Source of the DNA: Propionibacteriales bacterium
Lineage (GTDB): Bacteria > Actinomycetota > Actinomycetes > Propionibacteriales > Nocardioidaceae
Direction of reading: 5' to 3'
DNA: 64,000 bases
NCBI GenBank assembly: GCA_026392455.1
Contig: JAPLCB010000002.1
Span: 62,001 to 126,000, forward strand
This document shows positions 1-64,000 of the stretch, piece after piece. Below the pieces are notes generated by a model. The model was not told the origin of the DNA. It worked only from the letters and a program-made list of their open reading frames with translations, and ran no database searches. Position 1 is the stretch's first letter. Each line of letters opens with the position of its first letter. A program made the position numbers and the translations under genes.

Positions 1-2476
1 TCAGGCCGCCCCCGGGGGTCTCCTCGGGCTCCAAGGTCCCGCCCATCGCCTCGGTCAGTCCGCGGGCCAGGGCGAGACCGAGTCCGATGCCGGTGGTGTT
101 GTCGGTGTCGCCCATCCGCTGGAACGGCAGGAAGACCCGCTCACGGTCCTCGACCGGGATCCCCGGACCGCGATCGACGACCCGCACCTGGACCTGGTCG
201 CCCAGGTGGCTCCCGGTGATCGAGGGCGGCTGCTCGGCGGGCGAGTAGCGGACCGCGTTGCCGACCAGGTTCGCCAGCACCCGCTCGGTCAGCCCGGCAT
301 CGGCCAGCACCAGCGGAAGGTCGTCAGCGAGATCGATGCGGACCGACCGGGACGTCGCCCCGAGGTCGTCGACCGCGAGGGCCACCACTTCGTCCAACGC
401 CACCGGTTCGAGATCGATGGTCAGTGCTCCGGCCTGCAGGCGGCTCATGTCGAGCAGGTTGTCGACCAGCGCCGCCAGCCGGTCCAGGGACTCGTCCGCC
501 GCGACGAGGAGCTCGGCACTGTCCTCCGGGCCGAGGTCGATGTCGGGGCTCCGGAGGCTGGAGACCGCGGCCTTCGCTGCGGCCAGCGGTGCCCGCAGAT
601 CGTGGCCGACGGCGGCGAGGAGCGCTGTCCGGACCTTGTTGGCGGCCGCCAGCGGAGCTGCTGCTGCCGCTTCCTCGCTGAGCCGCATCCGGTCGAGGAC
701 GACGGCGACCTGGGCGGCGAAGGCCCCCAGCAACCGCTGGTCCTCGGCGGCCAGGATCCGCCCGTAGAGGGCCAGGACCAGGCCGGGTGCCACCGGGACC
801 TCGGAGTCCGGGCTCGCCGACGGGTCGGGGTCCGGACCGGCACAGGCACGCCGTCCCCCCAGGGCCGGATCACCCGGCTCGGACTCGCGCTCGAGCAGCG
901 CGACCGAGGTCAGGCCGAAGGTCTCGCGGACGCGCTCGAGCATCTCGTTGAGGGCCGCGGTCCCGGCCAGGACGCTGCCCGCCAGGTTGGCGAGCATCCG
1001 GGACTCGGCCGCTGCCCGAGCAGCCTGGCGGGTACGCCGAGCCGCCAGGTCGACCGCGGAGGACACCAGCATCGCGACCAGGACGAACACGAACAGCGCC
1101 AAGGCGTTGTTGGTGTCGCTGATCGTGAGCGTGTGCAGCGGTGGCGTGAAGTAGTAGTTGAGCAGCATCGACCCGGTGACCGCGGCGATCAACGCGGGCG
1201 CGAGGCCGCCGACCAGGGCGACCACGACGGTGAGCAGCAGGAAGAGCAGCATGTCGCTGACCAGGTTGAGCTCGCCGCGCACCGGGACCAGGACGACGGC
1301 CAGCAGCGGGGGGAGGAGCACCGCGAGGACGTAGCCGCGGACCCGGCGGCGCCAACCCAGGCTTCCCCGGCCCACCGGCAACGTCCGACCGCGACCGACG
1401 TGCTGGTGGGTGACGATGTGGGTGTCGATGTCACCGGACTCGCGGATCACCGCGGCAGCGGTCCCCTGCCCGAGGAGTCGGCTCCAGGCCGGCCGGCGGC
1501 TGTCTCCCAGGACCAGCTGGGTGGCGTTCTCCGCCCGCGCGAAGGCCAGCAGCGCTTCGGCGACGTCCTCTCCGAGGACTTGGTGGTAGCTGCCCCCCAG
1601 CGACTCGACCAGCAGACGCTGCCGGGCCAGCGAACCCTGGTCGGCCCGGGTCAGTCCGTCCGAGCGGGCCACGTGGACGGCGAGCAGGGCGCCGCCGGTC
1701 GACCGCGCTGCGACCCGGGCGGCTCGCCGGATCAACGTCTCCCCTTCGGGCCCGCCGGTCAGGGCGACGACCACCCGTTCGCGGGCCTCCCAGGTGCTGT
1801 CGATGTCGTGCTGCTCGCGGTACTCCTGCAGTGCGTCGTCGACCCGGTCCGCGGTCCAGAGCAGGGCCAGCTCGCGCAGGGCGTTCAGGTTGCCGGCCCG
1901 GAAGTAATTCGACAGCGCGGCGTCGATCTTCTCCGCCGCGTAGACGTTGCCGTGGGCGAGCCGGCGGCGTAGTGCCTCGGCCGTCATGTCGCGGAGCTCG
2001 ATCTGGTCCGCGGCCCGGACGACACCGTCCGGGACCGTCTCCTGCTGGGCGATCCCGGTGATCTTCTCGACGACGTCGTTGACCGACTCGAGGTGCTGGA
2101 TGTTGACCGTGGTGATGACGTCGATGCCGGCCGCGAGCAGCTCCTCGACGTCCTGCCAACGCTTCTCGTGGCGGGATCCTGGCACGTTCGTGTGCGCGAG
2201 CTCGTCGACCAGCACCACCTTCGGCCGCCGCGCCAGGATCGCGTCCAGGTCCATCTCGGTGAAGGCGGCACCGCGGTAGCTCATCGCGCGACGCGGCACC
2301 AGCTCCAGGCCGTCGACCATGTCCGCCGTGTGCTGACGGCCGTGCGTCTCGACCAGCCCGACGACGACGTCGGTCCCGCGGGCAGCCCGGCGGTGACCTT
2401 CGCCGAGCATGGCGTAGGTCTTGCCCACACCCGGCGCTGCGCCGAGGTAGACCCTGAGCTTCCCGCGGTTCCCCAC
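1..2476 (-). CDS. kdpD: Osmosensitive K+ channel sensor histidine kinase KdpD, partial (runs off the left edge)
   Basis: Minus-strand translation from GTG 2476: MGNRGKLRVYLGAAPGVGKTYAMLGEGHRRAARGTDVVVG... with KdpD Walker A (GAAPGVGKT), LVDELAHTNVPG, four-TM region, HATPase motifs (GIPVEDRERVFLPF, GIGLGLA). No stop in window, so absent from the ORF track; adjacent to kdpC. Confidence 0.95.
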   Translation of the reverse strand, partial: MGNRGKLRVYLGAAPGVGKTYAMLGEGHRRAARGTDVVVGLVETHGRQHTADMVDGLELVPRRAMSYRGAAFTEMDLDAILARRPKVVLVDELAHTNVPGSRHEKRWQDVEELLAAGIDVITTVNIQHLESVNDVVEKITGIAQQETVPDGVVRAADQIELRDMTAEALRRRLAHGNVYAAEKIDAALSNYFRAGNLNALRELALLWTADRVDDALQEYREQHDIDSTWEARERVVVALTGGPEGETLIRRAARVAARSTGGALLAVHVARSDGLTRADQGSLARQRLLVESLGGSYHQVLGEDVAEALLAFARAENATQLVLGDSRRPAWSRLLGQGTAAAVIRESGDIDTHIVTHQHVGRGRTLPVGRGSLGWRRRVRGYVLAVLLPPLLAVVLVPVRGELNLVSDMLLFLLLTVVVALVGGLAPALIAAVTGSMLLNYYFTPPLHTLTISDTNNALALFVFVLVAMLVSSAVDLAARRTRQAARAAAESRMLANLAGSVLAGTAALNEMLERVRETFGLTSVALLERESEPGDPALGGRRACAGPDPDPSASPDSEVPVAPGLVLALYGRILAAEDQRLLGAFAAQVAVVLDRMRLSEEAAAAAPLAAANKVRTALLAAVGHDLRAPLAAAKAAVSSLRSPDIDLGPEDSAELLVAADESLDRLAALVDNLLDMSRLQAGALTIDLEPVALDEVVALAVDDLGATSRSVRIDLADDLPLVLADAGLTERVLANLVGNAVRYSPAEQPPSITGSHLGDQVQVRVVDRGPGIPVEDRERVFLPFQRMGDTDNTTGIGLGLALARGLTEAMGGTLEPEETPGGGL

Positions 2477-2480
2477 GGAC

Positions 2481-3077
2481 TCAGTCTGCCTTGCCGGAGG
2501 CACGATCCAGCGCGAGGTTCAGCAGCAGCACGTTGACTCCCGGCTCACCGAGGAACCCCAGGGATCGGCCGTCGGTGTACTCCTCGACCAGACGGCGCAC
2601 GGCAGCGGCGGCCATCCCCCGCTCCCGGGCGACGCGGGCAACCTGCTGCTCGGCGTACGCCGGGCTGATCTGCGGGTCCAGGCCCGAGCCGCTCGCGGTC
2701 AGGGCGTCCGGGGCCACCTGGCCTGGCGCGGTGCCGTCGAGCTCGGCGGCGGCGGTGCGGCGCTCCTCGATGGCTGCCAGCAGGTCACCGTTCTCCGGAC
2801 CGAGGTTGGAGGCGCCGCTCGCGAGCGGGTCGTACCCGTCACCGGCGGCCGACGGCCGGGACTGGAAGTATTGCGGCAGCCCGTCGAAGGACTGGCCGAT
2901 CAGGGACGATCCGACGACCTTGCCGTCCTGGCGGACCAGCGACCCGTCGGCCTTGTCGCTGAACGCGACCTGGGCGAACCCGGTCAGGACCAGGGGGTAG
3001 GCCAGCCCGAGCAGGAGGGTCATCACGATCATCGCCCGGAAGGCGGGTAGCAGTTGGCGGGCTACAGCGGAGAACAT
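2481..3077 (-). CDS. kdpC: K+-transporting ATPase subunit C
   Basis: 198 aa; KdpC features (N-terminal TM, GSSLIGQSF, FQSRPSA, SGLDPQISPAYAEQQ). Confidence 0.95.
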   Translation of the reverse strand: MFSAVARQLLPAFRAMIVMTLLLGLAYPLVLTGFAQVAFSDKADGSLVRQDGKVVGSSLIGQSFDGLPQYFQSRPSAAGDGYDPLASGASNLGPENGDLLAAIEERRTAAAELDGTAPGQVAPDALTASGSGLDPQISPAYAEQQVARVARERGMAAAAVRRLVEEYTDGRSLGFLGEPGVNVLLLNLALDRASGKAD

Positions 3078-3118
3078 GGTGTGCCTTTCAGGGAGTGCGA
3101 TTCAGCAGGACGAGCCGG

Positions 3119-5236
3119 TCAGGAGCTCAGGCCGGGGATCTGCGAGATCAGCAGGTCGAGGACCTTGATGCCGAGGAACGGGGCGATGATGCCGCCCAGT
3201 CCGTAGATCGCCAGGTTGCGCCGGAGCATCGCCGCCGCCGAGGACGGTGTGTACCGGACACCGCGCAGGGCCAGGGGGATCAACCCGATGATGATCAGGG
3301 CGTTGAAGATCACCGCGGAGAGGATCGCCGACTCCGGGCTGTCCAGGCCCATCACGTTGAGCTTGTCCAGGCTCGGGTAGGCGACCGCGAACATGGCCGG
3401 GATGATCGCGAAATACTTCGCCACGTCGTTGGCGATCGAGAACGTCGTGAGCGCACCGCGGGTGATCAACAGCTGCTTGCCGATCTCCACGATCTCGATC
3501 AGCTTGGTCGGGTTGGAGTCCAGGTCGACCATGTTGCCGGCCTCCTTGGCAGCCGACGTACCGGTGTTCATGGCCACCCCGACGTCTGCTTGGGCCAGCG
3601 CCGGGGCGTCGTTGGTGCCGTCGCCGGTCATCGCGACCAGGCGACCCCCCTCCTGCTCGCGCCTGATCAGGGCGATCTTGTCCTCCGGCGTCGCCTCGGC
3701 CAGGAAGTCGTCGACCCCGGCCTCCTCGGCGATCGCCTTCGCGGTCAGCGGGTTGTCGCCGGTGATCATCACCGTGCGGATCCCCATCCGGCGCATCTCG
3801 GCGAACCGTTCCCGCATCCCGTCCTTGACGACGTCCTTGAGGTGGATCACGCCGAGGGTGCGGGCGACGCCGTCCACGACCTCGGCCACCACCAGGGGCG
3901 TTCCCCCACTGGCGGAGATGGCGTCCACCGCAGTGCCGACCTCGGCCGGCGGGTTTCCACCGTTGTCCCGGACCCAGGCCATCACGGCCGCCGCCGCACC
4001 CTTGCGCACCTGGCGCCCGGCCAGGTCGATCCCGGACATCCGGGTCTGCGCGGTGAACGCGATGAAGGCCGCCCCGGCGAGCTGGCCCTCGGAGCGCTCG
4101 CGCAGACCGTGGTTCTCCTTGGCCTGGACGACGATCGAACGACCCTCGGGGGTCTCGTCGGCCAGGCTGGAGAGCTGAGCCGCGTCGGCGAGCTGGGCGA
4201 TCTCCACCCCGGGCGCGGGGACGAACTCGGCTGCTTCGCGGTTGCCGAGCGTGATGGTGCCGGTCTTGTCCAGCAGCAGCGTGTCCACGTCCCCGGCGGC
4301 CTCGACGGCGCGACCGGACATCGCCAGCACGTTGTGCTGGACGAGCCGGTCCATCCCGGCGATGCCGATCGCGGAGAGCAGGGCGCCGATCGTCGTCGGG
4401 ATCAGGCAGACCAGCAGCGCCACCAGCACGATCACCGACTGCTCGGCGCCCGAGTAGATCGCGAACGGCTGCAGGGTCGCGGTGGCCGCGACGAAGACGA
4501 TCGTCAGGCTGGCGAGCAGGATGTTGAGGGCTACCTCGTTGGGCGTCTTCTGACGGCTGGCGCCCTCGACGAGCGCGATCATCCGATCGATGAAGCTCTC
4601 ACCGGGCTTGGCGGTGATCTGGACGACGATCCGGTCCGAGAGCACCCGGGTACCGCCGGTCACCGAGCACCGGTCTCCCCCGGACTCCCGGATGACCGGG
4701 GCGGACTCGCCGGTGATCGCCGACTCGTCGACGCTGGCCAGACCCTCGACGATGTCACCGTCCCCGGGGATCACCTGGCCCGCCACGACGACGACCCGGT
4801 CGCCGAGCGTCAGCTGGCTGGCCATCACCTCCTCGGTGACCGGCGAGCCCGGCACCAGGCCCTCCCCGGTGATCCGGTGCGCGGTGGTCTCGGTCTTGGC
4901 CTTCCGCAGCGTCGCCGCCTGCGCCTTGCCCCGACCTTCGGCGACCGCCTCGGCCAGGTTGGCGAAGAGCACGGTCAACCAGAGCCAGACGACGATCAGC
5001 CAGGCGAAGGTGCTCGGGTCCGCGATCGCGGAGACCGTGGCGAACACGGCGCCGACCTCGACGACGAACATCACCGGGTTGCGCGCCATCACCCGGGGGT
5101 CGAGCTTGCGCAGCGCATCGGGCAGCGACGTGAGCAGCATCGTCGGGTCGAGCAGTCCGGCAGCCACCCTGCGCGCAGGGGCCTGGGCAGCCGAGGTGGG
5201 AACAGGTTCGTTGATCAGGGTGGACATGGTCGTCAC
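3119..5236 (-). CDS. kdpB: K+-transporting ATPase subunit B (P-type ATPase)
   Basis: 705 aa; [11 protein letters not shown] phosphorylation motif, [25 protein letters not shown]. Confidence 0.97.
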
Positions 5237-6894
5237 AGACCTTCCGCAAGAGGACCGAGTGCAAGGACGGGGAAGTAGGTCAGCCCGGCCACGATCACCA
5301 CGACGCCGGTGAGCATCCCGATGAAGAGCGGGCCGTGGGTCGGCAACGTGCCCTGGGTGGCAGGGACCTTCTGCTGGCGCCCGAAGGCGCCGGCCAGGGC
5401 GAGGACCAGGATCATCGGCACGAACCGGCCCAGCAGCATCGCCGTCGCGAGGGCGACGTTGTAGAAGGTCGTGTTGGCCGACAGCCCGGCGAACGCGGAG
5501 CCGTTGTTGTTACCTGCCGACATGAAGCCGTAGAGGACCTCGGAGAGACCGTGCGGAGATCCGGGACTCAGCATCGAAGCCCGGGGGGTGGCGAACGACA
5601 TCGCGATCGCCGTCCCGATCAGCACGATCAGCGGGGTCGCCAGGATGTAGAGCGAGACCAGCTTGATCTCCCGGCTGGTGATCTTCTTGCCCAGGTACTC
5701 CGGGGTGCGGCCGACCATCAGTCCGGCGACGAAGACCGTCATGATCGCCAGTACGAGCATCCCGTAGAGCCCCGAGCCGACACCCCCGGGCGCCACCTCA
5801 CCGAGGCCCATGTTGAAGAGCAGACCGCCGCCGCTGACCCCGGTGAACGAGGAGTGGAAGGAGTTCACCGCGCCGGTCGACGTACCCGTGGTGGAGACGG
5901 CGAACAACGCCGAAGCCCACTCCCCGAACCGGGTCTCCTTTCCCTCCATCGCGGCACCGGCTGCTTGCAGCGCGGTGCCGTGGTGGTTGACCTCGAGGGT
6001 GGTGACCAGGACGACCAAGGATCCCCAGATGGTGGTCATCACGGCGAGCACCGCGATGCCCTGACGGCGGTCACCGACCATGGTGCCGAAGGTGCGGGTC
6101 ATCGCGACCGGGATCAGCAGCAGCAGGAAGTTCTCGACGATGTTGGTGAACGGCGTCGGACTCTCGAAGGGGTGCGCCGAGTTCGCGTTGAAGAAGCCAC
6201 CACCGTTGGTGCCGAGCTCCTTGATGGCTTCCTGCGAGGCGACCGGCCCCCCGGGCAGGGTCTGGTGCCCGCCGACCAACGTGGAGACGTCGGTACCGCT
6301 CGACAGGTTCTGGATCACGCCGAGTCCGATCAGCAGCACGGCCGCGATCACCGACAGGGGCAGCAGGATCCGTACGACGACCCGCACCAGGTCGACCCAG
6401 AAGTTCCCGAGGCGGTCGCTCTGGGACCGCACGAAACCACGGATCAACGCGACCGCGACACAGATGCCGACGGCGGCCGAGACGAAGTTCTGCACCGCGA
6501 GCCCGGCCATCTGCACCAGGTGGCCCATCGTGGCCTCGCCGGAGTAGGCCTGCCAGTTCGTGTTGGTGACGAACGAGGCCGCGGTGTTGAACGCCAGCGC
6601 CGGGTCGACGCCAGGAAGGTCCAGGCTCCACGGCAGGTGGTCCTGGGCGCGCTGGAGGGCGTAGAGCAGCACCACGCCGACCGCCGAGAAGGCGAGCACC
6701 GAGGCCGCGTAGACCGTCCAGCGCTGGTCGGACTTGGAGTCCACCCCGATCAGCCGGTAGATACCGCGCTCGACCTTGAGGTCCTTGGTGGTGGTCAGGG
6801 TGTGAGCGATGTAGTCGCCCAGGGGACGCCAGCACAGGGCCAGCGCGGCGATGAGGGCGCCGACCTGGAGCAGGCCGGCCAGGGTGTCAGACAT
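5233..6894 (-). CDS. kdpA: K+-transporting ATPase subunit A
   Basis: 553 aa; KdpA selectivity-filter-like segments ([39 protein letters not shown]); 4-nt overlap with kdpB. Confidence 0.97.
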
Positions 6895-6895
6895 G

Positions 6896-6985
6896 TCAGA
6901 AACGCTCCGGGAAGAGGAGGGCGACCAGGAGGTAGCCGAGGACGAGAACGCTGAGGATCAGACCGATGAGGTTCTCGGTGGTCAC
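6896..6985 (-). CDS. kdpF: KdpF small subunit (29 aa)
   Basis: Minus strand [32 protein letters not shown]; position and hydrophobic pattern fit KdpF. Below the ORF-track length cutoff. Confidence 0.85.
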
Positions 6986-7065
6986 AGCCGATCCACTCCT
7001 TTCAGGATCAGCAGGATGAGCAGGAACAGCGCGACCGTCGTGACGAGGTAGTTGACGTCACCCAT
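6982..7065 (-). CDS. Putative 27-aa single-TM small protein upstream of and coupled to kdpF
   Basis: Minus strand [30 protein letters not shown]; its TGA overlaps the kdpF GTG (GTGA), and AAAGGAG lies just upstream of the kdpF start. Confidence 0.6.
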   Translation of the reverse strand: MGDVNYLVTTVALFLLILLILKGVDRL

Positions 7066-7420
7066 GACGGGCCTCCGATCGGGGCAGTAGACGGATGAGG
7101 TGGGCGATCCCCGCGGTGGCGATCGCGAAGGTCCCGAGCCGAGCCAGATCGCCGTCGGCAAAGGTCAGCTGCCCGAAGGTGTTCTCGATGAAGCCGGTGA
7201 AGAACGCCCAGGCGACCACCCCGAGGGCCAGGGCGATCAAGCCGGGCAGGCGCGCCGCCGACACCCCGCCGACGATGAGGACCGCAGCGGCCGTCGTGAC
7301 GGTGCCAGCGCCGGCGAGGCCAGCGATGAAGAGCGTGAGGATCACCAGGGCGGTCGCGATGCCGAACCAGATGGCGGGATCGTCCAGCAGCGTGTCTGGT
7401 CCTCGAGTCTGAGTTGCCAT
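7058..7420 (-). CDS. Small membrane protein at the head of the kdp operon
   Basis: 120 aa, several TM stretches; its stop overlaps the start of the 27-aa ORF by 8 nt. Confidence 0.7.
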   Translation of the reverse strand: MATQTRGPDTLLDDPAIWFGIATALVILTLFIAGLAGAGTVTTAAAVLIVGGVSAARLPGLIALALGVVAWAFFTGFIENTFGQLTFADGDLARLGTFAIATAGIAHLIRLLPRSEARHG

Positions 7421-7458
7421 GGACCCAGGAAAGCCCGGTGACGACCCGAAAGCGGTCG

Positions 7459-7476
7459 CCCTAACAGTCCCCTAAC
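7459..7476 (-). promoter_or_regulatory. Tandem GTTAGGG-N4-GTTAGGG box (kdp side), putative OmpR-family (KdpE) site
   Basis: Minus strand GTTAGGGGACTGTTAGGG; 7-bp repeats 11 bp apart, upstream of the kdp operon. Confidence 0.55.
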
Positions 7477-7530
7477 CGGGGTGGGCAGTTTCCTCACGCG
7501 ATGCTCACACCTCCGATCCGGAGGCCAGGC

Positions 7531-7559
7531 GTTAGGAAGGTGTTAGGAACGCGTTAGGA
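7531..7559 (+). promoter_or_regulatory. Triple GTTAGGA direct repeat, 11-bp period (transporter side), putative OmpR-family (KdpE) site
   Basis: GTTAGGAAGGTGTTAGGAACGCGTTAGGA: copies at 7531, 7542 and 7553, upstream of the divergent transporter. Confidence 0.6.
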
Positions 7560-7586
7560 CGCTTGCGCCGGTGCTTCCATGACCAG

Positions 7587-9536
7587 GTGACGTCGACCGA
7601 ACCCGTCGTGCCCGGCCCGCTGCGGCGGTGGCTCTTCGCCGACAAGACGAAGGACCGCGACGACCAGATCGGCCCGTACGCCGAGGAGCGGCACACCGAG
7701 CACCGGGACTCCTGGTGGAAGGTGATGTGCCTGACCGGGGTCGACTACTTCTCCACGCTGGGGTACCAGCCCGGGATCGCCGCCCTGGCCGCCGGGGCCC
7801 TCGCCCCGGTCGCCACCTTGGTGCTGGTGCTGCTCACCCTTCTCGGCGCCCTTCCCGTCTACCGCCGGGTGGCCTCGGAGAGCCCGCGGGGGCAGGGTTC
7901 CATCGCCATGCTGGAGAAGCTGCTGCCGTTCTGGCGCGGCAAGCTCTTCGTCCTGGTGCTGCTCGGCTTCGCGGCCACCGACTTCATCATCACCATCACG
8001 CTGTCGGCCGCCGACGCGACGGCCCACCTCGTCGAGAACCCGAACGTCCCCGAGGTGCTGCACGGTCACGAGGTGCTGCTGACCCTCGGCCTGGTCGCCC
8101 TGCTCGGGGTCGTCTTCCTGCGTGGTTTCGGCGAAGCGATCGGGGTCGCTGTCGGTCTGGTCGTCGTCTACCTCACCCTCAACCTGGTCGTGATCGTCGT
8201 CTCGCTGTGGCACGTCGGTCTGCACCCCCACGTCGTCGGGGACTGGGTCGACCTGCTCACGGTCGAGCACAGCAGCCCGTGGGCGGTCATCGGCGTCTCC
8301 CTGCTGCTGTTCCCGAAGCTGGCACTCGGCCTGTCCGGGTTCGAGACCGGCGTCGCGGTGATGACCCACGTGGAGGGCGACCCGGGCGATACCGAGGAGA
8401 ACCCGGCGGGCCGGATCCGCAACACCAAGCGGCTGCTGGCCGCAGCGGCCGTGATCATGAGCCTCTTCCTCCTGGCCAGCAGCCTGGTCACCACCTGGCT
8501 CATCCCGGCGGCGGAGTTCGAGGAAGGCGGAGAGGCGTCGGGTCGAGCCCTGGCCTTCCTGGCCCACGAGTACCTCGGCAACGGGTTCGGGACCGTGTAC
8601 GACATCTCGACGATCGCGATCCTGTGGTTCGCCGGCGCCTCGGCGATGGCGGGCCTGCTCAACCTGCTGCCGCGCTACCTGCCGCGCTACGGGATGGCGC
8701 CCGAGTGGGCCGCCGCGATCCGCCCGCTGGTCCTGGTGCTGATCGCCATCGCGTTCTTCATCACCTGGGTCTTCGACGCCGACGTCAACGCCCAGGGCGG
8801 GGCGTACGCGACCGGGGTGCTGGTCCTGATCACCTCGGCGGCAGTCGCGGTCACCCTGGCCGCGCGACGTGCCGGTCAGCCCAAGCGGGCGTTCGGGTTC
8901 GCGGTGATCGCTGCGGTCTTCGTCTACACCACCGTCGACAACGTCCTGGAACGCCCCGACGGCGTCAAGATCGGTGGCTTCTTCATCGCCGCGATCGTGC
9001 TGGTCTCGGTCGCGTCCCGACTCTTCCGGGCCTTCGAGCTGCGGACCACCCAGGTCGAGGTCGACGAGACCGCGGCGATGTTCCTGCGCGACTGCGCCCG
9101 GCGCAGCATCCGGATCGTCGCGAACGAGCCCGACGCCGGCGATGCCGAGGAGTACCGGCTCAAGCGGGAGCAGATCGTCGACGACAACGACCTGCCCGAC
9201 CCGAACGACGTGATCTTCCTCGAGGTCCAGGTGACCGACCCGTCAGACTTCGAGAGCACCCTGGAAGCGCGTGGCGAGGTCGTCCACGGCCTCTACCGGG
9301 TGATCCGGATCGAGTCACCGACGGTGCCCAACGCGATCGCGGCGCTGACGCTGGACATCCGGGACCGGACCGGGGTCCGGCCGCACATCTACTTCGAGTG
9401 GACCGAGGGAAGTCCCTTCGCGAACCTGCTCCGGTTCCTGTTCTTCGGGGTCGGCGAGGTCGCACCGGTGACCCGCGAGGTCCTGCGCCGAGCGGAACCC
9501 GACCGAGATCGGCGGCCGCACGTGCACGTGGGGTGA
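7587..9536 (+). CDS. APC/KUP-like (KimA-type) potassium or amino-acid transporter
   Basis: About 12 TM N-terminal region ([40 protein letters not shown]) plus soluble C-terminal domain. ORF track opens at TTG 7563; GTG 7587 ([10 protein letters not shown]) also plausible. Divergent from kdp. Confidence 0.8.
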
Positions 9537-9540
9537 GCCC

Positions 9541-9582
9541 CTGCTGGTTGAGGTGCCGGCGCCCTCGCGCCGGCCTCGAAAC
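9541..9582 (+). repeat. REP-like palindromic repeat, intergenic copy
   Basis: ctgctggttgaggtgccggcgccctcgcgccggcctcgaaacc; same family as copies at 11.1, 32.9, 39.9-40.1 and 49.3-50.4 kb. Confidence 0.8.
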
Positions 9583-9606
9583 CTGGTCAACCCGCCCTGC
9601 TGGTGC

Positions 9607-11796
9607 CTAGGTCTCCGACCCCAGCGCCAGCGGCAGGACCGCCTCGGCCCCGGCCTGACGCAGCCAGTGCGCAGCCAGGGTCATCGACCACCCGGTCCCG
9701 ATCAGGTCGTCGACCAGCAGCACCCGCTGCCCCGCAAGGCCGGCTTCGTCGGTGAGGTCGAGCGCGTAGCGACGCGAGACGGCGGCGATCCGCTGGGCGG
9801 AGTTGGTGGCGCCCCAGCCAGTCCCGATGCCCGGGTCACGCAGGGCCACCCGGCCCAGCACCGGGATCCGGCCGGCGCGGGAGAGCCCGTCGACCAGACT
9901 GCCGACGAGCAGCGGGTGCGAGCTGGACTCGAAGCCGACGATCCCGTCGGGCCGGGGTCGCCAGTCGCGCAGGGTGGCGATCAGTCCCTCGACCAGCGCG
10001 GCCGGCACCTCCTGGTCGGGAGAACCGGGACGGAACAGGTCGCGCAGCGCCTGACCGAGACCGAGGTCGGTCAACCGGGCAACGACCCGGCCCTCCTCGG
10101 CCGGGTCAGCGATCTTGCCCTTGAGGTCGATCCCGAGGTTGGCCAGCGCGGTCGGCCACATCTTCCGGGGTTGGACGGCGACCCCGGGCCGGGTCAACCG
10201 GTCACCGGCGCCAGCGACGGTGTCGGCCGCAACGGCGGCCGAGAGCCGGAGCCCCCCGCAGTTGTCGCAGCGACCGCAGTCGACCGCACCCGGGTCGTCC
10301 AGCGCCTCGCGCAGGAACCGCATCCGGCAGCGGTCGGTGGCGACGTACTCCAGCATCAGCGCCTGCTCGTCACGCCGGGCCGCAGCGACCCGGTCGTAAC
10401 GGTCCTGCTCGTAGACCCAGTCCTGGCCGGTCGCGGTCCACCCGCCCTGGACCCGACGGACGGCGCCGTCGACGTCGAGCACCTTCAGCATCATCTCCAG
10501 GCGGCTGCGGGACAGGTCGACGTACGTCTCCAGGGTGGCCGTGGACATGGCGCCGGGGTGCTGGGCCAAGGCGGAGAGCGCGGACCGGACGTGCTGCTCG
10601 GGCGGGAAGGCCAGCGAGGCGAAGTACTTCCAGATGTCACGGTCCTCGTACGCCGGCAGCAGCACCACGGCGGCGCGGGCGTCGTCGTCCAGGCCACGCC
10701 CGGCGCGTCCCACCTGCTGGTAGTAGGCCACCGGGGACGCCGGCGCGCCGACGTTGACGACGAACCCGAGCTTGGCGTCGAACCCCATCCCCAGCGCGCT
10801 GGTGGCCACCAGCGCCTTGAGCCGTCCGGTCAGCAGGTCCTGCTCCAGGGCCTGGCGCTCGGTCGGGTCGGTCTGCCCCGAGTACGCCGCGACCTGGTGC
10901 CCGCGCTCGCGCAGGAACCCGGCGATCTCGGCCGAGGCCGCCACGGTGAGCGTGTAGATGATCCCGGAGCCGGCGAAGTCGTCGAGGTGGTCGGCCAACC
11001 AGGCCAGCCGCTCCTCGGGCCGGTGGAGCTGGAGCACCGCCAGCCCGAGCGACTCCCGGTCGAGCTCGCCGCGGAGCACCAGCACCGGCTCACCTGCTGG
11101 TTGAGGTGCAGGCGCTCTGGCGCCTGCCTCGAAACTCCGGTCAGGAGGTTGAGGTGCAGGCGCTCTGGCGCCTGCCTCGAAACCCGCGAGCTGCTCGGCG
11201 ACGTCGGCGGTCACCCGGGCGTTCGCGGTCGCCGTGGTGGCGAGCACCGGGATGCCCTCGGGCAGGTCGGCCAGCATCTGCCGGATCCGGCGGTAGTCGG
11301 GCCGGAAGTCGTGGCCCCAGTCGGAGATGCAGTGCGCCTCGTCGATGACCAGCAAACCCGCGGACTCGGTCAGCCGGGGCAGCACCTCGTCACGGAAGCC
11401 CGGGTTGTTCAGCCGCTCGGGACTGACCAGCAGGACGTCCACCTCTCCGGCCGCGATGGCCGCGTGCGACTCCTGCCACTGCTCGATGTTGGTGGAGTTG
11501 ATCGTGACGGCCTTGATGCCGGCCCGCTCGGCCGCCTCGATCTGGTTGCGCATCAGGGCCAGCAGCGGCGAGATGATCACGGTCGGGCCGGCGCCACGGG
11601 CCCGGAGGAGCGCCGTCGCGACGAAGTAGACCGCGGACTTTCCCCAGCCGGTCCGCTGGACCACCAGGGCCCGTCGGCGGTCGACCGCGAGCGCCTCGAT
11701 CGCGGCCCACTGGTCGTCGTACAGGTTGGCGGCGTCGGAGCCGACCAGCGACCGAAGGTGCTGCTCGGCCTCTGCGCGAATCTCTGCCCGGTCCAT
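9607..11796 (-). CDS. recQ: RecQ-family ATP-dependent DNA helicase with C-terminal phosphoribosyltransferase-like domain
   Basis: QRTGWGKSAVYF (motif I), DEAHCISDWGHDFRPDY (motif II), TATAN, QVGRAGR; C-terminus VLLVDDLIGTGWSMT resembles a PRPP loop. Confidence 0.92.
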   Translation of the reverse strand: MDRAEIRAEAEQHLRSLVGSDAANLYDDQWAAIEALAVDRRRALVVQRTGWGKSAVYFVATALLRARGAGPTVIISPLLALMRNQIEAAERAGIKAVTINSTNIEQWQESHAAIAAGEVDVLLVSPERLNNPGFRDEVLPRLTESAGLLVIDEAHCISDWGHDFRPDYRRIRQMLADLPEGIPVLATTATANARVTADVAEQLAGFEAGARAPAPQPPDRSFEAGARAPAPQPAGEPVLVLRGELDRESLGLAVLQLHRPEERLAWLADHLDDFAGSGIIYTLTVAASAEIAGFLRERGHQVAAYSGQTDPTERQALEQDLLTGRLKALVATSALGMGFDAKLGFVVNVGAPASPVAYYQQVGRAGRGLDDDARAAVVLLPAYEDRDIWKYFASLAFPPEQHVRSALSALAQHPGAMSTATLETYVDLSRSRLEMMLKVLDVDGAVRRVQGGWTATGQDWVYEQDRYDRVAAARRDEQALMLEYVATDRCRMRFLREALDDPGAVDCGRCDNCGGLRLSAAVAADTVAGAGDRLTRPGVAVQPRKMWPTALANLGIDLKGKIADPAEEGRVVARLTDLGLGQALRDLFRPGSPDQEVPAALVEGLIATLRDWRPRPDGIVGFESSSHPLLVGSLVDGLSRAGRIPVLGRVALRDPGIGTGWGATNSAQRIAAVSRRYALDLTDEAGLAGQRVLLVDDLIGTGWSMTLAAHWLRQAGAEAVLPLALGSET
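11094..11183 (-). repeat. Two tandem in-frame copies of the REP-like element inside recQ
   Basis: Period 48 bp (16 codons); minus-strand peptide FEAGARAPAPQPPDRS FEAGARAPAPQPAGE. Confidence 0.85.
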
Positions 11797-11891
11797 AGGT
11801 GCAGTTGTATCCCACGTCGCCGACAGCGGACCGTGAAGAGACGGCTGTGGACTCGTGGCCGAGTACCACGGCAGATGGTATTTTGAGTGCC

Positions 11892-12125
11892 ATGATGACT
11901 ACCATCGATGCTGCGGGGAGGCTGGTCGTGCCCAAGGAGCTTCGCGACCGCCTGGGCATCACCGCCGGCAGCCGTGTCGAGATCCGTGAAGAGGGGTCTG
12001 GCCTGCGCCTCGACCTGATTGCCTCAGACGTCGTGATCGAGGTCGGCGACTACCTCCTGGTCGGTGGCGACCTCCCCCTTTCCGACGACGACGTCCGCGA
12101 TCTTCGCCTTGGCAACCAGCGCTGA
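11892..12125 (+). CDS. AbrB/MazE/VapB-type antitoxin
   Basis: 77 aa MMTTIDAAGRLVVPKELRDRLGITAGSRVEIREEG, SpoVT/AbrB fold signature. Confidence 0.85.
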   Translation: MMTTIDAAGRLVVPKELRDRLGITAGSRVEIREEGSGLRLDLIASDVVIEVGDYLLVGGDLPLSDDDVRDLRLGNQR

Positions 12126-12528
12126 CCTTCTCCTCGACACCAGCGCTGCGGTGCCGTTCCTCGTCGCCGGCCACCTGCACCACGGGACGACCTTCGGGGC
12201 GCTCTCGGGCAAGAACCTGGGGCTCGCTGGGCACGCCGCCTTCGAAACCTTCTCGGTCCTCACCAGGCTTCCGGAACCGCGGCGCCTGAGTCCGGCCAGG
12301 GCAGCCCAGCTCATCCGGCACAACTTCCCGCACACCAAGCACCTCAGCGCTGCTCGGGCTGCCAGGCTCACCACCCGGTTCGCGGAAGCCGGCGTTGGCG
12401 GCGGCGCTGTCTACGACGGGCTCGTCGCTGCCTGCGCCCTGGAGCACGGATGCGTCCTGGCGACCCGCGACGAGCGGGCGCTGGCGACCTACACCGCGCT
12501 CGGCGTCGAGATCCTGCTGCTCACCTGA
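12109..12528 (+). CDS. PIN-domain (VapC-like) toxin
   Basis: LLLDTSAAVPFLV, GHAAFETFSVLTRLP, YDGLVAACALEHGCVLATRDERA; PIN acidic residues present. Start uncertain (12064 ATG or 12109 TTG); overlaps the antitoxin. Confidence 0.8.
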   Translation: MATSADLLLDTSAAVPFLVAGHLHHGTTFGALSGKNLGLAGHAAFETFSVLTRLPEPRRLSPARAAQLIRHNFPHTKHLSAARAARLTTRFAEAGVGGGAVYDGLVAACALEHGCVLATRDERALATYTALGVEILLLT

Positions 12529-12550
12529 GCTCGGATCCACACGACCAGCG

Positions 12551-12925
12551 CTAGCAGATCTGCTGGGCGTAGACCTTCAGCGCGAGAGCGTCCTGACCGA
12601 TCGGATCCTGGCGCTGGGCGAGCGCGGCGAACGCGGCCCCGTCGGCAAAGGTGTGGTCGGAGTCGATGACGTACTCGAACCCGCGACGGGCAGCGGTCGG
12701 GACTCCCCGTGGGGTGCCGACGTAGGCGAGCTCGCGGCGGTAGTCGTCCAGGTCGTCCTGACTGGTACCGGCGTCCGCAGCGGCCAACCGCGCGTACGCC
12801 CGGCAGAAGGACGGGGCCTCGCCGTCGACCGGCGACCGGGTCGGATCGACCGAACCGCAGCCGGCGCCGGCGCCGGCGCCGAGCATCATCAGGGCCGCGA
12901 GCACGAGCCCCCACCTGCGCGCCAT
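12551..12925 (-). CDS. Putative lipoprotein
   Basis: 124 aa, signal peptide with lipobox-like GAGAGC. Confidence 0.6.
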   Translation of the reverse strand: MARRWGLVLAALMMLGAGAGAGCGSVDPTRSPVDGEAPSFCRAYARLAAADAGTSQDDLDDYRRELAYVGTPRGVPTAARRGFEYVIDSDHTFADGAAFAALAQRQDPIGQDALALKVYAQQIC

Positions 12926-12991
12926 CGAACTCCTCGGACTCTGGATGTCGGAGTCACTGTAGTGCTGGTGGTACCCGGACCGCTCGTTCCT

Positions 12992-13579
12992 TCAGTCGTT
13001 GTGGCTATAGGTCGACGCGATCGCATCGAAGTCGTGCGCGCTCGGGGCGGTCCACGGGCCGATGTATGGCGATCTCATGCACGAGCTGGTGCCGACAGTC
13101 TGCTCGTCCAAACCGATCGAGTGCCCGAGCTCATGACAAACGATGGTTCGACGCTTTTCTGCGCTGGCATCGCTACACGCAGTATCGACGTGGACCCAGG
13201 TCGACGTGGTGAGGTGGCCCGTCGCCACGTAGGCAACCTGATTGGTCTGCCCCAGCGTCGGGCCGCAAGCTGAGTCCCCGATGGTGGTCTCGCTGACGGA
13301 AACGCAGTGACCAGTGTTGGGACAGGCGGACTCGGAGCTGACGTAGACGGCATCGAGTCGAGAAGCCTGGTCCCAAGCGATAGCAGAGCTGTAGACAGGC
13401 CACTCCGATCCCGTGTTGTCGACCCAGTAGACATAACCGCGGGGGTGTGACGGATCGTTGTCCGCCCAGTGAAGTGGAGCTCCCGAGGATGTACTCGCCC
13501 AGTGATTCGACCAGGCGCCGCCGGCCAGCAGGGTGACCACAGCGAGCGCGAGCAAGAGACCGCCCAGTGCGCGCCTCAT
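12992..13579 (-). CDS. Secreted zincin-type metalloprotease-like protein
   Basis: 195 aa, N-terminal signal/TM, HELGHSIGLDE zinc-binding motif followed by SSCMRSP (Met-turn-like). Confidence 0.7.
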   Translation of the reverse strand: MRRALGGLLLALAVVTLLAGGAWSNHWASTSSGAPLHWADNDPSHPRGYVYWVDNTGSEWPVYSSAIAWDQASRLDAVYVSSESACPNTGHCVSVSETTIGDSACGPTLGQTNQVAYVATGHLTTSTWVHVDTACSDASAEKRRTIVCHELGHSIGLDEQTVGTSSCMRSPYIGPWTAPSAHDFDAIASTYSHND

Positions 13580-14190
13580 CGCGACACCTGATCGCTACCC
13601 TCGACCGAGGGCGTGTCGTCACGCTCTCCTGGGAGGTCAAGCCGGGCGCCCCGCGCGGAACGCGGTGAGCTCGGGCACAGGACGTCGGCAACAGGGTCTG
13701 CACGCACCGCCGGCACATAGGTCACTTGTACGCAGTCCTCACCCCGCACCACGACCGCTTTCGAATTCACGTACCTCACCCCGTGGGCACACGGAAGCCT
13801 CAGGGTTCCCAACGCAGAGGCGTCGTTGACCAGGACGCATACCTGATCTCCCGCTTCGGGGTCCTTGGCTTGAGCGCCCGGCTCAGGAAGAACGAACGGC
13901 TCGCCAGCCTCGGGGTAAGGGTCGCAGGGTCCGACCACCAAACCGGCGCGCTTGAGTCGGTCAACATCCGAAGCCGACGGACACGGCGGGGCCACCGCCC
14001 CGGGAGAGCCGTGGGACCGCGATGCGATCTCCTCGTCGGACAGGCCAGGCGAATAGATCTCGTCGGCCGTTCGCACCGTCACCGCCGGGCCATCGGCTCG
14101 GGTGAGCGCATACGCCGCACCAGAACTCATGCCGATCACGCCGACCACGGCGGTCGTCACCCACCATCGTTTCCTCATCATGGGAACCAC
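13576..14190 (-). CDS. Hypothetical exported or membrane-anchored protein
   Basis: 204 aa, one N-terminal TM; 4-nt overlap with the protease gene. Confidence 0.6.
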   Translation of the reverse strand: MVPMMRKRWWVTTAVVGVIGMSSGAAYALTRADGPAVTVRTADEIYSPGLSDEEIASRSHGSPGAVAPPCPSASDVDRLKRAGLVVGPCDPYPEAGEPFVLPEPGAQAKDPEAGDQVCVLVNDASALGTLRLPCAHGVRYVNSKAVVVRGEDCVQVTYVPAVRADPVADVLCPSSPRSARGARLDLPGERDDTPSVEGSDQVSR

Positions 14191-14283
14191 TCCTTCGTCA
14201 CCTCGGATCAGAACTCGAACGAGCCCTACCCGGAAGACACCGATCTCGTGCCACCAGCACGCGCGAACGATCCGGAGGTTCCG

Positions 14284-15588
14284 CTACTCCCGGGTTGCCA
14301 GCACCGTCCCGGTGTTGGTGACCACGCCGAGGTGGCGGGCGGTGACGAGCAGCTGGTACGGGAAGTACGCCGAGGAGAGGCCGTCGGTGGGCATCGCGAA
14401 CGACTCCGAAGTGCCATCGGTCAGATCGAGCAGCTCCAGCGACGAGACCGTCGGCAGCAGCAGGTGGTCGGCGTCGACCGAGGGCATCTGCGACAACGGG
14501 AACCCGAGCGGGACGTACGGCCGGTCGGTCGGGATCGCACGTTGCCAGAGGGGGTTCCCGGTCGCGACGTCGTACCCGCGGAGCCCGGCCTTCCCACGCA
14601 CCACCACGACCTGGCCGCGCAGGGTGGCCTCGCGGGCGCCGGGCGCCAGCGCTGTCCGCCGGAGCTCCGAGCCTTCCGCCGAGAGCGCCACCAGGTCGGT
14701 CCCGGCGGTTGTCCGGCTCAGCACCAGCGCGGAGCCGTCGACGACCCCCACCACGTGCAGCCGGGCACCGGGGCCGTCGTCCCAGGTCCACCGGACGCTG
14801 CCGTCGGCGACGGAGACCGCGCTGACGGCGGGGGCGGCGGCGCCTGCGGGAGCAGGATCGCCCAGCCGGGCCTCCTCGGTCCCCCCGACGAGCACGAGCT
14901 CGTCGGTCAGCAGCCCCAGGTAGTCCGCACGGTCCGCGGTCGAGATCTTCCGGGACCACTGCTGCTCGCCGTCTGCAGCCCCGAGCCGCAGCATCGCGAT
15001 GTCCGGGCCGCTCGGCAGCGCCGCGAGCAGGTCACCGTCGGGGAGGAAGGTGGTGGCGACCGGGTCACCGTCGCGGTGCCGCAGGCCGACCTCGACGCAC
15101 CAGCGCGCTGCGCCGTCGCGCAGGTCGAAGTCCGCGATCGTGATCCGCTTGCTCTCCTCCAGGTTCAGCAGCACGAACCGGTCGGGCGATGTGTCCCACG
15201 CGGTGCGCTTCGCGGTCGGGCGCAGCGCCCACCGGGGCGCCAGGTCGCTATCGGCGAGGTAGGTCAGGTCGGCGTTGTTGCGGGTGAGGGCCAGCACCCC
15301 GTCAGGAACGGCGTACAGCCGCAGGAACTGGTCGTAGTAGTAGTCCCTCCCGGCGACGACCGGCCCGAACGGCGGGCCCATCGCGGCGACCGCGCCGACG
15401 ACCCGGTCCCGGTCGGAATTCGGACGCTGCTGCATCAAGGTCGCGCTCTGCAGCGGGGCCGTCGGCGAGTCGATCAGCTCGGCTCCGCAGGCCGGGCCGG
15501 TGAGGTTGTTGACCAGGAACGACCCACCGCCGAACACCGCCAGCACGGCAGCCACCAGCAGCACCGCCGTGCGCCACGACCACCTCAC
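14284..15588 (-). CDS. PQQ-like beta-propeller repeat protein, membrane anchored
   Basis: 434 aa; N-terminal TM; repeated blades (GAARWCVEVGLR, GEQQWSRKIS, GSVRWTWDDG, GNPLWQRAI). Confidence 0.75.
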   Translation of the reverse strand: MRWSWRTAVLLVAAVLAVFGGGSFLVNNLTGPACGAELIDSPTAPLQSATLMQQRPNSDRDRVVGAVAAMGPPFGPVVAGRDYYYDQFLRLYAVPDGVLALTRNNADLTYLADSDLAPRWALRPTAKRTAWDTSPDRFVLLNLEESKRITIADFDLRDGAARWCVEVGLRHRDGDPVATTFLPDGDLLAALPSGPDIAMLRLGAADGEQQWSRKISTADRADYLGLLTDELVLVGGTEEARLGDPAPAGAAAPAVSAVSVADGSVRWTWDDGPGARLHVVGVVDGSALVLSRTTAGTDLVALSAEGSELRRTALAPGAREATLRGQVVVVRGKAGLRGYDVATGNPLWQRAIPTDRPYVPLGFPLSQMPSVDADHLLLPTVSSLELLDLTDGTSESFAMPTDGLSSAYFPYQLLVTARHLGVVTNTGTVLATRE

Positions 15589-15601
15589 GACCAGCAGCCG
15601 A

Positions 15602-17554
15602 TCACCAGATCCGGACGCGGTCCTCGGGGTCCAGCCACAGCCCGTCGCCCGGCTGGGTGCCGAACGCGACGTGGAACTCCTCCAGGTTGCGGGCGATGTT
15701 GGCCCGGAACTCCGGCGGGCTGTGCGGGTCGGTGGTCAGGTACTGCTGCTCGAGCTCCTTGCGGCGCTTGGTCCGCCACACGTAGCTCCAGTTCATGAAG
15801 AGCCGCTGCTCGCCGGTCTCGCCGTCGATCACCGGCGACGGCTGGCCGTCGAGGAAGATCTGGTACGCCTTGTGCGCGATCGTCAGGCCACCGAGGTCGC
15901 CGATGTTCTCGCCGACGGTCAGCGCACCGTTGACGTGCTCGCCCGGGAGGTTGCGGGGCTCGAAGGCGTCGTACTGCTCGATCAACGCCTTCGACTTCAC
16001 CTCGAACGCAGCCTTGTCCTCGGCGGTCCACCAGTCGTTGAGGTTGCCGTGGCCGTCGTACTGCGCGCCCTGGTCGTCGAAGCCGTGCCCGATCTCGTGA
16101 CCGATGACCGCGCCGATGCCGCCGTAGTTCTCGGCCGGGTCGGCGTCCGGGTCGAAGAACGGCTTCTGCAGGATGCCGGCCGGGAAGCAGATCTCGTTGG
16201 TGCCCGGGTTGTAGTACGCGTTGACGGTCTGCGGCAGCATGAACCACTCGTCGCGGTCGACGGGCGCGCCGATCTTCTCCAGCTGGCGGTCGGTCTCGAA
16301 GGCGGTGATCGCCAGCACGTTCCCGATCAGGTCCCCGGCGCTGATGGTCAGCTCGGAGTAGTCCTTGAACTTGACCGGGTAGCCGATCTTCGGCACGAAG
16401 GTGTCGAGCTTCTCGAACGCCTTGAGCTTGGTCTCCTCGCTCATCCAGTCCAGCGCGGTGATGCTCTGGCGGTAGGCCTCGAGCAGGTTCGCGACCAGGT
16501 CGTCCATCAGCTCCTTCGAGCGGGCCGGGAAGTGCCGCTCGACGTACTCGCGACCGACCGCCTCGCCGAGGCCACCCTCGACCAGGCCGACGCCACGCTT
16601 CCAGCGGGCGCGCAGCTCCGGGGTGCCCGACAGGGTCCGGCCGTAGAAGTCGAAGTTGGTCTGCACGAACGCGTCCGGCAGGTACGCCGCCGTCGAGCGG
16701 ATCGCGCGGACGGTCAGGAAGGCGCGCCAGGCCTCGACCGGAGTCGAGGCCAGCACCTTCTCCAAGTGGGTCAGGAACGACGGCTGCCGGACGATCGTCT
16801 CGGCGAACGTCTGGGCGTTGCCGCCGAGGTTGCGGACGTAGACCTCGAAGTCGAACGACGGGAGCAACGCCTTCAGATCGGCGTACGAGGTCAGGTTGTA
16901 GGTCTTGATGACGTCGCGGGTGTCCGCACGCTCCCAGTGGCCCTCGGCGATCCGCTGCTCCAGCGCGAAGACGGTCTCGGCGGTGCCGCGCGGGTCCGGG
17001 CGCTCGGCCAGGGTCAGCAGGGTCTCGAGGTAGTCGACGTACTTGGTGCGGATGTCGGCAAACTTCTCCTCGCGGTAGTAGGTCTCGTCGGGCAGACCGA
17101 GGCCGCCCTGACCCACGTTGACCAGGTACCGGTCGGAGTTGCGGTCGTCGGTGTCCACGAACGAGCTGAAGATGCCGCCGCCGCCGGAACGCTCGAAGTC
17201 GCCGAGGAACGCCGCCAGGTCCAGCAGGCTGTCCAGCCCGTCGATCGCCGCGAAGATCCCTTGCAGGGGAGCGATCCCGAGCTCGTCGACCCGGGCCTCG
17301 TCCATGAAGCTGGCGAACAGGTCGCCGATCTTCTTGGCGTCCTCACCGTCGACCGTGCCGGCCGCGCAGTCCTCGATGATCACCCGGACCTGCTCCTCGG
17401 CGACGTCGGCGAGCATCACGAACGGGCCCCACGAGGCGCGGTCCGACGGGATCTCCGACTCGGCGAGCCAGGTGCCGTTGACGTGACCGAAGAGGTCGTC
17501 CTGCGGGCGGATGCTGAGGTCCATGCCCTCGCGGGCGTCATCAAGAATCGTCAC
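15602..17554 (-). CDS. M13-family metallopeptidase (PepO/neprilysin-like)
   Basis: VIGHEIGHGFDDQGAQYDG zinc motif, NAYYNPGTNEICFPAGILQKPFF, GENIGDLGG; GTG start 17554 (VTILDDAREGMD). Confidence 0.93.
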   Translation of the reverse strand: MTILDDAREGMDLSIRPQDDLFGHVNGTWLAESEIPSDRASWGPFVMLADVAEEQVRVIIEDCAAGTVDGEDAKKIGDLFASFMDEARVDELGIAPLQGIFAAIDGLDSLLDLAAFLGDFERSGGGGIFSSFVDTDDRNSDRYLVNVGQGGLGLPDETYYREEKFADIRTKYVDYLETLLTLAERPDPRGTAETVFALEQRIAEGHWERADTRDVIKTYNLTSYADLKALLPSFDFEVYVRNLGGNAQTFAETIVRQPSFLTHLEKVLASTPVEAWRAFLTVRAIRSTAAYLPDAFVQTNFDFYGRTLSGTPELRARWKRGVGLVEGGLGEAVGREYVERHFPARSKELMDDLVANLLEAYRQSITALDWMSEETKLKAFEKLDTFVPKIGYPVKFKDYSELTISAGDLIGNVLAITAFETDRQLEKIGAPVDRDEWFMLPQTVNAYYNPGTNEICFPAGILQKPFFDPDADPAENYGGIGAVIGHEIGHGFDDQGAQYDGHGNLNDWWTAEDKAAFEVKSKALIEQYDAFEPRNLPGEHVNGALTVGENIGDLGGLTIAHKAYQIFLDGQPSPVIDGETGEQRLFMNWSYVWRTKRRKELEQQYLTTDPHSPPEFRANIARNLEEFHVAFGTQPGDGLWLDPEDRVRIW

Positions 17555-17577
17555 GGGGACGACTCTAGACGGCCGCC

Positions 17578-17706
17578 CTACGCCGACCGGGCGCAGATGT
17601 CCCGTGTTTCTACGCCGACCGGGCGCAGATGTCCCACCTTGATTGTCGCCGGCGGGACATCTGTGCCCGCTCGACGCGTACTGGCGGGACATCTGTGCCC
17701 GCTCGA
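17578..17706. repeat. 2+2 direct/inverted 32-bp-period repeat cluster
   Basis: Two direct copies of ctacgccgaccgggcgcagatgtccc (17578, 17610), then two inverted copies ggcgggacatctgtgcccgctcga (17651, 17683). Confidence 0.85.
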
Positions 17707-18165
17707 CTACTCCGCGCCGCAGTCCTCGAGCCCCAGCGCCTTCGCCTTCGCATTGGCGTCGTCGAAGACGGTCGAGTCCTGGCTCAGAACGGCAACGCCC
17801 TGGTCCTCGATGGCCGTGACGCCGGTGCCGATCGCCGCGATCATCGCGGTGACCTGATCGCTCAGCTCGGCCGGCTCCGCGAGGGCTTCGATGTCAGCGG
17901 CCTGCTTCTTGATCAGAGCCGCACCCTCCCGGGCGATCGTGTCGGCATCCTCCTGGCTGGTCGCCGTGGCGAGTCCACCGAAGACCTTCTGCAGCTCGAC
18001 GTTGCCGTCCTTGCAGACCTGGTTGGCCTGGGTCTTGAACTCCTCAGCGGTGAGGGTGCTGGCCTTGGCGTCGTCCTCGCTGTCACTGCCGCAGGCGGCG
18101 AACGAGGTGAGGGCGGCGGCCGAGCAGGCGATCGCGGCCACGGTGCGGATGGCGGTGCGCTTCAT
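17707..18165 (-). CDS. Hypothetical lipoprotein
   Basis: 152 aa, lipobox LTSFAACGSD. Confidence 0.7.
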   Translation of the reverse strand: MKRTAIRTVAAIACSAAALTSFAACGSDSEDDAKASTLTAEEFKTQANQVCKDGNVELQKVFGGLATATSQEDADTIAREGAALIKKQAADIEALAEPAELSDQVTAMIAAIGTGVTAIEDQGVAVLSQDSTVFDDANAKAKALGLEDCGAE

Positions 18166-18254
18166 GGTCTTCTCCTGGAGTGGGGCCTGCCGAGCACAGG
18201 CCGGTGTGCCCCAGTCAACACAGGACGCAGTCCGCCGGGCAACCGCAGCGCCGG

Positions 18255-19235
18255 TCAGGGGCGAACCCGCAGCACCGACTTCCCCAGGGCCCTGCGCTCG
18301 TCCATGTCCACCAGGGCCTGCCCGAACTCCTCCAGCAGGTACGTGGTCCCGACCGGAGGTGCCACCGTTCCGCTGGCCATCATCGGCTCGAGCTCACGCC
18401 ACTGCGCCCGCATGTAGCCCGGGCGACGCATCGCGTACTCGCCCCAGCCGACACCGCGGACGTCGGTGTTGTTCAGCAGCAGCCGGTTGACCTTGACCTC
18501 GGGGATCGAGCCGTCCACGAACCCCACGACCAGGAGCCGGCCCTGCGGAGCGAGCGACCGCAGCGAGTCGGTGAACAGCGCGCCACCGACCACGTCCATC
18601 ACGATGTCGACGCCGACGCCGCCGGTCAGCTCCTTGACCGCGGCCAGGAACCCATCCACCTTGACGACCTCGTCCGCTCCGGCCTGCCGGGCGACCTCGG
18701 CCTTCTCGTCGGTGGAGACCACCGCGATCACCCGGGCGCCGTACCCCCGGGCGACCTGGATGGTCGCGGTCCCGACCCCGCCCGCGGCGCCGTGCACCAG
18801 CACCGTCTCCCCAGCGACGATCCCGGCCCGCTCCTTGAGCGCGAACTGGGCGGTCAGGTAGTTCATCGGCAGCGCGGCACCCTGCTCGAAGGAGAGGTTG
18901 TCCGGCAGCGGGAAGGTGGTGTCCGGCCCGGTCGCGGCGACTTCGCTGGCGCCGCCGTACGGACCGACGCAGGCAACCCGGTCCCCCGGGGCGAAGCCGG
19001 AGTCCTCCGGAGCACTGCGGACGACCCCGGCGAAGTCGACCCCGAGGGTGAACGGGAGCTCGGGCTTGAGCTGGTACTCGCCCTTGCTCAGCAGCAGGTC
19101 CGGGAACGAGACCCCGACCGCGTGGACGTCGACCAGGATCTGGGGGCCGAAGACCCCTTCCTCGGTCGGTTCGTCGATCTCGTTGATCTCGATGGCGGTG
19201 GGTCCGTCGAGCCGGACGACTTGGGCTGCGCGCAT
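18255..19235 (-). CDS. NADPH:quinone oxidoreductase / zinc-type alcohol dehydrogenase family protein
   Basis: 326 aa MDR fold: VLVHGAAGGVGTATIQVARGYGARVIAVVS. Confidence 0.88.
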   Translation of the reverse strand: MRAAQVVRLDGPTAIEINEIDEPTEEGVFGPQILVDVHAVGVSFPDLLLSKGEYQLKPELPFTLGVDFAGVVRSAPEDSGFAPGDRVACVGPYGGASEVAATGPDTTFPLPDNLSFEQGAALPMNYLTAQFALKERAGIVAGETVLVHGAAGGVGTATIQVARGYGARVIAVVSTDEKAEVARQAGADEVVKVDGFLAAVKELTGGVGVDIVMDVVGGALFTDSLRSLAPQGRLLVVGFVDGSIPEVKVNRLLLNNTDVRGVGWGEYAMRRPGYMRAQWRELEPMMASGTVAPPVGTTYLLEEFGQALVDMDERRALGKSVLRVRP

Positions 19236-19273
19236 GCAGCGAGGCTACTAGGCAGAGGACCTACCCTCGTGAC

Positions 19274-20032
19274 ATGAGCGTCGATCCCGGGTGGCCGGTC
19301 GCGGCGGCCCTGGCGGTGCTGCTGCTGATCGCTCTGGGAGCCCACCAGGTGGCCGGTTACGGGCTCCGCGGGACGGCCCTGCTCGCCGCACTGCGGGCCC
19401 TGGCCCAGCTGAGCGTGGTGGCACTGCTGATCAAGCTGGTGATCGGGGACGTGGCACTCTCCCTCGGCTTCGTGGTGCTGATGTTCGCGATGGCGGTGCT
19501 GACGACGTCGCGGCGTACCGGGGCCACCGGAGCCTGGGGCTGGGCGAGCATGGCGATCGCCGCCGGGGTGGTCCCGGTGGTGGTCACCGTGCTGGCCAGC
19601 GGCGCCGTTCCGTTCGAGGGGATCGCGATCATCCCGGTGGCCGGCATCGTGATCGGCAACGCGATGACCGCCAACACCCTGCTCGGTCGGCGCGCGTACC
19701 CGGCGCTGCGCGAGGAGCAGCAGCTGTACGAGGGGGCGCTCGCCCTGGGCATGACGCCGAGCGACTCGATCCGGGAGATCGTGCACCGCCGCTCGCCCGA
19801 GGCACTGCTGCCCGGCCTCGACCAGCTCAGCACCACCGGAGTGGTCACTCTGCCCGGGGCCTTCATCGGGGTGCTCCTCGGCGGCGGAACCCCGGTCCAG
19901 GCAGCCACCGCCCAGGCCCTGGTGCTCTTCGGGGTGATGGCGGCACAGACCGTCACGGTCGTGGTCGGCGAACGGCTGATCCTGGCGCGCAGACTCATCC
20001 CGGTGGACCTGCGCGCAACGTTGATCGACTGA
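19274..20032 (+). CDS. FetB/UPF0014-type ABC transporter permease
   Basis: 252 aa, about 7 TM, GNAMTANTLLGRR and PGAFIGVLLGGGTPVQAA typical of FetB. Confidence 0.85.
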   Translation: MSVDPGWPVAAALAVLLLIALGAHQVAGYGLRGTALLAALRALAQLSVVALLIKLVIGDVALSLGFVVLMFAMAVLTTSRRTGATGAWGWASMAIAAGVVPVVVTVLASGAVPFEGIAIIPVAGIVIGNAMTANTLLGRRAYPALREEQQLYEGALALGMTPSDSIREIVHRRSPEALLPGLDQLSTTGVVTLPGAFIGVLLGGGTPVQAATAQALVLFGVMAAQTVTVVVGERLILARRLIPVDLRATLID

Positions 20033-20038
20033 GCCGAC

Positions 20039-22228
20039 CTACAGCCCCGTACGTCGGTACGCCAGGCTCGGGTGGTGGACGGCCGGTCGCCGGACCCGCT
20101 TGGACGACGGCGCTGCGGGCAGGGTGAAGACGAACTGCGTCCCGGGCCCCTCGGGGTTGTCCTGGACCCGGATGTGTCCGCCGTACCGGTCGACGATGCG
20201 CTTGCAGATCGCCAGGCCCAGACCGTGACCCGTGTAGTCGGGGTGCGCCCGGTAGAAGGCCTCGAAGATGTGCGCCTGCTTCTCCGCCGGGATGCCGATC
20301 CCGTTGTCGGTCACCGTGATCTCGGCCCAGGTGTCCAGCAGCACCCGCCCCGAGACGGTGACGAACGGAACCGAGCCTGGCGCGACGTACTTGGTGGCGT
20401 TGCCGATCAGGTTGTCGAAGACCTGGCGGATCAGGGCGGGTTCGGCGAGCACGGCCGGCAGGTCGCCGATCCGGACCTCGGTTCGAACCCCCGGGTTGGC
20501 CTCCCGGCGGAGCTGGGCGGCGGCATGGCCCACCGCCATCAGGTCCACCCGCTCCGGTTCGATGGTCTCGTTCTTCGCCTGGGAGAAGGTCAGCAGGTCA
20601 CGGATCAGGACCCGCATCGTGACGGCGGAACGGTGCACCCGGTTCAGCATCTGGGTGAGCGCGACCGGATCCAGCTCGGACTCGGCCAGCTCGCTGAGGG
20701 CAACCTCGACCCACCCGTCGATCGCGGTCAGCGGGGTGTTCAGGTCGTGGGCCACGATCGCGGCGAACGACTCGATGGAACGCAGCTGCGCCCGTTGCTC
20801 GGTCACGTCCCGGTAGACGACCACGGCCTGGTCAGCGCCGACGAACGGCGTCACGACCACCTCGAGCATCTGGTCCGGCTCGGTCCCGTCGGCCCGCCGG
20901 ATGATCAGGTCCTGGCTGACCTGCTCACCGCTGTCGATCGCCCGGTGCAGCGGCCAGTCCTCGGCGGTGATCGGCTGCAGCTCGACGGTGAGGACCTCGT
21001 ACTCGCGGCGACTGGCCTCCGCACTGATGCTGGAGCTCGCAGCCAGCTTGCCCAGGATCCGACGGCCGGCCGGGTTGCGCAGGATCACGGTGCCGTCGCC
21101 CCCCACCAGTGAGACGCCGTCGTTCATCTGGTCGATCAGTGCTGCCAGCCGGCCGGCGTGTGCCGAGGCTGCGCGCTTGGCCTCGCTCAGCTCCTCGACG
21201 AGCGCTTGCCGCTCGTCGCGGCCCAGCGACAGGGCGAGCCCGAAGGTGATGGTCAGTCCGATGTAGAGCTGGGAGACCATCGCTTCGACGTGCACGTCCC
21301 CGATCTGGGCGAAGGGACCGACCCCGTTCAGGGAGAGCGCGACGACCAGACCCGAGAGCACCAGGGAGTGCAGGTGCACCACCACCGCATCGAACCGGAG
21401 CCCGGCCCAGACGGTGGCGATCATCAGCGGGAACGCCATCGGCAGGTTCTCGTAGTGGACGAAGGCCGACCAGTAGACCAGGGCAGTGAACAGCAGCAGC
21501 GCCGGCAGCTCGATCCGGCGTTCGAACGCCACCTCGCGGGCGTGCCGGCGAACGGCGGCGCCGGCGGCCCGGAGCCGGGCCGTTCCAGTCAGGTGATCCG
21601 GCAGCCCGTCGACGTACCGGCGCATCAGCAGGGCGAGACCGACGACGGCGATGATCCCGGCGGCGTTGCGCCCCCACCAGGCGAGGAAGTCCTCCACGGT
21701 CCAGGTCCCGTTCACGGCGATCATGCCGCCGGCACCGAGGCCAGCGCCCACCAGGGCGCCGGTGAGGGCCGCGACCGAGAGCGCCCACAGGTCGGCGGTC
21801 GAGCGGAGGGACCCGCGGCCACCGGAGACCCAGAGCCCGGGCGCGGTCTTGCGCAGGATGACGACCCCGACCAGCACCTGGACCAGGTTCGCGGCCATGA
21901 AGACCGGCACCGTCCGCCAGGGCGCCCCGGTGAGGTGGTTGACACCGCCGGTCACCACCATCAGGACCGCGGCGTTCAGGACCCACCAGACCGGGCGCGT
22001 CGAGCGCGACGTCCCGAACCAGAGCAGCGCCCCGCCCGCAGCGGGCCACACCATGCTGAGGGCGGTCCCGTCGATGATCGTGCGACGGCCGACGAAGGCG
22101 AGCACGGTGACGACAGTCGCCCAGACCACGGTCCGTCCGGCTGCGCAGGCAAGACCGGACCGCCGCTTCTCGGGACCTGTGATCACCTCGGCTCGCATGC
22201 GCTCTCCATCGGCTCGGGCGCCGGGCAA
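20039..22228 (-). CDS. Sensor histidine kinase with N-terminal MASE1-like membrane domain and PAS domain
   Basis: 729 aa; AIVAHDLNTPLTAIDGW (H-box), NLIGNATKYV, TVTDNGIGIP, GHGLGLAICKRIV. Confidence 0.88.
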   Translation of the reverse strand: MPGARADGERMRAEVITGPEKRRSGLACAAGRTVVWATVVTVLAFVGRRTIIDGTALSMVWPAAGGALLWFGTSRSTRPVWWVLNAAVLMVVTGGVNHLTGAPWRTVPVFMAANLVQVLVGVVILRKTAPGLWVSGGRGSLRSTADLWALSVAALTGALVGAGLGAGGMIAVNGTWTVEDFLAWWGRNAAGIIAVVGLALLMRRYVDGLPDHLTGTARLRAAGAAVRRHAREVAFERRIELPALLLFTALVYWSAFVHYENLPMAFPLMIATVWAGLRFDAVVVHLHSLVLSGLVVALSLNGVGPFAQIGDVHVEAMVSQLYIGLTITFGLALSLGRDERQALVEELSEAKRAASAHAGRLAALIDQMNDGVSLVGGDGTVILRNPAGRRILGKLAASSSISAEASRREYEVLTVELQPITAEDWPLHRAIDSGEQVSQDLIIRRADGTEPDQMLEVVVTPFVGADQAVVVYRDVTEQRAQLRSIESFAAIVAHDLNTPLTAIDGWVEVALSELAESELDPVALTQMLNRVHRSAVTMRVLIRDLLTFSQAKNETIEPERVDLMAVGHAAAQLRREANPGVRTEVRIGDLPAVLAEPALIRQVFDNLIGNATKYVAPGSVPFVTVSGRVLLDTWAEITVTDNGIGIPAEKQAHIFEAFYRAHPDYTGHGLGLAICKRIVDRYGGHIRVQDNPEGPGTQFVFTLPAAPSSKRVRRPAVHHPSLAYRRTGL

Positions 22229-22259
22229 CTGAGTGCGGGGCGTCGCCCGGTCTAGTCCG

Positions 22260-22340
22260 TTGACGGTTTCACACCAGCTGGCGTGAAACCGCGCCAGCAG
22301 CCTGGTACGACGTGCTGATCAGTCAGCAACCGGCTGATCA
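22260..22340 (-). repeat. About 80-bp dispersed palindrome-containing element, copy 1
   Basis: Reverse complement GTGATCAGCCGGTTGCTGACTGATCAGCACGTCGTACCAGGCTGCTGGCGCGGTTTCACGCCAGCTGGTGTGAAACCGTCAA aligns with 29417-29497. Confidence 0.8.
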
Positions 22341-22358
22341 CTCCAGCAATCCGGTCGA

Positions 22359-23543
22359 TCAGCACGACGGCACGAGCCGCGCGAGCTCGAAGTGCATCGG
22401 GTCGGTGTAGTTCCAGGTGCCACCCCAGTTGAAGCCGCACCTGATGAAGATGTTCACCACGCGCCGGTCGATCTCCCCGACGGTCCCGCGCAGGTTCCCG
22501 GGGACGTTGAGGTCGAGCGCGGTCCCGAAGGTGTGGAACGACAGTCCCCGCGACGGGTCCCGGGCGATGAACCGCGGGACGTAGCAGCCGCCGTACTCGC
22601 CCCGGTGGATCTTCGCGGCGAGGCCTTCCTTCTCGATCCGGCGCAACGCGTTCTCCAGGCTCGGCAGCATCGCCTTGTTGCAGGTGACGGTGCCCAGGAC
22701 CGGGACGGTCTTGGTGCGGATGTACTCGCGGACCCACCGCGCCTCGGGGTTGACGGTGCCGTCGGTGTTGGCGGTGTACGTGAACGAACCCACCGCCTGC
22801 GCGATCGAGCCGCCGGTGAGGACCGCGGCGAGCGCCTGGTTCGGGTCGACGTTCGGGGCCAGCAGCGTCACCGAGAGCTGCTTGCCGAACGCCGAGCGCA
22901 GCTTCTTGAGCACCGGCGCCGGGTCGCGGACCCCGGTCGACACCAGCAGCGCGTTGCCCTCGGGCATCCGGAGTCTCGCCGCCCAGCGCTCGTTGAGGAG
23001 CGCACCGATCTTGGAGCGGTCGACCAACGGCGCGTACGCCGCGATGTGGGCCTTCTGGGCGTTGTCGTCGTTGCCCAGGGTGACGAAGTCGCCGGGACCG
23101 GCGAGCACCTGACGCAGGTCGGAGCGCAGCGCGATCTCACCGTCCGCGAGCCGGTCCCAGAGCTCGTTCAAGGTGGCGGTGGGGCCGGGGGTGAAGTGCC
23201 GGAACGTCGCGGGGTCGACCGCGGCGTAGGTGATGGAGTCCTCCTCGCGGTAGAAGGTCGCCATCGAGAACTGCTCGGTGTCGGTCACGCCCTTGGTCCG
23301 TGCCGCGCGGCTCACCACGGCCGGGCTCAGCGGCGCCGGGCTCTGGATCAGGATGTCCGGCGAGGACGGCGACGGCTTGTAGGCGGCCGGCCGGGTCATC
23401 ACCACGTCAGCAGGGACCCCGGCCATCGAAGTCGTCGGCGGTGCGCTGACGGGGTCGGCCTTCTTCACGGCCGAGCCGCCGCACCCGGAGACGACCAGGA
23501 CGCAGCTGAGCGCAAGTACGCGCAGTGCCGTCGTGTCGAACAT
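22359..23543 (-). CDS. M15-family D-alanyl-D-alanine carboxypeptidase-like lipoprotein
   Basis: Lipobox VVSGCGG; HRGEYGGCYVPRFIARDPSRGLSFHTFGTALDLNVPGN ... FNWGGTWNYTDPMHFE. Confidence 0.8.
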   Translation of the reverse strand: MFDTTALRVLALSCVLVVSGCGGSAVKKADPVSAPPTTSMAGVPADVVMTRPAAYKPSPSSPDILIQSPAPLSPAVVSRAARTKGVTDTEQFSMATFYREEDSITYAAVDPATFRHFTPGPTATLNELWDRLADGEIALRSDLRQVLAGPGDFVTLGNDDNAQKAHIAAYAPLVDRSKIGALLNERWAARLRMPEGNALLVSTGVRDPAPVLKKLRSAFGKQLSVTLLAPNVDPNQALAAVLTGGSIAQAVGSFTYTANTDGTVNPEARWVREYIRTKTVPVLGTVTCNKAMLPSLENALRRIEKEGLAAKIHRGEYGGCYVPRFIARDPSRGLSFHTFGTALDLNVPGNLRGTVGEIDRRVVNIFIRCGFNWGGTWNYTDPMHFELARLVPSC

Positions 23544-23637
23544 CGTCCCCCTCGTCCCTGGACCCACCATCGTAGCCAGGAACGGACAAATCCGGCGTGG
23601 AACGAGCGGGGTGCGGCCTGATCCTAAGCGGTCGGCG

Positions 23638-24273
23638 TCAGAGACCGAGGACCTTCTCGGCGATCCAGGCGATATCGCCGGCGGTCCGCTCCGGGGTGGC
23701 TCCCGGCGCTGTCACGTGGCTGAGCAGCAGCCGGATCACCATGTCGACCAGTGCCTCGGTGCGCTCCTCGTTCAGGTCGACGTCGTACGCCGCCAGGTGT
23801 CCGCGGATCAGGACGCCGGCGGCCGCGATGATCGGCTCGACCTGGGTGGTCAGCAGGGGCAGCAGCTGGCTCTCGGCACCGTGGCTGGCCGAGAGCACCG
23901 CGTGCAGCAGCGGGTTGTTGCGGGCCTCGCGCAGCACCTCGGTGGCAGCGTCGCGGATCGCCGCGACCAGGTCCTGAGGGTTGGAGGCGAACGCGTTGTC
24001 GACGCCGCGGAGGAAGATCTCCAGCTCGCGCATGATCATCGCCTCGGCGAGCTGCTGCTTGGAGCCGATCTCGTTGTAGACGGTCTGCCGGGACACCCCG
24101 ACCCGGTCGGCGAGCTTGGCCATCGTGATCGACTGCCAGCCGCCCGAACGGGTCAGCTCGGACGCCTCGACGAGCAGCCGGTCGCGCCAGCTGCTCCCGG
24201 ACCCGGCCGGCCCCGAGGCGAGCCCGGGCAGCAGGGCCGACAGCCCTGCGCGCGGGATCACCTCGGAGACCAT
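23638..24273 (-). CDS. TetR-family transcriptional regulator (alk locus)
   Basis: HTH GGWQSITMAKLADRVGVSRQTVYNEIGSKQQLAEAM; last gene of the alk operon. Confidence 0.88.
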   Translation of the reverse strand: MVSEVIPRAGLSALLPGLASGPAGSGSSWRDRLLVEASELTRSGGWQSITMAKLADRVGVSRQTVYNEIGSKQQLAEAMIMRELEIFLRGVDNAFASNPQDLVAAIRDAATEVLREARNNPLLHAVLSASHGAESQLLPLLTTQVEPIIAAAGVLIRGHLAAYDVDLNEERTEALVDMVIRLLLSHVTAPGATPERTAGDIAWIAEKVLGL

Positions 24274-24278
24274 GTCGA

Positions 24279-24470
24279 TCAGTCTTGCAGGGTGAGGGCG
24301 AGGGCCGGGCAGGACTGCACCGCGGCGTGGACCTTGGCCCGGTCGGACTCGGGCGGGTTCTCGTTGAGCACGGTCAGTACCTCGTCGTCGTCGAGCTCGA
24401 AGTACTCGTGCGCCATCGCCTCGCACATCCCGTGCCCGTCGCACAGGTCACGGTCGACCAGGATCTTCAT
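24279..24470 (-). CDS. Ferredoxin (3Fe-4S/4Fe-4S type)
   Basis: 63 aa MKILVDRDLCDGHGMCEAMAHEYF...VQSCPALAL. Confidence 0.85.
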   Translation of the reverse strand: MKILVDRDLCDGHGMCEAMAHEYFELDDDEVLTVLNENPPESDRAKVHAAVQSCPALALTLQD

Positions 24471-24475
24471 GGCGC

Positions 24476-26002
24476 TCACACCTTCGCCGTGTCGACCGGC
24501 ACGAAGTCGATCTTCTCGCGGACACCGCAGTCGGGGCAGCACCAGTCGGCCGGGATGTCCTTCCACGCCGTACCGGCGGCAAAGCCTTCGTGCTCGTTGC
24601 CGACAGCCACCTCGTAGGTGTAACCGCAGCCCGGGCAGCGGGCCGCGAGCACCTCGGCGGCGAGCTTGGCGGCAACCGCAGCGGCCTCGGCGGCCACCAG
24701 GTCGGCCTTGCGCTCGGCCTCGCGAGCGGTCAGGCCGTACTTCGCGAGGATCTTGTCGCGCTTGGACGGCTGGATGTTGGCCAGCGTCAGGTCACCGTTG
24801 TAGTGGGCCACGACCCGGGGGTCCATCACCCGGCGCCACAACGGCGGCACCATGGCCAGCACGATCATCCCGGCGTACCCGGTCGGCAGCACCGGCGACT
24901 CCTCGAAGTCGCGCAGCGTCTGGTAGCGCCGGGTCGGGTTCGCGTGGTGGTCGCTGTGCCGCTGCAGGTGGTAGAGCAGCACGTTCGTCGCGATGTTGTT
25001 GGAGTTCCAGCTGTGGCTGGGGTCGACGCGCTCGTAACGAACCTTGTCGCCGGTCCCGACCTTCTGGCGCAGCATCCCGTAGTGCTCGAGGTAGTTGACG
25101 ACCTCGAGCAGCAGGAAGCCCGACGCCTGGATCACCAGGTACGGCGCGACGCCCCACCCGAAGAGCGCGATCACCGCAGCGAAGAGGACCACCGACATCG
25201 CCCAGGCGTTCAGCACGTCGTTGCCGAGCCGGAACGGGTGCTGGTTCTTGCGGGCGTAGCGCTTCTTCTCCAGGTGCCACGCGCTCTTGAGCGAACCGAA
25301 GACACTGCGCGGGAGGAAGGCGTACAGGCTCTCGCCGAACCGGCTCGACGCCGGGTCCTCGGGAGTGGCGACGCGGACGTGGTGGCCGCGGTTGTGCTCG
25401 ATGTAGAAGTGGCCGTAGAAGGTCGGCGCGAGCGCGATCTTGGAGAGCCAGCGCTCGTTCTCCTCACGCTTGTGGCCGAGCTCGTGGGCGGTGTTGATGC
25501 CGATGCCGCCGATGGCGCCGATCGAGACGGCGAGGCCGATCTTGTCGATCACGCTGAGGCCGAGGTCAGAGGCGAAGAGCCGGTCGGCGAACGGCAGGTC
25601 GGCGAACGCGCCGTGCAGGCCGAGGGTGTTGACCAGCCAACCAGCCGGGTTCTCACCACCGATGACCGCGAACGCACCGAAGAAACCGATGAACTGGATG
25701 GGCAGGAAGAAGTACGTGATCCAGCGGTAGTACTTGTCGTTCTCGAGCGCCTCGATGGCATCGTCCGGCGGGTTCGCCTTGTCGAGCCCGACCACCAGGT
25801 CGAACGCCGGCACCACGCCGAGGATGACGACCGGACCGATCCAGAACCAGGCGCCCCAGCCGGTCGCGATGTACGCAGCAGCTGCCACGAACGCGAGGCT
25901 CGGCACGACCAGTCCGATCAGCCAGAGGTAGCGCTTGCCGTCCTTCCACACCTCGGTCGACCCCTCGGGGACCGTCGAGTTCGGAATGTCGTTGATGGCC
26001 AT
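24476..26002 (-). CDS. alkB: Alkane 1-monooxygenase fused to C-terminal rubredoxin
   Basis: Histidine boxes (HELGHKREE, EHNRGHHVRV, LQRHSDHHANPTRRYQ, NYLEHYG) and rubredoxin CPGCGYTYE...WCCPDCGVREKIDF. Confidence 0.95.
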   Translation of the reverse strand: MAINDIPNSTVPEGSTEVWKDGKRYLWLIGLVVPSLAFVAAAAYIATGWGAWFWIGPVVILGVVPAFDLVVGLDKANPPDDAIEALENDKYYRWITYFFLPIQFIGFFGAFAVIGGENPAGWLVNTLGLHGAFADLPFADRLFASDLGLSVIDKIGLAVSIGAIGGIGINTAHELGHKREENERWLSKIALAPTFYGHFYIEHNRGHHVRVATPEDPASSRFGESLYAFLPRSVFGSLKSAWHLEKKRYARKNQHPFRLGNDVLNAWAMSVVLFAAVIALFGWGVAPYLVIQASGFLLLEVVNYLEHYGMLRQKVGTGDKVRYERVDPSHSWNSNNIATNVLLYHLQRHSDHHANPTRRYQTLRDFEESPVLPTGYAGMIVLAMVPPLWRRVMDPRVVAHYNGDLTLANIQPSKRDKILAKYGLTAREAERKADLVAAEAAAVAAKLAAEVLAARCPGCGYTYEVAVGNEHEGFAAGTAWKDIPADWCCPDCGVREKIDFVPVDTAKV

Positions 26003-26065
26003 CGATCTCTCCTTGCTGCCTCGGTCGTGCTGGGTGAGCGCACGACCACTTGACACCAAGGTAAG

Positions 26066-26105
26066 GAATGTAAAGCCGTTTGACAACCCCCTCATGGATG
26101 TAAAG
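26066..26105. promoter_or_regulatory. alkB promoter region with two ATGTAAAG repeats 30 bp apart
   Basis: ggaATGTAAAG (ends 26075) and ggATGTAAAG (ends 26105); minus strand between them TTGTCA-N17-TACCTT resembles -35/-10. Confidence 0.4.
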
Positions 26106-26220
26106 TTTGGTGGCCCAGGTCACGTCCGGACCCATAGGAATCGCACAGGTCCAGCACACCGCCCTGCCGGGGAGCCGACCCAGGATGGATCTCACGAGAA
26201 CATCGGGGAAGGAAACCACT

Positions 26221-26694
26221 GTGTCCGAGAACGCCACACCTCAGAACGAAGGCAGCGGCAGCCGCTGGGAACCGAGCACCACCCAGACCAACGACGAGGC
26301 AGCCGAGGCCACCGGGGCCGTTGCTCCCGGCAGCACCTTGCTGGACGACCCGCCGAACGATGCCGCCGTACCGCCCGAGGGCTACCAGCCGCCGGCACCG
26401 CCCGCGTCGCGCAGGCCGTCCTGGCTCACCCGCTCCGCGCTCCTGGTCGCCGGCGGCCTCGCCGCAGCCCTGCTCGTCGGCGGCGGTGCGGGCTTCGCGC
26501 TCGGCCGGTCCACCGCGGACACGGCCGGCAGCGGGAACGGCACCCACCAGGGGTTCGACCGGGGTGACTTCCGCGGCGACAGGGACGGTGGCGGCCCCGG
26601 CGGCCGTGGCGGCCCCGGCGGCCCCGGCGGACAGCCGCCGCAGCTCGGGCAGCAGGACCCGTCCGGCCAGACCCAGCCCGGCGTGGCGTCATGA
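26221..26694 (+). CDS. Gly/Pro-rich single-TM protein, first gene of the flavin electron-transfer operon
   Basis: GTG start; one TM (ALLVAGGLAAALLVGGGAGFALG) and GGPGGRGGPGGPGG tail; 4-nt overlap with next gene. Confidence 0.6.
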   Translation: MSENATPQNEGSGSRWEPSTTQTNDEAAEATGAVAPGSTLLDDPPNDAAVPPEGYQPPAPPASRRPSWLTRSALLVAGGLAAALLVGGGAGFALGRSTADTAGSGNGTHQGFDRGDFRGDRDGGGPGGRGGPGGPGGQPPQLGQQDPSGQTQPGVAS

Positions 26695-28103
26695 CGGTGG
26701 TCGCGTCCGGGAACGGCGCGACCCGGTCGCACCCCCGGACGCGGCCGACCGGGCAGACAGCACGCCGCGACGAAGCAGTCCGGACCGGGACGCTCGCCGT
26801 CCTGTGGCTGTCGCTGCTGCTGGTCACCTACTGGTGGGTCGCTGGCCACGGGGTCACCGACCTCGGTGGCTGGATCAGCGGGCTGGACTCGGTCGGTCGC
26901 CTCAGCGGCCTGCTCGCATCGGTGCTCCTGCTGGCCCAGGTGGTCGCGATGTCGCGGCTCCCGGTGCTCGAGCGGGCCTTCGGACAGGACGAGCTCGCCC
27001 GGCTGCACCGACTGATCGGGTTCACCTCGTTCAACCTGATGCTGCTGCACATCGTCACGATCACCTGGGGGTACGCCGCCGGGTCGCTGCTCGGGACCCC
27101 CGGCACGTTCTGGGACCTGACGGTCAACTACCCGGGCATGCTGCTCGCCCTGGCCGGCACCGCCTGCCTGGTGATGGTGGTGGTGACCAGCATCCGCGCG
27201 GCCCGGTCGCGGCTGCGCTACGAGTCCTGGCACCTGCTCCACCTCTACGCCTACCTCGGTGTCGGGCTCGCCCTGCCGCACCAGCTCTGGACCGGACAGG
27301 AGCTGACCGCCTCGACCGGGCGGACGGTGTTCTGGTGGACGGCCTGGGGCGCGACCGCGGGTCTGGTCGTCCTCACCCGGGTCGGCCGTCCGGTCCTGCT
27401 GAACCTCCGTCACCAGCTCCGGGTCACCTCCGTGGTCGGCGAGGGTGACGGGCTCTGGTCGGTGTACGTCGCCGGCCGGCGCCTCGACCGGCTCGGGGCC
27501 CGACCCGGCCAGTTCTTCACCTGGCGGTTCCTGACCGGACCCGGTTGGAGCCGCGGCAACCCGTACTCGTTGTCTGCGGCGCCGGACGGCCGCAGCCTGC
27601 GGATCACCGTCCAGAACGTCGGCGACGGCAGTGCTCTGACGGCCCGGCTTGCACCGGGAACGCGCGCGCTGGTCGAAGGCCCGTACGGCCGGCTCAGCGA
27701 GCGCCCGCGGACCCGGCGCAAGGTCGCGTTCATCGGTGCCGGCGTCGGGATCACGCCGCTGCGAGCCCTGGCCGAAGGGCTGGACTACCTCCCCGGCGAG
27801 GCCGTGTACGTCGAGCGCTGCACCGAGGCTCCGCTGTTCGTCCACGAGGTCGACGTCCTGGCGCGCGAACGCGGCCTGCGCGTGCTGCGGATGCCCGGCC
27901 GACGGCGGTCGGCGTCGTCCTGGTTGAGCAGCCAGGCGGGCACTGCCGACGACCTCACGGCCCTGCAGTTCTGGATCCCGGACATCGCCGAGCGGGACGT
28001 CTACGTCTGCGGGCCCTCCGGCTGGGCCGACCTGGTCCGGGACACGCTGCGTGCCGCCGGACTCCCCCACGACCAACTCCACCTCGAGACCTTTGGCTGG
28101 TGA
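26691..28103 (+). CDS. Ferric reductase-like transmembrane ferredoxin/flavodoxin reductase-type protein
   Basis: 470 aa; 6-TM His-containing domain then FAD (GNPYSLSAAPDG) and NAD (FIGAGVGITPLRAL) binding domains. Confidence 0.88.
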   Translation: MTVVASGNGATRSHPRTRPTGQTARRDEAVRTGTLAVLWLSLLLVTYWWVAGHGVTDLGGWISGLDSVGRLSGLLASVLLLAQVVAMSRLPVLERAFGQDELARLHRLIGFTSFNLMLLHIVTITWGYAAGSLLGTPGTFWDLTVNYPGMLLALAGTACLVMVVVTSIRAARSRLRYESWHLLHLYAYLGVGLALPHQLWTGQELTASTGRTVFWWTAWGATAGLVVLTRVGRPVLLNLRHQLRVTSVVGEGDGLWSVYVAGRRLDRLGARPGQFFTWRFLTGPGWSRGNPYSLSAAPDGRSLRITVQNVGDGSALTARLAPGTRALVEGPYGRLSERPRTRRKVAFIGAGVGITPLRALAEGLDYLPGEAVYVERCTEAPLFVHEVDVLARERGLRVLRMPGRRRSASSWLSSQAGTADDLTALQFWIPDIAERDVYVCGPSGWADLVRDTLRAAGLPHDQLHLETFGW

Positions 28104-28107
28104 CACC

Positions 28108-28635
28108 ATGAAACGCATTTCCTACTGGGTCCTGAGCACGATCACCACGGTGGTGCTCCTCTTCGGGTACCACACCTCGACGTCCGGGGTCCTGGCCGCG
28201 AGCACCTCGGTGCAGACGCCGATCAGCGGCGCGGCGAGCTCGGGCTCGTCCAGCTCGGGCTCGTCCAGCTCGGGGAGCAACCCGCCGACCGACAGCACCG
28301 AGTCCTCCGGCACGTCCGCGGGCTCGTCCGCGGGCGCCGCCGCCGGGACGACGAGCACCAGCAGCACCGTCACCGGCGACGTCGCCCAGACCCGCTGGGG
28401 CCCGGTGCAGGTGGAGCTCAGCCTCGCGTCCGGGAAGATCACCGACGTCAGCGTCGTGCAGTACCCGAACGAGAACGGCCGTGACATCGAGATCAACAGC
28501 TACGCGCTGCCGGTGCTGATCCAGGAGACCCTGTCGGCACAGAGCGCGAACATCGACATGGTCAGCGGCGCGACCGTGACCAGCGACGGTTACCTGACCT
28601 CGCTGCAGAGCGCCCTGGACCAGGCGAACCTGTGA
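28108..28635 (+). CDS. FMN-binding domain protein (extracytosolic, flavinylation substrate)
   Basis: 175 aa; signal peptide, Ser/Gly linker, MVSGATVTSDGYLTSLQSAL flavinylation-type motif. Confidence 0.85.
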   Translation: MKRISYWVLSTITTVVLLFGYHTSTSGVLAASTSVQTPISGAASSGSSSSGSSSSGSNPPTDSTESSGTSAGSSAGAAAGTTSTSSTVTGDVAQTRWGPVQVELSLASGKITDVSVVQYPNENGRDIEINSYALPVLIQETLSAQSANIDMVSGATVTSDGYLTSLQSALDQANL

Positions 28636-29420
28636 CCGCCGCAACAGTTCCGATGATCGAGCGTCGGCTGGAGCGCAAGGTGGTGCAGGTGATGGGGATG
28701 CCGATCAGCCTCGCCCTCGACGGGCTGCACGCCCGCACCGCCCGGGGTCAGCAGGCCTGGGACGAAGCCGTTGCCTCCCTGCGCGAGGCCGATGCCGTCT
28801 TCAGCACCTACCGGGCCGACTCGGCGGTCTCGCGGCTCGGCCGCGGCGAGATCACCCTGGCCGACTGCCCGTCCGAGGTCGCTGACGTCCTGGCCCTGGC
28901 AGCGGTCGCCCGCACGGACTCGCACGGCGCGTTCGACGTACGACGACCGGGGCCTGACGGTCGCCTGGTCCTCGACCCCAGCGGCATCGTCAAGGGGTGG
29001 GCCGTCGATCGGGCTGCCCGGGCCTTGCGTCAGCTGCCGGAGACGGACTTCGCCCTCTCAGCGGGGGGCGACATGGTCTGCGCCACGGCGCGGCCCGACT
29101 CGCCGGCGTGGCGGGTCGGGATCGAGGACCCCCGCGACGCGAGCAGGATCCTGGCGGTGCTGCCGGTCCGCAACGGCGGCGTCGCCACCTCGGGCCTGGC
29201 CCATCGCGGCGCCCACATCGCCGATCCGCGGACGGGGGCGACCCCCGCGGCGTACGCGTCGGTGACGGTGCTGGCTGGCACCCTGACCGACGCCGACGTG
29301 GATGCCACCGCGGCGTTCGTGCTCGGGGACGACGCCCCGGCGTGGCTCGCGCACCGACCGGGTCGACACGCGTTCCTGGTGCGGCCGGACGGGACGACGG
29401 AGACAACCGGCTTCGGGTGA
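28632..29420 (+). CDS. apbE: FAD:protein FMN transferase
   Basis: 262 aa ApbE: MGMPISLAL, DPSGIVKGWAVDRA, GGDMV, ATSGLAHRGAHIADPRTG. Confidence 0.92.
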   Translation: MTAATVPMIERRLERKVVQVMGMPISLALDGLHARTARGQQAWDEAVASLREADAVFSTYRADSAVSRLGRGEITLADCPSEVADVLALAAVARTDSHGAFDVRRPGPDGRLVLDPSGIVKGWAVDRAARALRQLPETDFALSAGGDMVCATARPDSPAWRVGIEDPRDASRILAVLPVRNGGVATSGLAHRGAHIADPRTGATPAAYASVTVLAGTLTDADVDATAAFVLGDDAPAWLAHRPGRHAFLVRPDGTTETTGFG

Positions 29421-29497
29421 CCAGCCGGTTCCTGACGGGCCAGTACGTTGCACCGGGCTGTTCGCGCGGTTTCACACCAGCTGGCGTGAAACCGTCA
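29417..29497 (+). repeat. About 80-bp dispersed palindrome-containing element, copy 2
   Basis: GTGACCAGCCGGTTCCTGACGGGCCAGTACGTTGCACCGGGCTGTTCGCGCGGTTTCACACCAGCTGGCGTGAAACCGTCA; fills the space between the convergent apbE and nitroreductase stop codons. Confidence 0.8.
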
Positions 29498-30103
29498 CTA
29501 CGCCAGCTCGATCGGCACCCCGAATTCCCCCGCGAACACGAACTCGCCGATCTCCTTGCGCACCCGCGGGCGCTGCTCGCGCTCCACCAGTCCCTCGTCG
29601 GCGGCGATCACCGCAGGGTCCGCCCACCGCCCGATCGCGATCCCGGTGGTGACCTTGAACGCCGGGGGCACCGAGAACATCGAGGCGACGTCGTCGTGGT
29701 TGAAGCCGGCGAACTGGTGCACCGCGAGCCCCATCGACTCGGCCTGGACGGTCAGGTGCGCGACCGACTGGCCGAGGTCGTACTGGGCGTAGTCGCTGAA
29801 GGTCAGAGCCGGGTCCTCGTCGTCCCCGGCCCGGTAGAGCGAGACCAGCACGGCGGAGGCTTGCGGGACCCAGCTGACGTTGCCGCGACTCAGCGTGGTG
29901 ACGAACGTCTGGTGCGCGGCGTCTCCCCGCCGGGCGACCAGGAACGCCCACGGCTGGGAGTTGCCCGCGCTCGGTGACCAGCGCGCCGCCTCCAGGAGTC
30001 GACCCAGCTCGGCGTCGGCGAGCTCGTGGGTCGGGTCGAAGAGCCGGGTGCTCCACCGGTTGCGGAGCAGGGGGTCGATCTCGGGTCGTTCCTCGGAGGC
30101 CAT
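29498..30103 (-). CDS. Nitroreductase family protein
   Basis: 201 aa; LLRNRWSTRLFDP, RWSPSAGNSQPWAFLVARRG. Confidence 0.88.
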   Translation of the reverse strand: MASEERPEIDPLLRNRWSTRLFDPTHELADAELGRLLEAARWSPSAGNSQPWAFLVARRGDAAHQTFVTTLSRGNVSWVPQASAVLVSLYRAGDDEDPALTFSDYAQYDLGQSVAHLTVQAESMGLAVHQFAGFNHDDVASMFSVPPAFKVTTGIAIGRWADPAVIAADEGLVEREQRPRVRKEIGEFVFAGEFGVPIELA

Positions 30104-30219
30104 GCCGCATTGAACAACGCAGCGCTCGTCAGGCTTCCGTGGGGGCAGGACGACCGAGCACCAGAGACCCGGGCCTGGCCCTCCGACCCGGATCGCGGCC
30201 GGTCGGTAGGTTGGTCCCC

Positions 30220-30540
30220 ATGAGCGATGTCGAGGTAGCGAACAACACCGAGCTGAGCCGGTACGAGGCCCACATCGACGGAAAGCTGGCCGGCTTTGCC
30301 GAGTACCACCTGCGCTCGTCGTCGATCGTGTTCACCCACACCGAGGTGGGCGACGAGTTCGGCGGCCAGGGGGTCGCCGGCGCGATCGTGCGGTCATCGC
30401 TCGACGAGATCCGCGCCGCGGGGGTGTACGACGTGGTCCCGCAGTGCCCGTTCTACAAGAGCTGGATCGAGAAGCACCCGGAGTACGCCGACCTGGTGCA
30501 CCAGCCGGGCGACGACTCGCCCAGCCAGGGCTCCGCATGA
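30220..30540 (+). CDS. Small GNAT-like N-acetyltransferase
   Basis: 106 aa; FTHTEVGDEFGGQGVAGAIVRSSLDEIRAAG...VPQCPFYKSWIEKHPEYADLV. Confidence 0.82.
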   Translation: MSDVEVANNTELSRYEAHIDGKLAGFAEYHLRSSSIVFTHTEVGDEFGGQGVAGAIVRSSLDEIRAAGVYDVVPQCPFYKSWIEKHPEYADLVHQPGDDSPSQGSA

Positions 30541-31436
30541 GCTTCTCCCCGGCCGACCTGCCGGACCTGACCGGAACGGTCGCGGTGGTGACCGGGGCCA
30601 ACTCCGGGATCGGGTTCCACACGGCCGACCACCTCGCCCGCAAGGGCGCCCGGGTCGTGCTGGCCTGCCGGGACACCGACGCCGCTGGCCGGGCGGCCGC
30701 CCGGATCGCCGGTTCGACCAGTGTCGAGGCACTCGACCTGGCGTCCTTGGAGTCGGTCCGGGCGTTCGCCGAGCGCTGGACCGGGCCGCTCGACCTGCTG
30801 ATCAACAACGCCGGCGTGATGCGGCCGCCGTCGTACCGGGAGACCGTGGACGGCCACGAGCTGATGTTCGGGACCAACCACTACGGCCACTTCGCCCTGA
30901 CCGGGCACCTGCTGCCGGCGCTGCTGGAGGCGCCGGCACCACGGGTGGTCACGGTCGCGTCGATCGCGCACTTCGGCGGCGACGCCGGGGTCGTGGACGC
31001 CAACCCCGAAGCCACCTACGACGCCGCGAAGTACTACAGCCAGAGCAAGCTGGCGAACCTGATGTTCGCCCTGGAGCTCCAGCGCCGGGCCGCCCGGGCC
31101 GGGAGCCGGCTCACCTCGACGGCCGCCCACCCCGGGGTGTCGTCGACCAACTTGTTCACCAGTCGCAGCGGGATGGGCGCGAACCCGCTGCTGCGGCTGG
31201 TCGGTCCGGCCGTGCTGCCGCTGGTGCTCCAGTCCGCCGCCGCCGGAGCGAACCCCACGCTGTACGCCGCCACCCTGGCCGAGCCCGGTTCCTACACCGG
31301 CCCGCAGCGTTTCGGCCAGAGCCGCGGACCGATCGGCCCCGCGCGGATGGTCGAGCAGGCCCGGGACGAGGACCTCGCGGCCCGGCTGTGGGCCATCAGC
31401 GAGCAGGCGACCGGGGTGGCCTACCCCCTCCGTTGA
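30537..31436 (+). CDS. Short-chain dehydrogenase/reductase
   Basis: VVTGANSGIGFHTADHLA, LINNAGVMRPP, YSQSKLANLMF. Confidence 0.9.
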   Translation: MSFSPADLPDLTGTVAVVTGANSGIGFHTADHLARKGARVVLACRDTDAAGRAAARIAGSTSVEALDLASLESVRAFAERWTGPLDLLINNAGVMRPPSYRETVDGHELMFGTNHYGHFALTGHLLPALLEAPAPRVVTVASIAHFGGDAGVVDANPEATYDAAKYYSQSKLANLMFALELQRRAARAGSRLTSTAAHPGVSSTNLFTSRSGMGANPLLRLVGPAVLPLVLQSAAAGANPTLYAATLAEPGSYTGPQRFGQSRGPIGPARMVEQARDEDLAARLWAISEQATGVAYPLR

Positions 31437-31496
31437 ATCGGGCCCGCCGCGCCGTTGAATCGGGCCCGCCCCTCCGTTGAGTCGGGCCCGCCGCGC
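31431..31496 (+). repeat. Three tandem 22-bp repeats over the SDR stop codon
   Basis: cgttgaatcgggcccgccgcgc / cgttgaatcgggcccgcccctc / cgttgagtcgggcccgccgcgc. Confidence 0.85.
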
Positions 31497-31574
31497 GTGG
31501 AATCCTCGACCGATCGGGGTGCGAGCCTCGAAATCCCCTCGCGCCCGCCAGCACCACCGGGCGATAGTGGCTGC

Positions 31575-32888
31575 ATGAGCGACCCCCTCACCGGCGAGGT
31601 CATCGACACCGTCGGTGACCAGCGCCAGGGGCGGTCACTGCCGAGAGCACTGACACCGTTCCGCTCCCCGGCGTACCGGAAGCTGGCTCTCGCTCTCGTC
31701 CTGCAGACCCTCGCAGCCGGGGTCTGGATCGTTGCCCTCGTCTGGGAGGTCATCCGGATCGGCGGCGGGCCGGCGCAGCTGAGCGTGGTCTCGACCTCCG
31801 CAGCGATCGGGGTGGTGGCGCCCGCACTGCTCGGAGGCGTGGTGGCAGACCGCGTCCCGCAGAAGTCGATCCTGCTGGTGGTCGCTTCGATCGAGTTCCT
31901 CGGGATGGCCGTCGTGGCCGGGTTGTCGGTCGCCGACCTGACCCAGGTCTGGCACCTGGCCGTGGTCTCCGGGATCAGCGGCATCGGGATGGCGTTCTAC
32001 TACCCGGCGTACTCCGCCTGGTTGCCGGCCATGGTCGCCGAGGAGGACCTGCTGGCGGTCAACGGGTTCGAGGGGATGGTGCGACCGACGATCGGCCAGG
32101 CGATCGGGCCCGGGATCGCCGGTGTCGTGGTCGGCATCGCGTCTCCCGGTAGTGCGTTCATCGTGGCCGCCACCAGCTCGGCGCTCGGCGTGCTGGCCCT
32201 GACGGCGGTGCCACTGACCCCGGTACGCCGCGACCTCGAGACTCTCGCCGAGGGTCACCCGGTGGCCACGGCCCTGCGCGACGTTCGCGAGGGGTTCCGC
32301 TACATGTTGCGGACCCCGTGGCTGCTGGCGACGTTGCTGTTCGCGTCACTGATGGTGCTGGCCATCATGGGTCCGCTGGAGGTGCTGGTGCCGTTCCTCA
32401 TCAAGGACCGGCTCGGCGGCGGGCCAGGGGATCACGCCTGGGTGATGGCGGCGTTCGGGATCGGCGGTGCCGTCGGTTCCCTGGTGATGGCGTCGCGGAC
32501 GCTGCCCCGGCGCTACCTGACCACGATGAACCTGATGTGGGGCGCGGGCTGCCTGCCGTTCGTGGCCATGGGGATGACCTCGCACATCTGGGTCGTGGTC
32601 GTCGCGGCCCTGGTCCTCGGCGCTCTGTTCGCTGCCCCGATGGTGATCTGGGGAACGCTGCTGCAGCGACGGGTCCCGCCCGAGCTGCTCGGACGGGTGG
32701 CGTCGTTGGACTTCTTCGTGTCGGTCAGCCTGATGCCGGTCTCGATGGCACTCGCCGGGCCCGTCTCCGACGCGATCGGCCTGACCCGGACGTTCGTCAT
32801 CGCCGGGGCAGCTCCGGTTGTCTTCGCGGTCGCGGCCATCCTGCTGTGGCGACTTCCCGAGGACGAGCTGGCCCACCCGCTCCGTTGA
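31575..32888 (+). CDS. MFS transporter
   Basis: 437 aa, about 12 TM; GGVVADRVPQK MFS motif. Confidence 0.88.
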   Translation: MSDPLTGEVIDTVGDQRQGRSLPRALTPFRSPAYRKLALALVLQTLAAGVWIVALVWEVIRIGGGPAQLSVVSTSAAIGVVAPALLGGVVADRVPQKSILLVVASIEFLGMAVVAGLSVADLTQVWHLAVVSGISGIGMAFYYPAYSAWLPAMVAEEDLLAVNGFEGMVRPTIGQAIGPGIAGVVVGIASPGSAFIVAATSSALGVLALTAVPLTPVRRDLETLAEGHPVATALRDVREGFRYMLRTPWLLATLLFASLMVLAIMGPLEVLVPFLIKDRLGGGPGDHAWVMAAFGIGGAVGSLVMASRTLPRRYLTTMNLMWGAGCLPFVAMGMTSHIWVVVVAALVLGALFAAPMVIWGTLLQRRVPPELLGRVASLDFFVSVSLMPVSMALAGPVSDAIGLTRTFVIAGAAPVVFAVAAILLWRLPEDELAHPLR

Positions 32889-32900
32889 GATGTCACTGGT

Positions 32901-33000
32901 GATTGAGGTGCGGGCGCTCCAGCGCACGCCTCGAAATCCGGCGAGCTGTGCACGCAAGTTTCGAGGCCGGCGCCAGAGCGCCGACACCTCTACCAGCAGG
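32901..33000. repeat. Two REP-like elements in inverted orientation
   Basis: gattgaggtgcgggcgctccagcgcacgcctcgaaatc ... agtttcgaggccggcgccagagcgccgacacctctaccagcag. Confidence 0.75.
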
Positions 33001-33014
33001 CAGGAGGTCGAGTA

Positions 33015-33095
33015 CTACTCGAAGTGGGCCACTGCGTACTCGCACGCAATCCCCAGCACGATGAGAAGAAGGCCGATCCCGAGTCCCATAGCCAT
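33015..33095 (-). CDS. Putative 26-aa membrane sORF
   Basis: MAMGLGIGLLLIVLGIACEYAVAHFE*, GGAGCTCACC-ATG Shine-Dalgarno; below track cutoff. Confidence 0.45.
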   Translation of the reverse strand: MAMGLGIGLLLIVLGIACEYAVAHFE

Positions 33096-33210
33096 GGTGA
33101 GCTCCTGGTGTGGACAGTGCACGGGCTGACCCGTGACGGCTCCTTCCACAGTCCTCCTGCGCTACCCGGTAGCCCGGAACGTGAAACGGCGTGTCGGCAC
33201 GATTTCGAGT

Positions 33211-33252
33211 GCGCGGCGGGCGCGACTCAACAGCGCGGCGGGCGCGACTCAA
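33211..33252 (-). repeat. Two tandem 22-bp repeats (inverted relative to 31431-31496) over the MMPL stop codon
   Basis: gcgcggcgggcgcgactcaa at 33211 and 33233; reverse complement TTGAGTCGCGCCCGCCGCGC matches the 31.4-kb unit. Confidence 0.75.
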
Positions 33253-35462
33253 GCGCGCGGGAGGCCCGCCTCGACGGGGGTGGGGGTCTCGTCGTGCAGC
33301 ACCGACGGCGGGATCCGGAGCACCTTGGCGACCCAGTCCGGCAGGTACCAGTTCCACTTCCCGAACAGCGAGACCAGTGACGGCACCAGCAACGAGCGGA
33401 CGATCGTGGCGTCCAGCAGGATGCCGAAGCCCAGCGCGGTGGCCATGATCTTCAGGTCTGTCCCTGGCCCCGACGCCAACGCCGCGAAGGCCAGGAACAG
33501 GATCAGGGCGGCGCTTGTGACCAGGCGCCCGGTCCGACCGATGCCCTCGATCACCGCTTCGTTGGTGCTCCGGCCGGCGTCGTACTCCTCGCGGATCCGG
33601 GCCAGGATGAAGACCTCGTAGTCCATCGAGAGTCCGAAGAGGAACGCGAAGACCATCAGCGGCACCCAGAAGGTCACCGCTCCGGTCTCCTGGATCCCGA
33701 ACAGCTCGTCGGACCCGAAGCCGTCCTGCCAGAACAACCGCATCGCGCCGTACACGGCGGCCAGCGAGACCAGGTTCAGCAGGACCGCCTTCAGCGGGAG
33801 CAGCAGCGACCGGAACGCCCGCACCAGCAGGATGTAGGTCAGGATCGCGATGATCGCCAGCATCAGCGGGAAGTTGCCGTAGACCCCGTGCAGGAAGTCG
33901 ACCTGAGCGGTGCCGAGACCGGCCACCCCCAGGACACCGGGCAACGTGTCGGCGAGCTTCTTGACGTCCTTGACCGGCTGGACGGTCTGGTTGTTCACCG
34001 TCTCGGTCGCCGGGATCACCAGCACGACGGTCTTGCCGTTCGCGGTGCTAGAACCCTGCGGCACCAGCACCCGCTCGATGCCCTTGACGGTGCTCAGCTC
34101 CTGCGCGACGGCGGTCGCCCGGTCCGCGGTGACCAGGACCTCGATCGGGGTCAGCGACCCGGTCGAGACACCGCCGGCCTCGAGCACCTGCAGGGTGTCG
34201 TACGCCGGCCCGTTCTTCGCCAGCGAGTCCGAGGCGGGTGCCCCGATCTTGATCCCGGTGAAGGCGACGAAGAGTGCCCCGAGCACGACGAACGCACTGG
34301 CAGCGGCGACCCAACGGTGCCGGACGACGAGGGCCGCCCACCGGCTCCAGGACTTGCTGGCGGTGTTCTCGTGGCGGACCTTGGGCCAGTCGATCTTCGG
34401 TCCGATACCGCCCAGGATCGCCGGCGTCAGTGACAGCGTCACCGCGACGCTCGCGAACGGGATCAGGGCCCCGCCCATCCCGATGCTGCGCATGAACGGC
34501 ACCGGCAGCACCACCAGGGCGAGCAGCCCGATCGCCACGGTGATGCCGCTGAACAGGACCGCGTGCCCGGCGTGCTTCATCGCCTCGACCACGGCGTCGT
34601 GGTTGTCCCGACCGTGGTCGCGTTCCTCGCGCCAGCGGGTGACCAGGATCAAGGAGTAATCGATCGCCACCCCGAGACCGATCAGCGCGACCAGGAACTG
34701 CACGATGAACGAGACGTCCGTGGCATAGGTCAGCGGGAGCAGCAGCAGGAACGTGGTCAGGATGGAGACGGCCGCGATCAGCAGCGGCAGCAGGGCCAGC
34801 ATCGAGGCGAACACGAACGCCAGCACCGCCAGAGCGCCGACCGCCCCGATCAGGGTCTCCACCAGGACACCGGTGCCGGACTCCTCGTCCCCCAGCGCCA
34901 GCGGGTCGATGCCGGTGACGCCGCCGGTCGCGCCCGGCAGCAGCTCGGCCAGTGACGCGTCGAGCGACTCCTGGATCCGGTCGGTCGGCGCCAGGTCGGT
35001 CTGGGACTGCGGGAACCGGTAGAAGACGTAGGCGAAGGCGGTGCGCCCGTCGGCCGTGGTGAACGCCGGGTCCCCGGCCGGGGCGGTGACGTCGACGGTG
35101 TCGGTCTGGTCGACGACCCGCACCGGCTGCGCGTCCCGCTTGGCCGGCGACGACGCCTGGGCCAGGTCGGGGATCAGCTGCTGGAAGGCCTGGTGGACGG
35201 CCGCCTTCTGCTCGTCGACGGTCTGCCCCTGCTTGAGGGTGATCGAGACCAGGGCCGGCGAGGTGTCACCACCGGTGCCGAAATTCTCGACGATCAGGTC
35301 GGCGGCCTTCGTCCCGGGCTCGCTGGGCAGCTTGAAGTCGATGGTCAGACGATCGGTGACCGTCTGCGAGACGGCGATACCGCCCAGCATCATCGCCAGC
35401 CAGAAGGTGACCACCCACTTGCGGTGGCGCAGTACGAATTCGGCCCAGCGTTCCATCGACAT
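33249..35462 (-). CDS. MMPL-family RND transporter
   Basis: 737 aa; two TM clusters with GLGVAIDYSLILVTRWREE and GLSMDYEVFILARIREEYD. Confidence 0.92.
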   Translation of the reverse strand: MSMERWAEFVLRHRKWVVTFWLAMMLGGIAVSQTVTDRLTIDFKLPSEPGTKAADLIVENFGTGGDTSPALVSITLKQGQTVDEQKAAVHQAFQQLIPDLAQASSPAKRDAQPVRVVDQTDTVDVTAPAGDPAFTTADGRTAFAYVFYRFPQSQTDLAPTDRIQESLDASLAELLPGATGGVTGIDPLALGDEESGTGVLVETLIGAVGALAVLAFVFASMLALLPLLIAAVSILTTFLLLLPLTYATDVSFIVQFLVALIGLGVAIDYSLILVTRWREERDHGRDNHDAVVEAMKHAGHAVLFSGITVAIGLLALVVLPVPFMRSIGMGGALIPFASVAVTLSLTPAILGGIGPKIDWPKVRHENTASKSWSRWAALVVRHRWVAAASAFVVLGALFVAFTGIKIGAPASDSLAKNGPAYDTLQVLEAGGVSTGSLTPIEVLVTADRATAVAQELSTVKGIERVLVPQGSSTANGKTVVLVIPATETVNNQTVQPVKDVKKLADTLPGVLGVAGLGTAQVDFLHGVYGNFPLMLAIIAILTYILLVRAFRSLLLPLKAVLLNLVSLAAVYGAMRLFWQDGFGSDELFGIQETGAVTFWVPLMVFAFLFGLSMDYEVFILARIREEYDAGRSTNEAVIEGIGRTGRLVTSAALILFLAFAALASGPGTDLKIMATALGFGILLDATIVRSLLVPSLVSLFGKWNWYLPDWVAKVLRIPPSVLHDETPTPVEAGLPRA

Positions 35463-35489
35463 CTCCTGGCGGTTCTCGGTTCTCGGGGG

Positions 35490-36113
35490 TCAGTGACCGC
35501 CGGCGCGGAGCTTGGCCACGCCGGGGCCGTACAGGTCGTCGCAGGCCGCGGCTCGGCCCGTCATCGCCATCAGCAGTGACAGCATCGGCCCGGAGACCTC
35601 GTCACCGGAGCCATGCAACCAGTCGGCATCGACAGCTTTCAGGGACAGACCGGAGATCCGGCTCTTGGTCCCGATCAGGGCGTTCGACGTCTTGAAGAAG
35701 TCGGCGACCTCGACCACGGAGTCCAGGTCGTAGCTGTGGGTGATCCCGAGCGGCCGACGGATGTCCTCGGCGTGCACGAGCACTTCGCCAAGCCAGGAGA
35801 GCTTGGGCCCCGGCGGCGAGGTGGTGGCGTGCTGGACGGCCCGGAAGTTCGCCAGCGTGGCGACGTTCCCCGGCCCGAGGTTCTTGTCGATCGCGGTGTT
35901 CGCGAACCGGTTGAAGCTGAAGCCCGCCTTCGCGAACGAGCCGACGAAGCTCGCCGGGGTCATCCGCGCCGTGGCCGTGAGGTGACCGACCACCCGGCGT
36001 ACGGTCCAGTCCGGGCAGAGCGAGACGGTCTGCCACTGCTCGTCGCTCAGCCCCGCCAGGTCGTCGGCCAGCGCCCCGCGCTCTGCTGCGATCACGTCCC
36101 ACATGTCGGCCAC
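35490..36113 (-). CDS. Maleylpyruvate isomerase family (DinB/mycothiol-dependent) protein
   Basis: ERGALADDLAGLSDEQWQTVSLCPDWTVRRVVGHLTATARMT, HAEDIRRPLG. Confidence 0.88.
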   Translation of the reverse strand: MADMWDVIAAERGALADDLAGLSDEQWQTVSLCPDWTVRRVVGHLTATARMTPASFVGSFAKAGFSFNRFANTAIDKNLGPGNVATLANFRAVQHATTSPPGPKLSWLGEVLVHAEDIRRPLGITHSYDLDSVVEVADFFKTSNALIGTKSRISGLSLKAVDADWLHGSGDEVSGPMLSLLMAMTGRAAACDDLYGPGVAKLRAGGH

Positions 36114-36198
36114 CAGCCGATCCTTGCCCTACCGGTTCCCTCCCGGCAAACCGGTGGGCCAACCTGTCGAGACCACCGGGCGCGCCTACGCTGACCCG

Positions 36199-36291
36199 AT
36201 GACCTCACCCCTCATCGGTCGCGTGGCCGTGGTCGTCAGGTCCTCCCGCGGGATCGGCCGCACCGAGGTCCGCCACGCGGTCGAGGGCTGA
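36199..36291 (+). pseudogene. Truncated SDR N-terminus remnant
   Basis: MTSPLIGRVAVVVRSSRGIGRTEVRHAVEG* resembles the SDR start (GxVAVVTGSSRGIGR) but ends after 30 aa. Confidence 0.55.
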
Positions 36292-36294
36292 CCG

Positions 36295-36852
36295 GTGGAC
36301 GACCACCCCGACGAGCGGGTTGCCGCGTTCGAGAACGTCGCTCGCGAGCTGATCGAGCCGCTGCGGCGGTTCCTGGCCCGGCGTACGGACCCGGCGACGG
36401 CGGACGACGTGCTGGCCGAGGTGCTGCTGGTCCTGTGGCGCCGGTGGGACCAGTGGGACGGCGGCCCCGAAGCGGCCCTGCCCTGGTCGTACGGCGTGGC
36501 CCGCAACTGCCTGGCGAACGCCGAGCGCGGTGCCCGGCGTCAGCGGCGCCTGGCGGCGAAGATCGCGCGGGTGGACCCGCCCGGGGAGACCGGCCCGGAG
36601 AGTCCGGGCACCACGGGGCTCGACGCAGCGCTCGACACCGGGCTCGAGCAGCTGCCACCCGCCGATGCCGAGCTGCTCCGTCTGTGGGCCTGGGAGGACC
36701 TGAGCCCGGCCGAGATCGCCACCGTTCTCGGGATCACCCCGAACGCCGCGAGCATCCGGTTGCACCGCGCTCGGGAGAAGCTGCGGTCGGTGCTGCGAAA
36801 GCCGGGGCCGGGTGCCGGACATGACCCCGTGAACGAGCGGAGCAAGCAATGA
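36295..36852 (+). CDS. ECF-type RNA polymerase sigma factor
   Basis: DDVLAEVLLVLWRRWDQWDGG (region 2), LSPAEIATVLGITPNAASIRLHRAREKLR (region 4). Confidence 0.9.
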   Translation: MDDHPDERVAAFENVARELIEPLRRFLARRTDPATADDVLAEVLLVLWRRWDQWDGGPEAALPWSYGVARNCLANAERGARRQRRLAAKIARVDPPGETGPESPGTTGLDAALDTGLEQLPPADAELLRLWAWEDLSPAEIATVLGITPNAASIRLHRAREKLRSVLRKPGPGAGHDPVNERSKQ

Positions 36853-37481
36853 CCGAGCACAGCGACGAGACCGACGACGCGCTGCGTCGACGGCTGCGCA
36901 CCGGCGACCCTGCGACCGCACTACCGCCCCTCGACCCGAACCGGGTCGCAGCCCTCCTGGAGGAAACGATGAGCGAGACCCCGAACCACTCCCCGAAGCC
37001 CGGCCGCTCGCGCTGGCTCCTGGTCGGTGGCGTCGCTGCCGCCGCTGCGGTCCTCGGCGTCGTGGCCCTCGGCCTCGGTGACAACGACGAGAGCCCGTCC
37101 GGTGGGGGTAGCAGCACCGAGCCCCTCGCCCTGCCCACCCCGTCGACCACCGAGCTGGAGGCCGGCCCGGCGGTGGCCGCCAAGTGCCTCGCCCCGACGG
37201 CCGAGGCGGCTGCTCGGCAGACCGTCGCGTTCGAGGGGATCGTGACCGAGATCAAGGACGGCACCGTCACGCTCGCGCCCACCCACTTCTACGCCGGCGA
37301 GGAGACCGCGCTGGTCAAGGTCGCCGCGCCCGACCAGGGGATGAGCGAGGCGCCGGATGCGTTCGTCGTCGGCGGCGAGTACATCGTCGGCGCCAAGGAC
37401 GGTCGGGTCGCGATCTGCGGTCTCACCGGACCGGCGGACGCCGACTTGCGTGGCCTCTACGAAGCGGCCTTCGGCAAATAG
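36849..37481 (+). CDS. Single-TM protein, putative anti-sigma/partner of the upstream sigma factor
   Basis: 210 aa; 4-nt overlap with the sigma gene; one TM (WLLVGGVAAAAAVLGVVAL). Confidence 0.65.
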   Translation: MTEHSDETDDALRRRLRTGDPATALPPLDPNRVAALLEETMSETPNHSPKPGRSRWLLVGGVAAAAAVLGVVALGLGDNDESPSGGGSSTEPLALPTPSTTELEAGPAVAAKCLAPTAEAAARQTVAFEGIVTEIKDGTVTLAPTHFYAGEETALVKVAAPDQGMSEAPDAFVVGGEYIVGAKDGRVAICGLTGPADADLRGLYEAAFGK

Positions 37482-37645
37482 GCGTGCAGACCCACGCCAC
37501 GTACCTACAGCGTCAGGAAACGCCGGAGTGTCACACCCTCCCGATCGAGGGCTAGACCTTCTGGGCCAAGTTGGCGAGAACGCTTTTCGTCGCGACGTTC
37601 TCGTATCAATATTGGTCCTGGCCGGGACCCGAGACCCGGCTAGCG

Positions 37646-37677
37646 ACGCCCCGCCGCCTTTCGAGGCGGCGGGGCGT
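37646..37677 (+). terminator. Strong GC hairpin
   Basis: ACGCCCCGCCGCCT-ttcg-AGGCGGCGGGGCGT, 14-bp perfect stem. Confidence 0.75.
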
Positions 37678-37790
37678 TACTCGTCCCGAACCGACACCGC
37701 AGCCGTCGACGACCAGGCGGTGTCCGGAGCTTCCCGAACTCCCATCCCCCCGGGAGAGGACAGACAACCCCCAGAAGTCTGGCCTCGATC

Positions 37791-37819
37791 GTCCCGCCAC
37801 CGTCCCCCGGTGGCGGGAC
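37791..37819. terminator. GC hairpin
   Basis: GTCCCGCCACCG-tccc-CGGTGGCGGGAC-type stem-loop. Confidence 0.55.
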
Positions 37820-37911
37820 GTGGGCGTTCGGTGGCGCTGGTCATCGGCAAATCCGGACCAGATGGTGACGAACCGCCGTGGTCCGCCCCGTCGATGGCGT
37901 AGAACTGCCCT

Positions 37912-38505
37912 GTGGCCGGCGTGGAAGATCCTCTCGACGACGCCGTGAAGCGGATGCTTCGCGGCGACGACGATGCTTTCCGGACGGTCTACCGGTCGGT
38001 GCAGCCGCGCCTGGAGCGCTACCTGACCGCCCTGGTCGGGCCGAACGAGGCCGAGGACGTCGCCTCGGACACGTGGGCCCAGGCCTGCCGGGACATGTCC
38101 TCGTTCACCGGGGATGCTGACGGGTTCCGCGGGTGGGTCACCACGATCGGACGGCACCGTGCCCTGGACCACCTCCGGGCCAAGGGCCGCCGGCCCCAGT
38201 CGGCCGGCACGATCGAGGAGTTCCCCGAGTGGATCTCGGAGGACGACGTCGAGAGCTCGGTGGAGGCGATCCTGTCCACGGGGGCTGCGATCGAGATGAT
38301 CGCGTCACTTCCCCAGGAGCAGGCCGAGGCAGTGCTGCTGCGAGCGGTGATGGGGCTCGACGCCAAGACGGCGGGCAGGATCCTGGGCCGGTCCGCGGGT
38401 GCCGTCCGAACCGCGGCGTACCGGGGCCTGGGCACGCTGGCGAAGCGGTCCCCGCGCCCGCTCGGTGACAATTCTGGCGGAAACCCCGCTGAGGAAGTGA
38501 GATGA
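37912..38505 (+). CDS. ECF-type RNA polymerase sigma factor (second)
   Basis: NEAEDVASDTWAQACRDMSSFTGDADGFRGWVTTIGRHRALDHLRAKGRR; LDAKTAGRILGRSAGAVRTAAYRGLGTLAK. Confidence 0.88.
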   Translation: MAGVEDPLDDAVKRMLRGDDDAFRTVYRSVQPRLERYLTALVGPNEAEDVASDTWAQACRDMSSFTGDADGFRGWVTTIGRHRALDHLRAKGRRPQSAGTIEEFPEWISEDDVESSVEAILSTGAAIEMIASLPQEQAEAVLLRAVMGLDAKTAGRILGRSAGAVRTAAYRGLGTLAKRSPRPLGDNSGGNPAEEVR

Positions 38506-39266
38506 CCATTCGCCACCAGAAGCGACTGACCCGTCGAGCGGCCGAGCGCGCCCTCGACGGTGCCGGCACGTCCGGAATCAGCCACCTCGACGAGCTCCTC
38601 TCCGCCGCCAGCGCGCCGGCCTCTGGTTTCGAGCTGAACCGCGAGGCCGACCTGGTCGCCCTGTTCCGCGCAGGGCACACCGCTGTCCCCGAGGCGACGG
38701 TGACCCGGAGCCAGGCCTTCCGGTTGCGCCTGGCCGGAGCGAACACGGCCATCGCCGCCGGAGTTGCGGTCCTGCTGGCCGGCGGCGGGTTCGCGTACGC
38801 GGCCTCGACCGGCCACCTCCCTGAGATCCTCGGCGGCGACCACCGCTCGGAGACCGGCGCCAGCAACGCGGCGCAGGCTCCCGGTCAGGGCGAGCCGACC
38901 GACGGCCCGACCCGGACGCCCGGTGTCCAGGTCCCCGCCGGTACGCCGACACCATCGCTGCGCGGGCTCTGCCGCGCCTTCCAGGCGCAGGCGGACACCA
39001 ACCCGGGCAAGGCCCAGGACAACCCGGCGTTCTCGGCGCTCGCCAGGGCCGCTGGCGGCAAGTCCGGCATCGCTACTTTCTGTGTCGACCTGATCGGTGC
39101 TCCCCAGGCCGAGCCGACCAGCGGGAAGCCCACGGACAAGCCGTCCGGGAAGCCGAGCACGCTGCCGACGGCCGACGGGACCCCGTCGGCCAACCCGACG
39201 AAGTCGGCCAACCCGAACAAGCCGACGCCGTCCCGTGCCCCCAGCTCGAACAAGAACCCGAACTGA
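38502..39266 (+). CDS. Single-TM protein, putative partner of the second sigma factor
   Basis: 254 aa, 4-nt overlap with the sigma gene; TM TAIAAGVAVLLAGGGFAYA; Lys/Pro/Ser-rich tail. Confidence 0.65.
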   Translation: MTIRHQKRLTRRAAERALDGAGTSGISHLDELLSAASAPASGFELNREADLVALFRAGHTAVPEATVTRSQAFRLRLAGANTAIAAGVAVLLAGGGFAYAASTGHLPEILGGDHRSETGASNAAQAPGQGEPTDGPTRTPGVQVPAGTPTPSLRGLCRAFQAQADTNPGKAQDNPAFSALARAAGGKSGIATFCVDLIGAPQAEPTSGKPTDKPSGKPSTLPTADGTPSANPTKSANPNKPTPSRAPSSNKNPN

Positions 39267-39329
39267 CTCTCACCCTTCTGGGCAGCGGTCCCCTCGTGGC
39301 CGTCGCCGTACAGCGAACGGACCGACCCC

Positions 39330-39506
39330 ATGACCGACCTGGCTTCCGAGAACACCGGCGACTCCGGCTCCTCAGGCCCGCTGCAGAACCTGCGCGCGCG
39401 TCTCGGGTCGATCAACACGCTGACCCAGCGTGAGGTCGACCAGCTGATCGCCCGGTTGCGCTCCCAGGGGCGCTCGGACAAGTCCCAGGCTCCGCCGCCC
39501 GCCTGA
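39330..39506 (+). CDS. Small hypothetical protein (58 aa)
   Basis: MTDLASENTGDSGSSGPLQNLRARLGSINTLTQREVDQLIARLRSQGRSDKSQAPPPA*; below track cutoff. Confidence 0.4.
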   Translation: MTDLASENTGDSGSSGPLQNLRARLGSINTLTQREVDQLIARLRSQGRSDKSQAPPPA

Positions 39507-39548
39507 CATCAGCGGCCACGTGACATCAGCGCCCGTCTGAAATCAGGA

Positions 39549-39588
39549 AAATCGGATTCTTTAGGGATCTATCCCTTTTGTCCGATTT
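39549..39588. promoter_or_regulatory. Nested inverted repeat (operator or RNA structure)
   Basis: AAATCGGA-ttcttt-AGGGAT-ct-ATCCCT-tttg-TCCGATTT. Confidence 0.6.
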
Positions 39589-39661
39589 GTGCCATGATTG
39601 GTCTAGCGCAGTCAGGACGACTCGCAAGAAATAACTCAGATCGCCAACGGGAGGGAACCCC

Positions 39662-39832
39662 ATGAGCGTCGCACACCTCGAGTACCAGACCATCGAAGCA
39701 CCCTCAGCACTGACCGCCATCGCCCGGGCCGAGCAGAAGCTCGCTGACCTCTTTGGCTACTGCGACCGCCTGCACAAGGCCAACATCGAGCACGACCCGC
39801 ACTCGTGCGTGCTGTGCTTCGAACAGCGCTGA
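39662..39832 (+). CDS. Small 56-aa Cys-containing protein
   Basis: MSVAHLEYQTIEAPSALTAIARAEQKLADLFGYCDRLHKANIEHDPHSCVLCFEQR*; GGGAGG Shine-Dalgarno; terminator immediately downstream. Confidence 0.65.
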   Translation: MSVAHLEYQTIEAPSALTAIARAEQKLADLFGYCDRLHKANIEHDPHSCVLCFEQR

Positions 39833-39855
39833 CCCACCTACTTCAGCAACACCCA

Positions 39856-39892
39856 CTGTCCCCCACCCGCCGGGTGGGGGACAGTTGCTTTT
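39856..39892 (+). terminator. Rho-independent terminator
   Basis: CTGTCCCCCACCC-gcc-GGGTGGGGGACAG followed by TTGCTTTT. Confidence 0.9.
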
Positions 39893-39894
39893 CC

Positions 39895-40101
39895 CTGCCG
39901 GCTGAGGTGCAAGCCGACCCCCCTGCCGGTTGAGGTGCAAGCCGACCCCCTCTGCTGGTTGAGGTGCGAGCGGAGCGAGCCTCGAAACCCCTCAGCCACC
40001 CTGCTGGTTGAAGTGAGAGCCGCGCCCTCTGCTGGTTTGAGGTGCGAGCCGACCCCCCTGCTGGTTGAGGTGCGAGCGAAACGAGCCTCGAAACCCCTCA
40101 G
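39895..40101 (+). repeat. Cluster of about six complete or truncated REP-like elements
   Basis: Repeated ctgctggttgaggtgcgagc... units, two complete ones ending cgagcctcgaaacccctcag. Confidence 0.85.
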
Positions 40102-40889
40102 TACCCCAGCGTCCGCAAGTACGACTCCCCCAGCTCGCTGGCACCCCAGATGGTGATCAGCGCGCCGAGGATCATGAACGGTCCGAACGGCACCGCCGTC
40201 TTCCGGTCCGCCTTCTTCGCGACCAGCAGCGCGACCCCGATGATCGACCCCAGGACGAAGCCCAGGAACGACCCGATCAGGAAAGCTCCCCAGGACAGGT
40301 AGCCCAGGACGCCACCCACGACCCCGGCAAGCTTCACGTCCCCGAACCCCATGCCGCCCGGAGCCAGCATCGCGATCAGGAAGAAGAACGCGAACAGCGA
40401 CGCCGCCGCGATCAGGGCCCGCAGCAGCGCGTCCCCGTCACCACCGATGGCCAGCAGCAAAGCCAGCACCGGGTACGCCGGCAGCACCAGCACGTTCGGC
40501 AGACGTCGTACGTCCAGGTCGATCAGGGTCAGCGCGATCCCCAGCGCGACAAAGGTCAGGTACGCCGGCAGCAGCCGCGGCTCGTCGGCGAACCGGACCG
40601 CCGTGCCCGCGAACGCCAACCCGGTACCCAGCTCCACCAACGGGTACCGCGCACTGAACGGCTCGGCACAGTCGAAGCACTTGCCCCGCAGGACCAACCA
40701 GCCGACGACCGGGATGTTGTGCCGGTTGCGGATCGGGGCGTCGCAGTTCGGGCAGTGCGACGGCGGGTTCGCCACCGACTCCCCCCGCGGTACGCGGTAC
40801 GCGACCACGTTGAGGAAGGAGCCGATGGCGAGGCCGAGGAGGCCGGCGAAGATCGCGGTGACGAGCGTCTCCGCCTGGTCGGTGCTCAG
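40098..40889 (-). CDS. pilD: Prepilin peptidase (A24)
   Basis: GSFLNVVAYRVPRGE, zinc CPNCDAPIR...CFDC, GMGFGDVKLAGVVG. The conserved N-terminus requires a start upstream of the track's GTG 40808; CTG 40889 proposed. Confidence 0.88.
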   Translation of the reverse strand: MSTDQAETLVTAIFAGLLGLAIGSFLNVVAYRVPRGESVANPPSHCPNCDAPIRNRHNIPVVGWLVLRGKCFDCAEPFSARYPLVELGTGLAFAGTAVRFADEPRLLPAYLTFVALGIALTLIDLDVRRLPNVLVLPAYPVLALLLAIGGDGDALLRALIAAASLFAFFFLIAMLAPGGMGFGDVKLAGVVGGVLGYLSWGAFLIGSFLGFVLGSIIGVALLVAKKADRKTAVPFGPFMILGALITIWGASELGESYLRTLGY

Positions 40890-42607
40890 CGCTGCGCACT
40901 CCAGCCAAGCACTTCAACGCCACCCGGAGTTGCTGACTTGGCTCGTATTGCCCCTTGCAGATCTGGATCAACACCTGTCGAGCAACTGTTCGCTCCGGGG
41001 CAAACGAACACCCTCAAATAGTATGCATTAACCGCTGGGAAAGGATTCGGGGCCGAATCTGGAACATCGATTAGGTCGTTGCTGACATCTGCACTATTCG
41101 AACCGTTGAACTCAACTCCACGGGCTATAAGTCCCCAAAAGAACAGTTTCTTCGACCTATTGTTCAATCCGATAGATATCACGCCACGCGTTACGTATGT
41201 TGTGCCCTTGATCGTCAGAATTGCCTTTGGCGAGTACCCCGAACTAATTACTGCGCAACTCGTTCCTGACGCAGGAGCTAGCGCACCCTGAGGAACACAG
41301 TCAGCTAACGGGTTCGAACTAGAAGCCTTTAGTCCGTAGATCGCAATCGGAGGACCGCTTGCTGAGTTCGAGGCGCAAATCGTGGCGTGCGCTCCTGGGT
41401 CGCCGTTCTCATTGACTGCGATCCGGGAACTTCCGCCCATAACAAAATTTACGCCGGACGTGGTAGTTGCTCCAGCGCTACCCGGACCGAAGCACGCGTT
41501 AAATCCGCGGAAGTTGGCCCCGTACTCCGTTCCGTCACCCCAGCCGGACGGATCCGCCGCGGGACTTGCATTGGCAGCATCAAAGGTGCCGGCCACAACG
41601 TAACCCTTTGGGACGTTCCAAACCGAAGGGATATTGAAGTGGTAGATACCAGGCTTAAACCAGATGACCTTGTTGGTGCATCCTGTCAATGCATCAAGCT
41701 CCGCCAACCCAGCCATGCCGACGAATGCACCCGGCGAAACTGATTGATACTTTTTCCCTGCGGCGCATGGATTCGGGGTTGTACTGGTTACGATCGAACA
41801 GCTGGCATGATTCGCGGACGGTGGATCAGAGGCTGTAAAGCCAGTGCAAGAGCGAATGACCGGCGGCGAAAGAGGTAGAGCAGGCTGGTCATAGGACGCT
41901 CCGTGCGGGGTCAGGGTCCCCGGATCTTCGCCACGAATATCCGGCGCACTCGAACTGGGTCCCAACTCGCATTTCTGTGTGCCGACATACTGGATTGTTA
42001 GATCCCCGGTGCAGAAGCCTCGGGCCAAGTTGTATGTCGTGCCAACCACTGGCGCAATAGCCCTCCACGTATTGGTCAACCCGCCTGGAACCCGAATATC
42101 CGAGTTGGAGAAAACTCCACCTCTGATTCGAACGGGACCTTTACCTACGTTCGCATAGATCCCGGGTTCGCCAGTCGCAGTGCCGAGGGCAAGCAAAGCG
42201 CTCCCAGGACTGGTGTTCGCAGCCAATGGGTCGCCGCCGGAACCAAGGTTCGTCAAATCAGGTCGACATTCAATGGTGGCGGACATAGCTGGGGTGCCAA
42301 CGCCCGCGGGGTAGAAGTTAGTCAAGTTCTTCGTCGTCGTTCCAGTTCCAGAGCAGAGTGCACCTGGCGCAAAGTTCCCAGACGTCAATCTGACTTGGTT
42401 CACGGCGTACTGGGCCGCACTATCGGCCGCGTACGACGCCGCAGACTGCTTGCGCAGACCCACCGTTGCGGCTGTGTTGGTGAATGACTGGCTCAGCAGT
42501 GCTCCCACTACCAGCGCGACACCAGTAATTATGAACATTGCCAATAGCAGAGTGGCACCAGAATCGTTCTTGGCTCGCCTAGAATATTCCACGACTAAAC
42601 CATTCAC
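40886..42607 (-). CDS. Large prepilin-like minor pilus protein (PilX-like N-terminus, possible tip adhesin)
   Basis: 573 aa; N-terminal DSGATLLLAMFIITGVALVVGALLSQSF then a long Ser/Thr/Gly/Cys-rich ectodomain; inside the pilus cluster. Confidence 0.65.
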   Translation of the reverse strand: MNGLVVEYSRRAKNDSGATLLLAMFIITGVALVVGALLSQSFTNTAATVGLRKQSAASYAADSAAQYAVNQVRLTSGNFAPGALCSGTGTTTKNLTNFYPAGVGTPAMSATIECRPDLTNLGSGGDPLAANTSPGSALLALGTATGEPGIYANVGKGPVRIRGGVFSNSDIRVPGGLTNTWRAIAPVVGTTYNLARGFCTGDLTIQYVGTQKCELGPSSSAPDIRGEDPGTLTPHGASYDQPALPLSPPVIRSCTGFTASDPPSANHASCSIVTSTTPNPCAAGKKYQSVSPGAFVGMAGLAELDALTGCTNKVIWFKPGIYHFNIPSVWNVPKGYVVAGTFDAANASPAADPSGWGDGTEYGANFRGFNACFGPGSAGATTTSGVNFVMGGSSRIAVNENGDPGAHATICASNSASGPPIAIYGLKASSSNPLADCVPQGALAPASGTSCAVISSGYSPKAILTIKGTTYVTRGVISIGLNNRSKKLFFWGLIARGVEFNGSNSADVSNDLIDVPDSAPNPFPAVNAYYLRVFVCPGANSCSTGVDPDLQGAIRAKSATPGGVEVLGWSAQR

Positions 42608-43233
42608 GTCTGCCTCCGCTGACCGAGGAGTGTGACCGTGTACGGATCTCCTCTATTTGAACTATCTTTGACCGTAAACTTGAGATTGATTGTCGATCCG
42701 CCGAGTCCGGTTTGACCGCACGCCCCAACTGTGTAGGCACCGCCACTAATACTGCATTGGATAGTGCCCGCCTCGACGTTTCGCGCAAGTGTCGCGACCG
42801 ATGAACCAATCGCACCGCAGGTAGTCCGCACAAGGTGAGTTCCCTGCTCAGCGGTGGAGTATGTAACGCGAGCGATAGTCGAACCGCCGTCGAGCTCGTA
42901 TTTCACCCAACTCATGGTGATGATCTTTGAAGAGCCCGGCGTTCCACAGTTATCTGCGTCAATGTTGAGTGCATTCGCTGGCGCACCACTTGAGTCTCGT
43001 CGCCCGACGCTCGAAACATCCTGTTGCCAGTACGCTGCGGCAATTTGCTGATCTTTAGACTCATTCAGCCGAGCGCCTACCTTAGCGCCGTTCAACAGGA
43101 ACGAGATCACGGCTGCACTCAATGGCCCCGCGATGAGACCAAGGATTGTTATCGCCACAAGGAGTTCAGGGAGGGTGAATCCCTCTTCGTTACGGAACCG
43201 GCGCACTAGCAACCAACTCCCCCTGCTACGCAT
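42604..43233 (-). CDS. Type IV prepilin-like protein (PilW-like)
   Basis: Class III signal EEGFTLPELLVAITILGLIAGPLSAAVISF; start uncertain. Confidence 0.75.
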   Translation of the reverse strand: MRSRGSWLLVRRFRNEEGFTLPELLVAITILGLIAGPLSAAVISFLLNGAKVGARLNESKDQQIAAAYWQQDVSSVGRRDSSGAPANALNIDADNCGTPGSSKIITMSWVKYELDGGSTIARVTYSTAEQGTHLVRTTCGAIGSSVATLARNVEAGTIQCSISGGAYTVGACGQTGLGGSTINLKFTVKDSSNRGDPYTVTLLGQRRQT

Positions 43234-43670
43234 GGCCTGCGAACGTAAATCCAGATTCGCTCGTCTACCTTCAAATTCACTGAGCTCACTTGGATCTGCA
43301 TTCTTTGGATACCGCCGGATTGGGGACAACTCGCCCACACAGGGGTGTCGGTTTTCGCGGAGTCTCGTGTTGCACATTCAGCCGTACCGGGTACAACGCC
43401 TGCAGTGAGTCCTGTGTCTCCTGGGACGGTGAAGTTGTAGGTCCCGTTCTCGTTGTAGTTCCCCATCGCCACGTCGGTCTGAATTTTTTCGGCGAAGTTC
43501 CTCACCGCAGTGGCAGCCGTGGACTGACGGCGATCAATTCCCGACACCTTCGTTGTCAGGCCGAAGGCTCCAAGGATCGATACCGCAGCGAACCCAAGAA
43601 TTACGACCGATATCAGCACTTCAAGGAGCGTCTCACCTCGATCGTCGCTCGCTGAACGCCCGGCGAGCAT
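43206..43670 (-). CDS. Type IV prepilin-like protein (PilV-like)
   Basis: DDRGETLLEVLISVVILGFAAVSILGAFG. Confidence 0.75.
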   Translation of the reverse strand: MLAGRSASDDRGETLLEVLISVVILGFAAVSILGAFGLTTKVSGIDRRQSTAATAVRNFAEKIQTDVAMGNYNENGTYNFTVPGDTGLTAGVVPGTAECATRDSAKTDTPVWASCPQSGGIQRMQIQVSSVNLKVDERIWIYVRRPCVAGGVGC

Positions 43671-44881
43671 CAGACCTCCACCTGATTGAAGACGCCGTAC
43701 ATGGCAGAAACCAGGGCGACAGCAACAAAGCCCACGATCAGTCCCATGAAAACGATAATCATTGGCTCAAACAGTGCTGTCAGCTTATTGATCTTGTAGT
43801 TGAGTTCCACCTCATAGTACTCCGCGGTGACTTGGAGTTGCTGATCCAGCGAGCCAGTTTCCTCACCGACGCGGAGCATCTGGGTCGCAGTACCCGGAAA
43901 TAGATTGGTGCGGGCTAGTGGTGTCGCGATCCCCTGACCTTCGAGCATCGCTTCCGCGACCTCGCTGAGGCGGCGAATGTAGACCCTATTCTTCAGCGAT
44001 TCCGTGGAGACACGCAGGGCCTCAGGCAGGTTGACACCGGCGCCCACCATCGAGGACAGCACCCGGCAGAAACGTTCCACAAGCGCGTACTGGATCGTCT
44101 CACCGAGGACCGGAACTTTCAGAAATAGTGCATCCCGGGCGTATTTGGCTCCTTCGAAGCGCAACGCGACCCAGGTCACGAGCGCCAGCAGGGCGGCTCC
44201 ACCCAGCAGCGCCCACCAGTAGGCACCCAGGAAGTCGGTGGCACCCAGCAGCATCCTGGTCGGCAGCGGCAGCTCAGCGTCGAGGCTGTCGAAGAAGTCC
44301 TTGAACTTCGGCAGCACGTACACAGCGAGCACCCCGACAGTGACCACCGACATCACAGCGATCACCGCGGGATAGATGGTCGCCGACTTGATCTTGCGAC
44401 GCGCCTCCAGATCCCGCTCGAGGTAGAGCGCCAGCTGCGCGAGCACCACGTCGAGCTCACCAGTCAGCTCCGCCGACCGAACGATGCCCCGGTAGAAGTC
44501 CGGGAAGGTCTTCGGATGCTTGTCCAGGCAGTCCGAGAAGCGCTCGCCCGTGCGGAGCCCGTCCTCGATCTCGTTCATCATCCGCCGGACCGAGGAGTTC
44601 TCCGACTCGGCACCGATCGAGTGCACCGCGTCGAGGATCGGCAGACCAGCGCGGAGGAAGGCCGCCATCTGACGGGACAAGTGCATGATCTCGTCGCGGC
44701 TGATCCGCGGCCCGGTGATCTCGAGCTGGAGGATGCTGACCTTCTCGGTCACCTTCAGGTCGCGGATCTGCTGCTCGTACAGGGCAACCTCGGCGTCGCT
44801 GCGACTTCCAGCCTTGGCAGTCCCCTTGACCGGTGAGCCGTCCAGGGTGGTTCCGACGTACGCGAACTTGGGCATCCTCAA
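43670..44881 (-). CDS. pilC: Type IV pilus inner-membrane platform protein PilC/GspF
   Basis: 403 aa; FLRAGLPILDAVHSIGAES, FPDFYRGIVRSAELTGELDVVLAQLALYLE. Confidence 0.92.
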   Translation of the reverse strand: MRMPKFAYVGTTLDGSPVKGTAKAGSRSDAEVALYEQQIRDLKVTEKVSILQLEITGPRISRDEIMHLSRQMAAFLRAGLPILDAVHSIGAESENSSVRRMMNEIEDGLRTGERFSDCLDKHPKTFPDFYRGIVRSAELTGELDVVLAQLALYLERDLEARRKIKSATIYPAVIAVMSVVTVGVLAVYVLPKFKDFFDSLDAELPLPTRMLLGATDFLGAYWWALLGGAALLALVTWVALRFEGAKYARDALFLKVPVLGETIQYALVERFCRVLSSMVGAGVNLPEALRVSTESLKNRVYIRRLSEVAEAMLEGQGIATPLARTNLFPGTATQMLRVGEETGSLDQQLQVTAEYYEVELNYKINKLTALFEPMIIVFMGLIVGFVAVALVSAMYGVFNQVEV

Positions 44882-46614
44882 ACTCCTGCGACGTAGATCG
44901 AGCGCATCACTTCAGTGGCGGTCGTGGTGCCGGCGCTGACCAGACGCACTGCTTGCTCCTGCAAGGTCTGCATGCCCTGGCTGATCGCCAGCTTGCGCAT
45001 CTCCTCGTGGGGGACCCGGTCGACGATCAGCTCACGGACCTCGTCGGTCACCACCAGCAGCTCGTAGACCCCGATCCGGTCGAGGTAGCCGGTGTTGGCG
45101 CAGAAGTTGCAGCCAACCCCGTGCTGGAAGCCACCGATCGGCTCCTGGCCTCCGAAGGTTCGAAGGAAGTCCATCTCGTCCGGGGACGGTGTGTAGGTCT
45201 CCAGACAGGAGGTGCAACTGCGACGCACCAGACGCTGTGCCATCACGGCCGTCACCGACGAGGCGATCAGGAAGGGCTCGATCCCCATGTCCAGAAGCCG
45301 GTAGAGCGCCGAAACCGACTCTGTCGCGTGCAGCGAGGAGAGCACGAAGTGACCGGTGAGCGCGGACTGAACAGCGATCCGCGCGGTGTCGACGTCTCGG
45401 ACCTCGCCGACCAGGATCACGTCGGGGTCCTGACGCAGGATGGCCTTGAGACCACCGGTGAAGGTGACGCCGGCCTGCTCGTTGATCTGGATCTGGTTGA
45501 TCGAGTCGAAGGTGTACTCGACCGGGTCCTCGATCGTCATGATGTTGCGGTCGACGCTGTTCAGCTCGCCGAGCGAGGCATAGAGCGTGGTGGTCTTGCC
45601 ACCACCAGTGGGCCCGGCGCAGATCACCATGCCGTAGGGCGACCGGATCAGGGCGCTGTACCGCTCCGCCGTGTCCGGGGGCATGCCGAGCTGAGCGAGC
45701 TGGAAGAGCGGCCGGCTCTTGTCGAGCAGCCGCATCACGACCTTTTCGCCTCCGACAACCGCTGTGGTCGCAACCCGGATGTCGACGCCGCGCCCTTCGA
45801 CCTCCATGCTGATCTGACCGTCCTGGGAGCGACGCCGCTCGACGATGTTGAGCTCGGCGAGGATCTTGACCCGGCTGACCACCGCCGGCCCGATCGAGCC
45901 CGGGAGATCGAGCACCTCGGAGAGGGCACCATCGATCCGGTAGCGGACCCGGACCCGGTCACCGAAGGGTTCGATGTGAACGTCGGACGCCCGGTCACGC
46001 AGGGCCTGGGTGATGATCATCTGAACGACCCGGACGACTGGCGCCTCATCGCTGGCGTTGGCTTCCTCGAGCCTGGAGGCCTCCAGGCGCATCGCGTCCC
46101 GAGCCTCGAACTCCTTGACCTGGGAGACGACGTCCTTGGTGACGCTGTAGGCGCTGCCCATGGCGCGCTGGAGGTCGCGTCGTGTCGCGACCACGACCCT
46201 GATCTGCTGACCGATCGCCGCAGCGACCGAATTCAGGTGCTCGGGCGACGGGTCGATGACGGCGACCGTCACAGCCTGGTCGTCCATCGCGATGGGCAAC
46301 GCCTGCAGCGACGCGGCCTGGTCTGCTGTCAGTGCGGCCAGCGCCTCCGGAGCTGCGACCACGGACCGGAAGTCAAGAAGCGGGAAGCCGGACTTCTCCG
46401 CGAGGACACCGGCCAGCTCGGCATCACTGATCGAGCCTCGCGCGATCAGCCGTTCGGCCAACCCACCGCCGCCGGTTCCCAGGAGCGCAGCATCGACCTC
46501 AGCCCGGCTGACCTTGCCGGAGTCGACCAGGGTTGCCGCCAGCTGAACGTCCCGCTGGGTGCTGGACGGCCCGACCGGCTTGTCGTCTACGTGCTTGCGG
46601 CGACCGATCTTCAT
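44878..46614 (-). CDS. pilB: Type IV pilus assembly ATPase PilB/GspE
   Basis: 578 aa; CAGPTGGGKTTTLYASL, VGEVRDVDTARIAVQSALTGHFVLSSLHA; CTSC/C..C zinc motif. Confidence 0.94.
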   Translation of the reverse strand: MKIGRRKHVDDKPVGPSSTQRDVQLAATLVDSGKVSRAEVDAALLGTGGGGLAERLIARGSISDAELAGVLAEKSGFPLLDFRSVVAAPEALAALTADQAASLQALPIAMDDQAVTVAVIDPSPEHLNSVAAAIGQQIRVVVATRRDLQRAMGSAYSVTKDVVSQVKEFEARDAMRLEASRLEEANASDEAPVVRVVQMIITQALRDRASDVHIEPFGDRVRVRYRIDGALSEVLDLPGSIGPAVVSRVKILAELNIVERRRSQDGQISMEVEGRGVDIRVATTAVVGGEKVVMRLLDKSRPLFQLAQLGMPPDTAERYSALIRSPYGMVICAGPTGGGKTTTLYASLGELNSVDRNIMTIEDPVEYTFDSINQIQINEQAGVTFTGGLKAILRQDPDVILVGEVRDVDTARIAVQSALTGHFVLSSLHATESVSALYRLLDMGIEPFLIASSVTAVMAQRLVRRSCTSCLETYTPSPDEMDFLRTFGGQEPIGGFQHGVGCNFCANTGYLDRIGVYELLVVTDEVRELIVDRVPHEEMRKLAISQGMQTLQEQAVRLVSAGTTTATEVMRSIYVAGV

Positions 46615-46630
46615 GACGTACGTCCCCTAC

Positions 46631-47740
46631 TCACAGACTGGCGCCGGCGGTGAAACGTGCGCGGGCTTCAATGTCCTTCGGGTACAGGCTACGTGCGACC
46701 GCTTCCTCCTCGGACACGATTCCCTGTTGAACCAGGGCGGACAGGGACTGCTCCAAGGTGACCATGCCTTCGCGGGACCCGGTCAGCAGCGAGTTGCGGA
46801 GCTGGTGGGTCTTGTCCTCCTTGATCAGGTTCCGGACGGCCGAGTTCGCGATGAGCACCTCGTAGGCCGCGACCATGCCCCCGCCGATCCGCGGGATCAG
46901 ACGCTGGTAGACGACGGCGCTCAGGGCCGAGGCCAACTGGACCCGGATCTGGGCCTGCTGTTCCGCCGGGAAGACGTCGATCATCCGGCCCAGGGACTGG
47001 GCGGTGTCGTTGGTGTGCAGAGTGGCGAAGACCAGGTGGCCGGTCTCGGCAACGGTCAGGGCGAAGGCGATCGACTCGAGGTCACGCATTTCGCCGACCA
47101 GCAGGACGTCGGGGTCCTCACGGAGCACCGAGCGGAGCGCCTTGTGGAAGGTCCCGGTGTCGGTACCGACCTCGCGCTGGTTGACGGCCGACCGCTTGTG
47201 GTCGTGCACGTACTCGATCGGGTCCTCGATGGTGATGATGTGGCACGCCCTGTTCTCGTTGATCAGGTTGATCAACGAGGCCAGCGTCGTGGACTTACCG
47301 GAGCCCGTGGGACCGGTCACCAGGATCAGGCCCTGGTGGGTCATGGCGAGCTCGCGCAGGATGGCCGGAAGTCCAAGGGAGTCCGGAGTCGGGATCTCGC
47401 GCGGGATCATCCGCAGCGCGATCGCGGTGACGCCGCGCTGGGTGAAAGCGTTGCCACGGATCCGGGCGTGCTCGCGCCAGGAGAAGGAGAAGTCGTACTC
47501 GTGCTCGTTGCGCCAAACGTCGGCCTGCTCGGGGGTGAGGACCTCGGCCAGCAGGGCGTCGGACTCCGCCGCCGTCAGAGGGGATTCACCCTCGATCGGG
47601 CGCAGCTCGCCGCCGACCCGGAGCATCGGCGGCAGACCAACCGTGATCATCAGGTCGGTTCCGCGGACGTTCCAGAGTGCTTCGAGCAGGCGGTCGATGC
47701 GGTCACCGATGCGGTGCGGGTGGTGGAACACGGCGTTCAC
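46631..47740 (-). CDS. pilT: Type IV pilus retraction ATPase PilT
   Basis: 369 aa; VTGPTGSGKSTTLASLINLIN, GEMRDLESIAFALTVAETGHLVFATLHTNDTAQSLGRMIDVFPAEQQ. Confidence 0.94.
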   Translation of the reverse strand: MNAVFHHPHRIGDRIDRLLEALWNVRGTDLMITVGLPPMLRVGGELRPIEGESPLTAAESDALLAEVLTPEQADVWRNEHEYDFSFSWREHARIRGNAFTQRGVTAIALRMIPREIPTPDSLGLPAILRELAMTHQGLILVTGPTGSGKSTTLASLINLINENRACHIITIEDPIEYVHDHKRSAVNQREVGTDTGTFHKALRSVLREDPDVLLVGEMRDLESIAFALTVAETGHLVFATLHTNDTAQSLGRMIDVFPAEQQAQIRVQLASALSAVVYQRLIPRIGGGMVAAYEVLIANSAVRNLIKEDKTHQLRNSLLTGSREGMVTLEQSLSALVQQGIVSEEEAVARSLYPKDIEARARFTAGASL

Positions 47741-47800
47741 TCTCCTGAGATGGCGGTAGGAGGGCCGCCTCGTCGGCGACCCTCCTACGGCATGGGAAAA

Positions 47801-48145
47801 TCAGCAGTCGGCAATGTCCTTGATCGTCGGCGCCGCACCAGCGTTGTAGGTGATGTAGTCGGTTCCCGGGTCCGTCTTCAAGAAGCCAGGAACAATGTCG
47901 GCGGTGGCCTGCGGATAGGCCGGCGGGTTCGCCTGGGCGTAGAAGGCCTCAACAGCAACTTCGACCGAAGCGACGGTCGCCTTGCAGGCGCTCTTGTCGC
48001 CACGGTCCGTGATGCCGGCGACCGAGAACACCACGATGCCGGCGAGGATGCCGAGGATCACGATGACGATCAGGAGCTCGATGAGGGTGAAGCCAGACTC
48101 GTTCTTGCGAGCGGCGCGCGCCCGGGTCACAGCACTGCTGAGCAT
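47801..48145 (-). CDS. pilA: Major type IV prepilin
   Basis: ESGFTLIELLIVIVILGILAGIVVFSVAGI; ATG 48145 with GGAG upstream. Confidence 0.92.
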   Translation of the reverse strand: MLSSAVTRARAARKNESGFTLIELLIVIVILGILAGIVVFSVAGITDRGDKSACKATVASVEVAVEAFYAQANPPAYPQATADIVPGFLKTDPGTDYITYNAGAAPTIKDIADC

Positions 48146-48411
48146 GTGTATCTCCATTTTGGTTTCTTGCAGCTCTAGCGCTGCGACGGAAGGTGTTGTA
48201 GACGCTAACGAGCGTGTCAGACCTGGGTGATGCGAAACGGACAAGTCGGATATTCGGTCTAGGCCGCTCAGCCGTGTTGTGACGTTTTTTTGGCAAGAAG
48301 CGCTGTTGTGTGCTGGGGGAAGGTCTTTTGCCTCTAGGCAGGGATGAAGGCGAAAAAGGTCACAAGATCTGCGCGTGGTCCTTGATATTTCGCGAGTGTT
48401 AACTCTCGCCG

Positions 48412-50790
48412 TTAACTACGCTGCGGCGCGTCCTTGACCGGGTCGGCGTACACCACGGAGTTCGACAGGTACACGGTCCCGTTGAAGTCGCTGCAGGTGA
48501 TCAGCACCAGTCGCCCCGCGCGCGTCTGGTCGAAGATCTCCTTCGCCGTCCGGGCCAGGACGTCCACCGGCACGTCGCGCACCTGACGGACGACGTAGTC
48601 GATGGTGCCCGCAGCGGTCCGGACCTTGATCTTGTCGCCGGGGACCAGCTTGCCGAGCTGGTCGAAGGCGCCACCGCCGGTGCTGACGGTGTGCCCGGTG
48701 ACGACCGCCGAACCTGCCGCCGAGCCGACCCCGGATCCCTCCTGCCACCAACCCAGGATCTGCGGGTTGTTCGGCGGCAGCAGCGACCCTGACTGGCCGC
48801 TGATCGGCACCACCGACGAGTTCACCTTCAAGCGCGGGACGGTGACCTCGAGCGGGGTGCCAGCCGATCGCAGGCGCTTCCCGAGCAGCGGGTTGTCCGG
48901 CTTGGCGGTGACCGAGGGCTGCGGTTCCGGGGGGGCGATCGACGGCTCGACCGTCACCGGCGTCCTGGTCTGCTCCGGGACCGCCTCGGCGAAGAGGTCC
49001 GGGATCTGCGGGACGGCCCAGGGCAGTGCCACGCAGAGCGCCGCCACCGCGACCCAGGCCCCAATCCGGACGCCGCGGCGTCGGGCGGACTCGGGGAGTG
49101 GCTGGAGCCAGGCCTCGTCAACCTCGTGGAAGATCGGCGTTGGAAGCAGCGGGGGCGTCGGGAGGACCAGGTCCGGGTCAAGGTCGAAGACCGGCCGGAG
49201 CGTGGTGGGGGCGTCGTCGACGAGAATCGGGGGCGGGAGGACGACCAGGGGCGGGGTCAGCGCAGGCTCGGGGGCTTCTGCGGGCGGGTCTTCGTGGTTT
49301 CGAGACGGTTGCTGCGCAACCTCCTCAACCAGCACAGACGGGGCGACCTCCTCAGCGGGCAGAGAGGTGGCGACCTCCTCAGCGGGCAGGGGGGTGGAAA
49401 CGTCCTCAGCCGGCAGGGGGGTGGCAACCTGATCAACCGGCAGGCGGTCGAGGGGCTCGATGTCGGGCTGGACCTCTGCGGCCCGCGCCGCGGAGTCGGC
49501 CGGGACGACGTACGTGGTCAACGGGCGCACTGGCTCCTGGCCCGGAATCGGGAGCGGGAGCTTCGCGAGCAGGACGCGTCCCGAAGGCTCGGGAGGCAGA
49601 ACCGGGTCGAGCTTCGGTGTCGGCTCCGCAACGTCCAGCCCGTGCGCGGGGGAGGCGGGGGTAGCGATGGGATCGGTAGCCGGTTCGTCTGGGAGGTTTC
49701 GAGACGGTTGCTGCGCAACCTCCTCAACCAGCAGAGACGGGGCGGCGTCCTCAACCGGCAGAGGGGTGGCGACGTCCTCGACCGGCGGAGTGGTGGGGGG
49801 CTCGGCGGGATCGATGTCGGCCTGGACCTCCGCGAACTCGGCCGCGGCGTCCGGCGGGACGACGTACGTCGTCAGCGGAGGCGCGGGCTCCAGGTCCGGT
49901 GCTGGCTCCGCAATCACGGAGGCTTCGGGGGATTCGAGGGCTGCTGCGGGCGGCTCGACGGGGTTTCGAGACGGTTGCTGCGCAACCTCCTCAACCAGCA
50001 GAGACGTGGCAATCTCCCCAACCGGCAGAGAGGTGGCGACCTCCTCTACCAGCAGAGACGGGGCAACCTCCCCAACCGGCACGGGGGTGGCAACGTCCTC
50101 AACCGGCACCGGCTTCGGACGCCGCCGCCAGCGACGTCCGGCCGGCTTCTTCTCCGGCGGCGCGCCCGCGGGAGGTGCGCCGGCTTCGTCGTCCGGGGTC
50201 CAGTTCCACAAGCGGCCCACCGGGACGCCGTTCTCGTCGACCGCGGCCTCCGGGACCACGTCGCGGATGACGTCCTGGACGAGGTCGGCCAGGGTTGCCG
50301 CGGGAGCTGGCTCGGGTGCGGACCAGAGGACGCCGACGGGGGTGGGGGGGTTCGCTGGGGGTGGGGGGTTTCGAGGCAGGCCCGAGGGGGCCTGCTCCTC
50401 AACCAGCAGAGGCGCGGTCTCCGAGGGGGCCTGCTCCTCAACCAGCAGAGACGCGGTCTCCGAGGGGGCCTGCTCCTCAACCAGCAGAGGCACGGTCTCC
50501 GAGGGGGCCTGCTCCTCGACCAGCAGGGACGCGGTCTCCGAGGGGCCCTGTTCCTCGACCAGCAGGGGCGCGGTCTCCGAGGGGCCCTGTTCCTCGACCG
50601 GCAGCGGCGGGGCGGGGGGTGGCCGATCGCCGGGGGCCGGGGGAGTCCAGGACCAGAGCTTGCCGAGCGGCTCAGGGTCGCCAGCGGCAGCCAGGGGAGT
50701 CGTTACCGGCGCAGCCGGGGTCGCCACAGCGCTGGGGCTCCCGTTCCTGGGAACCTCAGCGCTTCCTCCCCGCTTCTTGCGCCGCGCCAT
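48412..50790 (-). CDS. Sortase (class E/F-like) with very long repeat-rich N-terminal extension
   Basis: 792 aa; C-terminal VTVPRLKVNSSVVPI...VVTGHTVSTGGGAFDQLGKLVPGDKIKV...LVLITCSDFNG; single TM GAWVAVAALCVALPWAVPQIP preceded by LLVEEVAQQPSRN / LLVEEQAPSET repeats. Confidence 0.85.
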   Translation of the reverse strand: MARRKKRGGSAEVPRNGSPSAVATPAAPVTTPLAAAGDPEPLGKLWSWTPPAPGDRPPPAPPLPVEEQGPSETAPLLVEEQGPSETASLLVEEQAPSETVPLLVEEQAPSETASLLVEEQAPSETAPLLVEEQAPSGLPRNPPPPANPPTPVGVLWSAPEPAPAATLADLVQDVIRDVVPEAAVDENGVPVGRLWNWTPDDEAGAPPAGAPPEKKPAGRRWRRRPKPVPVEDVATPVPVGEVAPSLLVEEVATSLPVGEIATSLLVEEVAQQPSRNPVEPPAAALESPEASVIAEPAPDLEPAPPLTTYVVPPDAAAEFAEVQADIDPAEPPTTPPVEDVATPLPVEDAAPSLLVEEVAQQPSRNLPDEPATDPIATPASPAHGLDVAEPTPKLDPVLPPEPSGRVLLAKLPLPIPGQEPVRPLTTYVVPADSAARAAEVQPDIEPLDRLPVDQVATPLPAEDVSTPLPAEEVATSLPAEEVAPSVLVEEVAQQPSRNHEDPPAEAPEPALTPPLVVLPPPILVDDAPTTLRPVFDLDPDLVLPTPPLLPTPIFHEVDEAWLQPLPESARRRGVRIGAWVAVAALCVALPWAVPQIPDLFAEAVPEQTRTPVTVEPSIAPPEPQPSVTAKPDNPLLGKRLRSAGTPLEVTVPRLKVNSSVVPISGQSGSLLPPNNPQILGWWQEGSGVGSAAGSAVVTGHTVSTGGGAFDQLGKLVPGDKIKVRTAAGTIDYVVRQVRDVPVDVLARTAKEIFDQTRAGRLVLITCSDFNGTVYLSNSVVYADPVKDAPQRS
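49296..50630 (-). repeat. REP-like elements embedded in the sortase reading frame
   Basis: Full copies ggtttcgaga(c)..ctcctcaaccagcag at 49296, 49695, 49962 and 50367, with reiterated partial units between and beyond them. Confidence 0.85.
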
Positions 50791-50918
50791 GTCCTCACCC
50801 TGTACCGGAGGGATTCCCGTGCTCCCTCTGCTGCCCTAAAAGTAACGCTGGGAGCGACGTTGCGGAGAGTTAACTCCGAACGCCGCTCCCAGCGTTGCTA
50901 CTTCAGTGCTGTGCTAGA

Positions 50919-52004
50919 TCAGCTGCGAACCCGTCGGGCCGAGCCGATGCCGAAGGCACCAGCCATGACCATCAGAGCCATACCGCTCACCAGCAGGGCC
51001 AGGCCCTGCTCGCCGCGGAGGTCCTGAGCGGAGACCAGACCGGACTCGACAACCGTCGGGGTGATGATCGGGTCCGGCGGGTTGACGATGGTGCAACCGA
51101 CGATCGGGCTACCGAAGGTGTGCTCGAACTCCTGCGTGAGCGACTCGTCGTCGAAGGTGAAGCCTTCGTTCGCCGTCGCCGTGTAGACGACCGACTCACC
51201 CGCAGCAACGGTGCCGGAGGTCAACTCGACCGTGGCGTCGGCCTCGGTCACCTCGGCGCCCGGGGTGTTGTCGTTCGCGCAGCTCGGGTCGATGAAGCTG
51301 ACCGAAGCGGAGGCGATGCCCGGAGGGTTGGTCTCGGCGCACGGCGGGACGTTCGGGTCGATCTCGTCGTCGAACGAGAACTCGAAGTCCTGCGTGGTCG
51401 CGCCACCGGCGAACTCGGCGTCGTTGATCGCGGTCGCGGTGATCACGAGGTCCGAACCCGGAGTCGCTTCGCCGGACTTGATCGAGAACTCGACGTTCTT
51501 GCCCTCGGCGTCGTACTCGGCGCGGTCGGGGAACTCGCAGGTCGGACCGAAGAAGTCGACCTCGGCGAACGCCAGCGGGACCTCCGGCGGGCTGACTTCG
51601 CCCTCACAGGTGGCCTCGGTGATGACACCGTCGTAGGTGTGCTTGACGCCGTCGCTGTCGACGTAGTCGCCGATGCGGTCCTTCTTCAGGTCGCCGGCCT
51701 CGTGCTCAACCCCGTTGAAGGTGCCGTCGTTCTGCCACTTCTTGTTCGGGTCCTCACGGTGCATCAGGTGACCCTTGAACTTCGTCGAGTCGTCGTCGAC
51801 GGTGATGAAGATGAAGGGGTTGCTGTCGGAGCTCGTGGCGTGGCAGACATTCACCGGAGTGTGTCCTTCGCCCTTCACGGCTGCGTTCGCCGGCGAGGCG
51901 ACCATCAGCGCGACGCCGCTGGACATCACCAGCAGGCCGGATACGCCGAAGGCCGTTGCCAGGCGACGGAGCGTCGTCTTCTTTGGTGCGTGTGACCGCT
52001 TCAT
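50919..52004 (-). CDS. Secreted/cell-surface anchored protein
   Basis: Signal peptide; VNVCHATSSDSNPFIFITVDDDSTKFKGHLMHREDPNKKW; repeated Ig-like segments; C-terminal TM + RRVRS tail. Confidence 0.75.
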   Translation of the reverse strand: MKRSHAPKKTTLRRLATAFGVSGLLVMSSGVALMVASPANAAVKGEGHTPVNVCHATSSDSNPFIFITVDDDSTKFKGHLMHREDPNKKWQNDGTFNGVEHEAGDLKKDRIGDYVDSDGVKHTYDGVITEATCEGEVSPPEVPLAFAEVDFFGPTCEFPDRAEYDAEGKNVEFSIKSGEATPGSDLVITATAINDAEFAGGATTQDFEFSFDDEIDPNVPPCAETNPPGIASASVSFIDPSCANDNTPGAEVTEADATVELTSGTVAAGESVVYTATANEGFTFDDESLTQEFEHTFGSPIVGCTIVNPPDPIITPTVVESGLVSAQDLRGEQGLALLVSGMALMVMAGAFGIGSARRVRS

Positions 52005-52313
52005 CGTGTTTACCCCAAGACTCTCTTTGATCGTTGTCCTCATGTGGCCCCCCGCGGCCGGTGAGTCCCCGTCCCCCTCATTGAGGACGAAAACCCGTCA
52101 TCCACGCTCGCTGAGCAGCGGTTGACTACCCATGACAACGCTGTGACCCCCATTCAGGCCACTCGCCTGTGTGACAGGTCTAGGCCAGGGAATGTCCACA
52201 AGCCCCTATTTGGGCGTAAATGTCTGAATCATGAGGGATATCAGCGTCCGGTCAGACAGATTTGTCACACGCCTGTCGCTCGCGTCATCGGAGCTGACTG
52301 AGAGTGTGGGGTC

Positions 52314-52601
52314 ATGACTGCGTACTGGATCAGCATCTACCAAGAGATCACCGACGAGGCCAAGCTCACCGCGTACGCCGAGCTCGCCGGGCCCGCGCTC
52401 CTCGGTGCGGGCGGCACGTTCCTGGCGCGCGGCCTCCCCGAGGTCGCCTACGAGGCCGGCGAGAAGACCCGCACCGTCCTGATCCAGTTCGATTCCGTCG
52501 AGGCAGCCCGCGCCGCTCACGACAGTCCCGCTTACCAGAAAGCACTGGCGGCCTTGGGCGACGGCGCGGTGCGCGACATCCGGTTGGTGCCCGGGGTCTG
52601 A
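52314..52601 (+). CDS. DUF1330-family protein
   Basis: 95 aa; MTAYWISIYQEITDEAKLTAYAELAGPALLGAGGTFLARG...VLIQFDSVEAARAAHDSPAYQKAL. Confidence 0.88.
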   Translation: MTAYWISIYQEITDEAKLTAYAELAGPALLGAGGTFLARGLPEVAYEAGEKTRTVLIQFDSVEAARAAHDSPAYQKALAALGDGAVRDIRLVPGV

Positions 52602-52612
52602 CGGACCCTCGA

Positions 52613-52669
52613 ACCTGCAAAGCCCCACCCAGGAGCCGGAAACGACATCTCGGGTGGGGTTCTGCAGGT
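52613..52669. terminator. Bidirectional terminator-like stem between convergent genes
   Basis: ACCTGCA..CCCCACCC-loop-GGGTGGGG..TGCAGGT. Confidence 0.6.
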
Positions 52670-52693
52670 CTGACCGGCGCTGCCGGTCGCCGA

Positions 52694-53299
52694 TCAGGCA
52701 GCCGGCGGCGGACCACCCGGACCACCACGCCCGCCCGGACCACCGTGGCCCAGCAGGTCGGCGTCGAACGCCTTCAGGACCGAGGTCTTGTCGGCCTCGG
52801 TCAGGGTGCCGGCCTTCACGGCGGCGTCCAGCCGGGTCACCAGGTCGGCGCGCTCCTGGGTCTTGTGCTCGGCACGGTCGGCGTCCGCGGCCTTCTGCGC
52901 CACCTCCAGAGCGGCCGTCACCTTGGCCTCGGACACGTTGAGCTTCGTGGCCAGGGCGGTGGCCAGGGCCTTCTGGTGGGCCGCCCGCTCCGCGTCCGTC
53001 GGCGGCGTTGGCCGGGTGCCGTCCGCCGGGGCGGCCGGCCTCAGGTCGGCGCGCACCGCGTCCAGGGCCGTCTGCACGGTGGCCTGCTTGATGCCGAGCT
53101 CGGTGGCCAGGGTCTTGGCCAGCTGCTCGTGGCGCTGCCCGCCCGGACGGTCCGGTAGCGTGCTGCTGGAGCTGCTGGAGCTGCTCTGGGCGGCAGCCGT
53201 CGTGGTGTCGGCGGACGCGATGGCGATACCGCCGACCGCGAGGCCGAGGCCCGCGATCCCGGCAGCGATGCCGTTGCGGGCACGGGACGAGCGATTCAT
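52694..53299 (-). CDS. Hypothetical secreted protein
   Basis: Signal peptide, poly-Ser linker, Ala-rich helical region, GHGGPGGRGGPGGPPPAA tail. Confidence 0.65.
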   Translation of the reverse strand: MNRSSRARNGIAAGIAGLGLAVGGIAIASADTTTAAAQSSSSSSSSTLPDRPGGQRHEQLAKTLATELGIKQATVQTALDAVRADLRPAAPADGTRPTPPTDAERAAHQKALATALATKLNVSEAKVTAALEVAQKAADADRAEHKTQERADLVTRLDAAVKAGTLTEADKTSVLKAFDADLLGHGGPGGRGGPGGPPPAA

Positions 53300-53409
53300 G
53301 TTCTTCCTCCTGGGGAGTAGCGAGTTGATGCCTCTACCGTCCCCAGGGGTGCTGTCAACGCGCTGTGCTCGCAGCGTGGGTTGGCTGCGAGCCCGCAACC
53401 AACCCCGGA

Positions 53410-53583
53410 TCAGCCTGAGACGACCGGCCCGGTCGGGTCGAACGGCTCCGACGCCAGCTGTGCGAACACCGACCGCCAGGCAGCCAACGACTCCGGGTCG
53501 GCCAGCAACGTCGCCTCCAGGTCGTCGACGACCCGTTGCAGATCGCCGGGGGCAGGGTCGTCAGGGGGCCGGTTGCTCGACAT
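53410..53583 (-). CDS. Small hypothetical protein overlapping the 3' end of the MFS gene
   Basis: MSSNRPPDDPAPGDLQRVVDDLEATLLADPESLAAWRSVFAQLASEPFDPTGPVVSG*; 57 aa. Confidence 0.45.
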   Translation of the reverse strand: MSSNRPPDDPAPGDLQRVVDDLEATLLADPESLAAWRSVFAQLASEPFDPTGPVVSG

Positions 53584-54979
53584 GCACCGATCTTCCCCGG
53601 CCGCTCAAGCCGACCACCACGCCGGCCCCCAGGCAGATCCCGGCCAGCACCGCCAGCGACAGCTCCAGACCGAGCTCGTCGGCTCCGAAGACGTCCAGGA
53701 GAGCCACCGAGAGCGCCGAGCCCACCGAGAACCCGAGGTAGCGCAGCAACTGGTTGAACGCCATCGCACTGCCGGTCTCGGCAGCCGGCACCCGCGGCAC
53801 GATCAGCACCGCGAGCGAGGAGAAGGTGAAGCCGCTGCCCAGCCCCCCGATCGCCATCGAGGCCAGCACCTGCCACACCTCGCCGTGCCAGACCAGCAGG
53901 AAGAGCAGCGAGGAGGCGAAGACGGTGCACCCGATCGGCAGCAGTACGTGCGGGCCGAACCGCCGGCTCACCGAGCGCGCCACCCGGCTGCCGGAGACCG
54001 AGAAGATCGCGTACGGCAGCAGCACCAGCCCCGCCGCCGAGATCCCGCGGTCCAGCCCGAAGCCCGCCGAGCCGTCGGCCTGGACCACCAGCACGGCCAG
54101 GGTCAGCAGCCCGTACATGCCGATCCCGGCACAGAGCGCCACCGCGTTCGGCCCGGCAACACCCGGGCGTACCGCGAGCCGGAGGTCGACCAGCGGACTG
54201 GCCCGACGCCATGTGAACCAGACCCACGCCAGCAACCCGACAGCCCCGGCTGCGCCGAGCCCGAGGACTGCGGCCGAGTCCCACCCCCAACGGTCGCCCT
54301 GGCTGACCGCGAGCAGAACGGCGACCATGCCCGCCGAGAGCAGCAGCGCACCGGGCAGGTCCACCCGCTCGACCGCCTTCCCGGGCAGCGCCGGGATGTC
54401 CCGCCAGGCCGCGACCAGCGCGCAGCAGACCAGCAGGGCCCCGAACCAGTAGGCCCCGGCCAGTCCCAGGTGCTCGGCGACCGAGGCGGTCACCGGGTAG
54501 CCGAGGCCGGCCCCGGCCACGGTGCTGACCGAGAGCAGCGCCACCGCGGAGGTCAGGTCCTCGCCGCGGAAACGGTCCCGGGCGACCGCGAGCGCGAGCG
54601 GCAGCAGCCCGAGACCGACCCCCTGCAGGGCGCGGCCCGAGACCAGCGCGGCGTACCCGAGGGGGAGGGCCGAGAGCACGGCACCGGCCAGGACCACCCC
54701 GAGGCCGGCCAGGATGACCGGCCGCCGGGCGGACCCGGTCCCCAGCCGGCCGAGGATCGGCGTCACCACCGCCCCGACCAGCAGGGTCGCCGTCAGCGCC
54801 CACTGGGCCGCCGCCAGCGACACGTCGTACGACGCCGCGATGGCCGGGACCAGCGGGGCGCCCAGACTGCTGACCACCGCGGTGACCATCGTGATCAGGA
54901 CCAGGGTGCTGAGGAGCTGGCGGTCGCCGTGGAGCTGACGTGCCTCGAGGGGATCGCTGGGCTGGCGGGGCTCGGTCAT
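53561..54979 (-). CDS. MFS transporter (drug-resistance type)
   Basis: 472 aa, about 14 TM; ATLLVGAVVTPILGRLGTGSARRPVILAG. Confidence 0.88.
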   Translation of the reverse strand: MTEPRQPSDPLEARQLHGDRQLLSTLVLITMVTAVVSSLGAPLVPAIAASYDVSLAAAQWALTATLLVGAVVTPILGRLGTGSARRPVILAGLGVVLAGAVLSALPLGYAALVSGRALQGVGLGLLPLALAVARDRFRGEDLTSAVALLSVSTVAGAGLGYPVTASVAEHLGLAGAYWFGALLVCCALVAAWRDIPALPGKAVERVDLPGALLLSAGMVAVLLAVSQGDRWGWDSAAVLGLGAAGAVGLLAWVWFTWRRASPLVDLRLAVRPGVAGPNAVALCAGIGMYGLLTLAVLVVQADGSAGFGLDRGISAAGLVLLPYAIFSVSGSRVARSVSRRFGPHVLLPIGCTVFASSLLFLLVWHGEVWQVLASMAIGGLGSGFTFSSLAVLIVPRVPAAETGSAMAFNQLLRYLGFSVGSALSVALLDVFGADELGLELSLAVLAGICLGAGVVVGLSGRGRSVHVEQPAP

Positions 54980-55049
54980 CCCCTCCAGGCTAATCGCGAC
55001 GCCCAGCCAGTCAGGTTTTTGGCAGCCGGACCTGGACACACTCCCGGTC

Positions 55050-55841
55050 ATGACGACGCAGGCAGCCGTACCGGCTCCGACCCGGACCTCCATCGCCGCC
55101 AAGGTTCCCGAGGTCTTCGCGACCTTCTGGGTGGTCAAGCTGCTCACCACCGGCATCGGCGAAGCGGGCTCGGACTACCTCGGCACGGTCAGCATCCCGC
55201 TGGCGGCGGTCGTCGGGATCGGCGGCTTCTTCCTCGCGCTCAACCTCCAGCTGCGGGCCGAGAGGTACCACCCGGTGCGCTACTGGGTGACGGTGCTGAT
55301 GGTGGCGCTGTTCGGCACGATGATCGCCGATGGCCCGCACGTCGCCCTGGGGACGCCGTACTACGTGGACTCGTGCCTCTACCTGGCCTTGCTGGTCGGA
55401 CTGCTGACCTGGTGGCGACGCAGCGAGGGCACCCTCTCGGTGCACTCGATCACCACGGCACGGCGGGAACGCTTCTACTGGGGCACGGTGCTGCTGACCT
55501 TCGGGCTCGGGACGGCGGTCGGGGACACCACCGCGATCGACCTGGGTCTCGGTTTCGTCTGGTCGATCGTGATCTTCGGGGTGCTGATCCTGGTCCCGCT
55601 GGTGCTGTGGCGCCGCGGCCTGGACGCGACGATCGCGTTCTGGGCGTCGTACGTGCTCACCCGGCCGCTGGGCGCCTCGGTCGCCGACTGGCTCGCCAAG
55701 CCGCACCACGAAGGTGGCCTCAGCTGGGGACTCGGGCCGGTCACCGGGCTCGGACTGCTTCTGTTCGCCGGGCTGGTCGGCTACCTGGTGGTCAGCCACA
55801 GCGACGAGGACCGTCACCCGAGCGGGCCTGCTGCTTCATAA
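55050..55841 (+). CDS. COG4705-like multi-TM membrane protein
   Basis: 263 aa; KVPEVFATFWVVKLLTTGIGEAGSDYL ... DTTAIDLGLGFVWS repeated architecture. Confidence 0.75.
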   Translation: MTTQAAVPAPTRTSIAAKVPEVFATFWVVKLLTTGIGEAGSDYLGTVSIPLAAVVGIGGFFLALNLQLRAERYHPVRYWVTVLMVALFGTMIADGPHVALGTPYYVDSCLYLALLVGLLTWWRRSEGTLSVHSITTARRERFYWGTVLLTFGLGTAVGDTTAIDLGLGFVWSIVIFGVLILVPLVLWRRGLDATIAFWASYVLTRPLGASVADWLAKPHHEGGLSWGLGPVTGLGLLLFAGLVGYLVVSHSDEDRHPSGPAAS

Positions 55842-55893
55842 TGTTTGGTATATGGTACTTTAACGGCTTTAAAGTACGGTCTGCGAAACATTA
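55839..55893. promoter_or_regulatory. Concentric double inverted repeat at the hipBA promoter
   Basis: TAATGTTT-8-GTACTTTAA-CGGCT-TTAAAGTAC-8-AAACATTA, both dyads centred at 55866. Confidence 0.75.
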
Positions 55894-55904
55894 AGGAGGT
55901 CGCC

Positions 55905-56210
55905 GTGAGTGAGCGGAGGCCCGACTTCGACGCCGAGGATGCCCTGGTCCTCACCGGCGAGCGGCTCACGAACCTGAGGCTCCTCGCCCGGCTGACCCAG
56001 CAACAGGTTGCCGACCGCGCCGGTATTTCCCGCGGTGCGGTCATTCGCCTGGAGGCAGGCAAGCCCGGGCCGACCATGGACACGTTCTTCCGTGTCCTGA
56101 ACGCCCTGCACATCCTCGACGTGATCACGGACGCCCTCGACCCCCTGAAGACGCCGGTCGGGATCGCGCGCGCTGAGGAGACGATGCCGAAGCGAGTGCG
56201 GAAGGCCTGA
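55905..56210 (+). CDS. hipB: HipB-like XRE-family antitoxin
   Basis: LLARLTQQQVADRAGISRGAVIRLEAGKPGPTMDTFFRVLNAL; AAGGAGG Shine-Dalgarno. Confidence 0.85.
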   Translation: MSERRPDFDAEDALVLTGERLTNLRLLARLTQQQVADRAGISRGAVIRLEAGKPGPTMDTFFRVLNALHILDVITDALDPLKTPVGIARAEETMPKRVRKA

Positions 56211-57472
56211 TGGTTGCCATCATCGTCTCCACCACCATCGACGGCGAGTACGCCGATGTCGGCGACCTCCTGTTCACCCCCGGTCCGAGCGGTACCCACA
56301 GTGCCCGGTTCACCTATGATCCCGAGTTCGTCCGACGAGGCTGGGCCATCGACCCCGCCCTCCCGCTCGACCCTGCACCGCACACCCTGCGAGGCCTCCC
56401 CCTCGCTTTCGAGGACGCCTCGCCTGACACCTGGGGAGAGCTGCTGCTGCAGCGCGCCGAGAGGAACACCGCCGCAGAAACCGGTCGGGACTCACAAAGG
56501 CTGACCCCGGACCAGTTCCTCCTCGGAGCCAGTGACATCACTCGGCAAGGCGCTCTGCGCTTCAGAACGGAGCAGGACGGGCCTTACCTCGGGGAAGACG
56601 CCGACGTGCCCACGATCCTGGACGTGGGGCAGCTTCTCCAGGCGTCCGTCGATGTGGCTGAAAACCCCCACAGCGCAGACTGGGAGCCCTTCGCGAAACT
56701 CCTGGGAGCCGGCACCTCCGCACTGGGCGGCGCGAGGCCGAAGGCAGCCGTTGTCGGTGAGGACGGGGCGCTCTGGTTGGCCAAGTTCCCACGAATCGGT
56801 GATCAGAACGACGTTCCCCTCTGGGAGATGGTCGCCCTCGATATCGCGGAACGCGCGGGCTTGCGCGTCCCCGAGCGCCAACTCATCGACGTGCTCGGAC
56901 GGAAGGTACTGCTCCTCCAACGCTTCGACCGCACGGCCGGCGGGGAGCGCATCCACTACATGAGCACCCGGACACTGATGGGAACCCGAGACCTGGGCAC
57001 CTTCGCCGACTACGGCACTCGGACCGGCATCGCCACCCGACTGGCTCGCATCAGCGGGGCATCGAGGGACGACCTTCCCCTGCTGTGGAAGCAGGCCGTT
57101 CTCAACGTCCTCATCAACAACACCGACAACCACCTGCGCAACCACGGGCTCGTCTTGGAAGACGGGCACTGGCGCCTCGCACCGGTCTTCGACCTGGACC
57201 CGAACCCAGACGTCGGGACGCAGTTCAACACCCACTTCAACGGTGCGGCGTACCGCACCACGGCGCTTCGCGGCCTCCTCGACATCGCCGCCCAGTTCGA
57301 TCTCAGACCTGCCCCAGCCATCGCTGCGCTGGGCGAGGTTCACGCGGCCGTCACTGGATGGGACACCGACGCACGAGCCTACGGAGCACGACAGGTCGAG
57401 ATCGATCTCCTGACCGCGGCGTTCACGGGGCTCGACGAAACCGTCGGCCGTCTCGCGACCTCAGGGGCCTGA
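56210..57472 (+). CDS. hipA: HipA-family Ser/Thr kinase toxin
   Basis: 420 aa; RPKAAVVGEDGALWLAKFPR, LLQRFDRTAGGERIHYMS, NVLINNTDNHLRNHGLVLEDGHWRLAPVFDLDPNPD. Confidence 0.92.
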   Translation: MVAIIVSTTIDGEYADVGDLLFTPGPSGTHSARFTYDPEFVRRGWAIDPALPLDPAPHTLRGLPLAFEDASPDTWGELLLQRAERNTAAETGRDSQRLTPDQFLLGASDITRQGALRFRTEQDGPYLGEDADVPTILDVGQLLQASVDVAENPHSADWEPFAKLLGAGTSALGGARPKAAVVGEDGALWLAKFPRIGDQNDVPLWEMVALDIAERAGLRVPERQLIDVLGRKVLLLQRFDRTAGGERIHYMSTRTLMGTRDLGTFADYGTRTGIATRLARISGASRDDLPLLWKQAVLNVLINNTDNHLRNHGLVLEDGHWRLAPVFDLDPNPDVGTQFNTHFNGAAYRTTALRGLLDIAAQFDLRPAPAIAALGEVHAAVTGWDTDARAYGARQVEIDLLTAAFTGLDETVGRLATSGA

Positions 57473-57480
57473 AAAACGCA

Positions 57481-57510
57481 GAAGGACCGGATCTAGAGAC
57501 CCGGTCCTTC
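57481..57510 (-). terminator. Rho-independent terminator of tRNA-Leu
   Basis: GAAGGACCGG-atctagagac-CCGGTCCTTC; minus strand followed by TGCGTTTTTC. Confidence 0.85.
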
Positions 57511-57537
57511 ACTGGTGGGGGACTCCCCACGTTCACG

Positions 57538-57620
57538 TGCGCGAGGGGGGATTTGAACCCCCACGCCCTTTCGGACACTGGCACCTGAAGCCAGCGCGTC
57601 TGCCGTTCCGCCACTCGCGC
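57538..57620 (-). tRNA. tRNA-Leu (anticodon CAG)
   Basis: Minus strand GCGCGAGTGGCGGAACGGCAGACGCGCTGGCTTCAGGTGCCAGTGTCCGAAAGGGCGTGGGGGTTCAAATCCCCCCTCGCGCA; 7-bp acceptor stem, long variable arm, TTCAAAT T-loop; CCA not encoded. Confidence 0.95.
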
Positions 57621-57770
57621 AAAGAAGCGTGCACAGGCTATCCCAACGGAGACTCGCTGCCCAAACCGGGGAGGACACCCGGACAAGCCCAGCCCTATAC
57701 GATCAATCCGACACGCGGTACCGGGCCGCGCGCTGGCGCTTGTGCAGAAGGGGGTGACGACCTGTCTGGC

Positions 57771-58481
57771 TTGCATCGTTTCGAGCAACGACTCGAGCAG
57801 ATGATCTCCGGGGTCTTCGCGCGCACCTTCCGCAGCGCCGTCCAACCCGTCGAGATCGCCTCCGCGCTGGCGCGCGAGGTCGACAACGCCGCGCAGATCC
57901 TCAGCCGCGACCGGCGGCTGGCCCCCAACGACTTCCGGGTCGAGCTCTCCGAGCCCGACCACGGCCGCCTCACCGCCCTCGGCCCGACCCTGATCGACGA
58001 GCTCGTCGCGCTGCTGCACAAGCACGCCGCCGCGCAGTCCTACGTGTTCACGGGCCCGGTCGGGATCACCCTGGTGATCGCGCCCGAGCTCACCACCGGT
58101 CGCTTCCGGGTCAGCAGCCAGACGATGGCCAAGGTCACCCAGAGCGGGCCGGACATCAGCCACACCCAGGTCCGTCGCGCCACTGCCGTCCTGGAGATCA
58201 ACGGCGAGGCGATGCCGCTGCTGCCGCCCGGTCTGACCGTCGGCCGCGGCGCCGAGGCCGACCTCCGGGTCAACGACCCCGGGGTCTCGCGGCGGCACGT
58301 GGAGTTCCGCGTGACCTCCGGGGGCGAGGGCCCTAGGGTCAGCGTGCACGACCTCGGTTCGACCAACGGCATCCTGGTCAACGGCAAGCGGGTCCAGAAC
58401 GCCGGCCTCGCCGACGGTGCGCTGATCCGGATCGGCAACACCTCCATGACGCTCCACCTGAGGCAGGTAGGGAATGAGTGA
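57771..58481 (+). CDS. fhaA: FhaA (DUF3662 + FHA domain)
   Basis: LHRFEQRLEQMISGVFARTFRSAVQPVEIASALARE; FHA GRGAEADLRVNDPGVSRRHVEF, DLGSTNGILVNG. Confidence 0.9.
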   Translation: MHRFEQRLEQMISGVFARTFRSAVQPVEIASALAREVDNAAQILSRDRRLAPNDFRVELSEPDHGRLTALGPTLIDELVALLHKHAAAQSYVFTGPVGITLVIAPELTTGRFRVSSQTMAKVTQSGPDISHTQVRRATAVLEINGEAMPLLPPGLTVGRGAEADLRVNDPGVSRRHVEFRVTSGGEGPRVSVHDLGSTNGILVNGKRVQNAGLADGALIRIGNTSMTLHLRQVGNE

Positions 58482-58962
58482 ACTGACCCTCGGCCTGATC
58501 AGGTTCGGCTACCTGGCCCTGCTGTGGCTGTTCGTGCTCGCCGCCATCTCGGTGATCCGAACCGACATGTTCGGTGCCCGGGCGGCCCGCGAGGCCAGCC
58601 AGGCCCAGGAACGCCGCGCCGCCAAGGCCGCCGGCAAGGCGAAGACCAAGCCGGTCAAGACCCGGCGCGGCGACCCGACCCACGTTGCCGTCCTCGACGG
58701 CACCAGCCGCGGCCTGACCGTCGACCTGGCCGGGGCCCCGCTGCTCATCGGCCGGGGGAGCGACGCCGCGATCCGGCTCGACGACGACTACGTCTCCACC
58801 CGGCACGCGCGGATCGCCCAGTCCGGCGACCAGTGGTACGTCGAGGACCTCGGCTCCACCAACGGCACCTACATCGGCCCCAGCCGGATCACCCAGGCGA
58901 CGGCCATCTCTCTCGGGACCCAGATCCGTATCGGCAAGACGATCATGGAGCTCCGCAAGTGA
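58474..58962 (+). CDS. fhaB: FhaB (FHA domain, N-terminal TM)
   Basis: 162 aa; GRGSDAAIRLDDDYVSTRHARI, DLGSTNGTYIG. Confidence 0.9.
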   Translation: MSELTLGLIRFGYLALLWLFVLAAISVIRTDMFGARAAREASQAQERRAAKAAGKAKTKPVKTRRGDPTHVAVLDGTSRGLTVDLAGAPLLIGRGSDAAIRLDDDYVSTRHARIAQSGDQWYVEDLGSTNGTYIGPSRITQATAISLGTQIRIGKTIMELRK

Positions 58963-60281
58963 GCCTGCTGACCCTCCGCTTCGCGGCCACCTCCGACGTC
59001 GGTCGGGTACGCCGTGACAACCAGGACTCCGGGTACGTCGGCCCGCACCTGCTGGTGGTCGCCGACGGGGTCGGCGGGGCCGCCCGGGGAGACATCGCCA
59101 GCAGTGCCACCGTCGAGACGCTGCGCAAGCTCGACGAGGCGCCGACCGGCGGAACCAACGCCGACTCCGAGGCCCTCAGCGCCCTGGCCGCGACCATCCA
59201 CCTGGCCCACGACCGGCTGGCCGAGATCGTCGAGGCCCACGCCGAGCTCGACGGCACCAGCACCACCCTGACCGCGGCGGTCTTCGACGGCGACCAGCTG
59301 CACGTCGGCCACGTCGGCGACAGCCGTGGCTACCTGCTGCGCGACGGCGTCCTGCAGCAGTTCACCTCCGACCACTCCCTGGTCCAGAGCCTCGTCGACG
59401 AGGGCCGGATCACCGAGGAGGAGGCCCGGGTGCACCCGCACCGCAACCTCATCCTCAAGGCGATCGACAGCGTCCACGAGCCCGAGCCCGACCTGTTCGT
59501 CGTACCGGTCCTGGCCGGGGACCGGCTGCTGCTCTGCACCGACGGTTGCTCCGGAGCGCTCGAGAACGACACCCTCGCCGCCCTGCTGGTGGGCGACGAC
59601 CTCACCGTGATCGCCGACCGGCTGGTGCACGCCTCGTTGGAGGCCGGCAGCTCGGACAACGTCACCGTCGTCCTCGCCGAGGTGACCGTCGGGCCCGGTG
59701 GCACGACCGCACCGGTCGTCGTCGGTGCCGCCGCGCTGGCCCCCCACCTGCAGATCGCCGACGACACCGAGACCGGCAACCTGACCGAGTCCGACGTCGA
59801 GGACCTCAGTACCGTCCCGCTCGACCCCGAGACCATCCGCTACGCCCCGCTGCCGCCCCCGCGGCACCGGGGCCTGCGCCGGCTGCTCGCGCTGGTGGTC
59901 GTCCTGGCCCTGCTCGGCGGCGCCGGGTACGCGGGCTACGCCTACTCCCAGACCCGGTACTTCCTCAAGCCCGGCCCGGCCGACCAGGTGATCATCTACC
60001 GGGGCGTCGACCTGACCCTCTTCGGCGCCGCCCTCTACGACGCCCGGACCGACACCGGCTTCACCCTCGGCGACCTCGACGAGACCTTCGCGAACCGGAT
60101 CCGTGCCGACCACCCGACCGTCAAGAACACCGCGACCGCCCTGCTGCGGCTGCGCGAGTCCTGCGAGCGCGCGGTCGCGGCCGCCGAAGCCGCCGAACCG
60201 GTCTCGCCCTTCGGCATCGGCCAGAGCGCCCCCGGACCGATCGACCCCGACTCCCCGCCGGACTGCGACAAGGTGCCCTGA
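58959..60281 (+). CDS. pstP: PP2C-family Ser/Thr phosphatase PstP
   Basis: GTGA overlap with fhaB; VGRVRRDNQDSGYVGPHLLVVADGVGG, GHVGDSRGYLL, SDNVTVVLAEV; C-terminal TM + extracellular region. Confidence 0.92.
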   Translation: MSLLTLRFAATSDVGRVRRDNQDSGYVGPHLLVVADGVGGAARGDIASSATVETLRKLDEAPTGGTNADSEALSALAATIHLAHDRLAEIVEAHAELDGTSTTLTAAVFDGDQLHVGHVGDSRGYLLRDGVLQQFTSDHSLVQSLVDEGRITEEEARVHPHRNLILKAIDSVHEPEPDLFVVPVLAGDRLLLCTDGCSGALENDTLAALLVGDDLTVIADRLVHASLEAGSSDNVTVVLAEVTVGPGGTTAPVVVGAAALAPHLQIADDTETGNLTESDVEDLSTVPLDPETIRYAPLPPPRHRGLRRLLALVVVLALLGGAGYAGYAYSQTRYFLKPGPADQVIIYRGVDLTLFGAALYDARTDTGFTLGDLDETFANRIRADHPTVKNTATALLRLRESCERAVAAAEAAEPVSPFGIGQSAPGPIDPDSPPDCDKVP

Positions 60282-60283
60282 CG

Positions 60284-61720
60284 ATGGCCAACCGCAGCCC
60301 AGCCGCGCCGAAGCGGGACCCGCGACCGGGTCCCGTGATGGAGTTCGTCCACCGCCAGCGGCGCGGCGCCGAGCTGTTCCTGCTGATCCTCAGCCTGGCC
60401 GTCGGCCTCGGCGCGTACGCCAGCGTCGGCCTCGGCACCGAGGGCCACATCCCCACCAACATGTACGTCTACGGCGGCTGGCTGACCGCCCTGATCCTGG
60501 CCGCCCACGTGACGATCCGCTACCGCGCTGCGTACGCCGACCCGATCCTGCTGCCGATCGTGGCCGCCCTGAACGGCCTCGGTGTCGCGATGATCCACCG
60601 GATCGACATCGCCCGGCAGATCAACAACCCCGACGTCCGCGCGTTCGCCACCTCGCAGCTGATCTGGATGACGCTGGGCGTCCTGCTGTTCATCGCCGTC
60701 CTGGTGCTGCTGCGCGACCACCGACGGCTGCAGGCGTTCACCTACACCGCAGGGTTCGGCGCCGTCGTCCTGCTGCTGCTGCCGCTGCTGCCCGGTATCG
60801 GCAAGAACATCAACGGCGCCCGGATCTGGATCCACCTCGGACCGCTGAGCTTCCAGCCCGGTGAGATCGCCAAGCTGCTGCTGGTGGTCGCCTTCGCCGG
60901 GTACCTGGTTCTCTACCGCGACTCGCTGGCGCTGGCCGGACGACGGGTCCTGTTCATCGACCTGCCGCGAGGACGCGACCTCGGACCGATCCTGGCGATG
61001 TGGCTGATCAGCCTGGGCATCCTGGTCTTCCAGAACGACCTCGGCTCGTCGCTGCTGTTCTTCGGGATGTTCCTGGTGATGCTGTACGTGGCGACCGAAC
61101 GACCTGGGTGGCTCGTCGTCGGTGGCGCGCTCTTCGCCGTCGGTGCCTACTTCGGCTACCTCACTGCCGGACACGTCCAGCAGCGGGTCGAGTACTGGCT
61201 GGACCCGTTCGGCCACCCCGACGACGCCACCCAGATCATCAACGGCCTCTACGGGATGGCCTGGGGCGGACTGACCGGTCGCGGACTCGGGCTCGGTTCG
61301 CCGGAGAAGACGCCGTACTCGTACTCCGACTTCATCCTGCCGTCCTTCGGCGAGGAGCTCGGGCTCACCGGCGTGGTCGCGATCATCCTGCTCTACGCGC
61401 TGCTGGTCGAGCGGGCCCTGCGAACCGCCCTGATCTGCCGCGACAACTTCGGCAAGCTGATCGCCACCGGCCTCGGGGTCGTCTTCGCGCTCCAGGTCTT
61501 CGTCGTCGTCGGGGGCGTCACCAAGCTGATCCCGCTGACCGGTCTGACCACCCCGTTCCTCTCCCAGGGCGGCTCCAGCCTGGTCGCGAACTGGGTGATC
61601 ATCGCGCTGCTGCTGCGGATCTCGGACCAGGCCCGGCGACCACCGCCGGAGTTCTCCGAGGCGCCCGACGACCTGCCCGGGTTCGCCGACGACGCCACCC
61701 AGGTGGTGAAGCTGCGATGA
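60284..61720 (+). CDS. rodA: RodA/FtsW/SpoVE-family peptidoglycan polymerase
   Basis: 478 aa SEDS protein; LGPLSFQPGEIAKLLLVV, FGEELGLTGVVAIILLYALL, TTPFLSQGGSSLVANWVIIALLLRIS. Confidence 0.92.
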   Translation: MANRSPAAPKRDPRPGPVMEFVHRQRRGAELFLLILSLAVGLGAYASVGLGTEGHIPTNMYVYGGWLTALILAAHVTIRYRAAYADPILLPIVAALNGLGVAMIHRIDIARQINNPDVRAFATSQLIWMTLGVLLFIAVLVLLRDHRRLQAFTYTAGFGAVVLLLLPLLPGIGKNINGARIWIHLGPLSFQPGEIAKLLLVVAFAGYLVLYRDSLALAGRRVLFIDLPRGRDLGPILAMWLISLGILVFQNDLGSSLLFFGMFLVMLYVATERPGWLVVGGALFAVGAYFGYLTAGHVQQRVEYWLDPFGHPDDATQIINGLYGMAWGGLTGRGLGLGSPEKTPYSYSDFILPSFGEELGLTGVVAIILLYALLVERALRTALICRDNFGKLIATGLGVVFALQVFVVVGGVTKLIPLTGLTTPFLSQGGSSLVANWVIIALLLRISDQARRPPPEFSEAPDDLPGFADDATQVVKLR

Positions 61721-63249
61721 ACCGTCCGATCCGGAACCTGGCCGTCGCCTGCCTGGTGCTGTTCCTGGCGCTGATCGCGAACGCCAGCTACCTGCAGTTC
61801 TTCGAGGCCGACTCCCTGACGTCGCTGAGCGAGAACCCGCGCAACTCCCGGGTCTCCGAAGCCGCGTTCGCCGCCCCGCGCGGCGACATCCTGGTCAACG
61901 GCAAGGCGATCGCGAGCAGCGAACCCAGCGGCGACCGGTACGAGTTCCAGCGGGTCTACAAGTCCGGGCCCGAGTACGCCAACGTCGTCGGCTTCTTCGG
62001 CCGCGGACTGATCGGCGGCCTGGAGGCCAGCCAGAACGACTACCTCACCGGCGAGGCACCCGAGCTGTTCGTGAACCGGCTCGGCGACCTGCTCACCAAC
62101 AAGCCCCCGGCCGGCGGCAACGTCGTCCTGACCCTGAACGCCAAGGCCCAGAAGGCGGCGTACCAGGCGCTCGGCGAGCTCGGCAAGAACGTCCGCGCAG
62201 CCGCGGTGGCGATCGAGCCGAAGACGGGCAAGATCCTGGCGATGGTCTCCAACCCCGGGTTCAACCCCGCGGCCCTGGCCTCCCACGACTTCGCCAAGGC
62301 CCGCGCGGCGTACGACCGGCTCAAGCCCGACTCGCGCACCAGTCCGTTGAACAACGTCGCGATCGAGGAGGCGCTGCCACCCGGGTCGACCTTCAAGCTG
62401 GTGACGGCCGCCGCGGCGCTGTCCAGCGGTGACTACCAGCCCGACACCCTGGTCGACGGCAGCCGGATCCTGGACTTCCGCGACACCACCTCGGACCTCG
62501 GCAACCACAACGGCCAGGCTTGCGGGCCCAACAACAAGGTCACCCTGATCCGGGCGCTGGAGATCTCCTGCAACGTCGCGTTCGCCTCGGTGGGGATCAA
62601 GGTCGGCCAGGACGCGCTGCGCCAGCAGGCCGAGAAGTTCGGCTTCAACGCGGCTGACCCCTACTTCACCGACCTGGACGACTCGCTGACCAAGCAGTCG
62701 ACCAGCGTCTTCCCCAGCGACATCGCCGCGGTCTCCAGCCTCGGCTACTCCTCGATCGGCCAGTTCAGCGTCGCGGCCACCCCGCTGCAGATGGCGATGG
62801 TCGCCGCCGGGATCGCGAACGACGGCAAGGTGATGAAGCCCTACCTGGTCAACGAGATCCGCTCCGCCGACCTCGACGTGGTGAAGTCGTTCGACAAGGA
62901 GCTCTACTCGCAGGCGGTCTCGCCGTCGGTCGCCGACCAGCTGACCTCGATGATGGTCTCGGTCGTCGACAACGGCACCGGCAGCAACGCCCAGATCCCC
63001 GGCGTCCAGGTCGCTGGCAAGACCGGCACCGCCCAGACCGGCGTCAGCGGTCAGAAGCCGTACGCCTGGTTCGTCTCGTTCGCACCGGCCGACGACCCCG
63101 AGGTCGCGGTCGCCGTCGTCGTCATGGACACCGCCGCCGCGGCCCGCCGCGGCTGCGGTGCGGACGTCGACTGCGAGGGCGGGATCTCCGGCAACGAGAT
63201 GGCAGCACCGATCGCCCGGGCTGTCATGGAGGCGGTGGTCAACCAGTGA
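61717..63249 (+). CDS. pbpA: Penicillin-binding protein 2 (PbpA-like transpeptidase)
   Basis: 510 aa; LPPGSTFKLVTAAAAL (SxxK), SCN, VAGKTGTAQTG (KTG). Confidence 0.93.
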   Translation: MNRPIRNLAVACLVLFLALIANASYLQFFEADSLTSLSENPRNSRVSEAAFAAPRGDILVNGKAIASSEPSGDRYEFQRVYKSGPEYANVVGFFGRGLIGGLEASQNDYLTGEAPELFVNRLGDLLTNKPPAGGNVVLTLNAKAQKAAYQALGELGKNVRAAAVAIEPKTGKILAMVSNPGFNPAALASHDFAKARAAYDRLKPDSRTSPLNNVAIEEALPPGSTFKLVTAAAALSSGDYQPDTLVDGSRILDFRDTTSDLGNHNGQACGPNNKVTLIRALEISCNVAFASVGIKVGQDALRQQAEKFGFNAADPYFTDLDDSLTKQSTSVFPSDIAAVSSLGYSSIGQFSVAATPLQMAMVAAGIANDGKVMKPYLVNEIRSADLDVVKSFDKELYSQAVSPSVADQLTSMMVSVVDNGTGSNAQIPGVQVAGKTGTAQTGVSGQKPYAWFVSFAPADDPEVAVAVVVMDTAAAARRGCGADVDCEGGISGNEMAAPIARAVMEAVVNQ

Positions 63250-63345
63250 CCCCGACCTCGATCCACCAGACCGCTCCACCCGTGACGGACCGAGCACGGC
63301 TCCGTGATGATCTGTACGCACCAGAACGAATGAGGGGACACCTCG

Positions 63346-64000
63346 ATGGCTGAGCCAACGTCCGGACCGCACCGCATCGGCGGGCGCTACGAGATCGGCG
63401 AACTCCTCGGCAGGGGAGGGATGGCCGACGTCCGCAAGGGCACCGACATCCGGCTCGGCCGCACCGTCGCGATCAAGCGGCTGCGGACCGACCTCGCCAG
63501 TGACGCCGTCTTCCAGGCGCGCTTCCGACGCGAGGCCCAGTCCGCGGCGTCGTTGAACCACCCGTCGATCGTGTCGGTCTACGACACCGGCGAAGAGCTC
63601 GCCGACGACGCCGGATCGGGCCAGCCGGTCGCCCAGCCGTACATCGTGATGGAGTACGTCGCCGGCCGGACGCTGCGCGACATCCTCCGCGAGGGTCGCA
63701 AGATCCTGCCCGAGCGAGCCCTGGAGATCACCTCGGGCACGCTCGCCGCCCTCGACTACAGCCACCGCGCCGGAATCATCCACCGCGACATCAAGCCCGC
63801 CAACGTGATGCTCACGCCGGCCGGCGACGTGAAGGTGATGGACTTCGGCATCGCCCGGGCCGTCGCGGATGCACAGAACACGATGACCCAGACCGCCGCC
63901 GTGGTCGGCACCGCGCAGTACCTCTCGCCGGAGCAGGCCCGCGGCGAGACCGTGGACTCGCGGTCCGACGTCTACTCCACCGGCTGCCTGCTCTACGAGC
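63346..64000 (+). CDS. PknA/PknB-type Ser/Thr protein kinase, partial (runs off the right edge)
   Basis: IGGRYEIGELLGRGGMADVRKGTDIRLGRTVAIKRL, HRDIKPANVMLTPAGDVKVMDFGIARA, GTAQYLSPEQARGE. Confidence 0.94.
   Translation, partial: MAEPTSGPHRIGGRYEIGELLGRGGMADVRKGTDIRLGRTVAIKRLRTDLASDAVFQARFRREAQSAASLNHPSIVSVYDTGEELADDAGSGQPVAQPYIVMEYVAGRTLRDILREGRKILPERALEITSGTLAALDYSHRAGIIHRDIKPANVMLTPAGDVKVMDFGIARAVADAQNTMTQTAAVVGTAQYLSPEQARGETVDSRSDVYSTGCLLYE

Follow-up and report, generated by a model that had tools for sequence, protein, structure and literature searches.

In-frame entry and expansion of an intergenic REP in a sortase gene: a probable case of a genus-wide process in the Nocardioides group

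Results

The sortase gene at 48412-50790 (minus strand) of the window, i.e. of the whole stretch of 64,000 nucleotides from a Propionibacteriales bacterium that was analysed, carries several arrays of a short palindromic repeat in the part encoding its N-terminal tail. We consider it very likely that this repeat, a normally intergenic REP, entered the gene in frame at least twice and expanded there by tandem partial units and by duplication, and that the resulting tail is one case of a process that operates throughout the genus.

The gene forms a single reading frame from 50790 to 48412, with GGGTGAGG ahead of its ATG, and encodes a protein of 792 aa whose N-terminal region is long and disordered. 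Its catalytic domain (aa 649-785, 48436-48846, on the minus strand like all features of this gene) matches the Pfam family Sortase (PF04203) with 68 bits at a curated cut-off of 26.6, and the TGHT and LITC motifs are conserved in the orthologue alignment. The best sortase class in NCBIfam is class F, however with 66.7 bits against a cut-off of 166, so that we call the enzyme class F-like only and give it no class. A hydropathy scan predicts a single transmembrane segment at about aa 573-597 (49000-49074). The tail (aa 1-565) contains 21% proline, has a net charge of -63 and, judging from hydropathy and the type II topology, is probably cytoplasmic; several orthologues possess an additional N-terminal hydrophobic stretch. 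At the expected position of the catalytic arginine, which we take to be Y-x-S-N-x-VV near the C-terminus, leucine, arginine or glutamate is found across the window protein (48412-48846) and its orthologues, so the catalytic set may vary.

A 40-mer that the earlier note had seen three times in this frame is present at 49695 and 49962 (40/40 each) and, with one mismatch, at 49296 (39/40), compared with 0 matches in 100 shuffles, and the variant seen at 50367 has a longer stem (GGTTTCGAGGCAGGCCCGAGGGGGCCTGCTCCTCAACC). In the protein, LLVEEVAQQPSRN occurs three times, once as VLVEE, along with six 13-residue units of the LLVEEQAPSETA type. The copies belong to four arrays, each of which is built from partial units with one full REP as the last element in the reading direction. 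Array I (aa 60-141, 50368-50613) consists of six 13-codon units followed by the long-stem variant (50367-50404; TRF period 39, 5.8 copies, 0% indels). The other three consist of 9-codon units followed by the full REP, namely array II (aa 227-277, 49960-50112, REP at 49962-49996; period 27, 4.7 copies, 0% indels), array III (aa 334-366, 49693-49791, REP at 49695-49729; period 27, 2.8 copies) and array IV (aa 449-499, 49294-49446, REP at 49296-49330; period 27, 4.8 copies). Of the about 565 residues that precede the transmembrane segment, the arrays encode 217 (38%), the remainder being the W-motif and other linker sequence. It was therefore an overstatement that the N-terminal region is assembled from REPs, although the arrays themselves are real.

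The four full copies do not represent four independent insertions, since the same duplicated flank lies upstream of both array III and array IV. The LTTYVV segments upstream of array III (aa 306-333, 49792-49875) and array IV (aa 424-448, 49447-49521) have 78% DNA identity, and the REPs of the two arrays are 35/35 identical. A single insertion plus duplication can account for several of the copies. Array I, in turn, ends in a different REP, so at least two insertions into the gene are required.

The periods within the gene are 27, 27, 27 and 39 without indels, whereas the intergenic array of the window has a period of 28-29 with indels, in agreement with the in-frame expansion that had been proposed. 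With a strict half-site motif, 8/8 spacings in the coding arrays but only 8/32 intergenic spacings are multiples of 3 (Fisher P=1.7e-4, in a test that treats the spacings as independent, which they are not).

Counting the element genome-wide had been proposed in the earlier note. A search of the whole genome with the pattern GGTTTCGAGRC-N(4-40)-CTCAACC resulted in 103 copies, and the reversed pattern, used as control, gave 0. The copies are mostly 33 or 38 bp long and share the consensus GGTTTCGAG[AG]C, a variable stem-loop and CTCAACC-[AG]GCAG. Despite differing bases, 82% of the inner stem positions pair in 28 distinct 38-bp copies; pairing in the 33-bp copies is weaker (66%). Folding of single in-gene copies as DNA is mostly no stronger than that of shuffles, so the palindromic nature of the element is deduced from stem variation and copy number. 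The copies are found in 47 unidirectional, 29 convergent and 4 divergent contexts, 12 in genes and 8 at contig ends. By size (a REP being an imperfect palindrome of 20-40 bp in many copies), copy number, stem and gene context, the element is a REP-type palindrome. Its ends (GGTTTCGAG and CTCAACC-RGCAG) carry neither the GTAG nor the CGTC tag of known REPs, and Rfam has no family for it in the window region 39800-51000. The transposase RAYT (Y1_Tnp, PF01797) was found in 0/24 genomes of the genus, with 5/14 control genomes positive. The element family is present in many Nocardioidaceae genomes with very uneven copy numbers, including some whose sortase is without it.

The identity of the in-gene element with an intergenic repeat, as claimed before, holds: an exact 35-mer of the sortase gene (35/35) is also intergenic on two other contigs (C3:331178 and C10:3381), which indicates that the direction was from element into gene. 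Within the window, the claim that the element is otherwise intergenic applies to a copy between convergent genes (9546-9583, minus strand) and to 39957-40095, in an array of the same build, i.e. full REP and partial units (39893-40101, minus strand), but a further copy at 11147-11184 is located inside a gene for a RecQ-like helicase.

Eight congeners possess a sortase that is 50-67% identical over the aligned C-terminal region. The upstream gene is shared at these loci (weakly in L078), and genes for a prepilin and PilT follow downstream in L071, L072 and L075. Eight orthologues have long open N-terminal regions, and total length ranges from 299 to 1226 aa. The earlier note had named as evidence against its idea an LLVEE region shared by related species without nucleotide similarity to the intergenic element; LLVEE is found in none of the eight congener sortases. 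In G019, whose sortase is the closest orthologue, the conserved ends of the tail (GVLWTWTP and RPLFKLDPDLVLAPPALLPAPIF) correspond to those of the window protein, and the arrays appear as alignment gaps; the GxLWxWTP motifs, which occur ahead of and between the arrays, and RPxFxLDPDLVL, which follows them, also match this orthologue. The tails in G015, G007 and G008 are free of REPs, and tails such as that of G015 contain tandem repeats unrelated to REPs. The tail in Nocardioides marmorisolisilvae KIS18-7 (G018), by contrast, contains a different REP, TGGTTGAGCCTGTCGAAAC, in frame as LVEPVET, and this REP has 102 copies in its genome.

The entry of REPs into genes is not limited to the sortase but is a genus-wide process in the Nocardioides group of soil bacteria. 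According to gene calls from a simple codon-usage model made for this analysis, 12 of 101 copies in the genome of the window lie wholly inside genes, 4 in the sortase gene and 8 in eight others, which by Pfam encode RibD, a PadR regulator, methylmalonyl-CoA mutase, a kinase-like protein, an ABC-F-type ATPase, a VWA protein, a carboxyl transferase beta subunit and the RecQ-like helicase. In N. marmorisolisilvae this applies to 41 of 100 copies of its REP, about 15 of which are no further than some 30 codons from either end of a gene, so that the choice of start or stop could matter there. Ten of these 41 genes were checked by Pfam and include those for topoisomerase I, class II ribonucleotide reductase, methylmalonyl-CoA mutase and an ABC-F-type ATPase, and for the latter two the inserts are near the same place in both genomes. 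The in-gene copies of N. marmorisolisilvae are read as LVEPVET in 20 cases, as VSTGST in 17 and in the other three open frames in 4, so that two of the five open frames account for 37/41 (P=3e-11 for frames of equal likelihood). REP-encoded peptides include LVEPVET, VSTGST and LLVEEVAQQPSR, and in each of the two genomes examined no gene is more heavily loaded than that of the sortase. The PadR-type regulator (L135, 2474-3142, plus strand) and the kinase-like protein (L162, 2101-3624, minus strand) have small coding arrays of the same build as those of the sortase, with a REP and 10- or 12-residue units (for example LAPQPAAEHP), in a frame other than that of the sortase.

Two genes illustrate how the same site may be empty or differently filled. 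The helicase gene (9607-11796, minus strand) contains a double REP insert of 30 aa (aa 205-234; full REP at 11147-11184). In most congeners this site is empty (DVAEQLG-x-DVLVLRG), in G004 and G016 it is filled by GGTTTCGAGACGGGCC..., in G008 by two other units and in G015 by an LVSTSST insert. In the carboxylase linker, different repeats are present in different species. Both sites are in-frame insertions into conserved genes with empty sites in relatives, as known for Rickettsia palindromic elements (RPEs), and the likeness to these that had been suggested at the outset is borne out by such empty sites and by the other decorated genes. Comparison with the closest solved chain of topoisomerase I (6pcm) places the REP peptide at a small insertion, and the insert of methylmalonyl-CoA mutase is located just outside the part aligned to a solved chain; the carboxylase was also compared with a solved chain. 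A second, unrelated palindrome of 42 bp (CGTCATACG...CGTATGACG) occurs in several congeners, at L186 (2310-2351) and L191, which are the carboxylase linkers of G006 and G011, and also at L219 and L222, so this linker is one site used by two element families. In L193 (G013), the carboxylase linker is about 38 residues long and is made up of a head-to-head pair of REP-like units.

Discussion

In the explanation that we favor, a REP would have landed in a stretch coding for a disordered, acidic and proline-rich tail ahead of the transmembrane segment. Partial units might then have been copied in tandem, 27 or 39 bp at a time, by slippage or recombination, and part of the array region may have been duplicated together with its flank. 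If only those changes survived that kept the frame, arrays of 217 residues could have been built up. In general, REPs would rarely land in genes and would persist at insertion-tolerant linkers, loops, tails and termini that are disordered or at the surface, mostly in hydrophilic frames, and the same sites would be struck independently in different species by different REPs. By this account, the REP inserts would be nearly neutral. A pN/pS of 0.39 among the 13-codon units is in favor of the explanation; a pN/pS of 0.79 in the 9-codon units, which indicates little purifying selection, counts against it, as does the lack of a Y1 transposase as mobilizer in the 24 genomes.

In this explanation, the tail would be translated. 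It is quite improbable that the real start is located further down near the transmembrane segment and that the arrays are an intergenic REP array, open by chance. Such an array of the same build does exist, and since the opposite strand of this G+C-rich stretch has long open frames as well, openness alone is a weak proof of coding. Moreover, arrays II-IV have codon-usage scores close to zero, like non-coding DNA, which is expected of a recent non-coding origin but equally of untranslated DNA. However, indel-free periods of 27 and 39 are not those of the intergenic array, the GxLWxWTP and RPxFxLDPDLVL motifs around the arrays match the orthologue in G019, the N-terminal regions are long and open in eight orthologues, and REPs are in frame in well-conserved enzymes elsewhere. 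The likeness of gene and element might also be a coincidence, or the element might have been born in the gene and have spread outward, for which one could point to the tandem repeats unrelated to REPs in congener tails such as that of G015. The probability of this is negligible, as the genome-wide distribution already refutes it: the 35-mer is identical to two intergenic copies, the 103 copies have diverse stems, and the family occurs in many other Nocardioidaceae, among them genomes with a sortase that lacks it.

It is somewhat less improbable, but still unlikely, that the tail has been domesticated, i.e. that selection acts on its acidic, proline-rich REP peptides because they themselves have a function, for instance in spacing the enzyme from the membrane or in partner binding. 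The heavy load of the sortase in both genomes and the preference for hydrophilic frames would fit such a role, as would the pN/pS of 0.39 in the 13-codon units. On the other hand, length and content of the tail vary widely across the orthologues, the REP-free tails in G015, G007 and G008 imply that the REP peptide itself is not required, and tolerance alone accounts for the pattern. Beyond the entry and expansion of a tolerated REP, one could tentatively imagine that the REPs of this genus form an active mobile family which is RAYT-free and, with no stop in five of six frames, compatible with residence within genes, and that they enter the hydrophilic frames of a restricted number of permissive sites over and over, thereby constantly supplying otherwise conserved enzymes with new linkers and tails; we regard this as possible but rather doubtful.

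The principle is known from RPEs and intragenic REPs, and the element presented here is a different one. As described in PMC2229807 and PMC10969869, RPEs (Ogata et al. 2000, 2002) are about 105-150 bp long and occur in obligate intracellular alphaproteobacteria. By this description, they share with our element that a small palindromic repeat is both intergenic and intragenic, in frame in genes of conserved proteins and apparently tolerated. The element of the Nocardioides group is set apart by its size of 33-38 bp, its free-living, G+C-rich actinobacterial host and its arrays of tandem partial units. GTAG and CGTC REPs (Di Nocera et al. 2013, PMC3733652) are stem-loops that are located mainly in unidirectional and convergent gaps, with some inside ORFs. 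Intragenic clusters of them encode 43-82 aa, different REPs occupy about the same recB site in two Xanthomonas species, and CGTC REPs have no dedicated transposase. Our element is likewise REP-sized, has the same gap preference with some copies inside ORFs and, like CGTC REPs, is without a Y1 transposase (24 genomes). It differs in its lack of either tag, in the total of 217 aa of the sortase arrays and in the intragenic share in N. marmorisolisilvae. PARCEL, the palindromic amphipathic repeat coding sequence of Mollicutes and other microbes, is, as far as its description in PMC2996958 goes, also a palindromic repeat that is read as protein and reiterated within genes; by the same description it is a repeat of coding sequence, whereas our REP is mainly intergenic.

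To judge from the title of Ogata 2002, as cited in PMC2229807, protein-coding palindromes once appeared unique to Rickettsia. They were later reported in several other groups, none of them actinobacterial (PMC3733652), and Actinobacteria are absent from the phyla listed there. The open literature gave nothing relevant on actinobacterial or Nocardioides intragenic palindromes, which is weak evidence as subscription papers are mostly outside such a search, and nothing useful on sortase tails. As far as we have seen, it is new that this element family occurs in genes and that the phylum is one with such a case; also new are how heavily one protein is loaded, how large the intragenic share of one species is, and that the same sites are filled repeatedly.

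We thus describe an actinobacterial genus with many protein-coding palindromes, which vary from one close species to another and have struck the same sites in parallel. Since alleles of the same conserved enzymes with the insert, with an empty site and with another filling are found across the genus, the cost, the benefit and the choice of frame become directly measurable, and several carriers of such alleles are named type strains. The sortase tail would also be an example of a disordered protein tail that grows quickly from selfish DNA.

A minor observation concerns the gene upstream of the sortase (50919-52043, minus strand). An LPXTG-type motif was not seen in its product and NCBIfam gave no match; the product has a C-terminal hydrophobic segment and an arginine-containing tail, like a sortase substrate, and the gene is retained at most of the orthologous loci.
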